From Anoxybacillus amylolyticus (GTDB lineage: Bacteria; Bacillota; Bacilli; Bacillales; Anoxybacillaceae), in NCBI RefSeq assembly GCF_001634285.1, contig NZ_CP015438.1:2492001-2556000 (forward strand): a DNA stretch of 64,000 nucleotides, written 5' to 3'. Position numbers and translations under genes: made by a program. The notes below the pieces were generated by a model that was not told the origin of the DNA, searched no databases, and was given only the letters and a program-made list of their open reading frames with translations. This document shows positions 1 through 64,000 of this stretch, piece after piece. Each line of letters starts with the position of its first letter. The stretch's first letter is position 1.

Positions 1-85
1 TTAACGTGTCGCTCCCATAAATGTGCGGCTCGCGCTTACCAAGCCGGTTTAAGTTCGGACCGTTAATCAAAAGAAGACGCGCCAT
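1..85 (-). CDS. aroQ: 3-dehydroquinate dehydratase type II (5' end only)
   Basis: Only the first 28 codons are inside the window; the gene runs off the left edge. The reading [20 protein letters not shown] carries the NGPNLN..G.REP signature at the N terminus of type II dehydroquinases (AroQ/YqhS), which convert 3-dehydroquinate to 3-dehydroshikimate in the shikimate pathway. The ATG at 85 follows an AAGGGGCGG Shine-Dalgarno site. It lies just downstream of yqhR on the same strand, as in B. subtilis. Because it is truncated here, the catalytic histidine cannot be checked. Confidence 0.9.
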
Positions 86-148
86 CGCCACCGCCCCTTA
101 CAAAGAATGTTCAAACAATCCTATTTTATCATAAACTTCCTACTCCCA

Positions 149-664
149 CTACTCATTTACCGTGTTTGGTGCTTGTTTTTGCTGTTCGTTTTCTTGCGAT
201 TCAAATGAAATCGAATAACCGATGAACAATCCATACAATACATACAGGCAAATAGTAGTGATGATGGTATTTCGTTCTAGTTGTGTCACTGGACGCAAAC
301 CTGGCAACATCGGATTGAAAATGTAAAAAACGACAACCCAAAGTACTATTCCATATCCAATGCCAACCCACATGCTTTTTTGCTTTCGAAGCAGTACATA
401 GTAAAGAAGCGCAACTGCAATGGATATTACACCGATAAGGAAAATGGCCAAATAGTTACCCGTTTTTCCATACTTCCAATCCCCGATGTTCCATGGCAAC
501 AAAAGCATGTTCGGACTTAGTTCAGTAAAATGAAAAAAGTATGCTAAATACCCTAACAAGCTCCAAAACACGCCGCCGACAAATCCAGTGATGGCTGCCT
601 TCATCCATAACGCCATCGGCTGTTCGCGTTTATTTTGTTCTAATGGTTCGTTGTTTTTCATCAT
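149..664 (-). CDS. yqhR: conserved membrane protein YqhR
   Basis: A protein of about 171 residues with a short polar N terminus, then four hydrophobic segments (roughly residues 23-45, 67-87, 98-115 and 137-155) and a polar, Q/N-rich C-terminal tail. It matches the YqhR family of unknown function by layout and by its place between aroQ and yqhQ. An upstream in-frame TTG at 676 exists, but GGAGGTGG lies between it and the ATG pair at 664/661, so one of those ATGs is the likelier start. No enzymatic motif is visible. Function unknown. Confidence 0.75.
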   Translation of the reverse strand: MMKNNEPLEQNKREQPMALWMKAAITGFVGGVFWSLLGYLAYFFHFTELSPNMLLLPWNIGDWKYGKTGNYLAIFLIGVISIAVALLYYVLLRKQKSMWVGIGYGIVLWVVVFYIFNPMLPGLRPVTQLERNTIITTICLYVLYGLFIGYSISFESQENEQQKQAPNTVNE

Positions 665-705
665 TGCCACCTCCAATTTTAGTATGACCTTTCATAGGAA
701 AACTC

Positions 706-733
706 ATAATAAATTTATCCGTACCATGTCTAA
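706..733 (-). promoter_or_regulatory. probable sigma-A promoter for yqhR
   Basis: On the minus strand TTAGAC (733-728) and TATTAT (711-706) are 16 bp apart, about 40 bp upstream of the yqhR start. Both hexamers are close to the vegetative consensus. Assignment is by pattern only. Confidence 0.45.
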
Positions 734-850
734 CCAATTTTATTTTTGGCAATGATATTGCTAACATCAACCTAGAGGTTTCCGACCGTTTCTTGTAGAA
801 TATAATAATAACAGAGGCGATAAATTTTAAGAAATAGGTTGGTGTAGACA

Positions 851-1783
851 ATGGAGAAAGCGATGAAACCGATATACGGGGGACAGGCGGTTGTGGAGGG
901 TGTGATGTTTGCAGGAAGAAAGCATTCGGTAACCGCTATTCGCCGCAAAGACAAATCAATTGAATATTTTCATCTGCCGCGAAAAGCGCATCCAACGTTG
1001 ACAGTGCTGAAAAAAATTCCGTTTATTCGCGGAATCGTTGCAATTTTAGAAGCGAGCGCAAACGGGGCGAAACATTTTCAGTTTGCAAGCGACCGTTATG
1101 AATTAGACCCGAAGGAAACAGCGCAAATCGCAGAAAAAAAGGAAAGTTCGAAACTATCGCTCGTTGTTAGCGTTGCCGTTGTCGGTATTTTATCCTTTTT
1201 GTTTGGCAAATTTTTATTTACAATGATTCCTGCGTTTTTGGCAAATTTTACGAAACCTATTTTTCCGTCAAAAATGGCACAAATTTTTGTTGAAGGTGCA
1301 TTTAAGCTATTGTTGCTGTTGCTATATATTTATTCGATTTCATTAACCCCTCTTGTTAAGCGAGTGTTTCAATATCACGGGGCAGAACATAAAGTCATTA
1401 ATGCGTTTGAAAATGGACTGCCGCTGACCGTCGAAAACGTACAGCGACAGTCACGGTTGCATTATCGCTGTGGCAGCAGTTTTATTTTATTTACGGTTAT
1501 CGTCAGTGTGTTTGTGTATATGTTCGTTCCAGTCGACCCGCTTTGGGTGCGAATTGTCAATCGGCTTGCATTAATTCCAGTCGTTCTTGGCATTTCGTTT
1601 GAAGTATTGCAGCTAACTAACCAATTAAGAGATGTTCCTGTCTTGCGTTGGCTTGGATATCCAGGGTTATGGCTGCAGCTATTGACGACAAAAGAGCCGA
1701 CCGATGACCAAGTGGAAGTAGCGATTGCCTCATTTGAGCAATTGCTTCAGTTAGAAGAACAAGAAACGACAGCCATTCGGTAA
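851..1783 (+). CDS. yqhQ: DUF1385 family membrane protein YqhQ
   Basis: The 310-residue protein begins with the family hallmark YGGQAVVEGVMF (residues 9-20). It carries the second hallmark YHGAEHK near residue 177, and a basic RLHYRCGSS stretch after it, as in DUF1385/YqhQ proteins. Hydrophobic segments at about 103-125, 150-168, 208-225 and 233-250 suggest a multi-pass membrane protein. The conserved His/Glu in YHGAEHK is suggestive of a metal site, which is inference only. It is divergent from yqhR and followed 23 bp later by yqhP, probably co-transcribed. The ATG at 851 follows AGGTTGGTG; an ATG at 863 is an alternative. Confidence 0.85.
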   Translation: MEKAMKPIYGGQAVVEGVMFAGRKHSVTAIRRKDKSIEYFHLPRKAHPTLTVLKKIPFIRGIVAILEASANGAKHFQFASDRYELDPKETAQIAEKKESSKLSLVVSVAVVGILSFLFGKFLFTMIPAFLANFTKPIFPSKMAQIFVEGAFKLLLLLLYIYSISLTPLVKRVFQYHGAEHKVINAFENGLPLTVENVQRQSRLHYRCGSSFILFTVIVSVFVYMFVPVDPLWVRIVNRLALIPVVLGISFEVLQLTNQLRDVPVLRWLGYPGLWLQLLTTKEPTDDQVEVAIASFEQLLQLEEQETTAIR

Positions 1784-1806
1784 TTTTTCGAAGGAGGTGG
1801 GGCGGA

Positions 1807-2178
1807 ATGTTTCGTCGTACGATGCACCCGTTAATAGGGATTGTCCTTTTTCTCGGAGCGTTTGGGATAGTATATACACTGTTTGAGGAGCCGGGGATGC
1901 TTTTTCGTCGCATCCTTTTTATTGGATTGTTGATTGCCTTGCTGTATACCTTTTATCATTTTGTTTATCAACGCCGCATGAATAAAGAGCGAGCCGCTTA
2001 TTTAAAGGCAGTGCAGCAGTCGAAAAAACTGCATATCGAGCGCGACCGGAAAACACCGGCCAAAGCACCCCATACGAAAAAAGGAACGCACCACCGTTTA
2101 CCGAAAAAACGAAGCACAACACATTTAACAGTCATCGAGGGGAAAAAAGGGAAAAAGAAAAATCGGGCATCGTTTTAG
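1807..2178 (+). CDS. yqhP: small membrane protein YqhP (SA1362-like)
   Basis: 123 residues. Two adjacent membrane segments (about 7-25 and 33-52) are followed by a strongly basic, Lys/Arg-rich tail to the C terminus (more than a third basic after residue 80). This matches the YqhP/SA1362 family of unknown function in Bacillales. The start is well fixed by AAGGAGGTGGGG immediately upstream. It lies 23 bp after yqhQ and ends in a shared bidirectional terminator opposite yqhO. The basic tail would lie in the cytoplasm by the positive-inside rule; a nucleic-acid contact is possible but unsupported. Confidence 0.75.
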   Translation: MFRRTMHPLIGIVLFLGAFGIVYTLFEEPGMLFRRILFIGLLIALLYTFYHFVYQRRMNKERAAYLKAVQQSKKLHIERDRKTPAKAPHTKKGTHHRLPKKRSTTHLTVIEGKKGKKKNRASF

Positions 2179-2190
2179 CCCGATTTTTTT
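2161..2190. terminator. bidirectional terminator between yqhP and yqhO
   Basis: Stem AATCGGGC/GCCCGATT with a 9-nt loop is followed by a T7 run on the plus strand and a T-rich tract on the minus strand. It overlaps the last codons of yqhP and serves the convergent yqhO. Confidence 0.85.
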
Positions 2191-3067
2191 AATATGTCCA
2201 TGTTTTTAAAAACTGTGCGGTCTTTTGTTTGCCATAGGCGATTAGTTCGTCGCGAACGCTTTCTGTCATCGCAAATTCCGTCGCCAGAACGTGGCGGACA
2301 GGAATAAAAATAATGTTTTTTTCATGCCGTCGCGAAATGTAGCGGGCGTCATGCGCTTCTTTCATCGCGTTAAAGAGCGCTTCATATAGTTCGATAGCGT
2401 TACGAATCTCTTTTTTCGGCCGTTCTTCCGGTTTGGCGCTTAGTTTAATACCGAGGACAGGGCGCTTTTTCTTTTCATCGTCAAATAAAAAAAGTGGAAA
2501 GTTGCTTAACACCCCTCCATCGACAACAACGGAGGCGCCTTGTGCTGTTTCCATTTTCACAGGCTCAAAAAAATACGGGATACTTGTGCTCATTCGCACC
2601 GCTTTGGCGACGGAAAACGTATTTGGGTCAATTCCATATTGCGGCAAATCGGTCGGTAAAACGAGAATGCGCCCGTTGGTGACATCGGAAGCAACGATAT
2701 GCAATCGGTCTTTTGGCAAATCAGCAAACGTCCGCACTCCTTTTGCTGCTAATACAGTCGTAAGCCAATCTTCTAATAATTTTCCCTTATATAGTCCCAT
2801 TTTCCAATATAAGAAAACCCATTTCATGAGGGGAAACGGTACCGCTAGTTTTCGCACATCAAGCAGCTTTTGCAAGTCTAGCTCATCGATTATTGCAATC
2901 ATTTCTTCGCTCGTATACCCCGATGCGATTAGCGCAGCGACTAATGAACCAGCGCTCGTTCCCGCCATTCGTTTTGGCGTGAGCCCTTTTTCCTCAAGCG
3001 CTTGATATGCCCCGATAAGCGCAAATCCTTTCACACCGCCTCCTGAAAACACGATGTCGATATCCAC
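2189..3067 (-). CDS. yqhO: patatin-like phospholipase family protein YqhO
   Basis: 292 residues with the patatin fold landmarks in order: the glycine-rich oxyanion loop FSGGGVKGFALIG (7-19), the nucleophile elbow GTSAG (about 36-40), and the catalytic Asp in VVDGGVLSNFP (about 177-187). Such proteins are Ser-Asp dyad lipid acyl hydrolases; the substrate is not known for YqhO. It starts at a GTG with GGGGAGGAC just upstream. No signal peptide is seen, so it is probably cytoplasmic. Located between mntR and yqhP as in B. subtilis. Confidence 0.88.
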   Translation of the reverse strand: MDIDIVFSGGGVKGFALIGAYQALEEKGLTPKRMAGTSAGSLVAALIASGYTSEEMIAIIDELDLQKLLDVRKLAVPFPLMKWVFLYWKMGLYKGKLLEDWLTTVLAAKGVRTFADLPKDRLHIVASDVTNGRILVLPTDLPQYGIDPNTFSVAKAVRMSTSIPYFFEPVKMETAQGASVVVDGGVLSNFPLFLFDDEKKKRPVLGIKLSAKPEERPKKEIRNAIELYEALFNAMKEAHDARYISRRHEKNIIFIPVRHVLATEFAMTESVRDELIAYGKQKTAQFLKTWTY

Positions 3068-3136
3068 GCTGTCCTCCCCTTTCTGGCGGTTTTCTATATA
3101 TATAAGAGGAAGACAGCGGATTTAGGTATAGAAAAT

Positions 3137-3162
3137 AAAAAAAGAGTAAGAAACCTTACTCT
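3137..3162 (-). terminator. mntR terminator
   Basis: On the minus strand the 8-bp stem AGAGTAAG/CTTACTCT is followed by TTTTTTT. The stop codon of mntR lies inside the hairpin. Confidence 0.85.
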
Positions 3163-3584
3163 ACGGTCTGCTCATTTTGTTTTTGAATCGTGCGAAGTGT
3201 TTGAATTCGTTCGGGATCTTCTTGAAAATATTGCACTAAATCGCCGATGCGGTCGATGGCATTCCAACTTAGATGGTGTTCAATTCCTTCCACATCGCGA
3301 TAAATGTTCTCCTCATCAACACCGATAATGCGCATAAACTGCTCTAGCAACTCATGGCGATACACGAGCCGCTTGCCAATTTTTTTTCCTTTTGCGGTTA
3401 ATACGAGCCCACGATATTTTTCATATACTAAATATTCGTCTTTGTCGAGTTTTTGCACCATTTTTGTGACAGAGGAGGGATGAACGGACAATGCCTCGGC
3501 AATATCTGATACGCGGGCATATCCTTTTTCTTCGATAAGAATGTATATTTGCTCTATATAGTCCTCCATGCTCGGTGTCGGCAT
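3156..3584 (-). CDS. mntR: manganese-responsive transcriptional regulator MntR
   Basis: 142-residue DtxR-family repressor. The N-terminal winged helix ([20 protein letters not shown], about 22-41) is nearly identical to B. subtilis MntR. It is followed by the dimerisation and metal-binding region with Asp8, Glu11, the HELLEQF helix and the [10 protein letters not shown] motif, which supply the Mn ligands in this family. It controls Mn uptake genes in response to Mn(II). The start at 3584 ([14 protein letters not shown]) follows GGGAGGGGA; a longer reading frame upstream lacks such a site. It has its own promoter and terminator, so is monocistronic. Confidence 0.95.
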
Positions 3585-3634
3585 AACAGTCCCCTCCCAT
3601 AAACCAATACTGATCAAAAATAGCAATCAGTATT

Positions 3635-3662
3635 ATTATATCATGGGATAGTAAATTGACAA
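3635..3662 (-). promoter_or_regulatory. mntR promoter
   Basis: TTGTCA (3662-3657) and TATAAT (3640-3635) on the minus strand, separated by 16 bp, about 50 bp before the mntR start. The -10 is a perfect consensus. Confidence 0.7.
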
Positions 3663-3675
3663 GGACAAGAGCCGA

Positions 3676-4701
3676 TTACGTAAAATATTGTATTTTTGCC
3701 TCAGGGAAAAATTGATGAATATAATCGATCATCGTCGCCTCTAATTTTTTTGCCTCTTCGTCTTGATACACATATTTGCCGATTCCGTACCGCCCCCATT
3801 TATATTTCCTTTTGCTCTCATCCAAATCGAGCTTTGTTTTCGGATAACGTTTTTGAATGACAGCCTTTGCTGGTTTTGTGAATCGGTGCTGGATGAGTTC
3901 GAACGTTAAATCAGACGTATTCACCCCTGTAAGCTGTTCACATAACCGCTCAAATAACTCCAAATATCCTTCCTCCCATTCGTCGTGCATGTAAATCGGT
4001 GCGACGATAAAGCCGAGCGGATAGCCAGCGTGCGCTACTTTTCGCGCTGCCGCTAGCCGGGCATCAAACGAAGACGTCCCTGGTTCGAAATTTTGGATGA
4101 CATAACGTGAGTTCACACTAAAGCGAAAGCGCGTTTTCCCGTTATGTTTCGCATCAAGCAGATGGTCGACGTGTTCATACTTTGTGACAAAGCGGAGCCG
4201 TCCGTATTCGGTTGCCCCGATAAATTCGATCGCTTTTTTCAAAGAATGGGTCAAATGGTCAATGCCGACAATATCGGATGTACAAGCCGCTTCAAAGCGC
4301 GTAATGTCCGGCGCTCGTTCGTCGATGTATTTTTGAGCTTGCGCAAAAATATCGTCAAGATTGACGTAGACGCGAATGTACGGCTTGCTTCCGAGCGTCG
4401 TTTGCAAATAACAATAATGGCAATGCCCCATACACCCTGTCGCAAGGGGAATCGCATATTCTGCCGACGGCTTGGACGTATCAAACTTTAATGTGCGCCT
4501 AATGCCAACAACGAGCGTTGATTTTGCGTTTCGGTATTGCTGCAACTCCGTTTCGCCTGGGATGCCGCGCACTTGATTATGCGATGTCGTTTCACGAATG
4601 TCAATATTCATATTCGTAAATTTTTCATATAGCTCTTTACCGAGCGGATAATTCAGCGCCTCGGGCTCAAAATAGACGAGCTGCGGAATAAATGGCTTCA
4701 T
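3676..4701 (-). CDS. splB: spore photoproduct lyase (radical SAM)
   Basis: 341 residues. Radical-SAM cysteines C90, C94 and C97 (CMGHCHYC) bind the 4Fe-4S cluster. C140 in FEAACTSD is the H-donor cysteine at the position reported for Geobacillus SPL, with the tyrosine pathway residues (YGRLRF, SRYV) also present. The enzyme reverses UV-induced 5-thyminyl-5,6-dihydrothymine in germinating spores, so the host forms endospores. RBS TGAGGTGAT precedes the ATG. A CATACTA hexamer 17 bp upstream resembles a forespore sigma-G -10 box, but no good -35 was found. Upstream splA is absent here. Confidence 0.96.
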   Translation of the reverse strand: MKPFIPQLVYFEPEALNYPLGKELYEKFTNMNIDIRETTSHNQVRGIPGETELQQYRNAKSTLVVGIRRTLKFDTSKPSAEYAIPLATGCMGHCHYCYLQTTLGSKPYIRVYVNLDDIFAQAQKYIDERAPDITRFEAACTSDIVGIDHLTHSLKKAIEFIGATEYGRLRFVTKYEHVDHLLDAKHNGKTRFRFSVNSRYVIQNFEPGTSSFDARLAAARKVAHAGYPLGFIVAPIYMHDEWEEGYLELFERLCEQLTGVNTSDLTFELIQHRFTKPAKAVIQKRYPKTKLDLDESKRKYKWGRYGIGKYVYQDEEAKKLEATMIDYIHQFFPEAKIQYFT

Positions 4702-4769
4702 ACAATCACCTCAATGTTAGTATGGTTGATTGTCATGAGGTGATGAAATACAATTTTTGTCATTGTGTA

Positions 4770-4806
4770 AAAAAGAAAAAGGAACGGGGCATTTCCGTTC
4801 CTTTTC
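4770..4806 (-). terminator. nrdJ terminator
   Basis: On the minus strand the stem AAGGAACGG/CCGTTCCTT is followed by a T-rich tract, a few bases after the nrdJ stop codon at 4811. Confidence 0.8.
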
Positions 4807-4810
4807 ACCA

Positions 4811-5419
4811 TTACAGACCGCACTTTAACTGGGCACCGCAGCTTGTGCATGTGTTGCAGCCGCCGATTTCTTCGACTGTTCCTTCGCGGCATACTGGACA
4901 AATGTTGCCGACTTCCGAGCCGATCGTAACGTCGGTTGCGCGTAAATCTGGAATCGTTTCAACGAGTGCAACAGCCCGTTTTTTCGGTTCTTCTGGAATT
5001 AATTCAAGCTGCTCTTCGACTGCATTTTCTTCCGCTTTTAATGTCAATACTTGCGCATCGCGGCTACCATCGACGTATACGGTGCCCCCTTTTGCGCCGC
5101 CGCGCCATAACCGCTCGTACACTTTTTGCACTTGCTCGACCGTATAGCCGCGCGGTGCATTCACCGTTTTGGAGAGGCTGGAGTCGACCCAGCGCTGGAT
5201 GATGCATTGCACATCGGCATGCGCTTCTGGCGATAAATCCATCGCCGTCACAAACCAATGCGGTAAGTTGTTCGGATCTGCTTCTGGATGGTTGTCCAAA
5301 TATTCTTGGACGATATCCGCCTTTACCTCAATAAACTTGCCGAGACGGCCGCTTCGATAATAAGAGAAAGAAAAATATGGTTCAAGTCCTGTGGACACGC
5401 CGATCATGGTTCCGGTACT
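4811..5419 (-). CDS. nrdJ: class II ribonucleotide reductase, exon 3 (C-terminal 202 residues)
   Basis: Third exon of the split nrdJ. Its first codons read STGTMIGVSTGLEPYFSF, which continues the PTG at the end of exon 2 to restore the universal PTGS(T) loop of ribonucleotide reductases. The C-terminal end carries CPVC and CNTCTSC pairs, matching the cysteine-rich swinging tail of NrdJ enzymes that re-reduces the active-site disulfide. Reading starts at AGT 5419 only after splicing. A GTG three bases upstream is part of the intron end and is not a real start. Confidence 0.93.
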   Translation of the reverse strand, partial: STGTMIGVSTGLEPYFSFSYYRSGRLGKFIEVKADIVQEYLDNHPEADPNNLPHWFVTAMDLSPEAHADVQCIIQRWVDSSLSKTVNAPRGYTVEQVQKVYERLWRGGAKGGTVYVDGSRDAQVLTLKAEENAVEEQLELIPEEPKKRAVALVETIPDLRATDVTIGSEVGNICPVCREGTVEEIGGCNTCTSCGAQLKCGL

Positions 5420-6598
5420 CACTTATGTTACTTCTATCCATACCATATTGGACAGAAGGCAGGTACGATATTGCTACCTGCTCCATATGTCGCCACATGG
5501 GTCAGACTATATCTTCAACCAAATCTCCTGTGAATGTCTTTTGCGATGACAAGGATACTCACATAAGGTAATTAAATTAGATAATTCATTCGCCTTTTCC
5601 CAATCACCATTGAAAGCCCTAAATGGTATAATGTGATGAACTGATAATTCACGTTCATATTCAGCTTCTGTTATTCCACAATCTTGACAAGTAAAATTAT
5701 CACGTTCCCTAGCCTTCCTGCGCTGAGCTCTCCAGTTTGGCCCATAATATTCTATATCTCCTCCTGCCCAAGCACCATTGTTTTCTCCAGAGAACATCCT
5801 AGTTCTTTCATAATAATCACCCATGCAATGCACAGAACAGAAATTAAGGTTTCTAGCAACAGAAGGTTTTTTCTCGATTTTTTTGCCACAATTATTACAT
5901 GTGACAATAATTCGCTTTTTATATTGAGCTTTTCCTCTTTCCCCGTTCGCTTTGCCCAAACATGTCTTCGAACAATATTTCGCACTGAACTCTCGATTTT
6001 TTGGGACATCAAACGTTTTCCCACAAATTTTACAAATTTTTTCGACACGTTTTCTCAAATGCTGATTAATTTGATGGGCATTTTTTATTAGATACATTCT
6101 TCTACATTGTTTGTTGCAAAAGTTATTTTTTTGAATAATAGAAGGCTTTCGCAACATTTCCTTTCCACAAAATGAGCAAAAAACTCTCACTTTTTTACTC
6201 ATCTTTTTCCAAAATAATGGAGGATTCTTTTTTTGGTACTCTGTTTTGCAAGATCGGGAACAAAATTTTTTTCTTTCAAAGTGACTAGGTTTTACATAAA
6301 TTTCTTCATCGCAATTAAGACATTTTTTCTTCACAGGAACACCTCTCCTTTTCTGTCCTAATATAATTATTATAAAACAGAACTGATGTTCCTGTTAAGA
6401 ATTTTGGTTGCTCGGCGTATAGTCGTTGAGGGGTCAGCCACGACTTCCCTGCGGATTGTCTGGTAGGATTCATCCAACACTCTTGCATTTTTACCTCTTT
6501 ATGTGCTGGCAAGGCACAGGTAGCAAGAGATACGCCAGATTTCCCCGCATATAGCCGAGTTTTCACTGTATTTTTACAAATACAGGGGGCAAATACTT
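5420..6598 (-). mobile_element. group I intron 2 of nrdJ (HNH-bearing, 1179 nt)
   Basis: The exon ends in U (6599) and the intron ends in G (5420), the group I rule. Core stems read on the minus strand are as follows. P1: exon GGGU pairs with GCCC (6590-6587), with the splice-site U-G pair. P2: CTGTATTT/AAATACAG (6585-6566) closes a GUAA loop. P3: CTCGGC (6559-6554)/GCCGAG (6416-6411). P4: TGCGG (6549-6545)/CCGCA (6454-6450). P7: GACTATA (6424-6418)/TATAGTC (5511-5505). P10: GUAUU near the 5' end pairs with exon AGUAC. The AACGACTATA and AAGATATAGTC boxes are typical R and S elements, probably subgroup IA. An endonuclease ORF occupies the P8 region between the P7 strands. Unspliced, the frame stops 11 codons into the intron. 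Confidence 0.93.
5507..6334 (-). CDS. intron-encoded HNH homing endonuclease with four zinc-finger repeats
   Basis: 275 residues inside intron 2. Four tandem modules of 30-45 residues each show a CxxC followed about 20 residues later by FCSxxC or YCSxxC (near residues 5-30, 51-75, 95-121 and 145-169). These are probable zinc-binding, DNA-contacting repeats. The C terminus is an HNH nuclease: CQDC near 217, then LSVHHIIPF, NLITLC and CHRKRH. It starts at a GTG with AAGGAGAGGTG upstream. The stop codon TAG lies inside the P7 3' strand of the intron. Base composition is more A/T-rich than the flanking exons, a sign of separate origin. It presumably cleaves intronless nrdJ at the PTG/S site (inference). 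Confidence 0.9.
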   Translation of the reverse strand: MKKKCLNCDEEIYVKPSHFERKKFCSRSCKTEYQKKNPPLFWKKMSKKVRVFCSFCGKEMLRKPSIIQKNNFCNKQCRRMYLIKNAHQINQHLRKRVEKICKICGKTFDVPKNREFSAKYCSKTCLGKANGERGKAQYKKRIIVTCNNCGKKIEKKPSVARNLNFCSVHCMGDYYERTRMFSGENNGAWAGGDIEYYGPNWRAQRRKARERDNFTCQDCGITEAEYERELSVHHIIPFRAFNGDWEKANELSNLITLCEYPCHRKRHSQEIWLKI

Positions 6599-7765
6599 AC
6601 CCGTCGGAGCCACGGTCAGCAAATGCGAGTTACGAATACCGTATGTTAAAATATCTTGACGAATATCGTCCGGCATTTTTTTCATATAGCCGGTGTGAAT
6701 AAACGCTTCGCGCAATTTCATCGTTTCTTCTTCCGTTTCGCCAACTAAAAACGGAAAGCTTCCTTTCTCTTTTGCGAGCTCAATCGACGCGCGGTACGCC
6801 GTTGTCGCGATTGTTTTAAACAGCTCGTCCACTAACTGATTGCCTTCTTCCGAACCGTACTCTTTTTCGCAATAAATAAGCAAATCGGCTAATCCCATCA
6901 CGCCAAGTCCGACGCGACGTTCCCCGAGCGCTTGTTTTTTATTTTCTTCAAGGAAGTACGGTGTTGCGTCAATAACGTTATCTTGCATACGGACGCCAAC
7001 TTCAACCGTCCGTTTTAATTTTTCATAATCGACGACTTTCTTTTCTTTATCGACCATATTTGCCAAATTAATCGCGGCTAAATTGCACACAGAATAAGGT
7101 GCGAGTGGTTGTTCACCACACGGATTTGTTGCGACAACTTTTTGCCCGTACGCTCTTGCGTTCGTCATGTCGTTGGCGTTGTCGATAAAGAAAATGCCTG
7201 GTTCTGCTGAATACGTTGCGCAAATGTTAATAAGCTTCCATAGTTCGCGCGCGCGAATTTTCCGGTAGACGCGAACGCGATAGCCCATGTTCTCCCATTC
7301 GCGCACATCGCCGACTTCATGCCATTTTTCGTTGTAGATGCGCATTTCTTCTTCCGAATATGTTTCAACATCCGGGAAGCGCAATTCGTATTCTTCGTCG
7401 TTTTCCACTGCCTGCATAAACTCTTTCGTTAAGCAAACGGAAATGTTCGCCCCTGTTAAAAAGTCTGGATTGTGCACGCTATATGTGCCGCCTGTCCGCA
7501 ACTTTTCTTCCGCATCTTTAATAATTTTTTCGCTAAAACCGCCGTATCCTGGGATGTTTTTATAGTTGACAATTCCTTGATACATGGCACGCTCTTGTTC
7601 GGTAAGCGGCGTAAACTTTAATTTTTCTTTCGCTGCTTTTTGAATGCCTTCATCTTCTGTATTTTCAAGCAAATAGCGCAAAATGCGCGGATTTTGCATT
7701 TTCGAAATAATGAATTCAATAATGTCCGGATGCCAATCGGCTAGCATAATCATTTGAGCGCCACG
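6599..7765 (-). CDS. nrdJ: class II ribonucleotide reductase, exon 2 (389 residues, catalytic core)
   Basis: Middle exon. It begins RGAQMIMLADWHPDI, joining the GGSR at the end of exon 1, and ends LLTVAPTG. It holds the radical chemistry residues: NPCGE (thiyl-radical Cys and Glu, residues 478 and 480 of the spliced protein) and the partner cysteine in YSVCNLAAINLA (489). The enzyme reduces ribonucleotides to deoxyribonucleotides using adenosylcobalamin, without oxygen dependence. Reading upstream (MSNKL) and downstream (KYLPPVF...) of these limits belongs to introns 1 and 2. Confidence 0.94.
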
Positions 7766-8963
7766 CAATTTGTTACTCACTCATTTGAGTGGGCTAGGTC
7801 ATTTCTGCCTAGCTCTCCGTCTTTCGAACAGAGATCAGACTATATCATCAAAGAAGAGAATGTTACATATTTTCAATTCAATTTTATATCTCCATGTTGA
7901 TAAAGGTGATGGAACAATTTGTTGACATCTTTAATACTGGATATATAAAGATCAAAGCATCCTTCTTTTTCAGTTAATGAATGGACATTTTGCCCAATAC
8001 CTTTAGACTTCAAAAATTTTAAGATTCCTTCTAACAATTGCTTCGATCCAGTAATACCAAATCGTGTTTTTAAGTAAGTTTTATCCCTCTCTTGGTAATA
8101 TCTCTTATATACTCTTATATTTCCATCAGCATCAAATACTCCACGCAAGAAGCTCCATTGCAATTCATCGCTATTAAACTCTATCCAAGTTTCATTCCCT
8201 GTTTTTTTGGGAGTTATTCCTAACCTCATTAAATCATTACACATTTTTGTAGAATTAATGGTTAATGAATATTTGTTTTGCTCATTAGGTGCATTTCTTT
8301 TTCTAAACTTGATCGCCTCTTGCATGTTTAATTCTTTTGCTATATCGTAAATCAATTGTTTATCTTCTTCTGCTAAAGTTAAGACAAGACGCTTTGATTT
8401 TTTACGATCAAAAATTGTCCCATCACCTAAGATATAGCCAACTAAATATGCTTGATTTGGAGTTTTTATATCAGAGAAATAATTTTCACAATAATTATAT
8501 TTTTTGTTGGCTAATTTACCTGCTTCCCCGGGATTTCTGATTTCAAACATTTTCATTTCTTCATTCCATCTTCTTAAAGTTCCTCTACTTACACCTAATA
8601 TTTTGGCTATTTTAACTTGGCTATATCCTTCTTTATGGAGATCTTTTGCTTTTTTCAACATCTCTTCTTTGTCTCGCGCCTCGTAACCTCGTCGCCGAGT
8701 GTTACGATTTACTCCTTCCATGGTTTCCACACTCCAAACATTTTTATTTATTACATTCATTGTATGGAGAACTGTAGGAAGTTTCAATAGTCGTTGAACC
8801 TTCATCTCCGTTTCCAGAGATGCTTGGCTGCTGGTTGCCCATTCTCTATCCAACTTGTTTTTAAACCGTCACGCTTGCCGTCACCAGCTACGTTGTGGTC
8901 AAGTTGGCTTTAGGGGGTTCCAGCAATTCGCGAGATTTTACTCCCGCCAATGGCACTACTTTA
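7766..8963 (-). mobile_element. group I intron 1 of nrdJ (LAGLIDADG-bearing, 1198 nt)
   Basis: The exon ends in U (8964) and the intron ends in G (7766). P1 is strong: exon CUCCCGU (8970-8964) pairs with GCGGGAG (8947-8941), seven pairs including the splice-site U-G. P4: TGCTGG (8925-8920)/CCAGCA (8834-8829). P7: GACTAT (8792-8787)/ATAGTC (7843-7838), embedded in GTTCAACGACTA and GATATAGTCTGA, the classical R and S boxes. P10: intron GCCAU pairs with exon GUGGC. The core resembles subgroup IA introns of Gram-positive phages and bacterial genes. The endonuclease ORF lies between the P7 strands, i.e. in the P8 region. The intron begins with TAA in frame, so unspliced mRNA gives a protein truncated after 262 residues. 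Confidence 0.94.
7873..8721 (-). CDS. intron-encoded LAGLIDADG homing endonuclease
   Basis: 282 residues if started at the ATG at 8721, which has GGAG 10 nt upstream; an ATG at 8760 is an alternative, and the frame is open further up through the intron core. A helix-turn-helix of the resolvase/NUMOD kind (YSQVKIAKILGVSRGTLRRW) occupies about residues 35-55. Two LAGLIDADG motifs follow: LVGYILGDG (about 92-100) and FLRGVFDADG (about 190-199), with the acidic catalytic Asp present in both. A single chain with two motifs would act as a monomer. It probably cleaves the intronless nrdJ GGSR/RGAQ site (inference). Confidence 0.9.
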   Translation of the reverse strand: MEGVNRNTRRRGYEARDKEEMLKKAKDLHKEGYSQVKIAKILGVSRGTLRRWNEEMKMFEIRNPGEAGKLANKKYNYCENYFSDIKTPNQAYLVGYILGDGTIFDRKKSKRLVLTLAEEDKQLIYDIAKELNMQEAIKFRKRNAPNEQNKYSLTINSTKMCNDLMRLGITPKKTGNETWIEFNSDELQWSFLRGVFDADGNIRVYKRYYQERDKTYLKTRFGITGSKQLLEGILKFLKSKGIGQNVHSLTEKEGCFDLYISSIKDVNKLFHHLYQHGDIKLN

Positions 8964-9749
8964 ACGGGAGCCACCTTGTTCCACAAGATGGGTTAGTTTT
9001 GCAATGTCGTCAAGCCATGACACCGAACCGGACGATTTGCCGTTGACTCCGCGCGCGAGCGTATTGCGTGGGCGAAGGGTAGAACCGTTCGTTCCTACAC
9101 CGCCACCGCGGCTCATAATTTCCATCACTTGTTTACGATGTTCAGAAATGCCTTCGCGCGAGTCTTTGACAAACGGCATGACATAGCAGTTAAAATACGT
9201 CACTTCTGTTCCAGAACCAGCACCGTACAACACGCGCCCAGCTGGAACAAAATTAAGGTTGACGAGCTGTTCGTAAAATTTTTCAAACCATTCTTGCCGC
9301 TTTTCTTCTGTTTTTTCAACAGCGGCTAACCCGGTTGCGTTCCGCTTCGCAATTTGCTCATAAAAAATTTCTAGCGGCTTTTCAATGACATCGAGCGAGC
9401 GAACAACAATGCCTGTTTTCGCCTCCTCTCCGTCTAACACGTGCCGGTACTCCTCTTCCACTAGCACATGCGCTTTTTTGTTTTCCAAATCAAGCTTGAC
9501 AATAAACCCAAGCCCGCGCGCCGGAAACTTCGGATCTTCCTTTACGGTTAAAACGACAAAATCTCCAACGCTTAACGTTAATTTTTCCGTATCTTTAAAC
9601 GAGTAGCGGTCAAGCATCACTAAACGCGACACGCCTTTATGCGTAATGTGCATGTCCTCCGTAATCGGATGCACTTGCGGAAACAAGCGAATGTCTGCAT
9701 TTAGTTTAGCAATATCCAATTTCATTCGTTCAGAAGACGCAACCGTCAT
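8964..9749 (-). CDS. nrdJ: adenosylcobalamin-dependent class II ribonucleotide reductase, exon 1 (262 residues)
   Basis: First exon. Joining 9749-8964, 7765-6599 and 5419-4811 gives an uninterrupted 853-residue NrdJ, a normal length for the Bacillaceae B12-dependent enzyme. This exon contains the N-terminal beta domain and the first disulfide cysteine C188 (TYFNCYVMP). It also contains MSRGGGVGTNGSTLRPR and the conserved GSVSWLDDIAKLTHLVEQGG that leads to the intron 1 site at R262/R263. The start ATG follows GAGGAGAG. The gene supplies deoxynucleotides for DNA synthesis. Two NrdR boxes lie about 100 bp upstream. No other RNR gene lies in the window. Confidence 0.95.
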
Positions 9750-9833
9750 TCTTCAATCTCTCCTCTTCTTTCAAATTGTCCACTTTCTGCCTGCAAATTC
9801 TGTCTAGATTAAATTACCATATCGCCAACAAAA

Positions 9834-9882
9834 AAACAATATATAGTATGATATTTTTATCGACACATACTATATATTGTGT
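9834..9882 (-). promoter_or_regulatory. paired NrdR boxes upstream of nrdJ
   Basis: Two 16-bp near-palindromes, AAACAATATATAGTAT (9834-9849) and ATACTATATATTGTGT (9867-9882), match the NrdR consensus acaCwAtATaTwGtgt at 14 and 15 of 16 positions. Their starts are 33 bp apart, about three helical turns, the usual arrangement for the ATP/dATP-sensing repressor NrdR. They sit 85-133 bp before the nrdJ start. The rest of the 290-bp gap (9750-10039) holds the lipM terminator and nothing else recognisable. Confidence 0.85.
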
Positions 9883-10015
9883 ATTAGGTCAACAAATTCG
9901 TATTTTGTCAAATAACAAAAACAATAGAAACGAAAGAAAAAGGGAGAAAACGGTCCAAAATCGCCTCATTTTCCCGATAAACGAAACATTTTGCCAGTTG
10001 CTTTTCAGCGACAAC

Positions 10016-10040
10016 GAAAAAACGCGGAATTTTCCGCGCT
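10016..10040 (-). terminator. lipM terminator
   Basis: Minus-strand stem CGCGGAA/TTCCGCG with a 2-nt loop, followed by TTTTTT, directly after the lipM stop codon. Confidence 0.82.
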
Positions 10041-10876
10041 TATCGTTTAAAATTCCATTCATCGCTCGCATATTTTTTTTCCGCGAGCTCATTCACATAC
10101 GCCATTTCTTCTGCCGATAGCGTATACGGTTCTAACACAATCTCGAGCCCTTTTTCAAACCCTTTGAAAAACGCTTCTTTCGCCTCCGAAAGCGTAATTT
10201 TCCGCTCGGTTAGTTCATTGATTGCGACCGCCTTATGTTTAAAGTTTTGCCGCAGCCGCTCTTTTACTCGTTCGTTCGGGTACTTAAACAAGCTAAAAAG
10301 CATCTCTTCATCTAAGTCCAATAAAATCGAACCGTGCTGTAAAATGACGCCTTTTTGCCGCGTTTGGGCGCTTCCTGCCACTTTTCTTCCTTCCACAACG
10401 AGCTCGTACCAAGACGGTGCATCAAAACAAACAGCGGAGCGCGGGTTTTTCAAATCCGCTTTTTCTTCTTCTGTTTTTGGAACAGCAAAATACGCATCAA
10501 GCCCTAGGAAACGAAACCCTTCTAAAATGCCTTGTGAAATGACACGATACGCTTCCGTCACCGTTTGCGGCATCGCTGGATGCGATTCGGACACGATGAC
10601 GCTATACGTCAACTCTTGATCGTGAAGCACGCCGCGCCCACCCGTCGGTCGTCTCACAAAGCCGAGACTGTATTTTTTTACTGCTTCCATATCAATTTCT
10701 TTTTCGACTTTTTGAAAATAGCCGATCGAAAGCGTCGGTGGATTCCATCCGTAAAACCGAATCGTCGGCGGAATTTTTCCTTCGCTATGCCATTCTAACA
10801 ACGCTTCATCAAGCGCCATATTAAACGCCGGAGAACAATCGCCCGAGTCAATAAATCGCCATCTTTCTTTTTCCAC
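10040..10876 (-). CDS. lipM: octanoyl-[acyl-carrier-protein]:protein N-octanoyltransferase LipM
   Basis: 278 residues of the BirA/LipB/LplA fold. [12 protein letters not shown] (75-86) is the lipoate/biotin-ligase type signature, and Cys150 ([15 protein letters not shown]) is at exactly the catalytic position known for B. subtilis LipM (YqhM). [11 protein letters not shown] (about 162-172) supplies the lysine of the acyl pocket. LipM moves octanoate from ACP to GcvH as the first step of lipoate assembly, which fits the glycine cleavage operon 550 bp away. Monocistronic, divergent from yqhL. Confidence 0.93.
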
Positions 10877-11021
10877 TTTTCCACCTTCTTTCCCCTTCTT
10901 TTGCGTCTATTAGTTTAGCAAACAAAGCGGACGAAGGAAAGCGAAAATGCTTTGCGTCTAATGGATAACATCGATATAATAGAATTTGTCGAATGTTGAA
11001 AGAAAAGGGGGCTTGTTGCTC

Positions 11022-11393
11022 GTGCAATGGCTATGGATTATCATTGGCGCCTTGATTACCTATTCTGCTGTCATGTATTTCATGCAGCGCAAAATGGTGA
11101 AAACGCTCACGGAAGAAGAATTCCGCGCTGGCTATCGGAAAGCACAACTTATCGATGTTCGCGAACCAGATGAATACGCTGCTGGACATATTTTGGGCGC
11201 TCGCAATATTCCGCTCACGCAATTACGTATGCGCATGAAAGAATTGCGCAAAGACCAACCGATTTATTTATATTGCCAAAGCGGACTTCGTAGTGGCCGC
11301 GCCGCACAAATGCTTTACCGCAAAGGCTACCGCGACTTGTACCACTTAAAAGGCGGTTTTAAAACATGGGCAGGGAAAGTGAAGAAAAAATAA
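11022..11393 (+). CDS. yqhL: membrane-anchored rhodanese-like protein YqhL
   Basis: About 123 residues: one N-terminal membrane helix (2-18) and a single rhodanese domain with the active-site loop YCQSGLRSGRAA, whose cysteine would carry persulfide sulfur. LIDVREPDEYAAGHI is the typical N-terminal rhodanese motif. The physiological acceptor is unknown. The frame is open back to a TTG at 10986, but AAAAGGGGG at 11005-11011 points to the GTG at 11022 (or a TTG at 11013-11018). It shares a terminator with the convergent gcvPB. Confidence 0.85.
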   Translation: MQWLWIIIGALITYSAVMYFMQRKMVKTLTEEEFRAGYRKAQLIDVREPDEYAAGHILGARNIPLTQLRMRMKELRKDQPIYLYCQSGLRSGRAAQMLYRKGYRDLYHLKGGFKTWAGKVKKK

Positions 11394-11421
11394 GGTGCCA
11401 AGCAAAAACGCCTGGCACCTT
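11392..11421. terminator. shared terminator of yqhL and gcvPB
   Basis: Nine-bp perfect stem AAGGTGCCA/TGGCACCTT with a 12-nt loop between the convergent genes. It is followed by TGTTTATTTTT on the plus strand and by the TTATTTTTTC tract on the minus strand. Confidence 0.75.
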
Positions 11422-11423
11422 GT

Positions 11424-12878
11424 TTATTTTTGATAACGCAAAATTGGTTTGCGAGCGGCAGTCGTTTCATCCAAACGTTTGACGACCGTTGTATGCGGCG
11501 CTTCCTGGACGATTTCCGGCGTTTCTTCCGTTTCTTTCGCAATTTGAATCATCACATCAATAAACGCATCGAGCGTTTCTTTTGACTCGGTTTCCGTCGG
11601 CTCGATCATCATGCACTCTTCGACAATCAATGGGAAGTAAATCGTCGGCGGATGGTAGCCGAAATCAAGCAAGCGCTTCGCAATATCAAGCGTACGTACC
11701 CCTAATTTCTTTTGGCGCTTTCCTGATAAGACAAACTCGTGTTTACAATGACGGTTGTATGGCAAATCGTAATATTCCGCTAAGCGACGCATCATGTAGT
11801 TGGCGTTTAATACCGCATATTCTGTCACTGCTTTTAAGCCGTCTGGTCCCATCGAACGAATATACGTATAGGCGCGAACGTTAATGCCGAAGTTGCCGTA
11901 AAACGGCTTCACGCGACCGATCGCTTTTGGTCTGTCGTAATCAAAATAGTAGCCGTTTTCACCTTTTTCAACCGTTGGCTTCGGTAAAAATGGGATGAGA
12001 TCCGCCTTCACGCCAACTGGACCAGAGCCAGGACCACCGCCGCCGTGTGGACCAGTAAACGTTTTATGAAGGTTTAAATGCACGACGTCAAAGCCCATAT
12101 CGCCAGGTCGTGCTTTGCTTAACACCGCATTTAAGTTTGCCCCATCGTAATACAGCTTTCCGCCTGCGGCATGCACGATTTCCGCCATTTCTAAAATGTT
12201 TTCTTCAAACAGACCGAGCGTATTTGGGTTTGTAAGCATGAGCGCTGCTGTATCTGGACCGACGACGCGGCGTAAGTCGTCTAAATCGACAAGTCCTTCT
12301 TCCGTCGACTTCACTGTCACCGTTTCAAAGCCGGCAACCGTTGCCGACGCAGGATTTGTTCCATGCGCCGTATCAGGAACGATGACTTTCGTGCGGTTGT
12401 AGTCGCCGTTTGCTTCATGATAGGCGCGAATCATCATCAGCCCTGTCCATTCCCCGTGCGCACCAGCCGCTGGCTGCAACGTCACCGCATCCATGCCCGT
12501 AATTTCTTTTAAATGCTCTTGTAAGTCATACATTAATTCAAGCGCCCCTTGCACCGTTTCTTCCGGCTGAAGCGGGTGAATGTGGGCAAACCCGGCAAAA
12601 CGAGCAACGTTTTCGTTTATTTTCGGATTGTATTTCATCGTGCACGACCCAAGCGGATAAAAGCCGGAATCCACTCCGTGGTTGCGCTTCGATAGCGCTG
12701 TATAGTGGCGCATAATGTCAAGCTCCGACACTTCTGGAAGCTCCGGTGCTTCTTGCCGAATGTAATCGGTTGGGATGACTTGCGCGACATCGACTGCTGG
12801 TACGTCTAGTGCTGGTAAGCTGTACCCGATTCGTCCTGGCTTGCTTAATTCAAAAATAAGCGGTTGATCTTTATGCAT
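11424..12878 (-). CDS. gcvPB: glycine dehydrogenase (decarboxylating) subunit 2
   Basis: 484 residues, the usual size of the C-terminal half of a split P protein. The PLP lysine is in [16 protein letters not shown] (about 270-285), and [12 protein letters not shown] and [11 protein letters not shown] are PLP-fold signatures. With GcvPA it decarboxylates glycine and passes the aminomethyl group to lipoyl-GcvH. Its ATG overlaps the end of gcvPA by 8 bp, so translation is coupled. Third gene of the riboswitch-controlled operon. Confidence 0.97.
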
Positions 12879-14217
12879 GACAATCCCCCAATTCTTTCAC
12901 AAGCGTGTCGATTTCTTCTTTCGTGCGCAATTCTGTCACCGCAATTAACATGCAGTTTTGCAATTCAGGATAATCGCGCCCGAGATCGTAGCCGCCGATC
13001 ATTCCTTTTTCCAATAGCTTTTTATTTACTTCTGCTACTGGCTTGTTCATACGAATAACAAACTCGTTGAAAAACGGTCCTGGAAATACAACATCAAATC
13101 CATGATTGACGAACGTTTCTTTTGCATAATGCGCTTTTTGAATATTCATCGTCGCCATTTCTTTTACGCCGTTTTTGCCGAGCGCTGTCATCGCCACCGA
13201 TGCGGCAAGCGCGTTTAACGCTTGGTTCGAGCAAATATTTGACGTTGCTTTGTCTCGCCGAATATGTTGTTCGCGCGCTTGAAGGGTCAATACAAAACCA
13301 CGGCGACCTTCTTCGTCCGTCGTTTGTCCGACGAGGCGCCCTGGAATTTTGCGCATCAGCGCAGATTTAACCGCAAAATAGCCGCAATGTGGACCCCCAA
13401 ATTGCGTTGGAATACCAAACGGTTGTGCGTCACCAACGACGATGTCCGCCCCGAACTGACCTGGCGGTGTTAATACCCCTAAGGCGAGCGGATTGCTTGC
13501 AACAACGAACATCCCTTTATGCGCATGGGCGATTGGCTCGATGTCTTTTAGCGGCTCGATTTGGCCGAAAAAGTTTGGATATTGGACGATGACACACGCA
13601 ACATCCTCACTCATTTCTGCTTGCAGTGCCGAAAGATCCGTTACCCCGTTTTTGTACGGTATTTCTACTACTTCTAGCCCTGGCCCTTTCGCATACGTTT
13701 TTACAACGTCACAGTATTGGGGGTGCACCGCTTTCGATAACAACACTTTTTTCTTTTTCGTATGCGCCGCGCTTAATAACGCTGCTTCCGCTAACGCGGT
13801 TCCACCATCATACATCGAGGAATTCGCTACGTCCATGCCGGTTAGCTCGCAAATCATCGTTTGAAACTCGAAAATCGCCTGCAATTCCCCTTGCGAAATT
13901 TCCGGCTGGTATGGCGTATACGCTGTATAAAATTCAGAACGTGAGATCACATGGTCAACAATCGTCGGAATGTAATGGTCGTACACCCCTGCTCCTAAAA
14001 AGGAAGGATACGTCTTAATATCCGCATTTTTCGCCGCTAGTGCCATTAACTCTTTCATTAGCTCCGGCTCTGATTTTGCCGGTTTAATGTTGTATTCGCC
14101 TTGAAATCGAACGCTTTCTGGGATGTCGGAAAACAGTTCATCAATGGACTGTACCCCAATTGTTTGCAACATTTGTTGCTTATCTTCTTCCGTCATCGGC
14201 AAATAACGATGAAGCAT
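12871..14217 (-). CDS. gcvPA: glycine dehydrogenase (decarboxylating) subunit 1
   Basis: 448 residues, the N-terminal half of the split P protein. It shows the conserved [29 protein letters not shown] and [11 protein letters not shown] segments. It lacks the PLP lysine, which is on GcvPB. The start follows GGAGAGAGGATT, 19 bp after gcvT. It forms the heterotetrameric P protein with GcvPB. Confidence 0.97.
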
Positions 14218-14236
14218 AATCCTCTCTCCTCACATC

Positions 14237-15331
14237 TTATTTTGTCCGTTTATAAAACGGTGTTGCCACCACTTTCGCTTTTAAGCGCTTGCCGCGAATG
14301 TCCACTTCCACTTCTGTATCAAGAATAGTAAATTCTGTTTGAATAAGCGCTAAGCCGATATTTTTTTTGAGCGTCGGCGATTGGGTTCCTGTCGTGACGA
14401 CGCCAACTTGCTCACCGTTTACATATACGGCATATCCGTGGCGCGGAATGCCTTTGTCCATCATTTCGATGCCGACAAGCTTCCGTGTCGTTCCTTCTTC
14501 TTTTTGTTTCTTTAATACTTCTTTTCCGAAAAAGTCAACGTCTTTATTCGTTTTGACCGCAAATCCGAGCCCTGCTTCGATTGGCGTAATGTCTTTCGCC
14601 AATTCTTGTCCATAAAGGGGCAAGCACGCTTCAAATCGGAGCGTATCGCGCGCACCGAGCCCGCACGGGAGCACCCCTTCTTCTTTTCCTGCCTCTAAAA
14701 TCGCCCGCCAGAGCGTTTGAGCATCTCCTGCGCGGCAATATAGCTCAAACCCGTCTTCTCCTGTATATCCTGTCCGCGACACGAGCGTTTTAACCCCTGC
14801 GACATCGACATCATCAGAGAAAGCGAAAAATTTGATGCCAGATAAATCGGTAGTCGTCAATGGTTGCAACACTTTTTCCGCAAGTGGCCCTTGCAGCGCT
14901 AGTTGCGCGATATCGTTCGAGATATTGACAAGTTCGACATCACCAAATACATGCGCTTTAAGCCAAGCAAAATCTTTTTCGATATTTGCAGCGTTCACCA
15001 CAAGAAGATAATGGCCATCCGCTTTTTTATAAATCAACAAATCATCTACCGTTCCGCCGTCTTCATCACACATGAGCGTATATTGAGCGCGACCATTTGT
15101 TAGTTTTTCCACATCGTTTGTCATCATTTTTTGTAAAAAGGAAAGGCTATCTTTTCCTTTTACTTCAAACTCGCCCATATGCGACACGTCAAACAATCCT
15201 GCCCTCGTCCGTACCGCTTCGTGTTCTTCTTTAATGCTTGAAAATTGCACTGGCAGTTCCCAGCCGCCAAAATCAATTGTTTTGGCGCCATATTGTGCGT
15301 ACAATGAAAATAGCGGTGTTCTTTTTAACAT
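14237..15331 (-). CDS. gcvT: aminomethyltransferase (glycine cleavage T protein)
   Basis: 364 residues from [39 protein letters not shown] and [11 protein letters not shown]-like [13 protein letters not shown] are T-protein landmarks that form the folate pocket. It transfers the methylene group from aminomethyl-lipoyl-GcvH to tetrahydrofolate and releases ammonia. The ATG at 15331 has GGAGGGGG just upstream; an open extension to 15382 runs into the riboswitch terminator and is not coding. First gene of gcvT-gcvPA-gcvPB. gcvH is not in the window. Confidence 0.97.
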
Positions 15332-15349
15332 ATGCCCCCTCCTTGTCAT

Positions 15350-15398
15350 AAAAAAAGACAGACGACTCCCATATATCGCCATATGGAAGTCTCTGTCC
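15350..15398 (-). terminator. riboswitch-controlled terminator before gcvT
   Basis: A long minus-strand hairpin, GACAGAGACTTCC...GGGAGTCGTCTGTC, is followed by TTTTTTT. Its 5' arm starts with GACAGAG, the 3' side of the second glycine aptamer. Ligand-bound aptamer and terminator therefore exclude each other, an 'on' switch. Confidence 0.85.
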
Positions 15399-15552
15399 TT
15401 TCACCTGAAAGTTTCCCTATAATAGGTTTCCTCGTGGGTGGTTCACGTTCGTGAACACTCTCCAGAGCTGCGTCAAACAAGAGTTCTTTTGCCTGAGAGA
15501 TTCGTGTTGCCACTTGCTCCTTCGGCGCTACATTTCGTAGTCTCTCCCCTTG
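15357..15552 (-). promoter_or_regulatory. tandem glycine riboswitch
   Basis: Two glycine aptamers in series on the minus strand. Aptamer 1 runs from GGGGAGAG (15549) through CCGAAGGAGCAAG to CTCTCAGGCAAAAGAACTC. Aptamer 2 runs from CTCTGGAGAG through CACGAGGAAACC to CTTTCAGGTGAAAGGACAG (end 15391). All conserved glycine-aptamer boxes are present. It binds glycine cooperatively and raises expression of the gcv operon when glycine is abundant. It fills most of the 466-bp gap between gcvT and yqhH. Confidence 0.95.
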
Positions 15553-15564
15553 TTCTCATCCGCC

Positions 15565-15592
15565 CATATATAATTTTCAAAAAAATGGTCAA
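15565..15592 (-). promoter_or_regulatory. gcvT: gcv operon promoter
   Basis: TTGACC (15592-15587) and TATATG (15570-15565) on the minus strand are 16 bp apart and lie just ahead of the riboswitch. A start about 7 bp downstream would include the whole aptamer pair. Confidence 0.65.
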
Positions 15593-15797
15593 ACTATAGG
15601 AAAAGATGACGTAGTTTTTTTAACTTTCTAATTTATTATTATACTACCATTAATGTGTGCAAAAGAGCAATAAAAATTCAGTGCGACAAACAAAAAATAT
15701 CCGAACTTTTTATTAGTAATTTCAGTAAACAATCGCCTATTTACATATATTAACCCCTATTGAATTAAAAACGTTCGGTATTAAAGGAGACGAAACA

Positions 15798-17444
15798 ATG
15801 ATGGTCGAGATTGCATTTGATTCCGCATGGACAACAGGACTATTGGAACGAATCGAAAAGGACGGGCCGTGGGCGAGCTGGGAAATGTATGAGCTTGCGT
15901 TAGAAGCGGCAAAACATTTAGCTGTACCTGATTTTGACGGGCTGCAAGCACCGAAACATTTGCCGCATTTAACGCCGCTTCCACATCAGCTCGAAGTCGC
16001 CAAACAAGTCGTCGAAACGATGAACGGCAAAGCGATTTTAGCCGATGAAGTCGGACTCGGGAAAACGATTGAAGCAGGATTAATCTTAAAAGAATATATG
16101 ATTCGTGGGTTGGTGAAAAAAGTGCTCATTCTCGTTCCGGCTTCCCTCGTTTCTCAATGGACAGTGGAACTAAACGAAAAATTTTTCATTCCCGCCGTTG
16201 CGCAAAAAAAGAGCTACGTGTGGGAACAGTGCGATGTCGTCGTTTCTTCTATCGACACCGCAAAACGAAGTCCGCATCGTGACATCATTTATGCCCAGCA
16301 GTACGACATGGTTATTATTGATGAAGCGCATAAATTAAAAAACAATAAAACGAAAAACTATGAATTCGTGCAGCATTTAAAAAAGAAATTTTGTTTATTG
16401 CTCACGGCAACCCCGATTCAAAACCGAATCGAAGAAATTTTTCATCTCGTTTCTTTACTAAAGCCCGGCCATTTAGGAAACGCTTCTTACTTCGCCGAAA
16501 CGTACGGAAAAGGACGGACGCTGCAAACCGATGAGCATTTAAAAGTGCTTGTTAATAAAGTGATGATTCGCAATCGTCGCATCGATACCGGCATCGAATG
16601 GTCGAAGCGGCATGTCGAAACGGTGATGATTGAATTTTCCAAAGAAGAGCGGGAATTATACAACGCTGTTCACGCGTTAAAAATAGACGACGGGCAATTT
16701 TCGCTTATAACGATGTTGCGAGAAGCTTGTAGTAGCCGTGAAGCGCTCTTTTTTACGTTAAAAAATATGATGAGCAAATATTCAGAACCACCTATGTATT
16801 TTGACACGTTAATCGAAAAAATAAATGCTGTCACGACCAATGCAAAAGCGGAGAAAGCTCTTGAACTTATTCGGGGCATTAACGATAAAGTCATTATTTT
16901 TACCGAATATCGGGCGACACAACTATATCTGCAATGGTTTTTGCAACAGCACGGTATTTCGTCCGTCCCGTTTCGCGGCGGATTTAAGCGCGGAAAAAAA
17001 GATTGGATGAAAGAACTGTTTAAAACCCGCGCCCAAGTGCTTATTGCAACTGAGGCAGGGGGAGAAGGGATTAACTTGCAGTTTTGCCATCACGTCATTA
17101 ACTATGACCTCCCTTGGAACCCGATGCGCCTTGAACAACGCATCGGTCGCGTACACCGCTTAGGACAAACGAATGACGTATATATTTACAACTTTGCAGT
17201 GAAAGATACGGTCGAAGAGCATGTGCTAAAACTTCTCTATGAAAAAATTCGGCTATTTGAACGGGTCGTTGGCGAATTAGACGATATTTTAACAAAGATG
17301 AACATGACGGATTTCGAAGAATATTTACACGATATTCTCCAATCCCGTAGTGAGCGAGAAATGAAAATTAAAATGGAAAATTTAACGGCGATGATTGATT
17401 TTGCGGATCAATTCGTAAGGAGTGACGAATATGCGGCAAGATGA
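15798..17444 (+). CDS. yqhH: SNF2-family DEAD/DEAH-box helicase YqhH
   Basis: 548 residues with two RecA-like domains. Motif I is ADEVGLGKTIEAG (about 76-88), motif II DEAH (about 175-178), motif III LTATPIQNR (about 200-208), and motifs V/VI are TEAGGEGINLQFC and QRIGRVHRLGQ. These are the marks of RapA/SNF2 translocases, which use ATP to move along duplex DNA and displace proteins. RBS AAAGGAGACG; two consecutive ATGs at the start. It overlaps the coupled gene yqhG by 14 bp and diverges from the gcv operon. Confidence 0.93.
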   Translation: MMVEIAFDSAWTTGLLERIEKDGPWASWEMYELALEAAKHLAVPDFDGLQAPKHLPHLTPLPHQLEVAKQVVETMNGKAILADEVGLGKTIEAGLILKEYMIRGLVKKVLILVPASLVSQWTVELNEKFFIPAVAQKKSYVWEQCDVVVSSIDTAKRSPHRDIIYAQQYDMVIIDEAHKLKNNKTKNYEFVQHLKKKFCLLLTATPIQNRIEEIFHLVSLLKPGHLGNASYFAETYGKGRTLQTDEHLKVLVNKVMIRNRRIDTGIEWSKRHVETVMIEFSKEERELYNAVHALKIDDGQFSLITMLREACSSREALFFTLKNMMSKYSEPPMYFDTLIEKINAVTTNAKAEKALELIRGINDKVIIFTEYRATQLYLQWFLQQHGISSVPFRGGFKRGKKDWMKELFKTRAQVLIATEAGGEGINLQFCHHVINYDLPWNPMRLEQRIGRVHRLGQTNDVYIYNFAVKDTVEEHVLKLLYEKIRLFERVVGELDDILTKMNMTDFEEYLHDILQSRSEREMKIKMENLTAMIDFADQFVRSDEYAAR

Positions 17445-18216
17445 GATTCAACAGTTTCTCGAACGATATTTTCGCGCAAACGAATGCGACATTGTCGAAA
17501 CTGAAGACGGATATATGACGGTGCAATTGACGGTTGCAATGGATAAAGAATTGATGAACCGCCCGTTTTATTGGCATTACATCGAGCGAACGGGCGGGAC
17601 GCCAGCACCGGTAAAGCTGACGCTTATAACAAAACAAACAGAAAAAACAAAAACGCTCCACGGAGAACCACTTCATTTCGGCTCTCCGAGGCTTCATCAA
17701 ATATTCCAATCAGCCCAGCGCCATGGAAGCTATATTCGCCTTTACGAAAAAATGGATGCAACATCATCCGTTCCACTTCATCCGTGGTTAGGGATTAATG
17801 TCAAAATCTCGTATCAATGCGACCGAAAAAAAGACACCATTTTGTCACTCGGATTGCATTTAATTACCGGAATGATCGTCGAACAGTTTCATGAAAAATT
17901 ACAGAAACTGCATCTAACCCCAAAAATTCCGGACTATTGTTTTACCATTTCTCCCATCATTAAACCACAAAGCGGGATGGCACGACTTGAACAATACATG
18001 AAAAAAAAGATCGAGCAAGACGATCATACGTGGGCGGAAAAAGCGATGGCGCGCTGGAACGAAGACTTGGCGCTGCTTAATCATTTTTATGAGGAAATGG
18101 AAGAAAAGCCAGAATGTTATCATATGGAAAAACAAGCGTTAGAGGAACAATACAAGCCAAAAATTACGATTTCCGTCATTAATGGTGGGCTTTTTTACTT
18201 GCAGCCCCGTTCATAA
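17431..18216 (+). CDS. yqhG: YqhG family protein
   Basis: 261 residues, hydrophilic, no signal peptide or membrane segment. It matches the YqhG family, which always follows yqhH in Bacillales; the molecular role is unknown. Visible features are an N-terminal segment FLERYFRANECDIVE and two tryptophan/proline-rich blocks. The start ATG at 17431 follows AAGGAGTGACG and lies inside the end of yqhH, indicating translational coupling and a shared job with the helicase (inference). Confidence 0.85.
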   Translation: MRQDEIQQFLERYFRANECDIVETEDGYMTVQLTVAMDKELMNRPFYWHYIERTGGTPAPVKLTLITKQTEKTKTLHGEPLHFGSPRLHQIFQSAQRHGSYIRLYEKMDATSSVPLHPWLGINVKISYQCDRKKDTILSLGLHLITGMIVEQFHEKLQKLHLTPKIPDYCFTISPIIKPQSGMARLEQYMKKKIEQDDHTWAEKAMARWNEDLALLNHFYEEMEEKPECYHMEKQALEEQYKPKITISVINGGLFYLQPRS

Positions 18217-18231
18217 TCTTTGTAAACGTAA

Positions 18232-18264
18232 AAATAAATCTCCCAGGCAACGGGAGATTTATTT
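18232..18264. terminator. bidirectional terminator between yqhG and yqzE
   Basis: A 13-bp perfect stem AAATAAATCTCCC/GGGAGATTTATTT lies between the convergent genes, with a 7-nt loop. The stop codon of yqzE is inside the stem. Confidence 0.85.
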
Positions 18265-18429
18265 CCGGCGAAAAAACATTTGCAACGCAAACGGAATCAT
18301 GCCAAACCAGTGAGAAAGGAGTGGCGGCTTTTCTTGTTTCCGCTGTTCGCGCATTCTCTTTCGTTCCTCTTTTGGCTGATCCATATAGCGAACAAACTGT
18401 TGCGTCATAAATTTCATATAATCGTTCAC
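18259..18429 (-). CDS. yqzE: small YqzE family protein
   Basis: 56 residues, reading VNDYMKFMTQQFVRYM at its start, then a Lys/Arg/Glu-rich stretch and a hydrophobic C-terminal WFGMIPFALQMFF segment. This pattern and the place between aroK and the end of yqhG match YqzE of B. subtilis. It starts with GTG at 18429, preceded by GGCGGTGAA. Another frame across this stretch (18179-18439) is longer but has no family-like features. Role unknown; in B. subtilis it accompanies the com/aro genes. Confidence 0.8.
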   Translation of the reverse strand: MNDYMKFMTQQFVRYMDQPKEERKRMREQRKQEKPPLLSHWFGMIPFALQMFFRRK

Positions 18430-18453
18430 TAATGTTCACCGCCTTTTTTACTC

Positions 18454-18966
18454 CTATTCTTGCCGATTTTCCGTTTTCTTAATCCATTCCATTATTTCTT
18501 GCACAACTTCTTCTACACGCTTTCCTGTCGTGTCAATGACGATATGTGCTTCGGAATAGTACGGCAACCGTTGTTCCCATAATCGTTGCAAATCTTCTAG
18601 TTGATTAGAAAGGAGCGGGCGTGTATCATCATCGGCAATCCTGCGCATAATTTCCGCAAAGTCGCAATGCAAATAAATGACCATTCCTGTTTGTTTCATC
18701 CATTCCCGATTTTCCGGCTGAATGACCATCCCTCCACCGGTCGTGACAATACGTTTATCAGGCGGCAGCGTCCGTAAAAATTCCCGTTCATAGCGCCGAA
18801 ACGCCGCCTCCCCTTCTTCGACAAAAATTTGTTTAATTGGCTTGCCGATTTTCTCTTCAATATAGCTATCCGTATCAATCATCGGTACACATAGCTGTTC
18901 AGCTAGCGCCCGACCAACGGTAGTTTTTCCTGCTCCCATAAACCCCGTTAAATACACTCGTTTCAT
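18454..18966 (-). CDS. aroK: shikimate kinase
   Basis: 170 residues. Walker A GFMGAGKTTVG (8-18), the shikimate-binding DTD (about 32-34), TTGGGMV (about 76-82) and the LID arginine in DTRPLL are all present. It phosphorylates shikimate with ATP. The ATG at 18966 follows GGGGAGGTTGG; an upstream in-frame extension is not supported. It is downstream of comGG on the same strand, 58 bp away. Confidence 0.95.
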   Translation of the reverse strand: MKRVYLTGFMGAGKTTVGRALAEQLCVPMIDTDSYIEEKIGKPIKQIFVEEGEAAFRRYEREFLRTLPPDKRIVTTGGGMVIQPENREWMKQTGMVIYLHCDFAEIMRRIADDDTRPLLSNQLEDLQRLWEQRLPYYSEAHIVIDTTGKRVEEVVQEIMEWIKKTENRQE

Positions 18967-19023
18967 TTGCCAACCTCCCCTTTTCTTTTTTACCAACATA
19001 TCATATTGACAGCCAATAATGAA

Positions 19024-19416
19024 CTATGAATATGTTTCTTTCCATTCGATTAGCTCTAACGAAGGGAAGGAAATGGTAAACTGAGCACTATACTGGATGC
19101 CTTCGGAGGAAATAGCGATAAGCGTTACTTTGATGTCGTTTTGCGTCCCTTGTTTCCAATCGTATTGCACCGTGCCATTCGGATAGGTGAACGTTCCTTT
19201 CCCTGATTGCTTGCCTCGAGCGCTCGCAGCAATTTGCGCTTTCACATCGACGACAGCCATTTGCATGAGCGAATCAACGTCGGACGATTGCCGCACGTAG
19301 TCCGCTAGCTGCATTTCTGTCTCGTACAGTTCTAAGGCGTGAAACACCGCTAAACAAAACAATAAAGAAAACATGACGGTCATTGGAAAAATGACACCTT
19401 TTTCGTTTCGTTTCAT
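19024..19416 (-). CDS. comGG: competence pseudopilin-associated protein ComGG
   Basis: 130 residues, N-terminal hydrophobic helix (about 9-28) after a basic start, then a polar extracellular region. Last gene of the seven-gene comG series and similar in length to ComGG, a minor pseudopilin of the competence DNA-uptake pilus. Sequence conservation in this family is low, so the call rests largely on position. Start overlaps the comGF stop. Confidence 0.85.
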   Translation of the reverse strand: MKRNEKGVIFPMTVMFSLLFCLAVFHALELYETEMQLADYVRQSSDVDSLMQMAVVDVKAQIAASARGKQSGKGTFTYPNGTVQYDWKQGTQNDIKVTLIAISSEGIQYSAQFTISFPSLELIEWKETYS

Positions 19417-19844
19417 CGTCTCACCCGCACTGGAAAAAAAGTCGAAACAAACGCCTCGTATCGTTTTCCATTTATCGCCGTCACCGTAATTTGCACCCCT
19501 GTTGTCGCTAGGTAATATTGCACATTCGAAACGTTTTGCAACACGATTTCGTTTCCTTGACCGTTCACTCGTCGCCGAATGAGCGTACCATACATTTCAA
19601 AGCTCACTTTTTCCCCTGTTGGCTTATACGCATACAACGTCGTGGAGACGTTCTCAAGCTCTTTTGCTTCGCGAATTTCGCTTTTTATTTGCTGAAGAAA
19701 CACTTGCCATTCGAGCGGCTGAAATTCGTTTTGTTTGTCGTGCAGCCAACGAACATCTAATAAAAGCGGCAAGAACGAAACGACAAGCAACACAACCGCT
19801 AACACAACAAGCATCTCAAGCAGCGTAAAGCCTCGACTGTTCAT
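19413..19844 (-). CDS. comGF: competence minor pseudopilin ComGF
   Basis: 143 residues with a type IV prepilin start MNSRGFTLLEMLVVLAVVLL: GFTLLE is the ComC cleavage/methylation site. The extracellular part contains LQQIKSEIREAKEL, seen in ComGF. It overlaps comGE and comGG by 4 bp at each end, so the operon is tightly coupled. Confidence 0.9.
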   Translation of the reverse strand: MNSRGFTLLEMLVVLAVVLLVVSFLPLLLDVRWLHDKQNEFQPLEWQVFLQQIKSEIREAKELENVSTTLYAYKPTGEKVSFEMYGTLIRRRVNGQGNEIVLQNVSNVQYYLATTGVQITVTAINGKRYEAFVSTFFPVRVRR

Positions 19845-20161
19845 TTTTTTACATACTCACACCTTTCCACCGTTCGATTCATATCATCGTTCCAACGAGC
19901 GCACGCCTTTTTCATTCCGTTCCCTAGCTCTGTCCAAGAAATTGCATACGTCACTTCCCCAACTGTCACTATTTTATCGATCTGCACGTCACGATTGATT
20001 TCTGCATCAAGAAGCTGCACAGCTTCATTTTTTAACGCGACGTTGTGTCTTTCCACCATAATTTGCGTCAATAGCGGCAACAGCGTCATCGTTATCACCA
20101 ACAATCCTGCCAACGATACGAGCGCCTCGACAAAGGTAAATCCGCTACAGTTTTTGCACAT
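19841..20161 (-). CDS. comGE: competence minor pseudopilin ComGE
   Basis: 106 residues. The prepilin motif here is GFTFVEALVSLAGLL, with Phe and Val where most have Leu and Ile but with the essential Gly-1 and Glu+5. Fifth comG gene; begins inside the end of comGD (17-bp overlap). Confidence 0.88.
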   Translation of the reverse strand: MCKNCSGFTFVEALVSLAGLLVITMTLLPLLTQIMVERHNVALKNEAVQLLDAEINRDVQIDKIVTVGEVTYAISWTELGNGMKKACARWNDDMNRTVERCEYVKK

Positions 20162-20585
20162 AAAACCTCCCTTTCCCGAGCAAAAATACGAGTCTGTACG
20201 TTGTTTTTCCGTTTTTTAATAACACCGTTCCCGATTTATTGACATTGCCATTGGCTAAAAACGTTAGCGGGTTTTGCAATGTCGAAAGCTCGATTTTCCA
20301 CGGATTCGGAAGCGTCCGATCGAGTAAAACCGTTCCTAACATATATCGCTCCGTCATTCGGTAGCGACCTTGCGCATTATAAAAAACGACAACGACCGAT
20401 TGTTTATGTGTCAATGCATATGCTTGGGCATATAACAAATCATCGGTCAACTGCTCGAGCATATGTGCTTCTTCTTTCGCTTTCTTTAGCTGATCAAGTC
20501 GTGGAATAGCGATGATCGTCAGCGTACTGACGATCATCAACACGATTAACATTTCGATGAGCGTAAAGCCATTTTTACGAGCCAC
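20145..20585 (-). CDS. comGD: competence minor pseudopilin ComGD
   Basis: 146 residues, start GTG; prepilin motif NGFTLIEMLIVLMIV at residues 5-19, followed by a globular beta-rich domain typical of GspH-like minor pilins. Overlaps comGC by 11 bp. Confidence 0.92.
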   Translation of the reverse strand: MARKNGFTLIEMLIVLMIVSTLTIIAIPRLDQLKKAKEEAHMLEQLTDDLLYAQAYALTHKQSVVVVFYNAQGRYRMTERYMLGTVLLDRTLPNPWKIELSTLQNPLTFLANGNVNKSGTVLLKNGKTTYRLVFLLGKGRFYVQKL

Positions 20586-20874
20586 TTTCGCTCACTTCAC
20601 CATCGCTGCCAATTTGAACCGTATGGCCATTTGGACATTTATTTGATTTAATATATTTTCCATCAATGAGCTGTTGCACGGTCGGAATCACATCATTTTC
20701 CATTTGGTACGCCTTCACTTGGGCCTGAACAGTTTTTACGAACGCTTGGCATCCTTTATCATTAATCATGCTATTATGTTTCGTAATGTTCGGAATCATA
20801 ATTAATAGCAAAACCGAAATGACCATAAGCACAATCAACATTTCGATTAATGTGAACCCTTTTTCTTTCATCAT
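20575..20874 (-). CDS. comGC: competence major pseudopilin ComGC
   Basis: 99 residues. KGFTLIEMLIVLMVISVLL is the processed prepilin N terminus, and the two cysteines (GCQAF and NKCPN) match the intramolecular disulfide of ComGC. It polymerises into the pseudopilus that draws DNA through the wall. RBS AGGGGGAAT; two ATGs in a row. Confidence 0.95.
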   Translation of the reverse strand: MMKEKGFTLIEMLIVLMVISVLLLIMIPNITKHNSMINDKGCQAFVKTVQAQVKAYQMENDVIPTVQQLIDGKYIKSNKCPNGHTVQIGSDGEVSESGS

Positions 20875-20883
20875 CGATTCCCC

Positions 20884-21918
20884 CTATAGTTGATTCATTG
20901 TGTCAAACATTGGCAATAAAATCGCTAAATACAAGCAAATGACAAGTAACCCGATCACAGTGAATAACAGCGGTTGAATAAACCGTGTCCACTTTTCAAT
21001 TTGTTCTTCTAATTTTTGCAAAACAAACTGACTGTAATGAAACAATTCTTTCGCTAGCTCTCCATTCGATTGGCCATGACGAACGACGAGCAAAAGCGCT
21101 CGCTCATAATAAGGACGATCGGCAAGTAATGTTTCTAATTTTTCTCCTTTTGCCAACTGTTCTTTCATCGTACTTCCTTCAGCGCGTAAAAACGGAACGT
21201 GGTGTTGTTTTTCAAATACTTGGAGCGCTTCATATGCCGACAATCCGCCATTTAACAAGTGGCTAAACTGTAAAGAAAAAACGTGCGTGTAGTAAAGTGT
21301 GGCAACGGTACGAAGAAACGGGATTTTCAACCATAAGCGAATTTGTGTTAGCGGTGGAAGCCGTTTCGCCCATATAGCATACATGCTCCCCCCTATCACA
21401 CAAAGAAAGCAGGCGGATAGAAAAAACACCGGCACAACCGAAACGACTTGTATAAGGAAATGCGAAACGGAAGAACGAGTGGCAACAAACGAAGATGAAA
21501 GATGAACAAACTGCGGAAGAAGCATTTGTTGAACAATAAGAAGCATGACCACCATAAAACAAAGGAGAAACAGCGGATAGCTTACTGCTTTGCGCAGGCG
21601 CTGCCAGTACCTCGCTTTATTTAAAAGCATGTTTCCTGCCTCGACTAACCCTTGCGCAAACTGCCCGTGTTGCTCGGCAAAAAATAAATACCCAATCGCC
21701 TCGGAATGGAAGGCAAGCGGCTGCAACGCCTCGTGAAACGATAACCCTGAACGAAAAAATGATAAACAACGTTGCAAGTCATGCTGGCGAGCAAGCGGTT
21801 GTTGAAATTGCAAAAATTCCATCGCCTGTGCCAACGAATATCCTTTCTCAAGCAGTTTTCCAAGTTGCGTTAAAAATTGTCCTTGTTCTTCTAGCGACCA
21901 TATGTTGTTACGTTTCAC
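20884..21918 (-). CDS. comGB: competence pilus inner-membrane platform protein ComGB
   Basis: 344 residues with two GspF/PilC repeats and three membrane helices (about 113-133, 157-178, 316-338). The segments LLEKGYSLAQAMEFL and LLNGGLSAYEALQVF are paired family signatures. It anchors the pseudopilus motor in the membrane. It starts with GTG inside the end of comGA. Confidence 0.93.
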   Translation of the reverse strand: MKRNNIWSLEEQGQFLTQLGKLLEKGYSLAQAMEFLQFQQPLARQHDLQRCLSFFRSGLSFHEALQPLAFHSEAIGYLFFAEQHGQFAQGLVEAGNMLLNKARYWQRLRKAVSYPLFLLCFMVVMLLIVQQMLLPQFVHLSSSFVATRSSVSHFLIQVVSVVPVFFLSACFLCVIGGSMYAIWAKRLPPLTQIRLWLKIPFLRTVATLYYTHVFSLQFSHLLNGGLSAYEALQVFEKQHHVPFLRAEGSTMKEQLAKGEKLETLLADRPYYERALLLVVRHGQSNGELAKELFHYSQFVLQKLEEQIEKWTRFIQPLLFTVIGLLVICLYLAILLPMFDTMNQL

Positions 21919-22963
21919 CTATTCCCCACCCTTTCAATGAAGAAGGTGGCAAAAACCCGAGGGCAATTCCTTTCGCAATCATTTGCGGCAATGTTGGGTA
22001 TTGATAAATGACTCGTTCGCCTCGGGCTTCTTTTAATGCACTTGCTAACACTTCTCCATCGAGCCATTCGTAAATGGCAACACGCCGCACGACTCGCTGT
22101 CTGCGGCAAAACGGAGAACATTTTTCACCGCATAACGGACACACTAGTTCGACAAGCCGCTGCGCGGTAACCGCTAACAACGTCTGTTCGATCTCTTGCA
22201 GCGGAATATCAAATTCTAACAGCCGATAAATCGCGCCGACGGCATTTTTCGTATGCATCGTTGTTAACACTAAATGTCCTGTTAGCGCTGCACGAACAGA
22301 AATTTTCGCCGTTTCCGCATCACGAATCTCTCCGACCATAATAATATCAGGGTCATGGCGCAAAATCGCCTTCAACCCTGTCGCATACGTAATACCTGCT
22401 TTTTCGTTCACTTGCACTTGCAAGCATTCGGTGCGCTTTTCTACCGGGTCTTCTAACGTAATCACATGGCGATTCCACTCTTGGCATATGCGCAATAGCG
22501 TATACAGCGTCGTCGTTTTCCCTGAACCAGTCGGTCCTGTGAAAATAATTAATCCGTGCGAATGATGAAGAAGGGAAACTAATTTTTTCGTCGCACTCGG
22601 GAATAAGGAAAGCTGGGAGAGAGGAAGAAATGAGTCTTGCGGAAGAAGGCGAATGACGAGGCTCTCATCGTAAAACGTTGGCAATGTGGATAGCCGCAAA
22701 CTAACTACACCGCCGTCGACTTCTATTTCCATCGCTCCGTTTTGCGGGCGCCTCCGCTCGCCGATGTCCATGTCCGCCAAAAATTTAAAGTGAGCAACAA
22801 GCCGTTCGTGCACATCTTTCGGCAGTTTTTCGCGCGTCACTAATGCCCCATCTATCCGAAACTGAACAATAGCGCCATCTTTTTTCGGAACGATGTGAAT
22901 ATCAGACGCTTGCAAAACCGCTGCCTCCCGCACTAAACGATCCGCTACTTTTTCTACTTCCAT
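21908..22963 (-). CDS. comGA: competence pilus assembly ATPase ComGA
   Basis: 351 residues, a GspE/PilB secretion ATPase. Walker A is GPTGSGKTTTLY (about 138-149), the Asp box is ITLEDPVEKR, Walker B is DIIMVGEIRDAETA, and the His box is LTGHLVLTTMHT. It powers pseudopilus assembly for DNA uptake. RBS AAAGGAGTGG. First gene of comGA-GG. The 225-bp leader is AT-rich, but no clean pair of ComK AAAA-N5-TTTT boxes was found, so regulation is left open. Confidence 0.96.
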   Translation of the reverse strand: MEVEKVADRLVREAAVLQASDIHIVPKKDGAIVQFRIDGALVTREKLPKDVHERLVAHFKFLADMDIGERRRPQNGAMEIEVDGGVVSLRLSTLPTFYDESLVIRLLPQDSFLPLSQLSLFPSATKKLVSLLHHSHGLIIFTGPTGSGKTTTLYTLLRICQEWNRHVITLEDPVEKRTECLQVQVNEKAGITYATGLKAILRHDPDIIMVGEIRDAETAKISVRAALTGHLVLTTMHTKNAVGAIYRLLEFDIPLQEIEQTLLAVTAQRLVELVCPLCGEKCSPFCRRQRVVRRVAIYEWLDGEVLASALKEARGERVIYQYPTLPQMIAKGIALGFLPPSSLKGWGIGET

Positions 22964-23188
22964 TCAACCACTCCTTTCTGTTCTTCTCGCCTATGCAAAT
23001 TCGACGACTTTTGCCAAATTCCTTCTTTTGTTTTAAAAAAACGCCAATATTTTTTCTGTTTTTAAGACAAAACAGTGACTAATTCATGAAAATTTCCCGA
23101 ACATTACAATTAATTACTATAAATATGATTCCAATGAAAAAATGAGTATATTATAATAAACGTAGCATCGACCTAGGGGTGAAAAACA

Positions 23189-23902
23189 ATGGAGCAAATT
23201 TTAAAAATTACAAACGTCTTAGCTGATCCGACACGCTACCATATTTATGAATATATTACAAAAAAGCATAAAGAAGTATCTGTCCAAGAAATTGCCGACG
23301 CATTTAATATTCATCCAAACGTTGCTCGGCTTCATTTAACAAAATTAGAAGACGTCAATATGCTCGTTTCAGAGACGCAAAAAACGGGCAAAGGTGGACG
23401 TCCAAGCCGGTTGTACCGCCTATCAGACGATGTTATCCAACTCCATTTCCCGTTCCGCGACTACCAACTTCTTTCCAAAATAGCGATTCAAGCGATGATG
23501 AAGCTTGGAGAAGCAGGAAAACAAGTACTATACGAAACAGGGAAAGCGTTCGGCCGAGAACTAGTGGAACAACGCCTTTCCCACGATCAATCACCAAAAA
23601 CGCTAACGTTTTATGAAAAAGTGAATATTTTAAAAGAAGCGGCAGAAACAGCTGGATTTTATCCATCGTTTGATTATAATGAGCAAGAACAAAAAATTTA
23701 TTTTCAAGTGTTTAACTGTCCGTTTAAAGAAATCGCTTTTCAACAGCCGGAAATGGTTTGTGGCATGCACCATGCGTTTTTGCGCGGCATGTTCGAAGCG
23801 TTGTTTGATCGGGTAGAGTTAGCAGAATTAGAAAGCATGACAAACGGCTGTGATGCTTGTGCGTATCGCGCCGTCGTCGATAAGTATATAAATGCACATT
23901 GA
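23189..23902 (+). CDS. HTH regulator with C-terminal cysteine cluster (SufR-like architecture)
   Basis: 237 residues. The N-terminal ArsR/DeoR-type winged helix is at residues 12-75 (VQEIADAFNIHPNVARLHL recognition region, then GGRPSRLYRL wing). The C-terminal half contains cysteines in NCPF, MVCGMHH and NGCDACAY, the spacing expected of a metal or Fe-S site like that of SufR-type regulators. Its target is not deducible. It diverges from comGA across a 225-bp gap, so it could control itself or the comG operon. Expressed from its own start with AGGGGTGA upstream. No exact family name is claimed. Confidence 0.7.
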   Translation: MEQILKITNVLADPTRYHIYEYITKKHKEVSVQEIADAFNIHPNVARLHLTKLEDVNMLVSETQKTGKGGRPSRLYRLSDDVIQLHFPFRDYQLLSKIAIQAMMKLGEAGKQVLYETGKAFGRELVEQRLSHDQSPKTLTFYEKVNILKEAAETAGFYPSFDYNEQEQKIYFQVFNCPFKEIAFQQPEMVCGMHHAFLRGMFEALFDRVELAELESMTNGCDACAYRAVVDKYINAH

Positions 23903-23914
23903 GAATGTTGAGCG

Positions 23915-24035
23915 ACCGAACAACACCGCTCCGAGACAAATGAATAGGACTGGGAGGCGGCTCGTTGTTCGGTTCTCTTCGGTTCTCTGTTAAGCGAACC
24001 CGTGACAGAGGCAAGCCTTTGGCTTGCTTCCGACA
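23915..24035. other. structured intergenic segment with inverted repeats
   Basis: ACCGAACAAC (23915-23924) is the exact inverse complement of 23964-23973, with CCGC/GCGG continuing the stem. A tandem copy TTCGGTTCTC occurs at 23968 and 23978. Two smaller hairpins follow: CTCTGT/ACAGAG, and GCAAGCC/GGCTTGC with a 3-nt loop. No T-tract follows, so it is not a standard terminator. It occupies most of the 265-bp gap between the HTH gene and yqgY and has no known class that I recognise. Confidence 0.45.
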
Positions 24036-24097
24036 GTCGAAAAAATAAGTGAAACTCCCCTGTTGCATGTATATAGCATTGATTTTTGAAAGCGTTG

Positions 24098-24127
24098 TTT
24101 ACACGTTGATTACATGTACATTATAAT
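24098..24127 (+). promoter_or_regulatory. probable yqgY promoter
   Basis: TTTACA (24098-24103) and a perfect TATAAT (24122-24127) with an 18-bp spacer, 40 bp ahead of the yqgY start. Confidence 0.6.
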
Positions 24128-24167
24128 ATGTAAAGGCAATGATTTAACGAAAAAGGAGGGGAAAACA

Positions 24168-24410
24168 ATGGATCGCATGTTCCGCGTGTTGTCATTTTGG
24201 ACGGGCATTTTTGCTGTCATGTTTTATCTTGGCCACATGCATACAACATCGTTAATTTTCTTCGGCCAAACGGTATTTTTCTTATTGCTTGGATACTTAA
24301 AATTAACGGAACGGATGTACATTTACATCTTCGGTGCATACTTAACGATCTTTTTCGCTGCATTTACGTACTGGACAACGTTTATGATGGTTCCAGGCAT
24401 GGGCGAATAA
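24168..24410 (+). CDS. yqgY: DUF2626 family small membrane protein YqgY
   Basis: 80 residues, almost entirely hydrophobic with three predicted membrane helices (about 7-22, 26-42, 49-70). Matches the YqgY/DUF2626 family of Bacillaceae; no function known. The start at 24168 follows AAGGAGGGG; the open frame further upstream crosses the promoter. Ends in a bidirectional terminator. Confidence 0.88.
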   Translation: MDRMFRVLSFWTGIFAVMFYLGHMHTTSLIFFGQTVFFLLLGYLKLTERMYIYIFGAYLTIFFAAFTYWTTFMMVPGMGE

Positions 24411-24414
24411 GAAT

Positions 24415-24442
24415 AAAAAGCGATGGCAAGCCATCGCTTTTT
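24415..24442. terminator. bidirectional terminator of yqgY and the MidA-like gene
   Basis: A 13-bp perfect stem AAAAAGCGATGGC/GCCATCGCTTTTT with a 2-nt loop sits between the convergent genes. T-tracts are present on both strands. Confidence 0.9.
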
Positions 24443-25571
24443 ATTTTAAAAATTGCGGTTCTTTCCACATCGCGTCCCAATCTACCTGCACACCTTTTTG
24501 TTGAATCATCACGTGAAACGCCGAACTAATTCCTTCATCGGTAATGAGCGAACGAATCGCACGATTGCGCCGGCTTTGTTCAGAAAATGGGTTCGGGTCG
24601 TGATGTGCCACTAAATAGTCGAGAATGCCTGCCGCAAGTAAAAAACGGTCTTGCCGAATCGTCTGTACCCATTCCCAGCCTGCTTGCTTGCCATATACCC
24701 GAAGCGCATCCCACGGAATATGAGACGTAATGTCCATTTCTCCCGGATAGGCAAGTGGGTTGGCAATGAGCTGATGGTGATAATAGCCACGCAAACTCCC
24801 CCCACGGCGTGGAAGTTGTTCCCATTCTTCGTCCGTATAACCGTAATCAACGGTAAACATTACACATCGATCAAAAAACGATGCATGATCGAATAAAAAC
24901 GCTTTCATCGCCAGCGGCACTTCTAGCCGTTGCTCCTCTGTTAGTACAATATTTCGTTCACGCAAATACGCAAAAATCGCTTCGTTTTCGAGCGGCTGTT
25001 TTTCTTCTTGAAGCCGACCGTCTTTTACAGTCACAAATAGCTCATATAGCTGCCCACGTTCACTCGTAATGACGTGAACAGGCAACGCATCAAAAAATTC
25101 GTTGCTAAATACAATTCCAGAAAAGGAAGAACGTTGCTTGCGAAAATCGTCCAATCCTTTGTAGAAAATTACATGTTGAGGAAAATCTGCAAGCGTCTGC
25201 TGTTGTTTTTTTCGCTGGTAAGGGCTTGTATCGATAATAATATACGTCAGCTGTTCAAATGTTGCAGATGCTTTTTTCCATTCGGTTAACACAGCGTGGG
25301 CAAACTTCCCGTCTCCCCCACCGAGTTCACAAATGCAAGGGGGAATTTTCCCTGCCTCTACAAGCTGTATAAATAGAGAAGCGAACAATTTTCCGAACAC
25401 GTCTGAAACATGGATGCTTGTATAAAAGTCGCCAGTACGTCCGATTTTGTCACCTTCTTTCATATAATAGCCGTTTTTTTCGTCATACAATGCAAGATTC
25501 ATATAGTCGGCATATGAAATTCGCTGCTTTGGCGATGACATAATCGCTTCTACAATGTAGCTGCTCATCAT
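24441..25571 (-). CDS. class I SAM-dependent methyltransferase, MidA/NDUFAF7 family
   Basis: 376 residues. The N-terminal MNLALYDEKNGYYM...GRTGDFYTS motif and the SAM-binding ICELGGGDGKFA (about 80-91) are characteristic of the Methyltransf_28 (MidA) family, whose mitochondrial member methylates an arginine of complex I. GIVFSNEFFDALPVHVI matches the conserved NELLDALP block. The bacterial substrate is unknown. The start at 25571 is preceded by AAAGGGG. Monocistronic. Confidence 0.88.
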   Translation of the reverse strand: MMSSYIVEAIMSSPKQRISYADYMNLALYDEKNGYYMKEGDKIGRTGDFYTSIHVSDVFGKLFASLFIQLVEAGKIPPCICELGGGDGKFAHAVLTEWKKASATFEQLTYIIIDTSPYQRKKQQQTLADFPQHVIFYKGLDDFRKQRSSFSGIVFSNEFFDALPVHVITSERGQLYELFVTVKDGRLQEEKQPLENEAIFAYLRERNIVLTEEQRLEVPLAMKAFLFDHASFFDRCVMFTVDYGYTDEEWEQLPRRGGSLRGYYHHQLIANPLAYPGEMDITSHIPWDALRVYGKQAGWEWVQTIRQDRFLLAAGILDYLVAHHDPNPFSEQSRRNRAIRSLITDEGISSAFHVMIQQKGVQVDWDAMWKEPQFLK

Positions 25572-25598
25572 TATTTGCCCCTTTTATATTTTTCACTA

Positions 25599-25627
25599 TT
25601 GACATAGTAAAAATATTAGTATATTGT
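25599..25627 (+). promoter_or_regulatory. promoter of the putative small RNA
   Basis: A perfect TTGACA (25599-25604) lies 17 bp from TATTGT (25622-25627), with TATATT overlapping at 25620. It points away from both neighbouring protein genes, which are on the minus strand. Confidence 0.6.
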
Positions 25628-25633
25628 TAAATT

Positions 25634-25712
25634 AGTAGCTTAACTATATCCCCTCCCATTATTGAGGATAGAACATCCCCCAAAGCCCCTTCTCATAGGA
25701 GAAGGGACTTTT
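25634..25712 (+). ncRNA. putative C-rich small regulatory RNA (about 80 nt)
   Basis: The plus strand of the 171-bp gap between two minus-strand genes has its own promoter and ends in a rho-independent terminator. The terminator stem is AGCCCCTTCTC against GAGAAGGGACT with one mismatch (25684-25709), followed by TTTTTTT. On the minus strand no U-tract follows, so it does not serve yqgX. The body has two C-rich blocks, ATCCCCTCCC and CATCCCCCAAAGCCCC, complementary to Shine-Dalgarno sequences, as in RsaE/RoxS- and FsrA-type RNAs. There is no credible ORF. Identity with a named RNA is not claimed; transcription is inferred. Confidence 0.6.
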
Positions 25713-25742
25713 TTTATTTTTTTGCCACTAAGCGGTTTTTCT

Positions 25743-26375
25743 TCAAAATCCATTTAAAAATGGATTCGTATCCATTTCGGCAGCAAGCGTTGTTTCTCGC
25801 CCGTGCCCTGGCAAGACAATCGTTTCTTCTGGCAATGAAAGCAAACGGTCGTGGATGCTTTCCATCAGCTGTTCATAATCTCCGCTAGGCAAGTCTGTCC
25901 GGCCAATGCTTCCAGCAAACAATACATCTCCTGAAAAGACCGCACCAATTGCTGAACAATAGTACGATACGCTTCCTGGAGAATGCCCTGGCGTTTCAAG
26001 TAACTCAAACGTAAACGCCCCAATCGATAACGGCTTGTCTGTTTGCAAACATTGCGTAGCACAAGTTACCTTCACTTGCTTGCCAATAAAGTAGGCGGAA
26101 CCGTTTAATAATGGGTCGGCTAGCCAATCGATTTCTTTCGCATGAATGTATACGGGCAGTTCCCACTTAGCCAACACGTCGTTAATGGCGCCGATATGGT
26201 CAAAATGGGCATGGGTTAATAAAATCGCTAACGGCGTATAGCCCTTTTCTTCGATGTAACGAACAAGCTTTGTCCCTTCACTTCCTGGGTCAAAAATGAC
26301 ACACGTTCGGTCAGCTGCATGCAAAATATATGCGTTCGTTTGCAGTGGTCCGAGCGGAATACGTTCCCAATTCAT
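25743..26375 (-). CDS. yqgX: metallo-beta-lactamase fold hydrolase YqgX (glyoxalase II-like)
   Basis: 210 residues. Metal ligands: THAHFDHIG (HxHxDH), GHSPGS histidine, FSGDVLFAGSIGRTDL aspartate and the terminal GHGRET histidine, so the binuclear site is complete. It belongs to the YcbL/GloB2-like group of small MBL hydrolases acting on thioesters; substrate unproven. Three ATGs stand in a row; GGAGG sits at the first, so the third (26375) has the right spacing. Confidence 0.88.
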   Translation of the reverse strand: MNWERIPLGPLQTNAYILHAADRTCVIFDPGSEGTKLVRYIEEKGYTPLAILLTHAHFDHIGAINDVLAKWELPVYIHAKEIDWLADPLLNGSAYFIGKQVKVTCATQCLQTDKPLSIGAFTFELLETPGHSPGSVSYYCSAIGAVFSGDVLFAGSIGRTDLPSGDYEQLMESIHDRLLSLPEETIVLPGHGRETTLAAEMDTNPFLNGF

Positions 26376-26462
26376 CATCATCCCTCCATTTCTTTCTATC
26401 CATCATTTTACGCCATCGATTGTTCTGTTACAATGAAAGAAAACGAAAAGAAGGGATATTCG

Positions 26463-26876
26463 ATGAAAAAAAGATATGCGCTCGCTTCGGTTATTTCCGT
26501 CGAACCCCATATAGTCACTGACCGCGACGGAGACTGGGTAATCGTTTCTGAACTCCCGGATAACGTTCACGACTATGAAACACTAATTGAGATCGATACT
26601 CCAACCGTTACGCCGCTTTTTTCTGATTACGGATTTACCTCTTTGAGCAAACGTGTTTACATTTATGAATCCGTTGTCACCGCGTTTACAATCGTCGCTG
26701 GCGAAAGTATCGAAATCGACATGTTTTTGCTTCAGCTAGAAGAATATATCGTTGCGAACGAACAAACGATATACTATATCGCCAAACATCAACAACCGCT
26801 GCTTGAAAAAATCGCGGCTACCTATGGCGTGGCGATTCATATTTTCGACCTCGACAAATGTGGAAAAAACGATTAA
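26463..26876 (+). CDS. hypothetical protein
   Basis: 137 residues, not recognised. It begins MKKRYALASVISVEPHIVTD and is hydrophilic to amphipathic, with no signal peptide, no membrane helix and only one cysteine. The C terminus (IHIFDLDKCGKND) is charged. An open frame to 26319 overlaps yqgX antisense; AAGAAGGGATATTCG before 26463 selects this start. It is divergent from yqgX and 46 bp upstream of yqgW, possibly co-transcribed with it. Confidence 0.65.
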   Translation: MKKRYALASVISVEPHIVTDRDGDWVIVSELPDNVHDYETLIEIDTPTVTPLFSDYGFTSLSKRVYIYESVVTAFTIVAGESIEIDMFLLQLEEYIVANEQTIYYIAKHQQPLLEKIAATYGVAIHIFDLDKCGKND

Positions 26877-26922
26877 AATGTAAAGAGATTACTGTTACAT
26901 ATGGTAAAAGGGGGGTAGTGGC

Positions 26923-27099
26923 ATGGGTTTAGTCATTATTTTTGCGTTAGTATCATTGTTAGCGCTTTACGGCATCGTCCGCTCGCTTCGTGAAAAAAAT
27001 ATACTCGCTTTATTGTTCGGCTTAGGAACAGCAGCTGTATTCGGCTGGTTCACAATAATGACCGTCCTTCACCACGGATTTCCAACTGGAACGCACTAA
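26923..27099 (+). CDS. yqgW: DUF2759 small membrane protein YqgW
   Basis: 58 residues starting MGLVIIFALVSLLALYGIV, with two membrane helices (2-19 and 27-50) joined by a basic RSLREKN loop and a His-rich end (HHGFPTGTH). Matches the YqgW/DUF2759 family by size and place next to yqgV. RBS AAAGGGGGG. Confidence 0.8.
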   Translation: MGLVIIFALVSLLALYGIVRSLREKNILALLFGLGTAAVFGWFTIMTVLHHGFPTGTH

Positions 27100-27128
27100 A
27101 AACAAGAGGCTGTTATGCCTCTTGTTTT
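27099..27128. terminator. bidirectional terminator of yqgW and yqgV
   Basis: 12-bp perfect stem AAAACAAGAGGC/GCCTCTTGTTTT with a 6-nt loop between convergent genes; it overlaps the last codons of yqgV. Confidence 0.9.
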
Positions 27129-27433
27129 CGTTTTGCTTCGACGCTTTTCACTTTATCCGCCATGCGTCGCTTTTTGTCGCGACGGTCATCGATGCGAATA
27201 TTTGTGGCGACTCTCTGTACCCCTTTCCCAAATGGCACTTCGTGAATCGCTTGAATAACTTCAAACAGCACCGGAAGTTCTCCTTCAATAATCGTATTCA
27301 TCGGTGTCAACATAAACTCAATTTTCCCATCTCGTTTATATGTGTCCAACACGCTATGAATTTCCGCGATATAGTCACTGACGCTTGGGCTTTCTGTCCC
27401 GATTGGGATAACAGTAACATCGACAATAGCCAT
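27113..27433 (-). CDS. yqgV: MTH1187/UPF0045 family thiamine-binding protein YqgV
   Basis: 106 residues. AIVDVTVIPIGTESPSVSDY at the N terminus and MTPMNTIIEGE in the middle are the conserved blocks of the MTH1187/YkoF-like superfamily, whose members bind thiamine or hydroxymethylpyrimidine. It ends in a basic helix. RBS AAAGGAGAATTTCG. Directly downstream of yqgT by 15 bp, so likely same transcript. Confidence 0.85.
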   Translation of the reverse strand: MAIVDVTVIPIGTESPSVSDYIAEIHSVLDTYKRDGKIEFMLTPMNTIIEGELPVLFEVIQAIHEVPFGKGVQRVATNIRIDDRRDKKRRMADKVKSVEAKRKQEA

Positions 27434-27448
27434 CGAAATTCTCCTTTC

Positions 27449-28612
27449 TCAACAAACTGCTAATAAAGCAAGCAACATGTTGCGACTTGCTTCGTAAATC
27501 TCGTCAAACTGTGCAAGCGGTAGCGGGTTCACCCCTTCCCCTAGCTCAATCGTATAGCCAGGGCGTTGCCATTTCTGAACAAACCAATCGCGGTAGCCGG
27601 CATGGCTATCGATATAGCGAACCGCTTGATACCCGCTTACCTTCGCCAATTCGTCTACAATTTGTTCTGCTTCTTTCGGTTCAAATCCTTCATATCCCCA
27701 ATAAATTTCTTTTCCTTGTGTATGAAACGCCACGACAATAGCAAAATCGCTATCTTCTGTTAGCCGCGCCATCGCCTTCGTTTCTGGCTCTGTCAATGGG
27801 GCAACCCCAGGGAAATCACGTGGGGCAGGCCCCTTCGGAATTTTCCGCATTTGCTCGATCTCCCATTTCGCAGGAAACTGGTTATTTAAATCCACGCCTC
27901 GAATATTTGCTTTCCATTGGGAAAAATCCAAATTCCCGCCATTTATCTCAAGTACCTCGCTTCGATGCGGCTCCGTTTCTGACGGTCCATTTAACACTAA
28001 ATTCACGCCGTCTGGGTTGACCATTGGAACAATCGATAGCGTCACTTTTTTATAGTAGTCAAGTAACGAACGGTCAAGAGCGTCGTTCGTCAAGCGTAGC
28101 GCATACTCATTCACAAAAGCCATCACCGCCGCGGTCGTAATCCATTCGTTCGCATGAAATGAGGCGTTTACATGAATTTTTTTCGGTCCTCGCCCGACGG
28201 AAAGTTCAATGAGCGGCTGACCAAGCACGCTCGTTCCAATCGTTCGTTGGCGAATGAATGGATAATATGTGCATAAGTCATCAATATCTTGCTTCATGAC
28301 CGCAAAATCATAAGGCTGCTTACCATTCACAATAAACGTTTCTAAGCGGCGCGGCAATCGAAGCAACAACCGGTCTTCATTCATTCGCTCAAGCGCTTCA
28401 ACCGGCAGCGAAAGCGAATGTGCCATTTGTTCGAGCGAACCTGAGATCTGGCTATGATACGTCACGACATCATACCCAGGAATAAAAACAATTGCTCCTT
28501 CATGCAATTCGTGCGAAAGATGCGGATTTGCATCGATTATTAATTCTTGCGGCACAGAAAACAAGCGGCTGTATAACTCCCATGTATCTCCTTTACGCGC
28601 ATAAATCATCAT
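27449..28612 (-). CDS. yqgT: gamma-D-glutamyl-L-diamino acid endopeptidase I-like (M14), YqgT
   Basis: 387 residues. The N-terminal 90 residues form two LysM-like repeats (peptidoglycan binding). The rest is an M14 zinc carboxypeptidase domain: zinc ligands in SFHANEW (HxxE) and the His of VAFHTQGK, catalytic Glu in YTIELGEG. The family cuts the gamma-D-Glu-meso-Dpm bond of wall peptides during sporulation and recycling. Starts at 28612 after AAAGGGGGC; an upstream open extension is not supported. No signal peptide, so export or action in the mother cell is unclear. Confidence 0.88.
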   Translation of the reverse strand: MMIYARKGDTWELYSRLFSVPQELIIDANPHLSHELHEGAIVFIPGYDVVTYHSQISGSLEQMAHSLSLPVEALERMNEDRLLLRLPRRLETFIVNGKQPYDFAVMKQDIDDLCTYYPFIRQRTIGTSVLGQPLIELSVGRGPKKIHVNASFHANEWITTAAVMAFVNEYALRLTNDALDRSLLDYYKKVTLSIVPMVNPDGVNLVLNGPSETEPHRSEVLEINGGNLDFSQWKANIRGVDLNNQFPAKWEIEQMRKIPKGPAPRDFPGVAPLTEPETKAMARLTEDSDFAIVVAFHTQGKEIYWGYEGFEPKEAEQIVDELAKVSGYQAVRYIDSHAGYRDWFVQKWQRPGYTIELGEGVNPLPLAQFDEIYEASRNMLLALLAVC

Positions 28613-28681
28613 ATCGCCCCCTTTTTTCAACATATGAACAAATGAAAAAAAAATGTGCACAAAGGGGCTAGTGGGTAGCGA

Positions 28682-28706
28682 AAAAAGGACGGCAAACAGC
28701 CCCTTT
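28682..28706 (-). terminator. glcK terminator
   Basis: Minus-strand hairpin AAAGGGGC...GCCGTCCTTT with a two-nucleotide bulge, followed by TTTTTT just after the glcK stop. Confidence 0.65.
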
Positions 28707-29664
28707 ATTCGCTAAACGACTGTTTTGCTAGCCAAGCGCCACCGATGACACCGGCATCGTTGCCAAGCGTAGCGATAACAATGGACGCACTCTTGAACAC
28801 GCGCGGGAAAGCAAACTGTTGAAAATATCGCGTTACTTGTTCTGCAAGCCATTCGCCTGCTTTCGACACACCGCCGCCAATGACGATTTTCTCTGGATTG
28901 ACTACATTTGCAGCGTTCGCTAATGCTAACCCTAGATGAAAGAAGACGTGTTCCGTTACTTCAAGCGCTAAACGATCGTTTTCTTTTGCTGCATCAAGCA
29001 CGTCTTTTGCTGTAATCGTTCCCAGATTTCGTAACGAACTGTCCATATTACTAGTAATAAGCTTTTCTTTCGCCAACCGGACAATGCCTGTTGCCGAAGC
29101 GATCGTTTCTAGGCAGCCGGTTTTTCCGCAATTACACGGCGCCCCGCCAGTGGGAACAGAAGTAATATGTCCGATTTCTCCGGCTGCCCCATTCGCCCCT
29201 CGAACGATTTGCCCATTAGCGATTACCCCTCCGCCGACACCTGTCCCGAGCGTCACGCAAATTAAGTTTTTTGCACCGCTTCCGGCTCCTTTCCACATCT
29301 CACCAATCGCAGCAATATTCGCATCGTTGTCTACTGCCGCTGGGAGCGACGTTTCTACTTCCAATATATTTTTTAGAGGATAGTTTTTCCACCCTAAATT
29401 GACTGCTTCATAAATCACTCCGGTATCCCCATCGACTGGTCCAGGCGCTCCCATGCCGATGCCGATAAGCTTCTCTTTTGGTTGTCCGTGTTCTTCTAAC
29501 TTTTGATCGATCGATTTCGCGATATCGGTTACAATATATTTTCCTTGTTCGTTAAGATTCGTCGGAATTTCCCATTTATCAATTAATTCCCCGTATACGC
29601 TGACAAATGCCATTTTAATCGTCGTCCCACCTAAATCGACACCTACTAACCATTTTTCCGTCAT
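28705..29664 (-). CDS. glcK: ROK-family glucokinase
   Basis: 319 residues. Phosphate-binding [10 protein letters not shown] (9-18), catalytic Asp in VDNDANIAA, the ROK zinc site [10 protein letters not shown] with GEIGH upstream, and the C-terminal GGG ATP loop are present. It phosphorylates glucose to glucose 6-phosphate. The start overlaps the yqgQ stop (TAATG), so the pair is translationally coupled as in B. subtilis. Confidence 0.96.
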
Positions 29665-29882
29665 TATCTCTCATCCTTTTTCATTCGTTTTTCGCGTTCT
29701 AATTGCGCTTCATGTCTTACAATCAAAAGCGCCATTTGATAGTCTTTCCCATCGATTAATTGCGATTGGTATAGCTCTTTTAGCTCTTCTTCCATCAGTT
29801 CTAAGTCGGCTAACCGATCTCCTACATAAATAATCGTGCCATATTTTTTCAACAGCTGTTGCACGTCGTATACGCTTTCCAT
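29664..29882 (-). CDS. yqgQ: DUF910 family protein YqgQ
   Basis: 72 residues with the helical DUF910 pattern [21 protein letters not shown] and a long C-terminal helix [19 protein letters not shown]. subtilis YqgQ is a three-helix protein thought to bind nucleic acid; the role is not established. The gene precedes and overlaps glcK. Confidence 0.9.
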
Positions 29883-29975
29883 CTTTTCACCTACCGCCTT
29901 TTTTCTCCACTATAAATGTATAAAGAAACAACAAGCACCGTCAAGGAAAGAAAGACAACCGACGTGAAAATGTCA

Positions 29976-30012
29976 TAAAAAAACGCTTACCTCGCTAACG
30001 AGATAAACGTTT
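29976..30012 (-). terminator. terminator of the GerA-family gene
   Basis: Minus-strand 14-bp stem, AAACGTTTATCTCG against CGAGGTAAGCGTTT, with G-U pairs, followed by TTTTTTT. Confidence 0.85.
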
Positions 30013-31492
30013 ATCGGTCGGGGTCGCGCGGATGCAACACGGTTGGTCGCCGATTTTTGAGCGGAATAGGAGAACGAATAAACACATCGCGCATCGCTCG
30101 GTACGAAAACGGAATAAACGGCCATAAATACGGGACGTTGAACGATTTCATGCTCGCAAGCATAATGACCCATAGCGTAATTCCGAGAACGTAACCATAT
30201 AGACCAAATAAAGTAGAAGCAATTAACAGTCCAAGTCGAACGAGGCGATTCGCTAGACCTAATTCGTAACTTGGCGTTGCAAACGTTCCAATCGTAGCTA
30301 TCGAAAAATAAAGGATGACTTCGTTAGAAAAAATGCCGACTTCCACCGCAATGCCGCCGATCATTAATGCAGCAACAAGCCCAAGCGCTGTCGCTAACGA
30401 CGAAGGGGTATGAATCGCTGCCATTCGCAACATATCAATCCCTACTTCAATCATCAGAAGCTGCGCAAAAAGCGGGAGCGCCCCTTCGCTTGCTTTTCCA
30501 ATAAACGAAAGTGCCGCTGGCAGCTGTACTTGCTCGGTCATAAACAAATACCAGAGCGGCAATAAAAAAATCGACGCCCATACAGCTAAAAAGCGAACAA
30601 AGCGCAAATATGCCCCGACGATTGGTTTATTTCGATACTCTTCGGCGTGCTGCAAATGGTGCCAAAACGTGGCTGGGAAAATTAATACGCTCGGTGAACC
30701 ATCAACAATAACAAGAATATGACCTTCATATAAATGAGCTGCAGCTGTATCAGGGCGTTCGGTATAGCGAACGACAGGATATGGATTCCAATGTCTCCCC
30801 GATATAAATTCTTCTAGCGTTTTTTCCCCCATCGGCAACCCGTCGGTGTCAATTTTCGCAATCGCCCCTTTAATGCTCTTCACAATCATCGGATCAGCAA
30901 TGTCTTCAATATAGCATACGCAAATATCTGTTTTCGACCGCCGCCCAACTTGCATATATTCCATCCGTAACGTTCGGTCACGCACTCTTCGTCTCGTCAG
31001 CGCTGTATTAAAGATGATCGTTTCTACAAACCCATCTCTCGCCCCGCGAACGACCCGCTCCATATCCGGCTCTTGTGGCCCACGTACAGGATAGGTGCGC
31101 GCATCAATTAAAATCGCATAGCTCACTCCATCGACAAGTAAAGCTGTAGGTCCCGCCAACACTCCATCCACCACGCGATTCAAATCGTCTGTTTTTTCTA
31201 GCTCCACATACGGAATATATGTTTTTAACAATTTTTCTAGCGGATTGTCACACAACTTTTCTTCACTTAATATCGCCAAAAATTGCATAATATAATGCAG
31301 AATATCGTCTTTTACAAATCCATCAATCATAAAAAAAGCCATTTCCCGACCTGCATATTCCACATCTAAATGAAGGACGTCAAAACTTTTGCCGACCCCA
31401 AGCCTTTCTCGTAAATACGCCACATTTTCCGCTAGCATGGTTGAAACAGCCCGCTTTTCTTGCCTCATTTTTCCACCTACCCGTCCCATCAT
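30011..31492 (-). CDS. GerA-family spore germination protein (SpoVAF-like)
   Basis: 493 residues. A soluble N-terminal half of about 290 residues contains RRRVRDRTLRMEYMQVGRRSKTDICVCYIEDIA, the typical GerA block. Four or five membrane helices follow (about 295-315, 335-360, 375-410, 415-450). The length and lack of a long N-terminal extension are nearer SpoVAF than GerAA. There are no gerB- or gerC-like partners beside it, and it is far from any spoVA operon here. It probably sits in the spore inner membrane. RBS GGAAGG serves the ATG at 31492; ATG 31468 after TAGGTGG is an alternative. Confidence 0.82.
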   Translation of the reverse strand: MMGRVGGKMRQEKRAVSTMLAENVAYLRERLGVGKSFDVLHLDVEYAGREMAFFMIDGFVKDDILHYIMQFLAILSEEKLCDNPLEKLLKTYIPYVELEKTDDLNRVVDGVLAGPTALLVDGVSYAILIDARTYPVRGPQEPDMERVVRGARDGFVETIIFNTALTRRRVRDRTLRMEYMQVGRRSKTDICVCYIEDIADPMIVKSIKGAIAKIDTDGLPMGEKTLEEFISGRHWNPYPVVRYTERPDTAAAHLYEGHILVIVDGSPSVLIFPATFWHHLQHAEEYRNKPIVGAYLRFVRFLAVWASIFLLPLWYLFMTEQVQLPAALSFIGKASEGALPLFAQLLMIEVGIDMLRMAAIHTPSSLATALGLVAALMIGGIAVEVGIFSNEVILYFSIATIGTFATPSYELGLANRLVRLGLLIASTLFGLYGYVLGITLWVIMLASMKSFNVPYLWPFIPFSYRAMRDVFIRSPIPLKNRRPTVLHPRDPDR

Positions 31493-31591
31493 TTACCTTC
31501 CATCATAGACAAGTGACAAGAAGTTCATACATATTTTTCAATAAAGCGGCATACATTGGTGAAAAACTTGTCCGCACAGATGGAGGAAATT

Positions 31592-32464
31592 ATGAAACGA
31601 ACATTCCAGTGGCTCACGTTGTTCATTGCGTTTTTACTTACTTTATATACACTCCCTTTCTCTCTAGAAAAGCCGACAAAAGAAACGATTATTTTTTTCC
31701 CGCTTGACCGAACAGCAGCGTTTAGCAAAGCAACAACGACACTGCAAGCACAGTCAGAAAACCCACACCGTTCCTACTCACTTCTTTGGAAAGTTTCTTC
31801 TTCGTTAAACGAAACCGCCTATTTGCGCCAAGACATTTCGCTTTTGTTTGCGGACGGTCGTTTAGTCGGAACGCTATCCAAATGGGAGGAAAACAGCCAG
31901 ACGTTACTTCAAGAAGAAGACACTAAGCAAAAGGACAGTCATTTTTTCCAATCGATTTCGTTTCACTACGGTGAGTTGCATCGAGGACAAACGATTACCA
32001 GCGCACAAAAAATGAGCGGGGATTATTTATATGTCGTCGCTTCTTCGTACGAGCCGTTTACTTCCTTTCGGCGCGGAAAAACAGCGTCTGAAAAAGAATG
32101 GCAGCGCGTACTTACAAAAACAACAACTGATTTTCTTCAGTACAATGCACAGACAATGTTGGACAATTTAGCAATTCCACTCGAAAACTACTACCATTTT
32201 TATTTGCCGGAGTTGCTCGTCTATAACGAACAGCCATTTCCAGGGATTTCACAAGCAAAAACACAAAAAATTATCGGAAATATTTGGGAAGGATTGTATA
32301 AAAACTATTTTCTTGGGGTGAAGCAAAAAGACGGAATGGTCGTTTCCCCGATTGGTAGTACCATTCCGCTTCTTCTCATCAGCAAAGACTATTCCCATTT
32401 ACTCGTCCTGACAAAAATGAAAAATGGGGAAACGGTGCAGCTTATGCAGCAAATTTCCCCATAA
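31592..32464 (+). CDS. hypothetical exported or membrane-anchored protein
   Basis: 290 residues, not recognised. MKRTFQWLTLFIAFLLTLYT at the start is a signal or anchor helix without a lipobox cysteine. The rest is soluble and includes a SISFHYGELHRGQTITSAQKMSGDYLYVV-like beta-rich stretch. RBS GATGGAGGAAATT fixes the ATG at 31592. It diverges by 100 bp from the germination gene and ends 4 bp before the convergent gluP. Divergence from a spore gene hints at a sporulation role, but no motif proves this. Confidence 0.65.
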   Translation: MKRTFQWLTLFIAFLLTLYTLPFSLEKPTKETIIFFPLDRTAAFSKATTTLQAQSENPHRSYSLLWKVSSSLNETAYLRQDISLLFADGRLVGTLSKWEENSQTLLQEEDTKQKDSHFFQSISFHYGELHRGQTITSAQKMSGDYLYVVASSYEPFTSFRRGKTASEKEWQRVLTKTTTDFLQYNAQTMLDNLAIPLENYYHFYLPELLVYNEQPFPGISQAKTQKIIGNIWEGLYKNYFLGVKQKDGMVVSPIGSTIPLLLISKDYSHLLVLTKMKNGETVQLMQQISP

Positions 32465-32467
32465 CCT

Positions 32468-33610
32468 TTACTGAAATCCGATGGATAAACCAACAGCAAT
32501 GAGTAACACCGTGAACACAAACGCCGCAAGCTGCCGCTTCCATAAGCGGTGGCGTGGCAAGTGCACGATGCCAGCCGCCAAAAACCCACCGATGAGTCCG
32601 CCAATATGTCCAGCGTTATCGATACCTGGAAGCAATAGTCCAAGCCCTAAATTCAGCACGATAAGCCCGATAATGTTCGTTCCCATCGTTTGAAAAAAGA
32701 GATGGCGATAAACCGTCCCGAAGTAAAGCAATGCACCAAAAAGCCCAAAAATTGCTCCTGACGCTCCTGCGGAAAGCGAGGTTGTAAACAAAAAGCTACC
32801 GAGCGTCCCGAAAAAACCAGCAACAAGGTAAATGAAACAAAAACGAAAAGAGCCATACAATCGCTCAGTCGTCATACCTAAATAATAAAGCGCCATTGTA
32901 TTCATCAATAGATGAAAAAAGCCGATATGCAAAAAAATAGGCGTAATAAAGCGCCACCACTCTTGTTGCATCAACGGGTTAAACTTCGCCCCATAACGAA
33001 TTAGCACGTCCGGATTCGTGCTTCCGCCGTGTGCTTCCAATAAAAGAAACATCACCATTTGCAAAACGATAAATACGTATGTAAAGAGCGGACGGCCGTA
33101 ATCAAGCACTCGTTCTTCTGTTTCCCGCCGCTCTTTTTCTAAACGAAACACGAGCCTTTGAACATGTTGCGCCGCTAGAAATGGATCGACTTCACCTGCG
33201 ACAGATTCTAATACAACCGGTTCACGAAGAACATCACTTATTTGTTGTAGTGCATGTACCGCATTTCCCGAATGAAGCAAAACGGTATGCAACTGTGGGA
33301 AATCATCTGTTGCATTAGCAACGATCCATTCCCAATCATCGACTGGTGGGTACGTCGATACGTATATGTTCAATACGCCGCTCGACCGTCGAAACGGTCG
33401 TTTTTGCAGCTGTATCGCCACCTGTTTTGTATATTCAAGATCGCGCGCTAACCAACTGCTCCAATCGACATCGTAGCAAACGAGGCGAACGAGCGGGGCA
33501 TGTTGTCCAAACGACGCTAACCAAATTTCCTTAGGGTCATTGGCTAATTTGATGATACGGTATTGTTTTTTTACAAAAAAATAAACAAGCTGCCAATAAA
33601 GAAGCTCCAC
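32468..33610 (-). CDS. gluP: rhomboid intramembrane serine protease GluP
   Basis: 380 residues. A soluble N-terminal domain of about 175 residues is followed by seven membrane helices. The catalytic serine is in GASGAIFGL and the histidine in NAGHIGGLIGG; the HxxxN loop is FFHLLMNTMALY. In B. subtilis YqgP cleaves the Mg transporter MgtE and cooperates with FtsH. Upstream yqgO and downstream glcK neighbourhood agree with YqgP. Confidence 0.94.
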   Translation of the reverse strand: MELLYWQLVYFFVKKQYRIIKLANDPKEIWLASFGQHAPLVRLVCYDVDWSSWLARDLEYTKQVAIQLQKRPFRRSSGVLNIYVSTYPPVDDWEWIVANATDDFPQLHTVLLHSGNAVHALQQISDVLREPVVLESVAGEVDPFLAAQHVQRLVFRLEKERRETEERVLDYGRPLFTYVFIVLQMVMFLLLEAHGGSTNPDVLIRYGAKFNPLMQQEWWRFITPIFLHIGFFHLLMNTMALYYLGMTTERLYGSFRFCFIYLVAGFFGTLGSFLFTTSLSAGASGAIFGLFGALLYFGTVYRHLFFQTMGTNIIGLIVLNLGLGLLLPGIDNAGHIGGLIGGFLAAGIVHLPRHRLWKRQLAAFVFTVLLIAVGLSIGFQ

Positions 33611-33656
33611 GTTCCCCTCTCCCTTTCGCTAAAAAGAGCCATTTTTTTCTATTGTA

Positions 33657-33839
33657 TCATACTTCGTGAACGACTTGGGAAACAATTAGCTTACGGATGA
33701 CTGGAACGTTCATCCCAATCTGTACAATCCACCGCTGCAACGGTTGAATGCGTAAAACGGCATTTAACACCCGATAACGATAACGATACATAGCAAACGA
33801 ACTAAGCAAAACAAAAAACGCATACACCATCTTTCTCAT
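33657..33839 (-). CDS. yqgO: small basic membrane protein (YqgO-like)
   Basis: 60 residues from MRKMVYAFFVLLSSFAMYRY, one hydrophobic helix followed by a basic segment. It has the size and position of YqgO (between gluP and yqgN). GAGGAGGG lies just before the ATG at 33839; the longer frame to 33881 is only a run of Arg/Lys codons made by the ribosome site itself. Function unknown. Confidence 0.6.
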   Translation of the reverse strand: MRKMVYAFFVLLSSFAMYRYRYRVLNAVLRIQPLQRWIVQIGMNVPVIRKLIVSQVVHEV

Positions 33840-33894
33840 CTTTTCCCTCCTCTTTTTCCGTCTGTTTATTCTTTTTTCCAAAAGAGAAGGAAAT

Positions 33895-34885
<991 letters not shown>

Positions 34886-34941
34886 TTATCTCATGTTTTT
34901 TGATTGTACACTGTTTCTTTTGTTCATTCCCCTTAAAATTA

Positions 34942-35706
34942 TTACAATTTAATGACAAAAAAGTAAACAATCGTTGAACAAAAAATCGACAACCAGTTCA
35001 CAACGTCATTATTTAACCAATCTTGTCCTTTTATTCTTATCGTTTGTTTTCCGCAATGCTTTCGCTTCTCCGTTTCCATCCCACACACTGTGCAGCGGTA
35101 CGAAGCTTGCCAAACGGCACCGATATATGTATCCAAAGCGCTGCCCAGAAAGCCCAAAATACTGACGGCAACTATTGAAATGTCATGCCATAATAAGTCC
35201 GCGACAATCGCAATCACGAACGCACCGAAAAAAGAGGCGAGCGTTCCGAGCGATGTCACCGCCCCCGATGTGCCAGACTCCACTTTTTTCCATGTCGTAA
35301 TCATTCTTGGGGATTGGCGGCTAACGCTTCCAATTTCCGATGCCCATGTGTCCGCGTTCGCGGCAGCAATAGAAACGGCAAATAGCCCCTGCCAACTCCA
35401 ATGGGGAAAAGCGAGAGCAAGCAAGCTAATCGCTGCTGGAATGCTGCCGTTGGCGAACACTTGCACGTAATCACGCTGTGCCCCCTTTTCTATTTTCTCT
35501 GCTAGCAACTGCTTTTGTTGATGACGAAAATGGCTCCAAAAACTAGATGTCCCAAAAAACAACCCGAGCAAACATAACCCTTGCCAAGAGAAACTAACCG
35601 CTACTGCCGTCCCAACAAGCATCGTCGCCACTGCCCCTGACAAAGAAAGCGAACGAACGAAAAATCCACCCATGGCAACTAACACGACAGCGATATACTT
35701 ACTCAT
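34942..35706 (-). CDS. DUF92 family membrane protein
   Basis: 254 residues with six or so hydrophobic helices. ANADTWASEIG, SGTSGAVTSLGT and LGSALDTYIGAVWQ are the conserved blocks of the DUF92/TMEM19 family, whose plant member VTE6 is a phytyl-phosphate kinase. A zinc-like C..C pair (YRCTVCG) is near the C terminus. The ATG at 35706 overlaps the yqgN stop (ATGAGTAA), so the two are coupled; the longer frame upstream is in yqgN. Confidence 0.85.
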   Translation of the reverse strand: MSKYIAVVLVAMGGFFVRSLSLSGAVATMLVGTAVAVSFSWQGLCLLGLFFGTSSFWSHFRHQQKQLLAEKIEKGAQRDYVQVFANGSIPAAISLLALAFPHWSWQGLFAVSIAAANADTWASEIGSVSRQSPRMITTWKKVESGTSGAVTSLGTLASFFGAFVIAIVADLLWHDISIVAVSILGFLGSALDTYIGAVWQASYRCTVCGMETEKRKHCGKQTIRIKGQDWLNNDVVNWLSIFCSTIVYFFVIKL

Positions 35707-36262
35707 GGCAAACGATAACCTTTTCGTTCGTAATAATATAATCCACTGGAATGTCATGCGGCTCGATTGGAAGCTGTTCCATCACTTGAAACGGGTATGC
35801 TAACGAAACCGTTGGGCTTTTCACCTGCTGTAAATACCGGTCATAATAGCCGCCACCATAGCCAATTCGATAGCCGTCTATGGAAAAGCAAATGCCAGGG
35901 ACAATCATTACATCTATCGCCTCTGGGGCTATCTCGTCCGTTACCGCTTCGATTGGCTCGCTTAGCCCAAAATAGACCGTTTCTAACTGGTCAAACGAGC
36001 GAATCGCACGAAACGTCATCGTTTTCGTCGTCGGATAGCATTTTGGCACACAAACGATCTTCCCTTCTTTCCACGCGTTTTCAATGAGGGGAGTTGTATT
36101 AATTTCCTGTCCTTTAGAAATCGTCAGTGCAACCGTCGTTGCTCGTTGCCAAACAGGAAAAGCGTATAGCCTAGCGGCAATTTGTCCGTCATATGCTCGC
36201 TTTGCTTCCGGCGTTAATTGTCGAAGGCGTTCTCTCATTTGTTCGCGGATGAATGTTTTCAT
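35699..36262 (-). CDS. yqgN: 5-formyltetrahydrofolate cyclo-ligase
   Basis: 187 residues. The C-terminal MIVPGICFSIDGYRIGYGGGYYDRYL is the ATP/folate signature of the family; VPKCYPTTKTM and FGLSEP are also conserved. It converts 5-formyl-THF to methenyl-THF using ATP. RBS AAAGGAGGGAA suits the second of two ATGs (36262). Confidence 0.95.
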   Translation of the reverse strand: MKTFIREQMRERLRQLTPEAKRAYDGQIAARLYAFPVWQRATTVALTISKGQEINTTPLIENAWKEGKIVCVPKCYPTTKTMTFRAIRSFDQLETVYFGLSEPIEAVTDEIAPEAIDVMIVPGICFSIDGYRIGYGGGYYDRYLQQVKSPTVSLAYPFQVMEQLPIEPHDIPVDYIITNEKVIVCHE

Positions 36263-36279
36263 CATTTCCCTCCTTTAAC

Positions 36280-36313
36280 AAAAAAGCAGCAGGAAATCTC
36301 TTCCTACTGCTTA
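36280..36313 (-). terminator. rpmG terminator
   Basis: Minus-strand stem AGCAGTAGGAA/TTTCCTGCTGCT followed by TTTTTT, starting at the rpmG stop codon. Confidence 0.85.
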
Positions 36314-36460
36314 CTTTGTTTCACGGTGAACAGTTGCTTTTTTATCTCGTGGGCAATATTTTTTTAGTTCCAAACGGTCTGGGTTATTGCGTTTATTTTT
36401 TGTGGAAATATAGTTACGTTCGCCGCATTCTGTGCAAGCTAATGTAATGTTTACGCGCAT
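36311..36460 (-). CDS. rpmG: 50S ribosomal protein L33
   Basis: 49 residues: [19 protein letters not shown], then [20 protein letters not shown]. The CTEC pair is kept but the C-terminal pair is reduced to a single Cys (YCPRD), so the zinc ribbon is incomplete. This placement next to yqgN matches the rpmGA copy of B. subtilis. RBS GGAGGGAAA. Zinc-independent L33 paralogues are normally induced when Zur is relieved, but no Zur site was seen here. Confidence 0.93.
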
Positions 36461-36534
36461 CTTTTTCCCTCCAAACTTTTTATAATCAGACCTTTCTATG
36501 ATAGCATTTTTTTTTCGCGATTTCCATATTTAAT

Positions 36535-38910
36535 TTATACATTTTGATATTGGCGAATTTTTTTTATATATCGCGTGACCGTTTCTCGCGCTTTTTGTCC
36601 GTCAAACGCCTCAGAATAAATCGTAAATACCGGCTGATCTAATTCTGGCAAAATAAACGTCCAACTGCCATCCGAATGGCGTACTTTAATGCCGCCACCA
36701 ACATCTACGTTCGTTTCGCTTTCTTCTTCGATGAGCTTCCGCATCACGATTGCGCGAGCGTTCCAAGGGCAGAACACATAATCTTTTAACCAATGTAGGC
36801 GTGGAAGGGAATCGATAACTTGTGATAGCGGACGGGCTTCGACGGCAAAAAGCTGAAGTAGCTGAACGAACGCAAACACCGCATCGTACAAAAAATGAAA
36901 CGGATGCGACCATGCACGCAACATTTCTCGTCGCGTTCCTTCCACTCGCTTCGTGCTACCGTTTAAACGGCTTGCAACCGACTCTAATCCAGAAGGCGCA
37001 TAAACCGGAAGCGGCACCGAACGCTCTGAATGAAAGAGAAGCGACACGAGCGTATAAAGCGAGAATAGCTGCTCCTCCGTCATAATATTCCCTGTTTCAT
37101 CCATTACGAAAAATTGTTCACCGTCTTTTTTCGCCACGACAGCAAATAAGGCGTCTGTTGCTTTGAGATATTCGCGCAGTTCGTGAAGAGATGTTTGTTT
37201 AATTATGGTGATTTCGCGGGTTGAAAACAACTGTTCTATAAGTGAAGAAACGTTTGCGTCAGAAACAAAGAGCGCGTTTGAATGAAGAGAAAACGACATA
37301 TACTGGCGCATTGCTTGAATGTATAGAGCACTTGGCTGGCGTTCATAGTTGGCATACCCAATTTGTTCGAAAGCAACGCGACGAATATTCCCTTGGGCAA
37401 ATGTATGCTCTAGTTTTTTTTCTTGAAATCGGTCGAGTGGGTAGCCACATTCGTCATATAAATCGATATACACCTTGTCATTTTCTAAAAACATATACAC
37501 GCCACCAGCATAAGACAGACGAGAGAGGTGATAGCGAACGACTGGCGCTGTTGTCCCTTCTTGCCATGCTGTCGTGCAAACACCAGATGCATGTAATCCT
37601 TGAGAAAACGCTTGTTTCATAAGGGTTGTAAACGGATGCCCGTCACTAGCAACGATTACGTGGCTGTGTAGAGGCAATGTGCTGCCATAGGCGGCGCCTA
37701 GTTTAGCCGCGTATTCTGGGGTCATCTCGACATTCGCTACTCCAGAAATGCCTCGCACGCCAAAAAACGGTTGCGAAGCATCTGTTCCCCAAAAAAGAGA
37801 CGAATGAACGACCGTTCCCTCCACAATTGTTTTATTCGGCCATATTTTCGTATTCGGTTTCACATGTACGTTTGGCTGAACTGTACAATGACTACCGACA
37901 ACTGATTGTTCGAGCAACTCAACATGGTTCGCCACATACGTATCGCCCGCTACTAAGCTTCCGCGCAACTCACAATAGCGGCCTACGTAAACGCGATCCC
38001 AAATAATGCTCCGTTTCACTGACGTATGTTCGCCGATATGCACATTTGCACCGATGACGGTATATTGGTCAATTTTCGCATGTTTACGAACACATCCTCC
38101 CTCTCCAATAAACGCTGGGCCGACGATAATCGCACCGTCCTCGATTTTTGCGTCTGTACCAACCCAAACGTGAGGAAATACTTCCTGCCCTGGGAGCGAA
38201 ACGTTTACGCGCTTATTTAACAAGTCGATATGCGCCTTTCGATATTGCTCGATGCTTCCGATATCCAACCAATAGCCATCAGCAAAAAAGGCATAAAGTG
38301 GGGCGTTTTGCTGCATTAAGTATGGAAAAATATCGTTGCTAAAATCACATTTGTCTTCTTTCATGTATTGGAAAATCTCACGCTCGAACAGATAAATCCC
38401 GGTGTTTACTAAATCACTACACACTTCGTTCCATTTCGGCTTCTCAATCAACTGTTTTACCCGTCCATCGCTTGCCGTAATAATTCCGCCGTAATCGAGC
38501 GGATTATTTTGCTTTGTTGCCACAATGGTCGCAAGCGCGCGACGGTCACGGTGAAACGCCATCGCTTCCGATAAATCAATATCGGTTAAGGCGTCGCCGC
38601 TGACGACGATAAACGTATCATCAGTAAATGACATGGCGCTTTTTATACTCCCTGCTGTTCCGAGCGGCTCTTGCTCTTCAAAATAACAAACATTCACTCC
38701 AAAACGGCTTCCATCTCCAAAATACGTTTTAATTGTTTCCCCCAAATAGTGAATCGTAATCGCAATATCCGTCACCCCAAATCGCTTTAGCCAGTCAATC
38801 GAATATTCTAGCACCGGTTTTCCAACAAGGGGAACCATTGGTTTTGGTACATCACAAGTAAGCGGTCGGAGCCGCGTTCCGCGACCGCCAGCCATAATAA
38901 TTGCCTTCAT
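36535..38910 (-). CDS. sugar nucleotidyltransferase / phosphomannomutase-like fusion protein
   Basis: 791 residues in three parts. Residues 1-235 form a nucleotidyltransferase with the pyrophosphorylase signature GGRGTRLRPLT (8-18), VVSGDALTDID and the VNTGIYLF metal loop. Residues 240-375 form a left-handed beta-helix of hexapeptide repeats. Residues 380-785 resemble phosphomannomutase (FFGVRGISG, LGAAYGS). The last part lacks the phosphoserine TASHNP loop (VIVASDGHPFT instead) and the DGDGDR metal loop, so mutase activity is doubtful. The family is annotated as mannose-1-phosphate guanylyltransferase in other genera; the nucleotide used here is not certain. Confidence 0.85.
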   Translation of the reverse strand: MKAIIMAGGRGTRLRPLTCDVPKPMVPLVGKPVLEYSIDWLKRFGVTDIAITIHYLGETIKTYFGDGSRFGVNVCYFEEQEPLGTAGSIKSAMSFTDDTFIVVSGDALTDIDLSEAMAFHRDRRALATIVATKQNNPLDYGGIITASDGRVKQLIEKPKWNEVCSDLVNTGIYLFEREIFQYMKEDKCDFSNDIFPYLMQQNAPLYAFFADGYWLDIGSIEQYRKAHIDLLNKRVNVSLPGQEVFPHVWVGTDAKIEDGAIIVGPAFIGEGGCVRKHAKIDQYTVIGANVHIGEHTSVKRSIIWDRVYVGRYCELRGSLVAGDTYVANHVELLEQSVVGSHCTVQPNVHVKPNTKIWPNKTIVEGTVVHSSLFWGTDASQPFFGVRGISGVANVEMTPEYAAKLGAAYGSTLPLHSHVIVASDGHPFTTLMKQAFSQGLHASGVCTTAWQEGTTAPVVRYHLSRLSYAGGVYMFLENDKVYIDLYDECGYPLDRFQEKKLEHTFAQGNIRRVAFEQIGYANYERQPSALYIQAMRQYMSFSLHSNALFVSDANVSSLIEQLFSTREITIIKQTSLHELREYLKATDALFAVVAKKDGEQFFVMDETGNIMTEEQLFSLYTLVSLLFHSERSVPLPVYAPSGLESVASRLNGSTKRVEGTRREMLRAWSHPFHFLYDAVFAFVQLLQLFAVEARPLSQVIDSLPRLHWLKDYVFCPWNARAIVMRKLIEEESETNVDVGGGIKVRHSDGSWTFILPELDQPVFTIYSEAFDGQKARETVTRYIKKIRQYQNV

Positions 38911-39045
38911 CCCCCCACCTCCTGTATTTTACTGAATATTCTTAAAATATCTTTCTTTTTATTTTATCTTTCGTTACTCACGCATACAAGATATTTTGTC
39001 GATTTTATGTAGTTATTTATGTTATATTCAAAAAGGGTGATATAA

Positions 39046-39396
39046 ATGATGGAATATGTGATGTTTGCACTAATTGGGATATCGTTTTTTTTACTACTCG
39101 TATCTTTTTTTGGAAAAGACCGCCTCAAACAACTCGAAGAGCAACTTGACCAATTAACACTTTCGGTTGCACAAGAAACATACCAGCTAAAAAAGCGGGT
39201 GAAAGTGTTAGAGGAAGAATTGCTGATGAGCGACGTAATAGAATCGGAAAAAACACGCCCGGAAACCGCCGCTTTCTCTGTTCACGACCGCATCCGGTTG
39301 CTTTATAAACAAGGGCTTTCTGCAGAGCAAATCGCCCGAGAAACAGCCATGACGGTAGAAGAAGTTCGCATGGTGTTGCGGGGGATTGCCCGATGA
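39046..39396 (+). CDS. membrane-anchored HTH protein (YqzD-like)
   Basis: 116 residues: an N-terminal membrane helix (4-21), a coiled coil (about 26-63: DRLKQLEEQLDQLTLSV...LKKRVKVLEEEL), and a C-terminal helix-turn-helix of the resolvase type (GLSAEQIARETAMTVEEVRMVL). Position beside the pst genes suggests B. subtilis YqzD. The membrane anchor plus coiled coil and small HTH is a recurring Bacillales design of unknown role. Overlaps the next gene by 4 bp. Confidence 0.7.
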   Translation: MMEYVMFALIGISFFLLLVSFFGKDRLKQLEEQLDQLTLSVAQETYQLKKRVKVLEEELLMSDVIESEKTRPETAAFSVHDRIRLLYKQGLSAEQIARETAMTVEEVRMVLRGIAR

Positions 39397-39839
39397 AAAA
39401 AGAAATTCGCACTTTTGCACTGGGCATGTTGCTTTCGACTTCGATCCTTGGGGTTGTCTATTATCAGTACGACAAGCAGCAACCGCTCACCCAATCACAA
39501 GTAGAGGCCTATTTGAAAAAACATCACGAAATCGCTCTGAGCAATGCGCAATATCATGCGCTTCAAGAAAAAGCAAACAAAGCAAACAAACAAGCAAAAC
39601 AGGGGACACCAAATATTACTACCGTTCATATTTATCATCTTGTCATTGAAAAAGGGGACGTTCCTGCTAAGTTCGCGAAAAAATTAGAAACAGCGAAAAT
39701 CATTGCCGATGCGGATACACTTACCTCCTACTTAGAAACGCATCAGCTTACACGAGCCATTCGCCCTGGGACGTACGAAATTCGTAGCGACATGAGCTAT
39801 GAACAAATCGCCGCGATATTAACACATGGAAAAAGGTGA
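39393..39839 (+). CDS. short YceG/MltG-like protein (YqzC-like)
   Basis: 148 residues: a membrane helix (7-23), a Lys/Gln-rich linker with tandem ANKANKQAKQ, and a C-terminal LysM/YceG-like fold (VIEKGDVPAKFAKKLETAKIIADADTL...RPGTYEIRSDMSYEQI) as in the substrate-binding head of MltG, without the catalytic transglycosylase core. Coupled to the preceding HTH gene. Probably B. subtilis YqzC by position; function unknown. Confidence 0.7.
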   Translation: MKKEIRTFALGMLLSTSILGVVYYQYDKQQPLTQSQVEAYLKKHHEIALSNAQYHALQEKANKANKQAKQGTPNITTVHIYHLVIEKGDVPAKFAKKLETAKIIADADTLTSYLETHQLTRAIRPGTYEIRSDMSYEQIAAILTHGKR

Positions 39840-39858
39840 GCTCTTCGCTCACCTTTAT
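39831..39858. terminator. bidirectional terminator of the yqzC-like gene and phoU
   Basis: Stem AAAGGTGAG/CTCACCTTT with a 7-nt loop and T-rich tracts on both strands between convergent genes. Confidence 0.82.
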
Positions 39859-40508
39859 TAACTATTTAAATCATAATGTCTTCCCTTGACGAGATAAACG
39901 ACATGTTCAGCCATGTTGGTAACGTGATCCGCCGTGCGCTCGAGATAACGAGCAATTAATGACAGCATGTTCATTTGCGAGAAATTTTCTTGCGAATGCT
40001 CAAGCTGCAACAAATCGCGCATAATTTGCCCGTATAATTCATCAACTTCATCGTCCATGTCGGAAATTTTTCGCGCTAACAAAACATCTTCTTCGTTGTA
40101 CGCTTTTAAGCCGAGCGAAACCATGTCTAGCGCAATTTGATGCATTCGAACAAGCTTATCGATCCCCATCACAAACGGCTGTTCGCCGATGCGAATGGTC
40201 GCTTTCGCAATGTTCACCGCGTAATCAGCAATTCGTTCAACATCGGTCGCAATTTTAATAGCGACCACAATACGGCGCAAGTCAATTGCGACGGGTTGTT
40301 GTTTGGCAATTAACAAAATCGCAAAATCGTTAATTTCTTCTTCTAACATGTCAATTTCGCTGTCGCGCTCAATCACCGCTAACGCTTGATCGACGTTTTT
40401 CGTTTGAAACGCCTCGATCGCTTGCGTCAATGCAACTTCTGTTAAATTGCCGAGCTCTATAAGTTTTTGCTGCAATGTTTTTAAGTCGTATTCAAATTTT
40501 CCTCTCAC
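39858..40508 (-). CDS. phoU: phosphate signalling protein PhoU
   Basis: 216 residues of two PhoU three-helix repeats, each with the E/DxxxD metal pattern: IERDSEIDMLEEEIN and ISDMDDEVDELYGQI. PhoU links the Pst transporter with PhoR and restrains Pho signalling when phosphate is ample. It follows pstB by 15 bp on the same transcript. B. subtilis itself has no phoU here but a second pstB. Confidence 0.95.
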   Translation of the reverse strand: MRGKFEYDLKTLQQKLIELGNLTEVALTQAIEAFQTKNVDQALAVIERDSEIDMLEEEINDFAILLIAKQQPVAIDLRRIVVAIKIATDVERIADYAVNIAKATIRIGEQPFVMGIDKLVRMHQIALDMVSLGLKAYNEEDVLLARKISDMDDEVDELYGQIMRDLLQLEHSQENFSQMNMLSLIARYLERTADHVTNMAEHVVYLVKGRHYDLNS

Positions 40509-40523
40509 GTTTCCGCCCCCTTT

Positions 40524-41336
40524 TTATCCAAATCGACCAGTAATGTAATCTTCTGTTCGCTTGTCTGCAGGAGTCGAGAATAATTGGTCTGTTTCCGCAA
40601 ACTCGACTACTTCCCCATTCAAGAAAAACGCTGTCCGGTCAGAAATACGCGCTGCTTGCTGCATGTTGTGCGTCACGATGATAATGCTGTAGTTTTTCTT
40701 TAATTCTTCCATCAATTCTTCCACTTTTAGCGTCGAAATCGGATCAAGCGCCGATGTCGGTTCGTCCATTAAAATGACATCTGGTTCAATCGCTAAGCAA
40801 CGGGCGATGCATAACCGCTGTTGCTGTCCACCCGACAATCCGTACGCATTTTCATGAAGGCGGTCTTTCACTTCATCCCAAATCGCCGCACCGCGTAAGC
40901 TTTTTTCCACAATTTCGTCGAGTATTTTTTTATCGCGAATGCCATGAATGCGCGGACCGTATGCGACGTTTTCATAAATCGATTTCGGAAACGGATTTGG
41001 CTTTTGAAATACCATGCCAACTTGTGTGCGCAATTCTTCGACGCGGTACGTCGGGTCAAAAATATTGCGACCGCGATACGTAATTTCACCTGATGTACGA
41101 ACGTTCGGCACAAGTTCAATCATTCGGTTTAACGTTTTAATGTACGTCGATTTCCCACATCCCGATGGGCCGATAATTGCCGTTACTTCGTTCTCGTAAA
41201 TGTCTAATTCAATATTTTTTAACGCATGATGCTCGCCATACCATAAATTCAATTCTTTTGTGCGGTAAACAACTCGTTTTTCCTCCATCGTTTCTCCTAT
41301 ACTTGTATCTTGTTCTTTTACCATTGTCAATTCCAT
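40524..41336 (-). CDS. pstB: phosphate ABC transporter ATP-binding protein
   Basis: 270 residues. Walker [10 protein letters not shown], signature [16 protein letters not shown], Walker [13 protein letters not shown] and switch His in IIVTHNMQQ are present, with the PstB-type [13 protein letters not shown] start. It energises phosphate uptake by PstSCA, whose genes lie 7 kb away in this genome. RBS GGAGGCGG supports the ATG at 41336, though the first 18 residues are not conserved and a later start is possible. Own Pho-box promoter. Confidence 0.95.
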
Positions 41337-41457
41337 TGGATATCCGCCTCCATCTATTCAAATCAAAATGGCATAGACTGAGTTGCTCTCGTCTTTTTTA
41401 TCTTTATCCGTCAATTCCTTTCAACTTCACAACTGTATCCCCAGAATACTACGCAAC

Positions 41458-41496
41458 TTTTAATTGCGTTTGAAGAAAATGTTAAGTTTTTGTAAA
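41458..41496 (-). promoter_or_regulatory. PhoP box upstream of pstB
   Basis: Four direct hexamers on the minus strand at an exact 11-bp period: TTTACA (41496), TTAACA (41485), TTCAAA (41474), TTAAAA (41463), close to the PhoP consensus TT(A/T/C)ACA. TAGTAT just downstream could be the -10. It lies between the pbpA terminator and pstB, giving pstB-phoU a phosphate-starvation promoter of their own. Confidence 0.82.
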
Positions 41497-41498
41497 GT

Positions 41499-41530
41499 AA
41501 AAAAGGTGCCTCGAACCGTTCGAAGCACCC
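41499..41530 (-). terminator. pbpA terminator
   Basis: Minus-strand stem GGGTGCTTCGAAC/GGTTCGAGGCACC with TTTTTT after it, 26 bp past the pbpA stop. Confidence 0.85.
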
Positions 41531-41555
41531 GAGATAATCAGTGTCCGTAAAATAT

Positions 41556-43679
41556 TTATGGCTGGGAAACGGAAGACGTTGCATTTTGTTTGTTTTGTGT
41601 TGTCCCTTGTTGAAGTCGTTCCTTTTTTAATTCAAAGTACGCATCTAAAATTCGCCGACCGATCTTGTTGTTAATTGGATAGTGCGGTTCTTTTTGATAT
41701 GCCCACGGCACGACGACGGCAAAAGATACTTCAGGGTCATTATATGGGGCATAGCCGACAAGCGTTAAGTTGTACGTCTGCGCGTTTCGCATGCTTTGAA
41801 TTGGTCCGTCATAAAATGCTTGGGCTGTGCCTGTTTTCCCTGCTGGTTTGTACGGAGCGTCAGCGAAAAATCCCGCTGCTGTTCCTCCTTTTTCTTGCAT
41901 GACGCGACGCAACCCTTCTTTCACATGATTAATGTACTCAGTTTTCATATCGATTCGATTGAGTACAACTGGCTGAAAATCACGAATGACCGGTCCTAGT
42001 TCCTTTCCATCATTGTTCGGTTCACGAATTTCTTTGACAATTTGTGGTTTCATTCGATAGCCGCCATTCGCAATGGTAGAAATATACTGCACCATTTGAA
42101 GCGGTGTATACATATCATATTGCCCAATTGCAAGGTCTAATAAAAATCCCGGTAACGTACTTGTTCCTTGAAACCCGATAATTTCATTCGGCAAATCAAT
42201 CCCTGTTTTCACCCCTAAACCAAATTGGCTAAAGTAGCGGCGAATGGTTGAAAATGCTTCTGTGTTAATTGCAAGCGGCGCGTGCGGTCGATATACTCCA
42301 CCCCCGATGGCGATTGCTGTTTTAAACATATACACGTTCGATGAACGCTGCAAGGCCGTCAATTCATTAATCCGCCCCATCGTTTGGTACGATTTTTTCA
42401 CTGGCGTTCCTTTAATATAAAGCGGTTCGTCGACGATGTACGTATACGGATGAAGAACACCTGTTTGCAACCCAGTTAAAACCGTTGCCCCTTTAACCGC
42501 AGAGCCCATCGCATACGCGGATGTCATCGTCCCAAGCGCATAGTCTTGCAACTCGACCTTTCCATTTTTATCTTTGGCAAACCGTTTCCCTGCCATTGCT
42601 AAAATTTCACCTGTTTTCGGATTCATCATAACAACAAACGCACGGTCTAGCAGAGGAGTTCCACCAAATCGTTTTGCTGCTTTCAACTCGTCTTCGATAA
42701 TTTGTTCGACGCGCTGCTGCAGTTCTATATCAATCGTCAATACAACGTCTTTGCCACGCTGCCCATCATATACTGTTTCCGTTTCCATCACATTTCCTGA
42801 TTTGTCAGTAATATTTTTTATTTTCGCTTTTTTTCCGTGCAACACATCTTCGTACTGCGCTTCTAAATAGCTTTTCCCGACGCGATCGTTTCGACTATAG
42901 TCGCGCGCTAAAAAATAATCTAGCTGTTCGCGCGGCACCCCTTCGCTATCGCTTGTTACGCTACCGAGCACCGAACGAAACGTATTTCCAAACACATAGC
43001 GCCGCTCCCAGTCCGTCGTCGTGTCCACCCCTGGCAATTCTTCTAAATGTTCGCTTACGACGGCATATTCCTGATTTGTAACGTCTTTATTTTTGACAAT
43101 TTGCGGCGTTAATGCATAACCGCTGTCGAGTTCTCGTTTAATCGCTAACACTTTCATTTCTCGTGGCGTAATTTCTTTTAAATCCTCTGGAGTAATTCGT
43201 TCCAATGTCAGTTCATAAATTTTTTTGTCTAGCTCTTTATCAGACAGTCCTTTTTTCTTCAGTGCTTTTTTCTCTGACTCGCTCACTTTCTTTTTCGCTT
43301 CTTCTTTTCTCGTTAAAATCCAATAATCTTTCATGTCTCGTTCCGTAATTTTATCCGTCGGTTTATCAATATATTTCGCTAACCGTTCAGCAATGACTAG
43401 CGTATCTTCTGGGGTCGTCGTTTTCGTACGCGTATACGTAATCGCATTGAGCGGAATGTTATCCACAATGACACGATTGTATCGATCATAAATTTTTCCG
43501 CGCGGCACTGGCATGCTTACCGTCACATTTTCCGTCCGCTCTACCTCTTTTCGATATTGTTCCCCATATACAATTTGCACGACGCCAAGCCGTAAAATTA
43601 GCGCCGAAAATAATAAGAATACGCCAAAGAACAATATATTTAACCGAAACGGCAATTGCGCCCTTTTCTTTTTCTTCAA
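41556..43679 (-). CDS. pbpA: class B penicillin-binding protein 2A
   Basis: 707 residues. One N-terminal membrane helix (about 14-34), a PBP dimerisation domain, and a transpeptidase domain with SxxK as SAVK in YAMGSAVKGATVL, SxN as SSN in LQRSSNVYM and KTG in AGKTGTAQAF. It cross-links side-wall peptidoglycan in rods. AGGGAGGG lies 8 nt before a TTG at 43679; the ATG at 43706 is upstream of that site and less likely. Neighbours yqgE and sodA are as in B. subtilis. Confidence 0.95.
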   Translation of the reverse strand: MKKKKRAQLPFRLNILFFGVFLLFSALILRLGVVQIVYGEQYRKEVERTENVTVSMPVPRGKIYDRYNRVIVDNIPLNAITYTRTKTTTPEDTLVIAERLAKYIDKPTDKITERDMKDYWILTRKEEAKKKVSESEKKALKKKGLSDKELDKKIYELTLERITPEDLKEITPREMKVLAIKRELDSGYALTPQIVKNKDVTNQEYAVVSEHLEELPGVDTTTDWERRYVFGNTFRSVLGSVTSDSEGVPREQLDYFLARDYSRNDRVGKSYLEAQYEDVLHGKKAKIKNITDKSGNVMETETVYDGQRGKDVVLTIDIELQQRVEQIIEDELKAAKRFGGTPLLDRAFVVMMNPKTGEILAMAGKRFAKDKNGKVELQDYALGTMTSAYAMGSAVKGATVLTGLQTGVLHPYTYIVDEPLYIKGTPVKKSYQTMGRINELTALQRSSNVYMFKTAIAIGGGVYRPHAPLAINTEAFSTIRRYFSQFGLGVKTGIDLPNEIIGFQGTSTLPGFLLDLAIGQYDMYTPLQMVQYISTIANGGYRMKPQIVKEIREPNNDGKELGPVIRDFQPVVLNRIDMKTEYINHVKEGLRRVMQEKGGTAAGFFADAPYKPAGKTGTAQAFYDGPIQSMRNAQTYNLTLVGYAPYNDPEVSFAVVVPWAYQKEPHYPINNKIGRRILDAYFELKKERLQQGTTQNKQNATSSVSQP

Positions 43680-43750
43680 GATTAAACCCTCCCTTTTTCG
43701 TTCCATGTTTATTTTAAAAGAAATAATAACATTTGACTAGAAAATCGCAT

Positions 43751-43784
43751 AAAAAAGAGGCTCTTATGAGAGAGAGCCCTCTTC
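43751..43784 (-). terminator. yqgE terminator
   Basis: Stem AAGAGGGCTCT/AGAGCCTCTT on the minus strand (one bulge) followed by TTTTTT. It overlaps the end of yqgE. Confidence 0.75.
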
Positions 43785-45014
43785 ATTTGTGCGCAGATGC
43801 GATTCACTATCCACTTTGATGGGACGGATGAACAAATAAATGAGAGAATGACCCGCACCAAGCACAAGCATTAGCGAAGGAATAGCTATTTTTTCATCAA
43901 ACAAGGCAATCGTCAATAAAAATAACAAAATCGACGCCACCCGCCCGCCGTTTAAAAACAATTCGCGCACTACGATATATTCTACTCGCCGTTCTGCAGA
44001 ATCCTTGCTTTTCCCAATCACATCAAACGTCAATGAAGAATACGGAACAAGAAGGAGCGGGTATGCAACCGCAATGGTCACTGCATAGAGCAAAAGACGG
44101 GGGTAAGAAAGATGAAAAACAATTAGAAAGAGCGCGGCATACAACAACACCCCACCACATAAAATCGCTTTTTTACGATGCTCCGGCTGAACAAAGCGAG
44201 ACACGACGTAATAGGCGATAAACGAAGTGAATGAATTGACAAACGCAAACTTTCCAAGCGCCCATTCGCTTCCTGTAGCTACATAAACGAAGACGGAAAT
44301 AACAAAGACGAAAATTCCTTCGCGCAATCCTTGAAAAAAATGCGCACTCGTAATAAGCCGCCAATTTTTATTCGTTTTCCGTTCCTTTAGAATGTACCAT
44401 ACGCTATATGTCCCACTTGCCGGACGCCTTTGCAGAAAAAAGCTAAGCGAAACTGCCGCAACAAACAAGCCAAGGGAGGTGGAAAAAATAACAGTGTAGC
44501 CAATCGATTGGACGAGGGAAGAAATAAAATACCCAGCAACAATCGGCCCAATCATCCCCGCTACCGACGTTAAAATACCTAAAAAACCATTAAAGAAATC
44601 GCGCGTATCTGGTTCCGTAATTTCAAATGTGAGCACGTTAAACGCAAGCCAATAAAAACCGTACCCAATACCTAATAAAGCGCCGAGCAAAAGTAAATAA
44701 TCGCGCGCATGATTACCGACGATAAGCACACTCAGAAAAAAAAGCGCTAAAAATGACACGCCAAGACGCAAGACGATAATGCGGTCAACTTGTTTCGCTA
44801 GCCTCCCTGCGAAAAGAAACGTCAGTGGCTGCATCGTGACAATGGCTAACTGGTAGAGCGCTAAATCACGAAACTCCCCAGATTGTTTCCACAAATAGAC
44901 GTTCACAAACGCATTCGACAGCGATACGCTAAGCGCATAACATCCGCCAATGCACAATAACAATAACAAATCCCGCTTTGCTTTTTGACTAACTATTTGA
45001 GTGAAAATCGTCAT
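43764..45014 (-). CDS. yqgE: major facilitator superfamily transporter YqgE
   Basis: 416 residues with about 12 membrane helices. The MFS loop FAGRLAKQVDRIIVLRLG after helix 2 matches the family motif A region. Substrate unknown. The ATG at 45014 follows AAGGGGAG; a TTG two codons earlier overlaps this site. Lies between sodA and pbpA as in B. subtilis. Confidence 0.85.
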   Translation of the reverse strand: MTIFTQIVSQKAKRDLLLLLCIGGCYALSVSLSNAFVNVYLWKQSGEFRDLALYQLAIVTMQPLTFLFAGRLAKQVDRIIVLRLGVSFLALFFLSVLIVGNHARDYLLLLGALLGIGYGFYWLAFNVLTFEITEPDTRDFFNGFLGILTSVAGMIGPIVAGYFISSLVQSIGYTVIFSTSLGLFVAAVSLSFFLQRRPASGTYSVWYILKERKTNKNWRLITSAHFFQGLREGIFVFVISVFVYVATGSEWALGKFAFVNSFTSFIAYYVVSRFVQPEHRKKAILCGGVLLYAALFLIVFHLSYPRLLLYAVTIAVAYPLLLVPYSSLTFDVIGKSKDSAERRVEYIVVRELFLNGGRVASILLFLLTIALFDEKIAIPSLMLVLGAGHSLIYLFIRPIKVDSESHLRTNEEGSLS

Positions 45015-45072
45015 CGCCAACTCCCCTTTTCATCTAAACGGTAGTGTTGGCAGCTTTCCTTTCTTCTATACA

Positions 45073-45100
45073 CAAAAAAGGACGGCGAAAAGCCATCCTT
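45073..45100 (-). terminator. sodA terminator
   Basis: Minus-strand stem AGGATGGC/GCCGTCCT with a 5-nt loop and TTTTTT, 8 bp after the sodA stop. Confidence 0.85.
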
Positions 45101-45107
45101 CCTGTCA

Positions 45108-45716
45108 TTATTTTGCTTCTTGGTAACGTTTTTCTACTTCGTCCCAGTTCACAACGTTCCAGAACGCAGAAATATATTCTGGGCGACGGTTTTGATATTT
45201 TAAGTAGTACGCATGCTCCCAAACGTCTAAGCCAAGAATTGGTGTTTTTCCTTCCATGATTGGCGTGTCTTGGTTTGGAGTGCTTGTCACTTCTAGTTCA
45301 CCGTTGTTCACCACAAGCCAAGCCCAACCAGAACCGAAACGAGTCGTTGCTGCTTTTGCAAACTCTTCTTTAAACGCAGCAAAGCTGCCGAATTTTTTGT
45401 TGATTGCTTCGGCTAATTCGCCTGTTGGCTCTCCGCCGCCATTTGGTGAAAGAATCGTCCAGAAAAGCGAATGGTTTGCGTGTCCGCCTCCGTTGTTGCG
45501 AACCGCTGTGCGAATGCTTTCTGGGAGCGCGTCTAAGTTGCTAAGCAACTCTTCTAACGTTTTGCTTTGCAATTCCGCATGTCCTTCCAATGCAGCATTT
45601 AAGTTGGTCACATACGTATTATGGTGTTTAGTGTGGTGAATGTTCATCGTTTCTTTGTCAATGTGCGGCTCAAGCGCATCATACGCATAAGGTAATGGTG
45701 GTAATTCAAAAGGCAT
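45108..45716 (-). CDS. sodA: superoxide dismutase (Mn)
   Basis: 202 residues. Metal ligands His27 (MNIHHTKHH), His near 82 (NHSLFW), Asp and His in DVWEHAYYL; the residues GGG and the Mn-type Gln/His environment agree with MnSOD. It dismutates superoxide in the cytoplasm. RBS GGAGGAATTG fixes the start at 45716. The leader contains a GTGGACG/CGTCCAC hairpin (45749-45778). A TTGAAA-17-TAAGCT promoter is possible. Confidence 0.96.
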
Positions 45717-45836
45717 TTCAATTCCTCCTTTGTTGTCATTATGTATGTGGACGAGTGTGACCTTTTTCACGTCCACTCAAAACTAGCTTACCAAAATTGC
45801 CACAATGTTTCAATTTATTTGCCTGCTTTGCTAATC

Positions 45837-45875
45837 TTAACGTTTTTTGTACATTTATTTAACAAACATTTAACA
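45837..45875 (+). promoter_or_regulatory. PhoP-box-like repeats upstream of the chemoreceptor gene
   Basis: Four plus-strand hexamers start at 45837, 45848, 45859 and 45870, i.e. every 11 bp: TTAACG, TGTACA, TTAACA, TTAACA. Two are perfect and two are one base off the PhoP consensus. A TACATT 9 bp downstream could be the -10, and the receptor start is 60 bp away. The region is AT-rich, so a chance match is not excluded. Confidence 0.6.
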
Positions 45876-45934
45876 TTGATGGGATACATTGAAGATAGCG
45901 TGCAATTTATTCCTGAAACGAGGAGAGCGTAATT

Positions 45935-47671
45935 ATGAAGAAACGAAAAAAAAACATGCTCACTTTCTATCGATTCATTAGGACACAGCCATCGTCTCTT
46001 TCTTCCTTGCTCTCGATAAAAAGATGGGATTTACAATTATTATTAGCATTTGTCATTATTATAGTTATCTTCATTTCATTATTATCGATAGCTTATATTG
46101 GATATCAAAAAAATAAGCAACTATCCGTTCAATCAATCGAGCAACAAATGCAGTTATCTACCGAAGTAACGATTGAAAAAATTTCCTTATTAAAAGCAAC
46201 CGTAACAAATGAGGAATTCGACAAAAAACTCCCCTATATCCTTATGTTAAATGAACGAAAATTTAAAGCTCTTCATTTAACGCCAATGCAATTTGCAGTA
46301 ACCAAAGAAAAACGCATAGAAAAATTTATTCATTTTAATAGTTCCCTACCATCTTTACCTCGTTCCATTGTTCATCAGATGTATGAAAAAAAACAAGGAA
46401 CGATTCATTTTCAAGGGATTACGCTATGTTATGCCTATTCCGTCGATTTAAACAAATTGTACGTATTGGCGCTAAAAGATAGCGAATATTTACAGCCTGT
46501 TTTTTCATATCAAAAAATCAGCTTACTTATTTCGCTTATTACTGCTTTTATTTCTAGTTTTATTAGTTTTTTTATCATACAAAAAATGCTGCAACCAATT
46601 GATGCATTAAAACGTGCTATGCAGCGAGTTGGGCAAGGAGATTTACAGACACGCCTGCACATAAAGCATTCCAGTAAAGATATATATGCACTGGTCACCG
46701 GTTTCAACCAAATGATCGATAGTTTAACGACTTTAATTAAACATTTAGAGGAAAGTTCCAAACTCGTTGCCCATTCATCAGAAACATTGCAACAATCGTC
46801 ATATGAGTCGAGAATAGCTTTTGAACAGATTTCCACCTCTATGGATGAAATAGCAGCAGGAACAGAAAAACAAGCTCATGCGACAGCAGAAATTTCACAA
46901 TTTTTTCATGAAATCTCTCTTGGTATGGAAAAAGCCACTCTTTCTATGGCAGAAGTTGAAGCGTCTACAAACGCAGCCGAGCAAAAAATACACATGGGAA
47001 ATCAGCTAGTAGATAACACGGTTAAACAGATGAATTTGGCGCAAAAAACCGTCGGACAAGCTGCCGAAATGATATACATATTAGGAGAAAAATCGAAAAA
47101 AATTGACCAAATTGTTAGTCTAATTAATCAAATTTCTAATCAAACGAATCTTCTCTCGCTGAACGCTGCAATTGAAGCAGCAAGAGCCGGGGAACACGGA
47201 AAAGGTTTTTCTGTAGTAGCTAACGAAATAAGAAAACTAGCTACACAAACAAGTGAAGCTACAAAACAAATTCAAGATATTATTGAAGAGATTCAACACG
47301 AGGCAGAACAAGCTGTCGATTCCATGCACTGTGGTGCTCAAGTCCTTAAAGATGGCATTCAAATGGTGTATGAAACAGATACATCATTTAAAGTAATTGG
47401 ACAGTCAATGGAACATGTTTTAACAAAAGCAAAAGAAGTAGGAAATATTGTTCATCATGTTAGTGCTCAAACACAAGAAATTTCTACCAATATGGAAGAA
47501 ATAGCTGCTGTTTCGCAACAAATCGCTGGGAATATGGAACATGTCGCTACCATTGTTCAAGAACAAACCTTCTCTATCGATAGCGTTTCGCACGCATCTC
47601 AATCTTTGAACGAATTAGTGAAACAATTACAGGAAATCGTTCGCACTTTTAAAGTAAAAAGAATCTCCTAA
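45935..47671 (+). CDS. methyl-accepting chemotaxis protein
   Basis: 578 residues. Membrane helices at about 34-56 and 187-213 enclose a 130-residue extracellular sensor of Cache size. A HAMP domain (about 215-267; [22 protein letters not shown]) and the signalling hairpin follow, with the conserved tip [35 protein letters not shown] (CheA/CheW binding). It signals to the flagellar motor. Its ligand is unknown. It sits between the two halves of the pst locus and has Pho-box-like repeats upstream, suggesting a link to phosphate (inference). RBS GAGGAGAG. Confidence 0.93.
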
Positions 47672-47686
47672 TCGGGGATTCTTTTT
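47656..47686 (+). terminator. chemoreceptor gene terminator
   Basis: Stem AAAAAGAATCTCC/GGGGATTCTTTTT, one G-U pair, ending in T5, overlapping the stop codon. Confidence 0.8.
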
Positions 47687-47753
47687 ACTTGGGCGTATGA
47701 GTTGAATTATGAAGAAAGACAATATACAATGAGCATGGAAGGATGTGTGAAAC

Positions 47754-48524
47754 GTGAATATATTGGCACAGTTGTGGAAAAGTTTATATTCTCCAAAAGA
47801 CATTGCCCGCTTTCGATTTCAAAAAATCGGAAAAGCAATCGGATACGTCTTTCTGTTAGCATTTCTTTCGTCACTACCGCTTTCTTATTATATGTCCGTT
47901 AATTTAGTCGACGGGATTCGCTACATGAAAACGTTATTGGAAAACGAGATACCTTCTTTCAACATTGAAAACGGGAAACTTGCTTCTTCTGCTACACAGC
48001 CTATCACTATTAACGAACACGGCTTAACGATTGTCTTTGATAGCACAGGAACGGTAACAAAAGAAGAAGTGGAGCGGGCAACGAACGCCATTGGCTTATT
48101 AAAGCATGAAGCAATTATTGTAACAAACGGGCAAATGCAAACTTACAGCTATTCAATGTTTTCTAACATGACTCTTACAGACGAAGACGTACGAACCCTT
48201 CTTGAAACATTGCAGTCATTGCTTCCGGTACTTATTCCGATTCTCTTTGTTTTCATCTATTTATTTACGAGCACCAGCAAGTTTATCGGGGTTTCTGTTC
48301 TTGCATTTATCGGCTTGATTTTGCGAAGCACATTAGACAAAAATATCTCTTACCGTCACACATGGATTATGTCTGCTTACGCGGTAACGCTATCGACTAC
48401 CTTTTTTACTATTATGGAAACGTTGCAAACCGTCGTACCATACGCCGTCCCGATTCATTGGTTTGTATCCATTTCCGTTCTATTTTTAGCTATTAAAGAA
48501 ATCCCTTCTGTAAAACAACTTTAA
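47754..48524 (+). CDS. DUF1189 family membrane protein
   Basis: 256 residues with five membrane helices (about 26-48, 154-172, 177-192, 203-222, 228-246) and an extracytoplasmic region near 50-150, the layout of the DUF1189 family. B. subtilis carries a family member (YqgB) in this neighbourhood. Function unknown. It starts at a GTG after GGAAGGATGTG; a terminator separates it from the chemoreceptor, and it is convergent to pstA. Confidence 0.75.
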   Translation: MNILAQLWKSLYSPKDIARFRFQKIGKAIGYVFLLAFLSSLPLSYYMSVNLVDGIRYMKTLLENEIPSFNIENGKLASSATQPITINEHGLTIVFDSTGTVTKEEVERATNAIGLLKHEAIIVTNGQMQTYSYSMFSNMTLTDEDVRTLLETLQSLLPVLIPILFVFIYLFTSTSKFIGVSVLAFIGLILRSTLDKNISYRHTWIMSAYAVTLSTTFFTIMETLQTVVPYAVPIHWFVSISVLFLAIKEIPSVKQL

Positions 48525-48564
48525 AAAACAAACACGCAAGGAGGACGACTTGCGTGTTTGTTTT
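48525..48564. terminator. bidirectional terminator of the DUF1189 gene and pstA
   Basis: 16-bp near-perfect stem AAAACAAACACGCAAG/CTTGCGTGTTTGTTTT with an 8-nt loop between convergent genes. Confidence 0.88.
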
Positions 48565-48567
48565 GTC

Positions 48568-49488
48568 TTAAGATGCCATTTTCGTTTTCCGTTTTTTCGC
48601 GCGCATATTTCCAGCAAAATATTTTTGCAAAAGCGTCGATGCCAAACGAGCCGTAAGGTTAAAAAATAAAACCATAATAATTAAAACAGCAGCTGATTTA
48701 GCAGCAATTAGTTTCGCATCCGGCACAATCCCTTCCGAGTTTAATTTCCAGATGTGTACCGTTAACGTTTCAGCAGGGCGAAAAATGTTTAACGGGTGTG
48801 CTTTGCTCGATAAATCAGCAGCGGTATTTAAAAACGGTGTAGTTAGCCCCGATGTGTAAATTAAAGCAGCTGCCTCACCAAAAATTCTGCCGGCTGCTAA
48901 AATCACTCCCGTCATAATTTGCGGCACTGCAGCTGGAAGGATAACCTTTACTAACGTCTGCCATCTTGTCGCTCCTAATCCTAAACTGGCTTCTTTCACA
49001 CTATGAGGAACATCTAAAATAGCACTTTCGCATACCCTTGTTAATCCTGGTAAATTTAAAATCGTCACCGCTAAAGCACCGCCAAGTAACGTGTAACCCC
49101 AGCCCGTTAATGTCACAAATACTAAAAGACCAAATAAGCCGACAACAATGGAAGGAAGAGAAGCCATTGTTTCAATACAAAGCCGGATAAAATTCAACAT
49201 TTTTCCTTGCTTTGCATATTCAGCTAAGTAAATACCTGCTCCAAGACCTAGCGGAACAGAAATAAGCAACGTCAACACTAATATATAAAGGGAGTTAATT
49301 AATTGGGGACCAATCCCGCCCCCCGCTTGAGTGTTGCTTGGGTTTCCAAAAAGGAAATGCGGATCCCAAAAGCCCCATCCTTTCGAAAGGATGGTCACAA
49401 CGAAAAATCCTAACAAAATCACAATGAAAACCGAGATTCCATACAAAATGAATGTCCAAATGGCATCAACCGTTCTCGCCTTCATCAT
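48568..49488 (-). CDS. pstA: phosphate ABC transporter permease PstA
   Basis: 306 residues with six membrane helices. The permease EAA loop is EASLGLGATRWQTLVKVILPAA. It forms the channel with PstC. The start ATGATG overlaps the pstC stop by 4 bp. Last gene of the pstSCA transcript; the ATPase gene does not follow it here. Confidence 0.95.
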   Translation of the reverse strand: MMKARTVDAIWTFILYGISVFIVILLGFFVVTILSKGWGFWDPHFLFGNPSNTQAGGGIGPQLINSLYILVLTLLISVPLGLGAGIYLAEYAKQGKMLNFIRLCIETMASLPSIVVGLFGLLVFVTLTGWGYTLLGGALAVTILNLPGLTRVCESAILDVPHSVKEASLGLGATRWQTLVKVILPAAVPQIMTGVILAAGRIFGEAAALIYTSGLTTPFLNTAADLSSKAHPLNIFRPAETLTVHIWKLNSEGIVPDAKLIAAKSAAVLIIMVLFFNLTARLASTLLQKYFAGNMRAKKRKTKMAS

Positions 49489-50375
49489 TTCTCACCCCGT
49501 TGCCCAATGATACGAATAATAAAAATAAATACGAAAGAGATAAATAATAACACCATCGCCAATGTCCACAACACGTTGTTCCACGCCGTTCCGTTTAATG
49601 TATTGGACATATCCATCGTTAAAATCCCTGTTAAGGTAGAAGTTGGACTATATAATCCTGAAGGCAGCTTCACGGTGTTCCCGATGACCATTTGAACCGC
49701 TAACGCTTCCCCAAATGCACGAGCTAATCCCAATACAACTCCTGTTAAAATGCCTTTGCGAGCAGCAGGGACAATGACACGGCTAATTGCTTGCCATCTC
49801 GTTGAACCTAATCCGTACGACGCCTCTAAATAGGCATGCGGAACACTTTGAATCGCATCAGAAGCGATGCTTGCGATCGTCGGTAAAATCATGATGCTCA
49901 ACACAACAATCCCTGCAATCAAACTAAATCCTACCCCGCCGAATGATTCCCGTAATAATGGGACGAGAATAGTAACACCTAAAAATCCATAAACAACTGA
50001 TGGAATCCCAATCAACAACTCAAGCACAGGCTTTAGTACTTTCGATCCGAACTGTGGAGAAATATGATTAATAAATACCGCTAATGCGACCGCAATAGGA
50101 GCACTAATCATCACCGCACCAAGCGATACAAACGTCGACCCGGCGATAAAAATAACAGCCCCGTATTTAGGATGCGAATCGTTCGGTGCCCATTGTTTAG
50201 AAAATAATATTTCTTTTAATGATAAATGGCTCTGCGTGAATGACTGAATTCCTTTACTACAAATAAACACAATAATCGAAAGAGTAACAAAAACAATGAA
50301 AAATCCACAAAATGTAGCCAGCCCTCTTCCTATATATTCATTTTTCCAATAATTAATTGGTTTTTTCCCCTTCAT
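49485..50375 (-). CDS. pstC: phosphate ABC transporter permease PstC
   Basis: 296 residues, six membrane helices. EAA loop LEASYGLGSTRWQAISRVIVPAA; PIAVALAVFINH and IPSVVYGFLG are PstC blocks. Follows pstS by 72 bp and overlaps pstA. Confidence 0.95.
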   Translation of the reverse strand: MKGKKPINYWKNEYIGRGLATFCGFFIVFVTLSIIVFICSKGIQSFTQSHLSLKEILFSKQWAPNDSHPKYGAVIFIAGSTFVSLGAVMISAPIAVALAVFINHISPQFGSKVLKPVLELLIGIPSVVYGFLGVTILVPLLRESFGGVGFSLIAGIVVLSIMILPTIASIASDAIQSVPHAYLEASYGLGSTRWQAISRVIVPAARKGILTGVVLGLARAFGEALAVQMVIGNTVKLPSGLYSPTSTLTGILTMDMSNTLNGTAWNNVLWTLAMVLLFISFVFIFIIRIIGQRGEK

Positions 50376-50447
50376 CTCTCATTCACCTTCCCTAATTCAT
50401 CCAAACGAATAGGACTGACTAAAATGTAGCCAGTCCACTATATTTAA

Positions 50448-51338
50448 TTATTCTAATTCAGAAATTGGAATGTATCCCATTTCTTTTACTTTTGCAGAAA
50501 ACTCTTCACTTTTGACAAAATCAATAAACCCTTTGACAGCATCTTTTGCTTCGCCTTTTGTGACCATGTACTCATACGACCAGAACGGATATTTTTGCGC
50601 TTTAATGTTTTCGACTGTTGGTTCCGCACCATTAATTTTTAATTTTGTTAACGCATTTGCTTTATCACCAACTAAATAAGACATCGCGACATAACTAATA
50701 GCACCTGGTGTGGACTGAATCGCTTGCTCAACAGCACCGTTAGAATCTTGAACTGTTCCGATGCTGTCATTCACTTTCGTACCGTTCATTAACGTTTTTT
50801 CAAATGTTGCCCGTGTTCCTGAAGAAGCTGGACGATTAATGACGTTAATTTTTTCATCGTTTCCGCCTACTTCTTTCCAGTTTGTCACTTTCCCTGAAAA
50901 AATATCTTGAATTTGTTGAACAGTTAATGAATCAACTTTTACATCTTTGTTCACTACTAACGCAAATGCGATCCCTGCTACTTTATTATCAACTAATTCG
51001 CCAGCTTTCGCTTTATCTTCAATTTTTTCTGCTGATGGAACATCTGAGTTACCAATTTGAACCGCACCTGCTGCTACTTGGTTCACCCCTGTTCCACTTC
51101 CGCCACCTTGCACCGTAATCGAAACATCCGGATATTTTTGCATAAATTCGTTTGCTGCCTCTTCTGCAAGCGGCTGAAGTGCTGTAGAACCTGCTACAGT
51201 AATCGTTCCTGTATACGCCTGTTGTTTCTCATCTTTTTTGTTATTTTCTGTAGCATTTTTGTCTGAGTTTCCACATCCAGCAAGTGCCCCTGTAATAACT
51301 AGTGCGGCCATTGCTAACTTCACGCTTCTCTTTAACAT
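50448..51338 (-). CDS. pstS: phosphate-binding lipoprotein PstS
   Basis: 296 residues. Signal peptide with lipobox ALAGC (lipid-modified Cys near 22), then the phosphate-binding fold with AGSTALQPL, GGGSGTGVNQ and NRPASSGTRATFE, whose Ser/Thr/Arg residues hold phosphate. It captures phosphate outside the membrane for PstCA. The ATG at 51338 follows ATGGAGGTTAC; the frame is open to 51419 but without a ribosome site. First gene of pstSCA, Pho-box upstream. Confidence 0.96.
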   Translation of the reverse strand: MLKRSVKLAMAALVITGALAGCGNSDKNATENNKKDEKQQAYTGTITVAGSTALQPLAEEAANEFMQKYPDVSITVQGGGSGTGVNQVAAGAVQIGNSDVPSAEKIEDKAKAGELVDNKVAGIAFALVVNKDVKVDSLTVQQIQDIFSGKVTNWKEVGGNDEKINVINRPASSGTRATFEKTLMNGTKVNDSIGTVQDSNGAVEQAIQSTPGAISYVAMSYLVGDKANALTKLKINGAEPTVENIKAQKYPFWSYEYMVTKGEAKDAVKGFIDFVKSEEFSAKVKEMGYIPISELE

Positions 51339-51398
51339 CCTTGTAACCTCCATCATTTTCTTAATCATCTCGCTTACAAAGTTATTGTAACGAACAAG

Positions 51399-51437
51399 TT
51401 TTATGATTTTATTAAGCAAATGTTAAGTTTAAGTAAA
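51399..51437 (-). promoter_or_regulatory. PhoP box upstream of pstS
   Basis: Four minus-strand hexamers at an exact 11-bp period: TTTACT (51437), TTAACA (51426), TTAATA (51415), ATAAAA (51404). TACAAT at 51389-51384 is a good -10. The arrangement is the same as in front of pstB. Confidence 0.82.
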
Positions 51438-51521
51438 GATGATCTTTTTTTATCACTACACATGATAGGGAATGGACAAGCATACGTATGTAGTAGGTAC
51501 TTTTATTAGGAGGAAACGCAA

Positions 51522-51845
51522 GTGAGAAAATGGACGAGTATCGTCGCGACTCTTTTAATTGTATACACTGCTTATCATGACGTCACAAAAGGAACGTTAG
51601 GCCACAAACACGAAAAGACCGTTCATGCACAACATGAAAAAACAAAGGAAGCTTCCCTACCATATCAAATCGTCGAAATAAAAGCAGGCGATACGCTGCT
51701 TTCATTGATTGAACAACAGCAAAAAGGTCCCTTACCTGTACCGATGGAAACGCTCATTCGTGATTTTGAATCATTAAACCCTGGCGTCAAAGCAACCGCT
51801 TTACAAATCGGAAAATCGTATAAAATTCCTATGTATCGCAAGTAA
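51522..51845 (+). CDS. yqfZ: LysM-domain protein YqfZ
   Basis: 107 residues: an N-terminal hydrophobic segment (about 6-18) and one C-terminal LysM domain (YQIVEIKAGDTLLSLIEQ...LNPGVKATALQIGKSYKIPMY). LysM binds peptidoglycan, so it is probably wall-associated. GTG start after TAGGAGGAAACG. It lies directly upstream of ispG, where B. subtilis has yqfZ. Confidence 0.82.
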   Translation: MRKWTSIVATLLIVYTAYHDVTKGTLGHKHEKTVHAQHEKTKEASLPYQIVEIKAGDTLLSLIEQQQKGPLPVPMETLIRDFESLNPGVKATALQIGKSYKIPMYRK

Positions 51846-51927
51846 CTTAGCGAATTCCTTGTCAATTTCCCATAAACACTGATACAATAGTGCAGAAAAC
51901 ATAAGTTCTCAAAGGAGCGAATGATCT

Positions 51928-53022
51928 GTGAATGAAATCATTCATCGTTCAAAAACCCGTCCGGTTCGCGTCGGCAACTTGACAATCGGCGGAAGCAACG
52001 AAGTCATTATTCAAAGTATGACAACGACAAAAACACACGATGTCGATGCGACGGTTGCTGAAATACATCGATTAGAAGAAGCTGGATGCCAAATCGTCCG
52101 CGTTGCCTGCCCAGATGAACGGGCGGCAAACGCTATCTCAGAAATTAAAAAACGAATTAACATCCCGCTTGTCGTTGATATCCATTTTGACTACAAATTA
52201 GCATTAAAAGCAATCGAAGGCGGTGCGGATAAAATTCGCATCAATCCGGGAAACATCGGCCGCCGCGAAAAAGTCGAAGCGGTCGTAAAAGCAGCGAAAG
52301 AACGGGGAATTCCGATTCGAATCGGGGTCAACGCCGGTTCGCTCGAAAAGCGGATTTTAGAGAAATACGGCTATCCGACAGCGGACGGAATGGTCGAAAG
52401 CGCCTTATATCACATCCGTATTTTAGAAGAGCTCGATTTTCACGACATTATCGTATCGTTGAAAGCGTCCGATGTCCGCCTTGCGATTGAAGCGTACGAA
52501 AAAGCAGCAAGAACGTTCGACTACCCGCTTCATCTCGGCATTACCGAATCAGGCACGCTGTTTGCCGGAACAGTAAAGAGTGCGGCTGGGCTTGGCGCCA
52601 TTTTAAGCAAGGGAATCGGAAATACTGTGCGTATTTCGTTAAGCGCTGATCCGGTCGAAGAAGTGAAAGTCGCGCGCGAGTTGTTAAAAGCATTTGGATT
52701 AGCGGCAAATGCAGCAACACTTATTTCTTGTCCGACGTGCGGACGAATTGAAATTGATTTAATTAGCATCGCCAATGAAATCGAAGAATACATCGCGAAA
52801 ATTAAGGCCCCGATTAAAGTGGCTGTCCTCGGTTGCGCCGTCAACGGTCCTGGAGAAGCGCGCGAAGCCGATATCGGCATCGCTGGGGCGCGCGGAGAAG
52901 GGTTATTATTCCGCCACGGACAAATTGTCCGTAAAGTTCCGGAAGAAAAGATGGTCGAAGAATTAAAAAAAGAAGTCGACAAACTCGCAGAAGAATATTT
53001 CGCCAAACAAGCTAAAGCTTGA
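51928..53022 (+). CDS. ispG: 4-hydroxy-3-methylbut-2-enyl-diphosphate synthase
   Basis: 364 residues. N-terminal TIM-barrel ([20 protein letters not shown]) and a C-terminal 4Fe-4S domain with cysteines in LISCPTCGR and [12 protein letters not shown]. It makes HMBPP from MEcPP in the MEP isoprenoid pathway, the step before IspH, which is encoded 8.5 kb away. RBS AAAGGAGCG; GTG start. Confidence 0.97.
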
Positions 53023-53050
53023 CGCATTCCGCGCCAAGCTTTTTTCTTTT
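53014..53050 (+). terminator. ispG terminator
   Basis: Stem AAAGCTTG/CAAGCTTT followed by a T-rich tract; overlaps the ispG stop codon. Confidence 0.8.
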
Positions 53051-53396
53051 AGTAATAAAAAGGAATTACAAACAATTTGATAATAATCGATACTATCCCG
53101 ATACCGATTGCCCACATTCCTAACATCGTTGCCCCGCGCCGGCGTGCGATAAAACCGACAATAATCCCTGCTGCTCCTAACAAAATTGGCATAATAAACA
53201 AGGACAGAACCGACAAGGCAAGCGCCGTCCATCCCCATCCGCTTCCATTTGCTCCTTCTCTTTCTTCCCGTTCGTCATATCGACGAACCGGTTCAGCGAT
53301 TTCTGCCGACGTCTCTTCCATAAAATCTGGCTCTCGTTCTACTCGACCAATCGATTGCACGTACCTTCCGTACGTACGTTTGTTGTTATTCTCCAT
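53049..53396 (-). CDS. yqfX: membrane protein YqfX
   Basis: 115 residues: a polar, acidic N-terminal half (Arg/Glu-rich to residue 48), then a Gly/Ala-rich pair of membrane helices (about 54-82 and 88-113) as in DUF4190-type proteins. Size and place match YqfX of B. subtilis. Function unknown. Convergent with ispG. Confidence 0.7.
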   Translation of the reverse strand: MENNNKRTYGRYVQSIGRVEREPDFMEETSAEIAEPVRRYDEREEREGANGSGWGWTALALSVLSLFIMPILLGAAGIIVGFIARRRGATMLGMWAIGIGIVSIIIKLFVIPFYY

Positions 53397-53540
53397 GTTG
53401 TTCCCTCGCTTTCGTAAAGTAAAAGGAGCATTTTTAGTATCGGTCGTTTCCGAAAAAATATCGCTGCGAATGTTTTCAAATGAAGGAAAATTACATGTGA
53501 TATGTTACAATATCGAATAGAAAGGAGTGCTTCATTTACA

Positions 53541-54137
53541 ATGAAAAAACGTCTTGGCATCGACATCGATGGAACCGTTACTTGTCCAAGTACATTTATT
53601 CCCTATTTAAACCGTTCGTTTCAAAAACAATTAACGCTTGCGGACATCACGCAATACAATTTAGCGCCTTTGTATGACACGACAGAGGAAGAAATGGATC
53701 GCTGGATGGAACAATACGAAGGCATGATTTACAAAGAAGCGCCGCTTGCACCAAATGCGCTTGAAGTCATCGATAGCTGGAAACATCAATATGAGCTATT
53801 TTATATTAGTGCCCGCGGCAAACATTTATACGACATTACCGAACAATGGTTTCAAAAACACGGGATTCATTACCATCACATCGAACTTATCGGCTCACAT
53901 GATAAAATCGAAGCGGTGAAAACATACAACATCGCTGCCTTTTTCGAAGACAAATACGACAACGCTTGCGACATCGGTGAACAATGCAACATCCCTGTCA
54001 TTTTATTCGATACCCCATACAACCAAGGCTCTTTGCCAAAACAAGTCATTCGCGTGAAAACATGGCTAGAGGCGAAGCTGCAAATGGACATGCTTTTATC
54101 TTCTTCACATTTAATAAATACGGGCAAACGTTCATAA
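53541..54137 (+). CDS. yqfW: HAD-type 5'(3')-deoxyribonucleotidase-like protein YqfW
   Basis: 198 residues. HAD motif I is LGIDIDGTV (Asp nucleophile and second Asp), motif II is the Ser of FYISARG, and motif IV is FFEDKYDNA. Fits the YqfW/NT5C family of nucleotidases; substrate unproven. The ATG at 53541 follows AAAGGAGTG with a long 12-nt spacing; the frame is open to 53502 without a better site. Confidence 0.8.
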   Translation: MKKRLGIDIDGTVTCPSTFIPYLNRSFQKQLTLADITQYNLAPLYDTTEEEMDRWMEQYEGMIYKEAPLAPNALEVIDSWKHQYELFYISARGKHLYDITEQWFQKHGIHYHHIELIGSHDKIEAVKTYNIAAFFEDKYDNACDIGEQCNIPVILFDTPYNQGSLPKQVIRVKTWLEAKLQMDMLLSSSHLINTGKRS

Positions 54138-54141
54138 GGCA

Positions 54142-54175
54142 AACGGGATATCTCCCTAATACGAGATATCCCGTT
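54142..54175. terminator. strong hairpin between yqfW and zur
   Basis: 13-bp perfect stem AACGGGATATCTC/GAGATATCCCGTT with an 8-nt loop between the convergent genes, overlapping the zur stop. T-tracts are poor on both sides, so termination efficiency is uncertain. Confidence 0.6.
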
Positions 54176-54581
54176 GACATTCCGGGCACTTTCCGTATAT
54201 TTCAAATTTATGATCCGCCACTTCATAGCCTTGCAAATGCTCTTGCAATTCCCCCATCGGGCATGTAGCAATTTCTTTCGTCTTACCGCATTCCATGCAA
54301 ATAAAGTGATGATGGTGATGCGCACTATCGCACTTAAAACGGAAATGCTTCTCGCCAGACAACTCCGTCATTTCTAAAATGCCCAGCTCAACAAATAGCG
54401 ATAAATTGCGATAAATCGTATCAAAGCTTAAGCCGGGATAATCGTTTTTTAACGCCTCCAATACGTCTTTTGCTGTTAAATATTTATCTGTCCGCGAAAA
54501 CAAGTGCAGCATTTCTTCCCGCTTGCCCGTATGCTTAAACCCCTTTTCTTTCATCAGCTGAATGGCTTGCGCAACATTCAT
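54156..54581 (-). CDS. zur: zinc uptake regulator Zur (Fur family)
   Basis: 141 residues. Winged helix in the first 80 residues ([20 protein letters not shown]), then [13 protein letters not shown] and KCPECQRD, giving the CxxC pairs of the structural zinc site and the His-rich regulatory site. The segment order and its operon with znuCB identify Zur rather than Fur or PerR. ATG at 54581 after AGAAGGGGATAAGG. Last gene of znuC-znuB-zur, an autoregulated layout. Confidence 0.93.
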
Positions 54582-54586
54582 CTTCC

Positions 54587-55420
54587 TTATCCCCTTCTCC
54601 ATTTTTTCCACGAAATTGCGATAAGTAAAATGCAAACAGAAAGCATTACAATCGTTCCGCCCGGCGCCAAATCTAGCGCATACGACAAAAACAATCCGGC
54701 AATCACCGCCGTTTCCCCAAACAAAACAGAATACACAATCGCTTGCTTAAATCCTTTTGCCACGCGAATGCTAGCGGCAACCGGAAGCGTCATCAGCGAC
54801 GACACTAACAAAATGCCGACAATGCGCATCGAGGCGGCAATCACTAACGCCACTAAGATAATAAACACAAAATGAATCACTTTCGCCCGAATGCCGGAAG
54901 CAAGCGCATATTCTTCATCAAACGAAAGAAGAAACAATTCTTTATATAAACACCCAATCGTTGCCGCAACGACAAACGCAATGATTACAATAACCCACAC
55001 ATCTTGCTGGCTTACGGCGCTCACGCTACCAAACAGATAGGAAAACAAATCCGTATTAAATCCGTTTGCCAATGAAATAAAAATGACGCTTAATCCGATT
55101 CCGCCCGATAGAATAATCGGAATCGCTAATTCTTGATAATGTTTATAAACGCTGCGCAATTTTTCAATCAAAAGCGACCCAGCAACAGAAAACCCCATCC
55201 CCATATATAGCGGATTCCAGCTGAACATTCCCATTTTTTTCTCCAGCAATAAACTAGCAGCAATACCAGCCAGCGTCACATGGCTCAACGCATCCGCGAT
55301 TAACGATAAGCGCCGGACGACGATAAACACCCCTAATAGCGGCGCAACAATTCCAATCAATACGCCAGCAAAAAAGGCGTTGCGCAAAAACTCATATTGA
55401 AACATTGCTTCAATCATTAT
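54587..55420 (-). CDS. znuB: zinc ABC transporter permease ZnuB
   Basis: 277 residues, eight or nine membrane helices, of the ABC-3 metal permease family; [25 protein letters not shown] is the family signature. TTAGGGGGATTATA precedes the ATG at 55420, 7 bp after znuC. The cognate solute-binding protein is not in the window. Confidence 0.92.
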
Positions 55421-55427
55421 AATCCCC

Positions 55428-56186
55428 CTAATGTTGGTGGGAAAGCACGTGCAAATGATGCCCGTAAAAGGCAGACAAATCATCGGCTTGCAACTCAGCA
55501 AACTCCGCAGCTTTCCCGTGGAAATATAAATGCTTATTTAAACATGCGACATGTGTTACTTTTTCGGTAATCGTTCCAACGTCGTGCGTCACTAACACAA
55601 GCGTGATGCCAAGATGGCGGTTTAATTCCTCTAACATGTTGTAAAAGCTCTGGACATGATGAACGTCGACACCGACCGTCGGCTCATCTAAAATTAATAG
55701 CTCCGGCTTACTAACAATCGCCCGAGCGATAAAGACACGCTGCTGCTGGCCTCCTGACAACTCCCCGATGTTTTGCTTTTGAAACTTCGCCATTCCAACC
55801 GCTTCGATAGCCTCTTTTACCGCTTCCTTTTCCTTACGCGTAAAAAAGCGGAAAAGACCGAGCTTAGCCGTTAGTCCACTAGCAACGACTTCTTCGACTG
55901 TTGCCGGAAAGCCGGTATTAAAACTATTCGCTTTTTGCGACACGAATCCGACACGATGCCACTCTTTAAATTCCGAAATCGGTGTACCAAATAAAAAAAT
56001 GTTTCCTTGCTGTGGTTTTAATAAACCTAAAATACATTTTAACAACGTTGATTTTCCAGAACCGTTCGGACCAACTAATCCTAAAAACGCCCCCTTTGGA
56101 ACAGAAAACGTCACCTCTTCTAACACATTCTCTTTTTCATAGCGAAACGACAAGTGCTCTACTTTTAACGCTTCTTCCTTTCTCAT
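55428..56186 (-). CDS. znuC: zinc ABC transporter ATP-binding protein ZnuC
   Basis: 252 residues. Walker A GPNGSGKST, signature [15 protein letters not shown], Walker B LLILDEPTVGVD, switch His LVTHDVG. The last 40 residues include CLNKHLYFHGKAAEF and a His-containing end (YGHHLHVLSHQH). First gene of the operon under a Zur-like operator. Confidence 0.93.
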   Translation of the reverse strand: MRKEEALKVEHLSFRYEKENVLEEVTFSVPKGAFLGLVGPNGSGKSTLLKCILGLLKPQQGNIFLFGTPISEFKEWHRVGFVSQKANSFNTGFPATVEEVVASGLTAKLGLFRFFTRKEKEAVKEAIEAVGMAKFQKQNIGELSGGQQQRVFIARAIVSKPELLILDEPTVGVDVHHVQSFYNMLEELNRHLGITLVLVTHDVGTITEKVTHVACLNKHLYFHGKAAEFAELQADDLSAFYGHHLHVLSHQH

Positions 56187-56201
56187 AGCGTCTCCCCTGT
56201 T

Positions 56202-56263
56202 ATTTAAGAATGATTACGATTTACTGGCGAATATAGTATAGCGGAAACCAATTCGTTTGTAAA
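56202..56263 (-). promoter_or_regulatory. znuC promoter with Zur-like operator
   Basis: Minus-strand promoter TTTACA (56263-56258)-17 bp-TATACT (56240-56235). Just downstream, 56222-56202 reads AAATCGTAATCATTCTTAAA, matching the B. subtilis Zur consensus AAATCGTAATNATTACGATT in the first half with a few mismatches in the second. The -35 lies in an inverted repeat TTCGTTT/AAACGAA. Repression under zinc sufficiency is the likely logic. Confidence 0.7.
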
Positions 56264-56269
56264 CGAACG

Positions 56270-57151
56270 TTAATGAATTGCGGACTTAAACTTCGCCCCT
56301 CTTACTTCGTGCGTATTCATAATCGTAATAAACGCATGTGGGTCTAGTTCATACACAATCGCTTTTAACTTCGTCAATTCAAGCCTTGTTACGACGGCAT
56401 AAATGACTTCTTTTTGCGCATCGGTATAGCCGCCTTTCCCTTGCAGCTTCGTCGTGCCGCGTCCAAGTCGATGCAAAATCGCATCCGAAATATCTTCATA
56501 CTGGTCCGATACAATAATGACTGCTTTCGTTTCATCTAGTCCTTCGATGACTGTATCAATCGTTTTAAACGCAATATAATACGCCATAACCGAATACATC
56601 GCTTGCTCTAGCCCAAAGACAAACGCTGCCCAGCCGAAAATAAAAATATTCATAAACATAACAAACTCACCAACAGAAAAAGGGAGCTTTTTCGTTAATA
56701 AAATCCCTAATATTTCTGTTCCATCTAACGAACCGCCGTGGCGAATGACAAGTCCCACGCCAACGCCTAACGTAAGTCCACCAAACACGGTCGCTAAAAT
56801 CGGTTCTTTCGTCAACGGCTCCATATGATGAAACATCCGCTCGACGACCGCTAAACAAACAATGCCAAAAATAGATGAAAGCATAAACGTTTTCCCAATT
56901 TGCTTATAGCCGTAATACATAAACGGAGCATTTAGTAGCACGACAAGCGTCGCGAAATTTAAAAACGGCCATTTTTCCGGCAAAATATAATCTAAAATAA
57001 GCGAAATGCCGATAATTCCCCCGTCAATGATTTGATTTGGCACTAAAAACCGTTCGATGGCAAGCGCTGCTAACGACACGCCAAGCAAAATCAGCAACAG
57101 CCGGTACAGCACATGCCCTGTACTTTCTTTTTTATGCTGCTTCTGAATCAA
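56270..57151 (-). CDS. yqfU: YitT family membrane protein YqfU
   Basis: 293 residues. Five or six membrane helices (first 190 residues, with [11 protein letters not shown] and [14 protein letters not shown]) and a C-terminal DUF2179 domain ([24 protein letters not shown]...[13 protein letters not shown]). The family occurs as many paralogues in Bacillus; role unknown. It starts with TTG after AAAAGGGGGG. Confidence 0.87.
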
Positions 57152-57238
57152 TCGTATCCCCCCTTTTCTTTATATACTATAACACATTCTACCTCCTCGT
57201 TTCATACGATACACATAGATGGAAAGGAGGTCGCTAGC

Positions 57239-57499
57239 ATGAACCTTTACCAGCAACTCATTAACCAAAAAATAAAAACGATTACTCCGGAAGAACTTGT
57301 ATCCTATAGCCACGATTATGGCATCCCGCTAACGATCGAGGAGGCAAAAAAAATTATTCATATCGCCCGCACGAATAAAATTAACGTATTTAACCCTCAA
57401 GAACGAGCAAAATGGGTGCGAGAATTAGCAAAAATTACGTCCCCACAAACAGCGAAACAAGCAAATGAGCTGTTTTTAAAGTTTGTCAACAAAAAGTAA
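57239..57499 (+). CDS. yqfT: DUF2624 family protein YqfT
   Basis: 86 residues, helical, beginning MNLYQQLINQKIKTITPEEL, with an even charge pattern and no membrane segment; fits YqfT/DUF2624. AAAGGAGGTCGC before the ATG at 57239 fixes the start; the longer open frame is noncoding. Function unknown. Convergent with nfo. Confidence 0.87.
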   Translation: MNLYQQLINQKIKTITPEELVSYSHDYGIPLTIEEAKKIIHIARTNKINVFNPQERAKWVRELAKITSPQTAKQANELFLKFVNKK

Positions 57500-57533
57500 G
57501 GCGATCTCACAGCGGAGATCGCTTAATTTTTTC
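57498..57533. terminator. terminator between yqfT and nfo
   Basis: Stem GCGATCTC/GAGATCGC, extended by AAG/CTT, with TTTTTT on the plus side and A/T-rich sequence on the other. Confidence 0.78.
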
Positions 57534-58406
57534 CAACACTTCTTCATCAAACGATTTCGCGCGCAACATCGCGATTTCAAAAAGATATGGCGGTTTTTTC
57601 TCGTTTTTATCATTGCCAACGTACGGTGTCTCTAAAATTTTTGGAATGTCGGAAAGGCTTGGATGATGCACGATGTAATTGAGCGTTTCAAACCCAATAT
57701 GACCAAACCCTATATTTTCATGGCGGTCTTTGCGGCTGCCGCGCGGGTTTTTGCTGTCGTTAATATGCAATACTTTTAGCCGGTCTAAGCCAATAATTTT
57801 GTCAAATTCCTCTAGCACTCCGTCAAAATCATCGACGATATTGTACCCAGCGTCATGGACGTGGCACGTATCGAAACAAACCGATAGCTTTTCGTTATGC
57901 ACAACGCCATCAATAATTTTGGCGATCTCTTCAAATCGGCTGCCACATTCCGAGCCTTTGCCCGCCATCGTTTCTAACGCGATTTGCACCGGTTGCTCAC
58001 GAGAGATGACTTCATTGAGCCCTTCAATAATTTTCTTAATCCCTGCATCTATTCCCGCTCCGACATGCGCACCTGGATGAAGAACGATTTGCTTTGCACC
58101 GATCGCAGCTGTTCGTTCAATTTCCGCCCGTAAAAAATCAACCCCGAGCTGAAACGTATCAGCGTTTACCGTATTTCCAATGTTAATAATGTAAGGGGCG
58201 TGTACGACAATTTCTTCAATGCCATGCTCTTTCATATGAGCAAGACCCGCTTCAATGTTTAGTTCTTCGATTTTTTTTCGCCGCGTATTTTGCGGGGCGC
58301 CAGTATAAATCATAAACGTCGTAGCCCCATAAGAAACCGCTTCTTCACTCGCTGCAAGCAACATTTTTTTTCCACTCATCGACACATGCGAGCCGATTTT
58401 CAACAT
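57507..58406 (-). CDS. nfo: endonuclease IV (AP endonuclease)
   Basis: 299 residues. Zn ligands appear in [50 protein letters not shown] and ILETPY, covering the three-metal active site. It nicks abasic DNA 5' to the lesion and protects spores in B. subtilis (YqfS/Nfo). The third of the in-frame starts (58406, [12 protein letters not shown]) matches the family N terminus and has GGGGAG upstream. Confidence 0.96.
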
Positions 58407-58434
58407 CTCCATCTCCCCTTCGTTGCGTCATTCT

Positions 58435-59730
58435 TTATTTTTTCTTTAGGCGTCTCTTTTGTTTTTCGAGTTGTTCTTGTAGTTTTTTCTTATATCCTGG
58501 TTTTACTTGCTTCGGTTTTACTTTTTTTAACAGTTGTTGGATATCGTCGCTTTGTTTTGCCCGCTTGCTCCGCTGGTTCCAAGGAGACAAGTCTTCCCAC
58601 TCTCCGCGCACAAGGTCACGATGGATGAACGCAATCCCTTTCTTCTCTAACTTTGTCAACGTATCTTGGTCGGAAGGTTCATAAATGGTCGTGGCAATTC
58701 CTGTATAGCCAGCACGCGCCGTGCGTCCGACGCGATGCACGTAAAAGTCTAAATCGCTCGGCAATTCATAGTTAATGACATGGCTAACTCCTTCAATATC
58801 GATGCCGCGTGCTGCTAAGTCTGTCGCGACGATGAATCGAAACTCAAGGTCACGAATTTGCTTCATCATTTTTTTTCGTTCTCGTGGCGTTAAATCGCCG
58901 TGCAAAATCCCAACTTTTAGCCCTTTTTCACTTAATGCATCCGCCACTTCGTCCGCTCGTTTTTTCGTATTCGTAAAGACGATTGCCAAATACGGATTAT
59001 AGGCAATAAGCATCTCATGCAATAATTTTAGTTTGTCGCGATGGCGAAGTGGAACGAGCACGTGTTCGATGTTTTCGGCCGCCACTTGTTTTGGTGCAAC
59101 ATGAACGTATTTCGGGTTCTCCATATATTTTTTTAAAAACGGTTTTAGCTTTTCTGGAATCGTCGCGGAAAAAACAAGCATTTGCAATTCTTTCGGCATC
59201 CTTGCGGCAATTCGGTCAACATCAGCAATAAAGCCCATATCAAGCATTAAATCTGCTTCGTCAACGACTAACGTCTGAGCCGTATGGACAAACAGCGCCT
59301 GCTCGCGAATTAAGTCGTTAATTCTCCCAGGAGTCCCAATGACAATGTGCGGCTGTTTTTTTAATTTTTCAATCGCCTTTTGCTTGTCTGTCCCTCCGAT
59401 AAAACAGCGAACCGTAATCGGAGCGTCTTTCGGACAGTGTTTCGTTATTTTGAGCACTTCGTGGTAAATTTGGGTTGCTAACTCTCTTGTCGGCGCTGTA
59501 ATGACAGCTTGTACGTGATCGCGTGACGGATCGATATTATTAATAATTGGCAATACGTACGCATGCGTCTTTCCTGTCCCTGTTTGCGATTGCCCAATGA
59601 CACTTTCGCCACGAAGGACGCTCGGAATCACGCGTTCTTGAATTTCTGTCGGTTGATAAAACCGTAGCGTTTGAATCGCTTCTATAATAAAAGGCTGAAA
59701 CGAAAACCGTTCAAACAACGTTTCTTTCAC
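58435..59730 (-). CDS. cshB: DEAD-box RNA helicase CshB
   Basis: 431 residues. Q motif FQPFIIEAIQTLRFYQPTEIQ, motif I SQTGTGKT, Ia APTRELA, II VVDEADLMLDMG, III SAT, V ATDLAARGIDIEGV, VI HRVGRTARAG, and a short Lys/Arg-rich C-terminal tail without an added RNA domain, as in CshB (YqfR). It unwinds RNA in cold-adapted or ribosome-related processes. The GTG at 59730 follows AAAGGAGATG; the open frame to 60069 is antisense to yqfQ and not coding. Confidence 0.94.
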   Translation of the reverse strand: MKETLFERFSFQPFIIEAIQTLRFYQPTEIQERVIPSVLRGESVIGQSQTGTGKTHAYVLPIINNIDPSRDHVQAVITAPTRELATQIYHEVLKITKHCPKDAPITVRCFIGGTDKQKAIEKLKKQPHIVIGTPGRINDLIREQALFVHTAQTLVVDEADLMLDMGFIADVDRIAARMPKELQMLVFSATIPEKLKPFLKKYMENPKYVHVAPKQVAAENIEHVLVPLRHRDKLKLLHEMLIAYNPYLAIVFTNTKKRADEVADALSEKGLKVGILHGDLTPRERKKMMKQIRDLEFRFIVATDLAARGIDIEGVSHVINYELPSDLDFYVHRVGRTARAGYTGIATTIYEPSDQDTLTKLEKKGIAFIHRDLVRGEWEDLSPWNQRSKRAKQSDDIQQLLKKVKPKQVKPGYKKKLQEQLEKQKRRLKKK

Positions 59731-59879
59731 ACGCTCATCTCCTTTCTTGGCAAACAAACCCGATTTACCATTATAGCGGATTTTCATTTCTTCTCGCAAC
59801 AATAGGCACTTCGGAAAAAACATTTTCTGTGATATTCGCATACTGTATGATAGAAAGTAGTTAGAAAGGAGGAAAAAAG

Positions 59880-60365
59880 ATGATGCGACCACCAATGGTT
59901 CCCCCTCCATCCGCGCGCCCGTTTTCCTTCCAACGCTCTCCGTTTCCAACGCAGCCGTTTTACAGTGCCCCAAGAGCAGGCGGCGGATTGCTATCCCGCC
60001 TATTTTCTGGCGGCCAAGCAGCTTCTCCTTTTCGCGCGCTGCCAATGCAGACGATGGCGAGCGGTGCAAGCAGCGCAGGCGGCGGAATTAGTGAAATGCT
60101 GACCAATGTGCAAAAAATGCTTGGCATTGCGCAAAACGTCATGCCAATGGTTCAACAATACGGACCGCTCGTTAAAAATTTGCCAGCCATGATAAAAATA
60201 TGGAAAGAACTAAAAACAACCGATACAAGCGAAGAGAAGAAGGAAAAAACAGAAGCGAAAAAAGAAAAACAATCTTTCCCACGCGAACTCCCGACAGTGA
60301 AACAAGCTCCGAACGAAAAACGAAAAAACGAGCCGAAACCATCTATCCCGAAGCTTTATATTTAG
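59880..60365 (+). CDS. yqfQ: YqfQ/VrrA family protein
   Basis: 161 residues: a proline/phenylalanine-rich start (PPMVPPPSARPF), a Gly/Ala/Ser-rich region, a helical core (MLTNVQKMLGIAQNVMPMVQQYGPLVKNLPAMIKIWKEL), and a Lys/Glu-rich tail. This matches the YqfQ (VrrA) family, low-complexity and variable in length. Role unknown; a spore-coat or sporulation place has been suggested for relatives, not shown here. RBS GAAAGGAGG. Confidence 0.8.
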   Translation: MMRPPMVPPPSARPFSFQRSPFPTQPFYSAPRAGGGLLSRLFSGGQAASPFRALPMQTMASGASSAGGGISEMLTNVQKMLGIAQNVMPMVQQYGPLVKNLPAMIKIWKELKTTDTSEEKKEKTEAKKEKQSFPRELPTVKQAPNEKRKNEPKPSIPKLYI

Positions 60366-60431
60366 TTTGCTTTTGTCTTCCCCCTTATTCTCCGTTATAA
60401 TGAAAGATGTAAACGGAGGGAGGAAGGACCG

Positions 60432-61382
60432 ATGGAAGTCATAAAAATTACACCGCGCGGCTATTGCTATGGCGTCGTTGATGCGATGGTGATTGCGCGA
60501 AACGTCGCCTTAGATAAAACGTTGCCACGGCCGATCTACATTTTAGGCATGATCGTTCATAATAAACACGTCACCGACGCGTTCGCGGAAGAAGGCATTA
60601 TTACACTCGATGGGGCAAACCGATTAGAAATTTTAGAAAAAATCGACCAAGGAACAGTTATTTTTACTGCCCATGGTGTCTCACCAGAAGTAAAAAGACG
60701 CGCTCGCGAAAAAGGGCTTGTCACCATTGACGCCACTTGCCCAGATGTAACAAAGACTCACGACTTAATTCGGGAAAAACTCGAAAAAGGGTATGACATT
60801 ATTTACATCGGCAAAAAAGGTCATCCAGAGCCAGAAGGAGCAGTCGGCATTGACCCGGCACACATTCATCTTGTCGAAACTGCCGCCGATGTCGAAAACC
60901 TTGGGATCGCCAACGAAAAAATCATGGTCACAAATCAGACGACAATGAGCCAATGGGACGTTGCGCATATTATGGAAAAGGTGCAAGAAAAATATCCACA
61001 CGTCGAAATGCATAAAGAAATTTGCTTAGCAACCCAACTTCGGCAAGAAGCCGTCGCAGAGCAAGCCAAAGAGGCGGACGTTACAATTGTCGTGGGCGAC
61101 CCAAAAAGTAATAACTCGAATCGGCTCGCACAAGTATCGGAAGAAATTGCCGGAACGAAAGCGTACCGCGTCGCCGACGTCACCGAAATCGAAATTGACT
61201 GGATTAAGGATGCGAAAAAAGTCGCTGTCACCGCTGGAGCTTCCACACCAACGCCAATTACAAAAGAGGTCATCGATTTTCTCGAACAATTTGATCCGAA
61301 CAATCCTGCTACGTGGAAACGCGAACGCAAAGTGCCATTACAAAAAATTTTACCGAAAGTCAAAACGAAAGGTGTCCAATGA
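60432..61382 (+). CDS. ispH: 4-hydroxy-3-methylbut-2-enyl diphosphate reductase
   Basis: 316 residues. Fe-S cysteines in RGYCYGV (Cys13), DATCPDVT and ICLATQLRQ; catalytic ThrHis/Glu regions [16 protein letters not shown] and NQTTMSQ. Last step of the MEP pathway, giving IPP and DMAPP. RBS GGAGGGAGGA. Monocistronic with its own terminator. Confidence 0.97.
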
Positions 61383-61395
61383 GGACACCTTTTTA
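61368..61395 (+). terminator. ispH terminator
   Basis: Stem AAAGGTGTCC/GGACACCTTT, 5-nt loop, then TTTT. It overlaps the ispH stop. Confidence 0.85.
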
Positions 61396-62511
61396 TACAA
61401 ACGTAAACGGATCAGTATGCACTGCTGACGCGAAAATAGAAACATCCCACTTCTCTCCGATTTGTTGTTCCAAAAAGCGAACCAATCCTTGCTTCATCAC
61501 TTTTTCCGCATAATGCCCTGGGTCGACGATGTGAAGCCCAAGCGCCATCGCGTCATGCGCTACATGATAATAGACATCGCCTGTAACATACACATCCGCT
61601 CCACTCATTTTCGCGTGGCGAATATATTTATTTCCATCTCCGCCAATGACCGCCACTCTTTTCACTTTGTCTTGTAAATCGCCGACAACGCGCACTGCTT
61701 GCACATCAAGCGCTTTTTTTACATGTTCCGCAAAGGCACGAAGCGTCATTTCTTCCGGTAAATATCCGATGCGCCCTAATCCCCATGTCCGTCCTTTATT
61801 TTCTAGCGGATAGACGTCGTACGCTACCTCCTCATATGGATGTGCTTTCAACATCGCCGCAACTACCTTTTTTTGCAGCGCTGCCGGAAAAATAGTTTCT
61901 ATCCGTACTTCTTCCACTTCTTCTAATGTTCCTTTTTCACCGATAAACGGATTTGCCCCTTCCTCCGGCAAAAATGTCCCGATGCCGCGGCTATTAAACG
62001 TGCAATGGCTGTAATTTCCGATATGGCCAGCACCAGCGTTTCCAATCGCTTCCCGAACAGCGTGAGCGTGGGTGTCCGGAACGTAGACGACTAATTTTTT
62101 CAACGATTCTTCATACGTCGGCACTAAGACGTCAATTTCTTGTAGACCAAGCGCTTCGGAAAGCCAGTCGTTTACACCGCCTATGGCGATGTCCAAATTG
62201 GTATGGGCAGCATAAATCGCAATATCATGTTTTAAACATTTTTCGACGATTCTCCCTTGCGCGTGGTCAGTAATGATTTGCTTCAGCGGACGATACAATG
62301 GCGGATGGTGGGCGATGATAAGGTCGACATGTTTTTTAATCGCCTCATCCACCACTTCCTCCAGCACGTCAAGCGTCACCATTACGCGCTGAATGGGCTT
62401 ATTGAGCGAGCCGATTTGCAATCCAATCGGGTCGCCTTCCATTGCTAAATGTTTCGGAGCAAATTGCTCTAACAGGTGAATGATTTCCTGTCCATTTGGA
62501 ATTTTACTCAT
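61393..62511 (-). CDS. yqfO: Nif3-like dinuclear metal center protein YqfO
   Basis: 372 residues. The Nif3/DUF34 core shows metal ligands in LIIAHHPPLYRPL, AAHTNLDIA and VDPGHYAEK. A PII-like insert (about 130-230) includes KKVVAAMLKAHPYEEVAYDVYP, as in the longer Bacillus members. Proposed GTP cyclohydrolase I-related activity is unproven. Its ATG overlaps the trmK stop by 8 bp. Confidence 0.92.
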   Translation of the reverse strand: MSKIPNGQEIIHLLEQFAPKHLAMEGDPIGLQIGSLNKPIQRVMVTLDVLEEVVDEAIKKHVDLIIAHHPPLYRPLKQIITDHAQGRIVEKCLKHDIAIYAAHTNLDIAIGGVNDWLSEALGLQEIDVLVPTYEESLKKLVVYVPDTHAHAVREAIGNAGAGHIGNYSHCTFNSRGIGTFLPEEGANPFIGEKGTLEEVEEVRIETIFPAALQKKVVAAMLKAHPYEEVAYDVYPLENKGRTWGLGRIGYLPEEMTLRAFAEHVKKALDVQAVRVVGDLQDKVKRVAVIGGDGNKYIRHAKMSGADVYVTGDVYYHVAHDAMALGLHIVDPGHYAEKVMKQGLVRFLEQQIGEKWDVSIFASAVHTDPFTFV

Positions 62512-63214
62512 CGCGCAAGACCTCCTCGATTAATTGAATGTTTCGTTCTAACGCTTCTTTCTTCGCCATTCCCTCTTTTGTCGTCGCCTTTTCGTCTAAC
62601 TCCGCAACAATTCGGCGCCAATGTTCGATTTCTTTGCACCATTTTTTCACAAAAACATCGTTTCGTTCGGTTCGTAAAAACGGGCCGACCAACAATTCTA
62701 CCTCAAAATACCGATACGGCTTTAAAGGGTTTCCTTTTTCCGCTACTAACACTTCATAAATTTGCCCATCTTCTTCTAAAATTCGTTCAGCGATTAATTC
62801 CCAACCGTTCGTAACCAACCATTTTCGCACGACATGTGCGCCAACATTCGGCTGCAAAATAAGTCGCTTTACCGTTTGCACTTTCTGCTTTCCCGCTTCT
62901 AAAATGTTCGCAATTAACGTTCCGCCCATTCCAGCGATTGTAATGCAATCGACTTCTCCCGCTTCAATAACCGCTAAGCCATCGCCTTTTCTTACAGAAA
63001 TGACGTCGCTTAATCCGGCTTTAGTCACTTGTTGCTCCGCGGAACGAAAGGGACCGTCTGCCACTTCTCCAGCAACAGCTTGCACAATATATCCGTGCAA
63101 ATACGCATAGCACGGCAAATATGCATGATCTGAACCGATATCGGCTAAACGCGCACCCTTAGGGATAAACGAAACGACCGTTTCTAATCGCTTCGATAGT
63201 TTTACCTCGTTCAT
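62504..63214 (-). CDS. trmK: tRNA (adenine(22)-N(1))-methyltransferase TrmK
   Basis: 236 residues. SAM-binding ADIGSDHAYLP and EVADGP, catalytic TIAGMGGTLI, and a C-terminal helical hairpin match TrmK (YqfN), which makes m1A22 in tRNA. The ATG at 63214 follows GGAAGGAAAGG. Coupled to yqfO. Confidence 0.95.
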   Translation of the reverse strand: MNEVKLSKRLETVVSFIPKGARLADIGSDHAYLPCYAYLHGYIVQAVAGEVADGPFRSAEQQVTKAGLSDVISVRKGDGLAVIEAGEVDCITIAGMGGTLIANILEAGKQKVQTVKRLILQPNVGAHVVRKWLVTNGWELIAERILEEDGQIYEVLVAEKGNPLKPYRYFEVELLVGPFLRTERNDVFVKKWCKEIEHWRRIVAELDEKATTKEGMAKKEALERNIQLIEEVLRDE

Positions 63215-63264
63215 TCTATCTTCCTTTCCTTCCAATAACAGTCCTCCTTCATTGTATCATAAAC

Positions 63265-63300
63265 AAAAAACCCCTTCACCTAAGGCAAAGGGATTTTAAG
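63265..63300 (-). terminator. cccA terminator
   Basis: Minus-strand stem AAAATCCCTTTGCC against GTGAAGGGGTTTT with one internal mismatch, followed by a T-run. Confidence 0.75.
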
Positions 63301-63302
63301 AG

Positions 63303-63668
63303 TTATTGCAGTTTGGATAGCCATTTCGCCATTTCGTCTGCTTTGTCTGCAGGAACAAGACCAGATGGCATGTTACCGCGTCCATGTTGAATGACGTCTT
63401 TAATTTGATCTAACGAAAGGCGTTTTCCTACACCTTTTAACGACGGACCGACACCGCCTTCATAGTTCATTCCGTGACAGGCGCTGCACGTTTGTTTATA
63501 AAACTCTTCTGGATTTGCTGCAGTCGCTTTTTCTTCTGTTTTAGCGCCGCCTTTTTGCTCTTCCGCAAGCTTTTTTGCATCCCCAAGCCCTTTGAAAGAA
63601 AGAGCGATCGTTAGACCAATCCCTAATACCATAATAAGTACAAACGGGATTAATGGATTGCGATTCAT
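63303..63668 (-). CDS. cccA: membrane-anchored cytochrome c-550
   Basis: 121 residues. An N-terminal membrane anchor (about 6-26), a Lys/Glu/Ala-rich linker, and a small cytochrome c domain: haem attachment CSACH (about 61-65) and axial Met in RGNMPSGL. It carries electrons on the outer face of the membrane. The ATG at 63668 follows AAAGGGAGGTAAA. Confidence 0.95.
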   Translation of the reverse strand: MNRNPLIPFVLIMVLGIGLTIALSFKGLGDAKKLAEEQKGGAKTEEKATAANPEEFYKQTCSACHGMNYEGGVGPSLKGVGKRLSLDQIKDVIQHGRGNMPSGLVPADKADEMAKWLSKLQ

Positions 63669-63829
63669 CGTATTTACCTCCCTTTTATGTATCCATCCTT
63701 TAAATGTAACCGCTATAAACAACTTTATTTTACTGTAAATCATCAAGAAGGAAAAGCCCTAATCTAAAATCTTGAAGAAAATCGTCCAAAAAAAGAAAAG
63801 CGAAGGCGACTGGTCAGCTCTCCTTCTAC

Positions 63830-64000
63830 TTAAAAAAAGAACGACCCCATAAATAATAATAAACCGAGCACCCCAGAAATCGTTAAATATAAAAAACGAA
63901 AGCGCATTCCGACTACTATCCACAGGAAACAATTTAAAAAAACAACAAACGATAATACGATTTTTGATCCTGGAAAGTAGTAGTCGCTTATTCGCACCGT
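63830..64000 (-). CDS. unidentified membrane protein (3' end only)
   Basis: The frame is open from the right window edge to TAA at 63830, 56 residues: a short polar part (ISDYYFPGSK), then two hydrophobic segments separated by GMRFRF. Probably the last two membrane helices of a larger protein upstream of cccA. Too little remains to name it. The adjoining 63669-63829 holds the cccA leader and a weak GAAGG/CCTTC hairpin with a T-tract. Confidence 0.55.
   Translation of the reverse strand, partial: TVRISDYYFPGSKIVLSFVVFLNCFLWIVVGMRFRFLYLTISGVLGLLLFMGSFFF

Follow-up and report, generated by a model that had tools for sequence, protein, structure and literature searches.

The nrdJ gene of Anoxybacillus amylolyticus, which encodes a class II (B12-dependent) ribonucleotide reductase (RNR), lies on the minus strand of the window, by which we mean the whole 64,000-nt stretch of DNA analyzed here (NZ_CP015438.1, positions 2,492,001 to 2,556,000). 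Its coding sequence is divided into three exons by two long inserts, termed introns A and C after the sites they occupy (Table 1). Joining the exons yields a coding sequence of 2562 nt, comprising 853 codons and a stop, with no internal stop codon. The spliced product matched the equivalog model NF005991 (vitamin B12-dependent RNR) over residues 1-853 with 1765 bits against a cut-off of 854, and TIGR02504 with 615 bits. The equivalog match and the NPCGE catalytic motif identify the protein as the class II enzyme NrdJ, and it aligns with Thermotoga NrdJ (1xje). The initial annotation had claimed that removal of the two inserts would rebuild an 853-residue B12-dependent reductase, and the reconstruction proved exact to the base. 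It had also proposed a comparison with intronless nrdJ genes of relatives. These genes are collinear with the window NrdJ over both junctions, and the junctions are identical to those of, for example, the relative G011, which is 97% identical over residues 1-853.

Two palindromes resembling NrdR boxes lie upstream of nrdJ, scored against what we take to be the NrdR-box consensus. Class I nrdA of the same genome, scored in the same way, also has NrdR-box-like palindromes upstream (L001 485-500 and 516-531). A glycine riboswitch aptamer (RF00504, 70.5 bits) at 15471-15559 on the minus strand of the window is presumably located upstream of gcv genes.

Table 1. Features of the interrupted nrdJ locus, in window coordinates.
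Feature	Position	Strand	Description
NrdR-box-like palindrome, nrdJ upstream	9867..9882	.	1 mismatch to the assumed consensus
NrdR-box-like palindrome, nrdJ upstream	9834..9849	.	2 mismatches to the assumed consensus
nrdJ exon 1	8964..9749	-	codons 1-262; 3' end GGC TCC CGT
Group I intron A, 1198 nt	7766..8963	-	between R262 and R263 (GGSR/RGAQM); RF00028 E 1.8e-8
Intron A internal guide sequence (IGS) GCGGGAG	8941..8947	-	pairs with exon CUCCCGU (8964-8970), U.G at the splice site
Intron A P3 3' strand CGCGAGA	8672..8678	-	in the start of the endonuclease ORF; partner UCUCGCG 8929-8935
LAGLIDADG homing endonuclease ORF (intron A)	7873..8721	-	from ATG; N-terminal helix-turn-helix; overlaps P3', fills the P8 loop
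Intron A P7 3' strand UAGUC	7838..7842	-	partner GACUA 8788-8792
nrdJ exon 2	6599..7765	-	codons 263-651; contains the empty third site B (NPCG/EQPL, after codon 479)
Group I intron C, 1179 nt	5420..6598	-	between G651 and S652 (APTG/STGT); RF00028 E 1.7e-9
HNH homing endonuclease ORF (intron C), 275 aa	5507..6334	-	in the P8 loop; Cys-rich zinc-finger-like repeats
nrdJ exon 3	4811..5419	-	codons 652-853 and stop; C-terminal Cys motifs

Judged by their sequences, both inserts are group I introns, for which self-splicing is predicted. At the gathering threshold of the covariance model RF00028 (50 bits) the window gave no match, because the endonuclease ORFs interrupt the intron cores; an E-value search found both introns, with scores below 50 bits. 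The ORF-less copies of introns A and C in G002, a genome of the same genus, scored 74.1 and 88.1 bits, respectively, and the intronless relative L033, serving as a control for these copies, gave no RF00028 match. The covariance-model search suggested in the initial annotation thus recovered a group I core in each insert. The ORF-deleted intron A copy of G002 is 99.3% identical to that of the window over 441 nt. When a ten-helix model including P3 and P7 was applied to 13 site-A introns without an ORF, taken from family members and two further Bacillaceae, 98.1% of the cells were paired, and sliding the partners reduced the pairing to about 40%. These helices contain 26 pairs altered on both sides, against a mean of 12.7 in shuffled data, and none of 500 shuffles reached as high a count. 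The P1 helix at site A comprises 7 bp in which exon and IGS covary: it is fully paired in 23 of 24 introns, and whichever base stands at the wobble position of the glycine codon (C, U or A), the IGS carries its partner (G, A or U, respectively), likewise in 23 of the 24. The intron A of G001 (L029 3452-3832, minus strand) has both inner P7 pairs replaced (GACGA / GAGUC) and is possibly a decaying ribozyme.

Helices P1, P3, P4, P7 and P10 are readable in both introns, and an upstream exon U and an intron-terminal G stand at both splice sites of the window, as in all 38 introns of the family. The exon-U/intron-G rule and the P1, P4, P7 and P10 pairings initially read at this locus therefore hold for both introns, P1 of intron C being short and weak (4 bp, GGGU/GCCC, read by hand). 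For this helix the automatic IGS scan had chosen an implausible pairing, which was rejected in favor of the hand-read one. The first intron codon is an in-frame stop in 24 of 24 site-A introns (TAA in the window). Intron C of the window differs from its sisters in having no early in-frame stop, with TAT in place of TAG, and the next stop is codon 12. Introns in bacterial protein genes are known to carry in-frame stops close to the 5' splice site, which have been read as shielding the ribozyme from ribosomes (PMC3984707).

The two introns encode endonucleases of unrelated classes, as had been noted initially. The ORF of intron A matched PF14528 (3.2e-9) and PF00961 (1.7e-5) above the cut-offs and carries two LAGLIDADG motifs in a single chain (LVGYILGDG and FLRGVFDADG); its PDB relatives are I-AniI and I-DmoI, and at the C-terminus it ends about 12 aa before the copy in G009. 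The ORF of intron C matched PF01844 over the full length of the model (1-47/47, E 5.4e-10) and has the catalytic His/Asn and the zinc-binding Cys residues of HNH endonucleases, and its TAG stop forms part of the P7 3' strand. The dN/dS ratios among intact copies, 0.11-0.20 for LAGLIDADG and 0.10-0.11 for HNH, indicate that both endonucleases are under purifying selection. Among 299 genomes of the order, all full-length relatives of the LAGLIDADG protein with at least 59% identity lie at nrdJ site A, and weaker matches (31-34%) lie elsewhere; all full-length HNH relatives with at least 60% identity lie at nrdJ site C, the weaker matches having 38-42%. The relatives in the order are tied to nrdJ site A or C, the site-specific association of homing endonucleases.

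The comparison covered 41 genomes of the Anoxybacillaceae, the family being defined by named members (Anoxybacillus, Geobacillus and relatives). All 41 carry nrdJ, which is interrupted in 27 of them at exactly three sites: site A, after codon 262, in 18 genomes; site B, after codon 479, in 15; and site C, after codon 651, in five. Nine genomes have two or three nrdJ introns, and many of the intron copies lack an intact endonuclease. All 37 family nrdJ genes that were extracted, including the 27 interrupted ones, splice to clean frames of 853-857 aa. Because 38 introns occupy the same three sites and all extracted genes splice cleanly, chance can be excluded. The sequence likeness of introns A, B and C to one another is at the level of shuffled sequences, with no sign that any was derived from another.

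Beyond the family, split nrdJ matches were counted by hand in about 62 of 177 nrdJ genes, approximately one third, from 199 sampled members of the order. The 20 split loci examined all contain 5-36 in-frame stops, and in 15 of them the junctions are U/G and lie at a named site. Other Bacillales have site-A introns as well, and a fourth site lies two codons on (GGSRRG/AQM); there are perhaps more. At L247 and L249 the split in nrdJ lies close to codon 272 and may mark a fifth insertion site. In nrdJ of Terrihalobacillus insolitus (L154 1267-4147), an insertion of 2.9 kb follows approximately codon 188, a position unused in the family. The initial description of two group I introns in a chromosomal class II RNR gene is borne out. 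Calling this arrangement unusual is right for the literature we searched but not for the sequences, given the 27 of 41 family species and the share of split genes in the order.

The introns interrupt highly conserved stretches of NrdJ (GGSR/RGAQM and APTG/STGT), as originally stated. On the alignment with Thermotoga NrdJ 1xje, site A falls after R207, site C between G492 and S493, and site B between G323 and E324, adjoining the radical cysteine C322. We take sites A, B and C to correspond to the specificity loop, the catalytic loop and the substrate phosphate loop, respectively. Group I introns are known to prefer conserved sites (PMC2814812).

Site B, empty in the window, is occupied in relatives by variable elements carrying a 311-aa unclassified ORF, a GIY-YIG-like remnant or no ORF. 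The site-B intron of relatives (L034, L064 and L030), about 256 nt long without the ORF, follows the U/G rule and has P1 and P10, and the second intron codon is an in-frame stop in 15 of 15 site-B introns. The site-B intron gave no RF00028 match up to E 10, so that by sequence we call this element group I-like, outside RF00028. The 311-aa ORF had no significant Pfam or PDB match; its 'YKPDF...EIKS' motif, judged by eye, suggests a PD-(D/E)XK nuclease. The site-B introns of G034 and G039 (L077 2277-3203 and L082 1600-2211) contain stop-bearing remnants of a GIY-YIG-like endonuclease (GSIYLIRDVINGKCYVGQT), another endonuclease class where a different ORF sits in other genomes.

We consider it very probable that nrdJ of A. 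amylolyticus holds two functional mobile group I introns, which would be spliced out of the transcript and whose endonucleases would home into intronless alleles. On an exon DNA tree from which the site regions were excluded, sites A, B and C require a minimum of 13, 7 and 5 changes of state, respectively, in total at least 25 gains or losses. Measured against whole-CDS identity, rather than a dated species tree, the introns are more alike than their host genes: 99.3% versus 94.5% between the window and G002, 96.2% versus 90.1% with G009 (A. flavithermus), and 95.8% versus 90.9% with G012 (A. mongoliensis), although ordinary recombination (gene conversion of nrdJ) would give a similar excess. 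Moreover, the insertion sites bear a footprint in the exon. Codon 262 reads CGT in 18 of 18 carriers of a site-A intron, whereas each of the 19 non-carriers examined has CGC or CGG (Fisher 5.7e-11), and in a phylogeny-aware comparison the presence of intron A and a codon 262 ending in T agreed in 12 of 12 independent pairs (p 0.0005). The exon U is needed for the P1 wobble; that site-A-empty genes never have it would be explained if the U arrives with the intron by co-conversion. This link is strong for site A, and sites B and C offer too few independent pairs for the tree-aware test. At site C, five of five carriers read GGT/AGT, and most empty genes read GGA/TCN. Searches of phages, viral contigs and plasmids found no close copy of the introns, and distant endonucleases only.

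Could the introns instead be ancient, passed on vertically and lost independently many times, with no homing between species? Occupation of the same sites across many Bacillales genera and the many copies without an intact endonuclease would fit such a history, as would G034 and G039, whose site-C exon variant without an intron is a possible loss scar. We nevertheless regard it as unlikely: between genera, introns resemble each other more closely than exons do, the CGT scar expected from precise loss is present in 0 of 19 site-A-empty genes, and purifying selection on the endonucleases needs their recurrent use. Slightly less likely still is that the introns were recruited as regulators, the efficiency of splicing tuning the supply of NrdJ, for instance with temperature. 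Temperature-dependent splicing has a precedent in the flagellin intron of thermophilic bacilli, as cited in PMC3984707 and PMC4853749, but the presence or absence of the nrdJ introns differs among very close relatives, and the NrdR-like boxes already provide control.

The initial annotation had supposed that no second RNR existed and that dNTP supply might depend on two self-splicing events. The first supposition was wrong, since the same genome contains intact, uninterrupted class I nrdA and nrdB (C1:1147982-1150492): the large subunit at C1:1147982-1149514 (PF02867) is followed by nrdB, and equivalog matches support both. With this second RNR, dNTP supply need not depend on splicing, and the proposed dependence is unsupported for this organism. 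NrdD was found in none of the 41 family genomes, from which we infer that NrdJ may be the only oxygen-independent RNR here. Three relatives differ: in G003 (introns A, B and C), G004 (A and B) and G030 (B), we found no NrdB, other class I/II large subunit or NrdD, and the interrupted nrdJ is the sole RNR detected, in drafts that are 99-100% complete and in which nrdAB may fall in an assembly gap. The two-contig genome G019 demonstrates that the family includes nrdJ-only species.

The intact nrdAB would also allow nrdJ to be a dying pseudogene, broken by endonuclease insertions and tolerated while class I enzyme supplies dNTPs. This reading is very improbable, as the exon-encoded protein is 99-100% identical to that of G006 at 94.5% DNA identity, which argues for continued purifying selection, the ribozyme helices covary, all 27 interrupted genes splice to full frames, and the interrupted gene is the only RNR detected in the three relatives named above. 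It is barely conceivable that we are dealing with inteins or some other element acting at the protein level, common as inteins are in RNR genes (about 80 curated, PMC2795772): this is refuted by the RF00028 cores in both inserts and the in-frame stops, which occur at codon 1 of intron A, at codon 12 of intron C and in 20 of 20 additional loci.

For the two mobile introns that we favor, the following course can be proposed. Each intron would fold in the transcript into a ribozyme, with P1 formed on the upstream exon, a P3/P7 core and P10 formed with the downstream exon, and both would excise themselves to leave an unbroken NrdJ mRNA. Ribosomes translating exon 1 would halt at the first intron codon and would thereby stay off the ribozyme until splicing. 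The LAGLIDADG and HNH endonucleases would cleave or nick intron-free nrdJ alleles at these active-site codons, at sites A and C, respectively, and repair would copy the intron with flanking exon into the cut allele, presumably after transfer of chromosomal DNA between species. Class I nrdAB being the second RNR, the spliced NrdJ is probably needed mainly at low oxygen.

Endonuclease-bearing group I introns in RNR genes are an already known kind. PMC3984707 and PMC3653736 cite nrdE of Staphylococcus phage Twort (Landthaler 2002), which has two group I introns, one of them encoding an HNH endonuclease; that is a class Ib gene of a phage, whereas the gene described here is a class II gene of a bacterial chromosome with LAGLIDADG and HNH endonucleases. 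Several further systems are cited in PMC3984707. The nrdE, nrdF and recA introns of the Bacillus cereus group likewise reside with homing endonucleases in chromosomal DNA-metabolism genes of Bacillales, but in other host genes or RNR classes, and are described there as phage-like, whereas we found no close phage source for the nrdJ introns. The flagellin intron of Geobacillus stearothermophilus and thermophilic Bacillus (Hayakawa & Ishizuka) shares the bacterial group, the chromosomal protein gene and the thermophilic host; its splicing was demonstrated experimentally, in a different gene. Cyanobacterial RNR introns are group I and chromosomal like those of nrdJ, but lie in class I genes, as does the group I intron in chromosomal nrdA of Salinibacter (PMC3019208). 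The curated RNRdb set contains over 100 group I introns (PMC2795772). The literature we searched gave no description of the nrdJ introns with regard to class II host, number of sites and spread, and RNRdb may already hold some from Bacillales.

A 2014 review placed bacterial group I introns mostly in rRNA and tRNA genes, with few protein genes (flagellin, recA and nrdE), and found little evidence for their horizontal movement among bacterial species (PMC3984707). The nrdJ genes of this family bear directly on the latter statement as a dense natural record of intron movement: close relatives have occupied, endonuclease-less, decaying and empty alleles at one and the same nucleotide, and a synonymous codon bears a footprint like that of co-conversion. 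With moderate confidence, we propose that nrdJ of Bacillales has been a long-running arena of intron homing, in which unrelated endonuclease families (LAGLIDADG and HNH, joined in relatives by a GIY-YIG remnant and an unclassified type resembling PD-(D/E)XK) would invade codons of active-site loops and pass between species and genera via chromosomal DNA. For relatives such as G003, whose three introns interrupt the only RNR detected, DNA synthesis as a whole would then depend on three splicing events. With candidate species whose sole detected RNR is split by up to three introns, it becomes possible to test what self-splicing costs in an essential bacterial gene and how it is regulated there.
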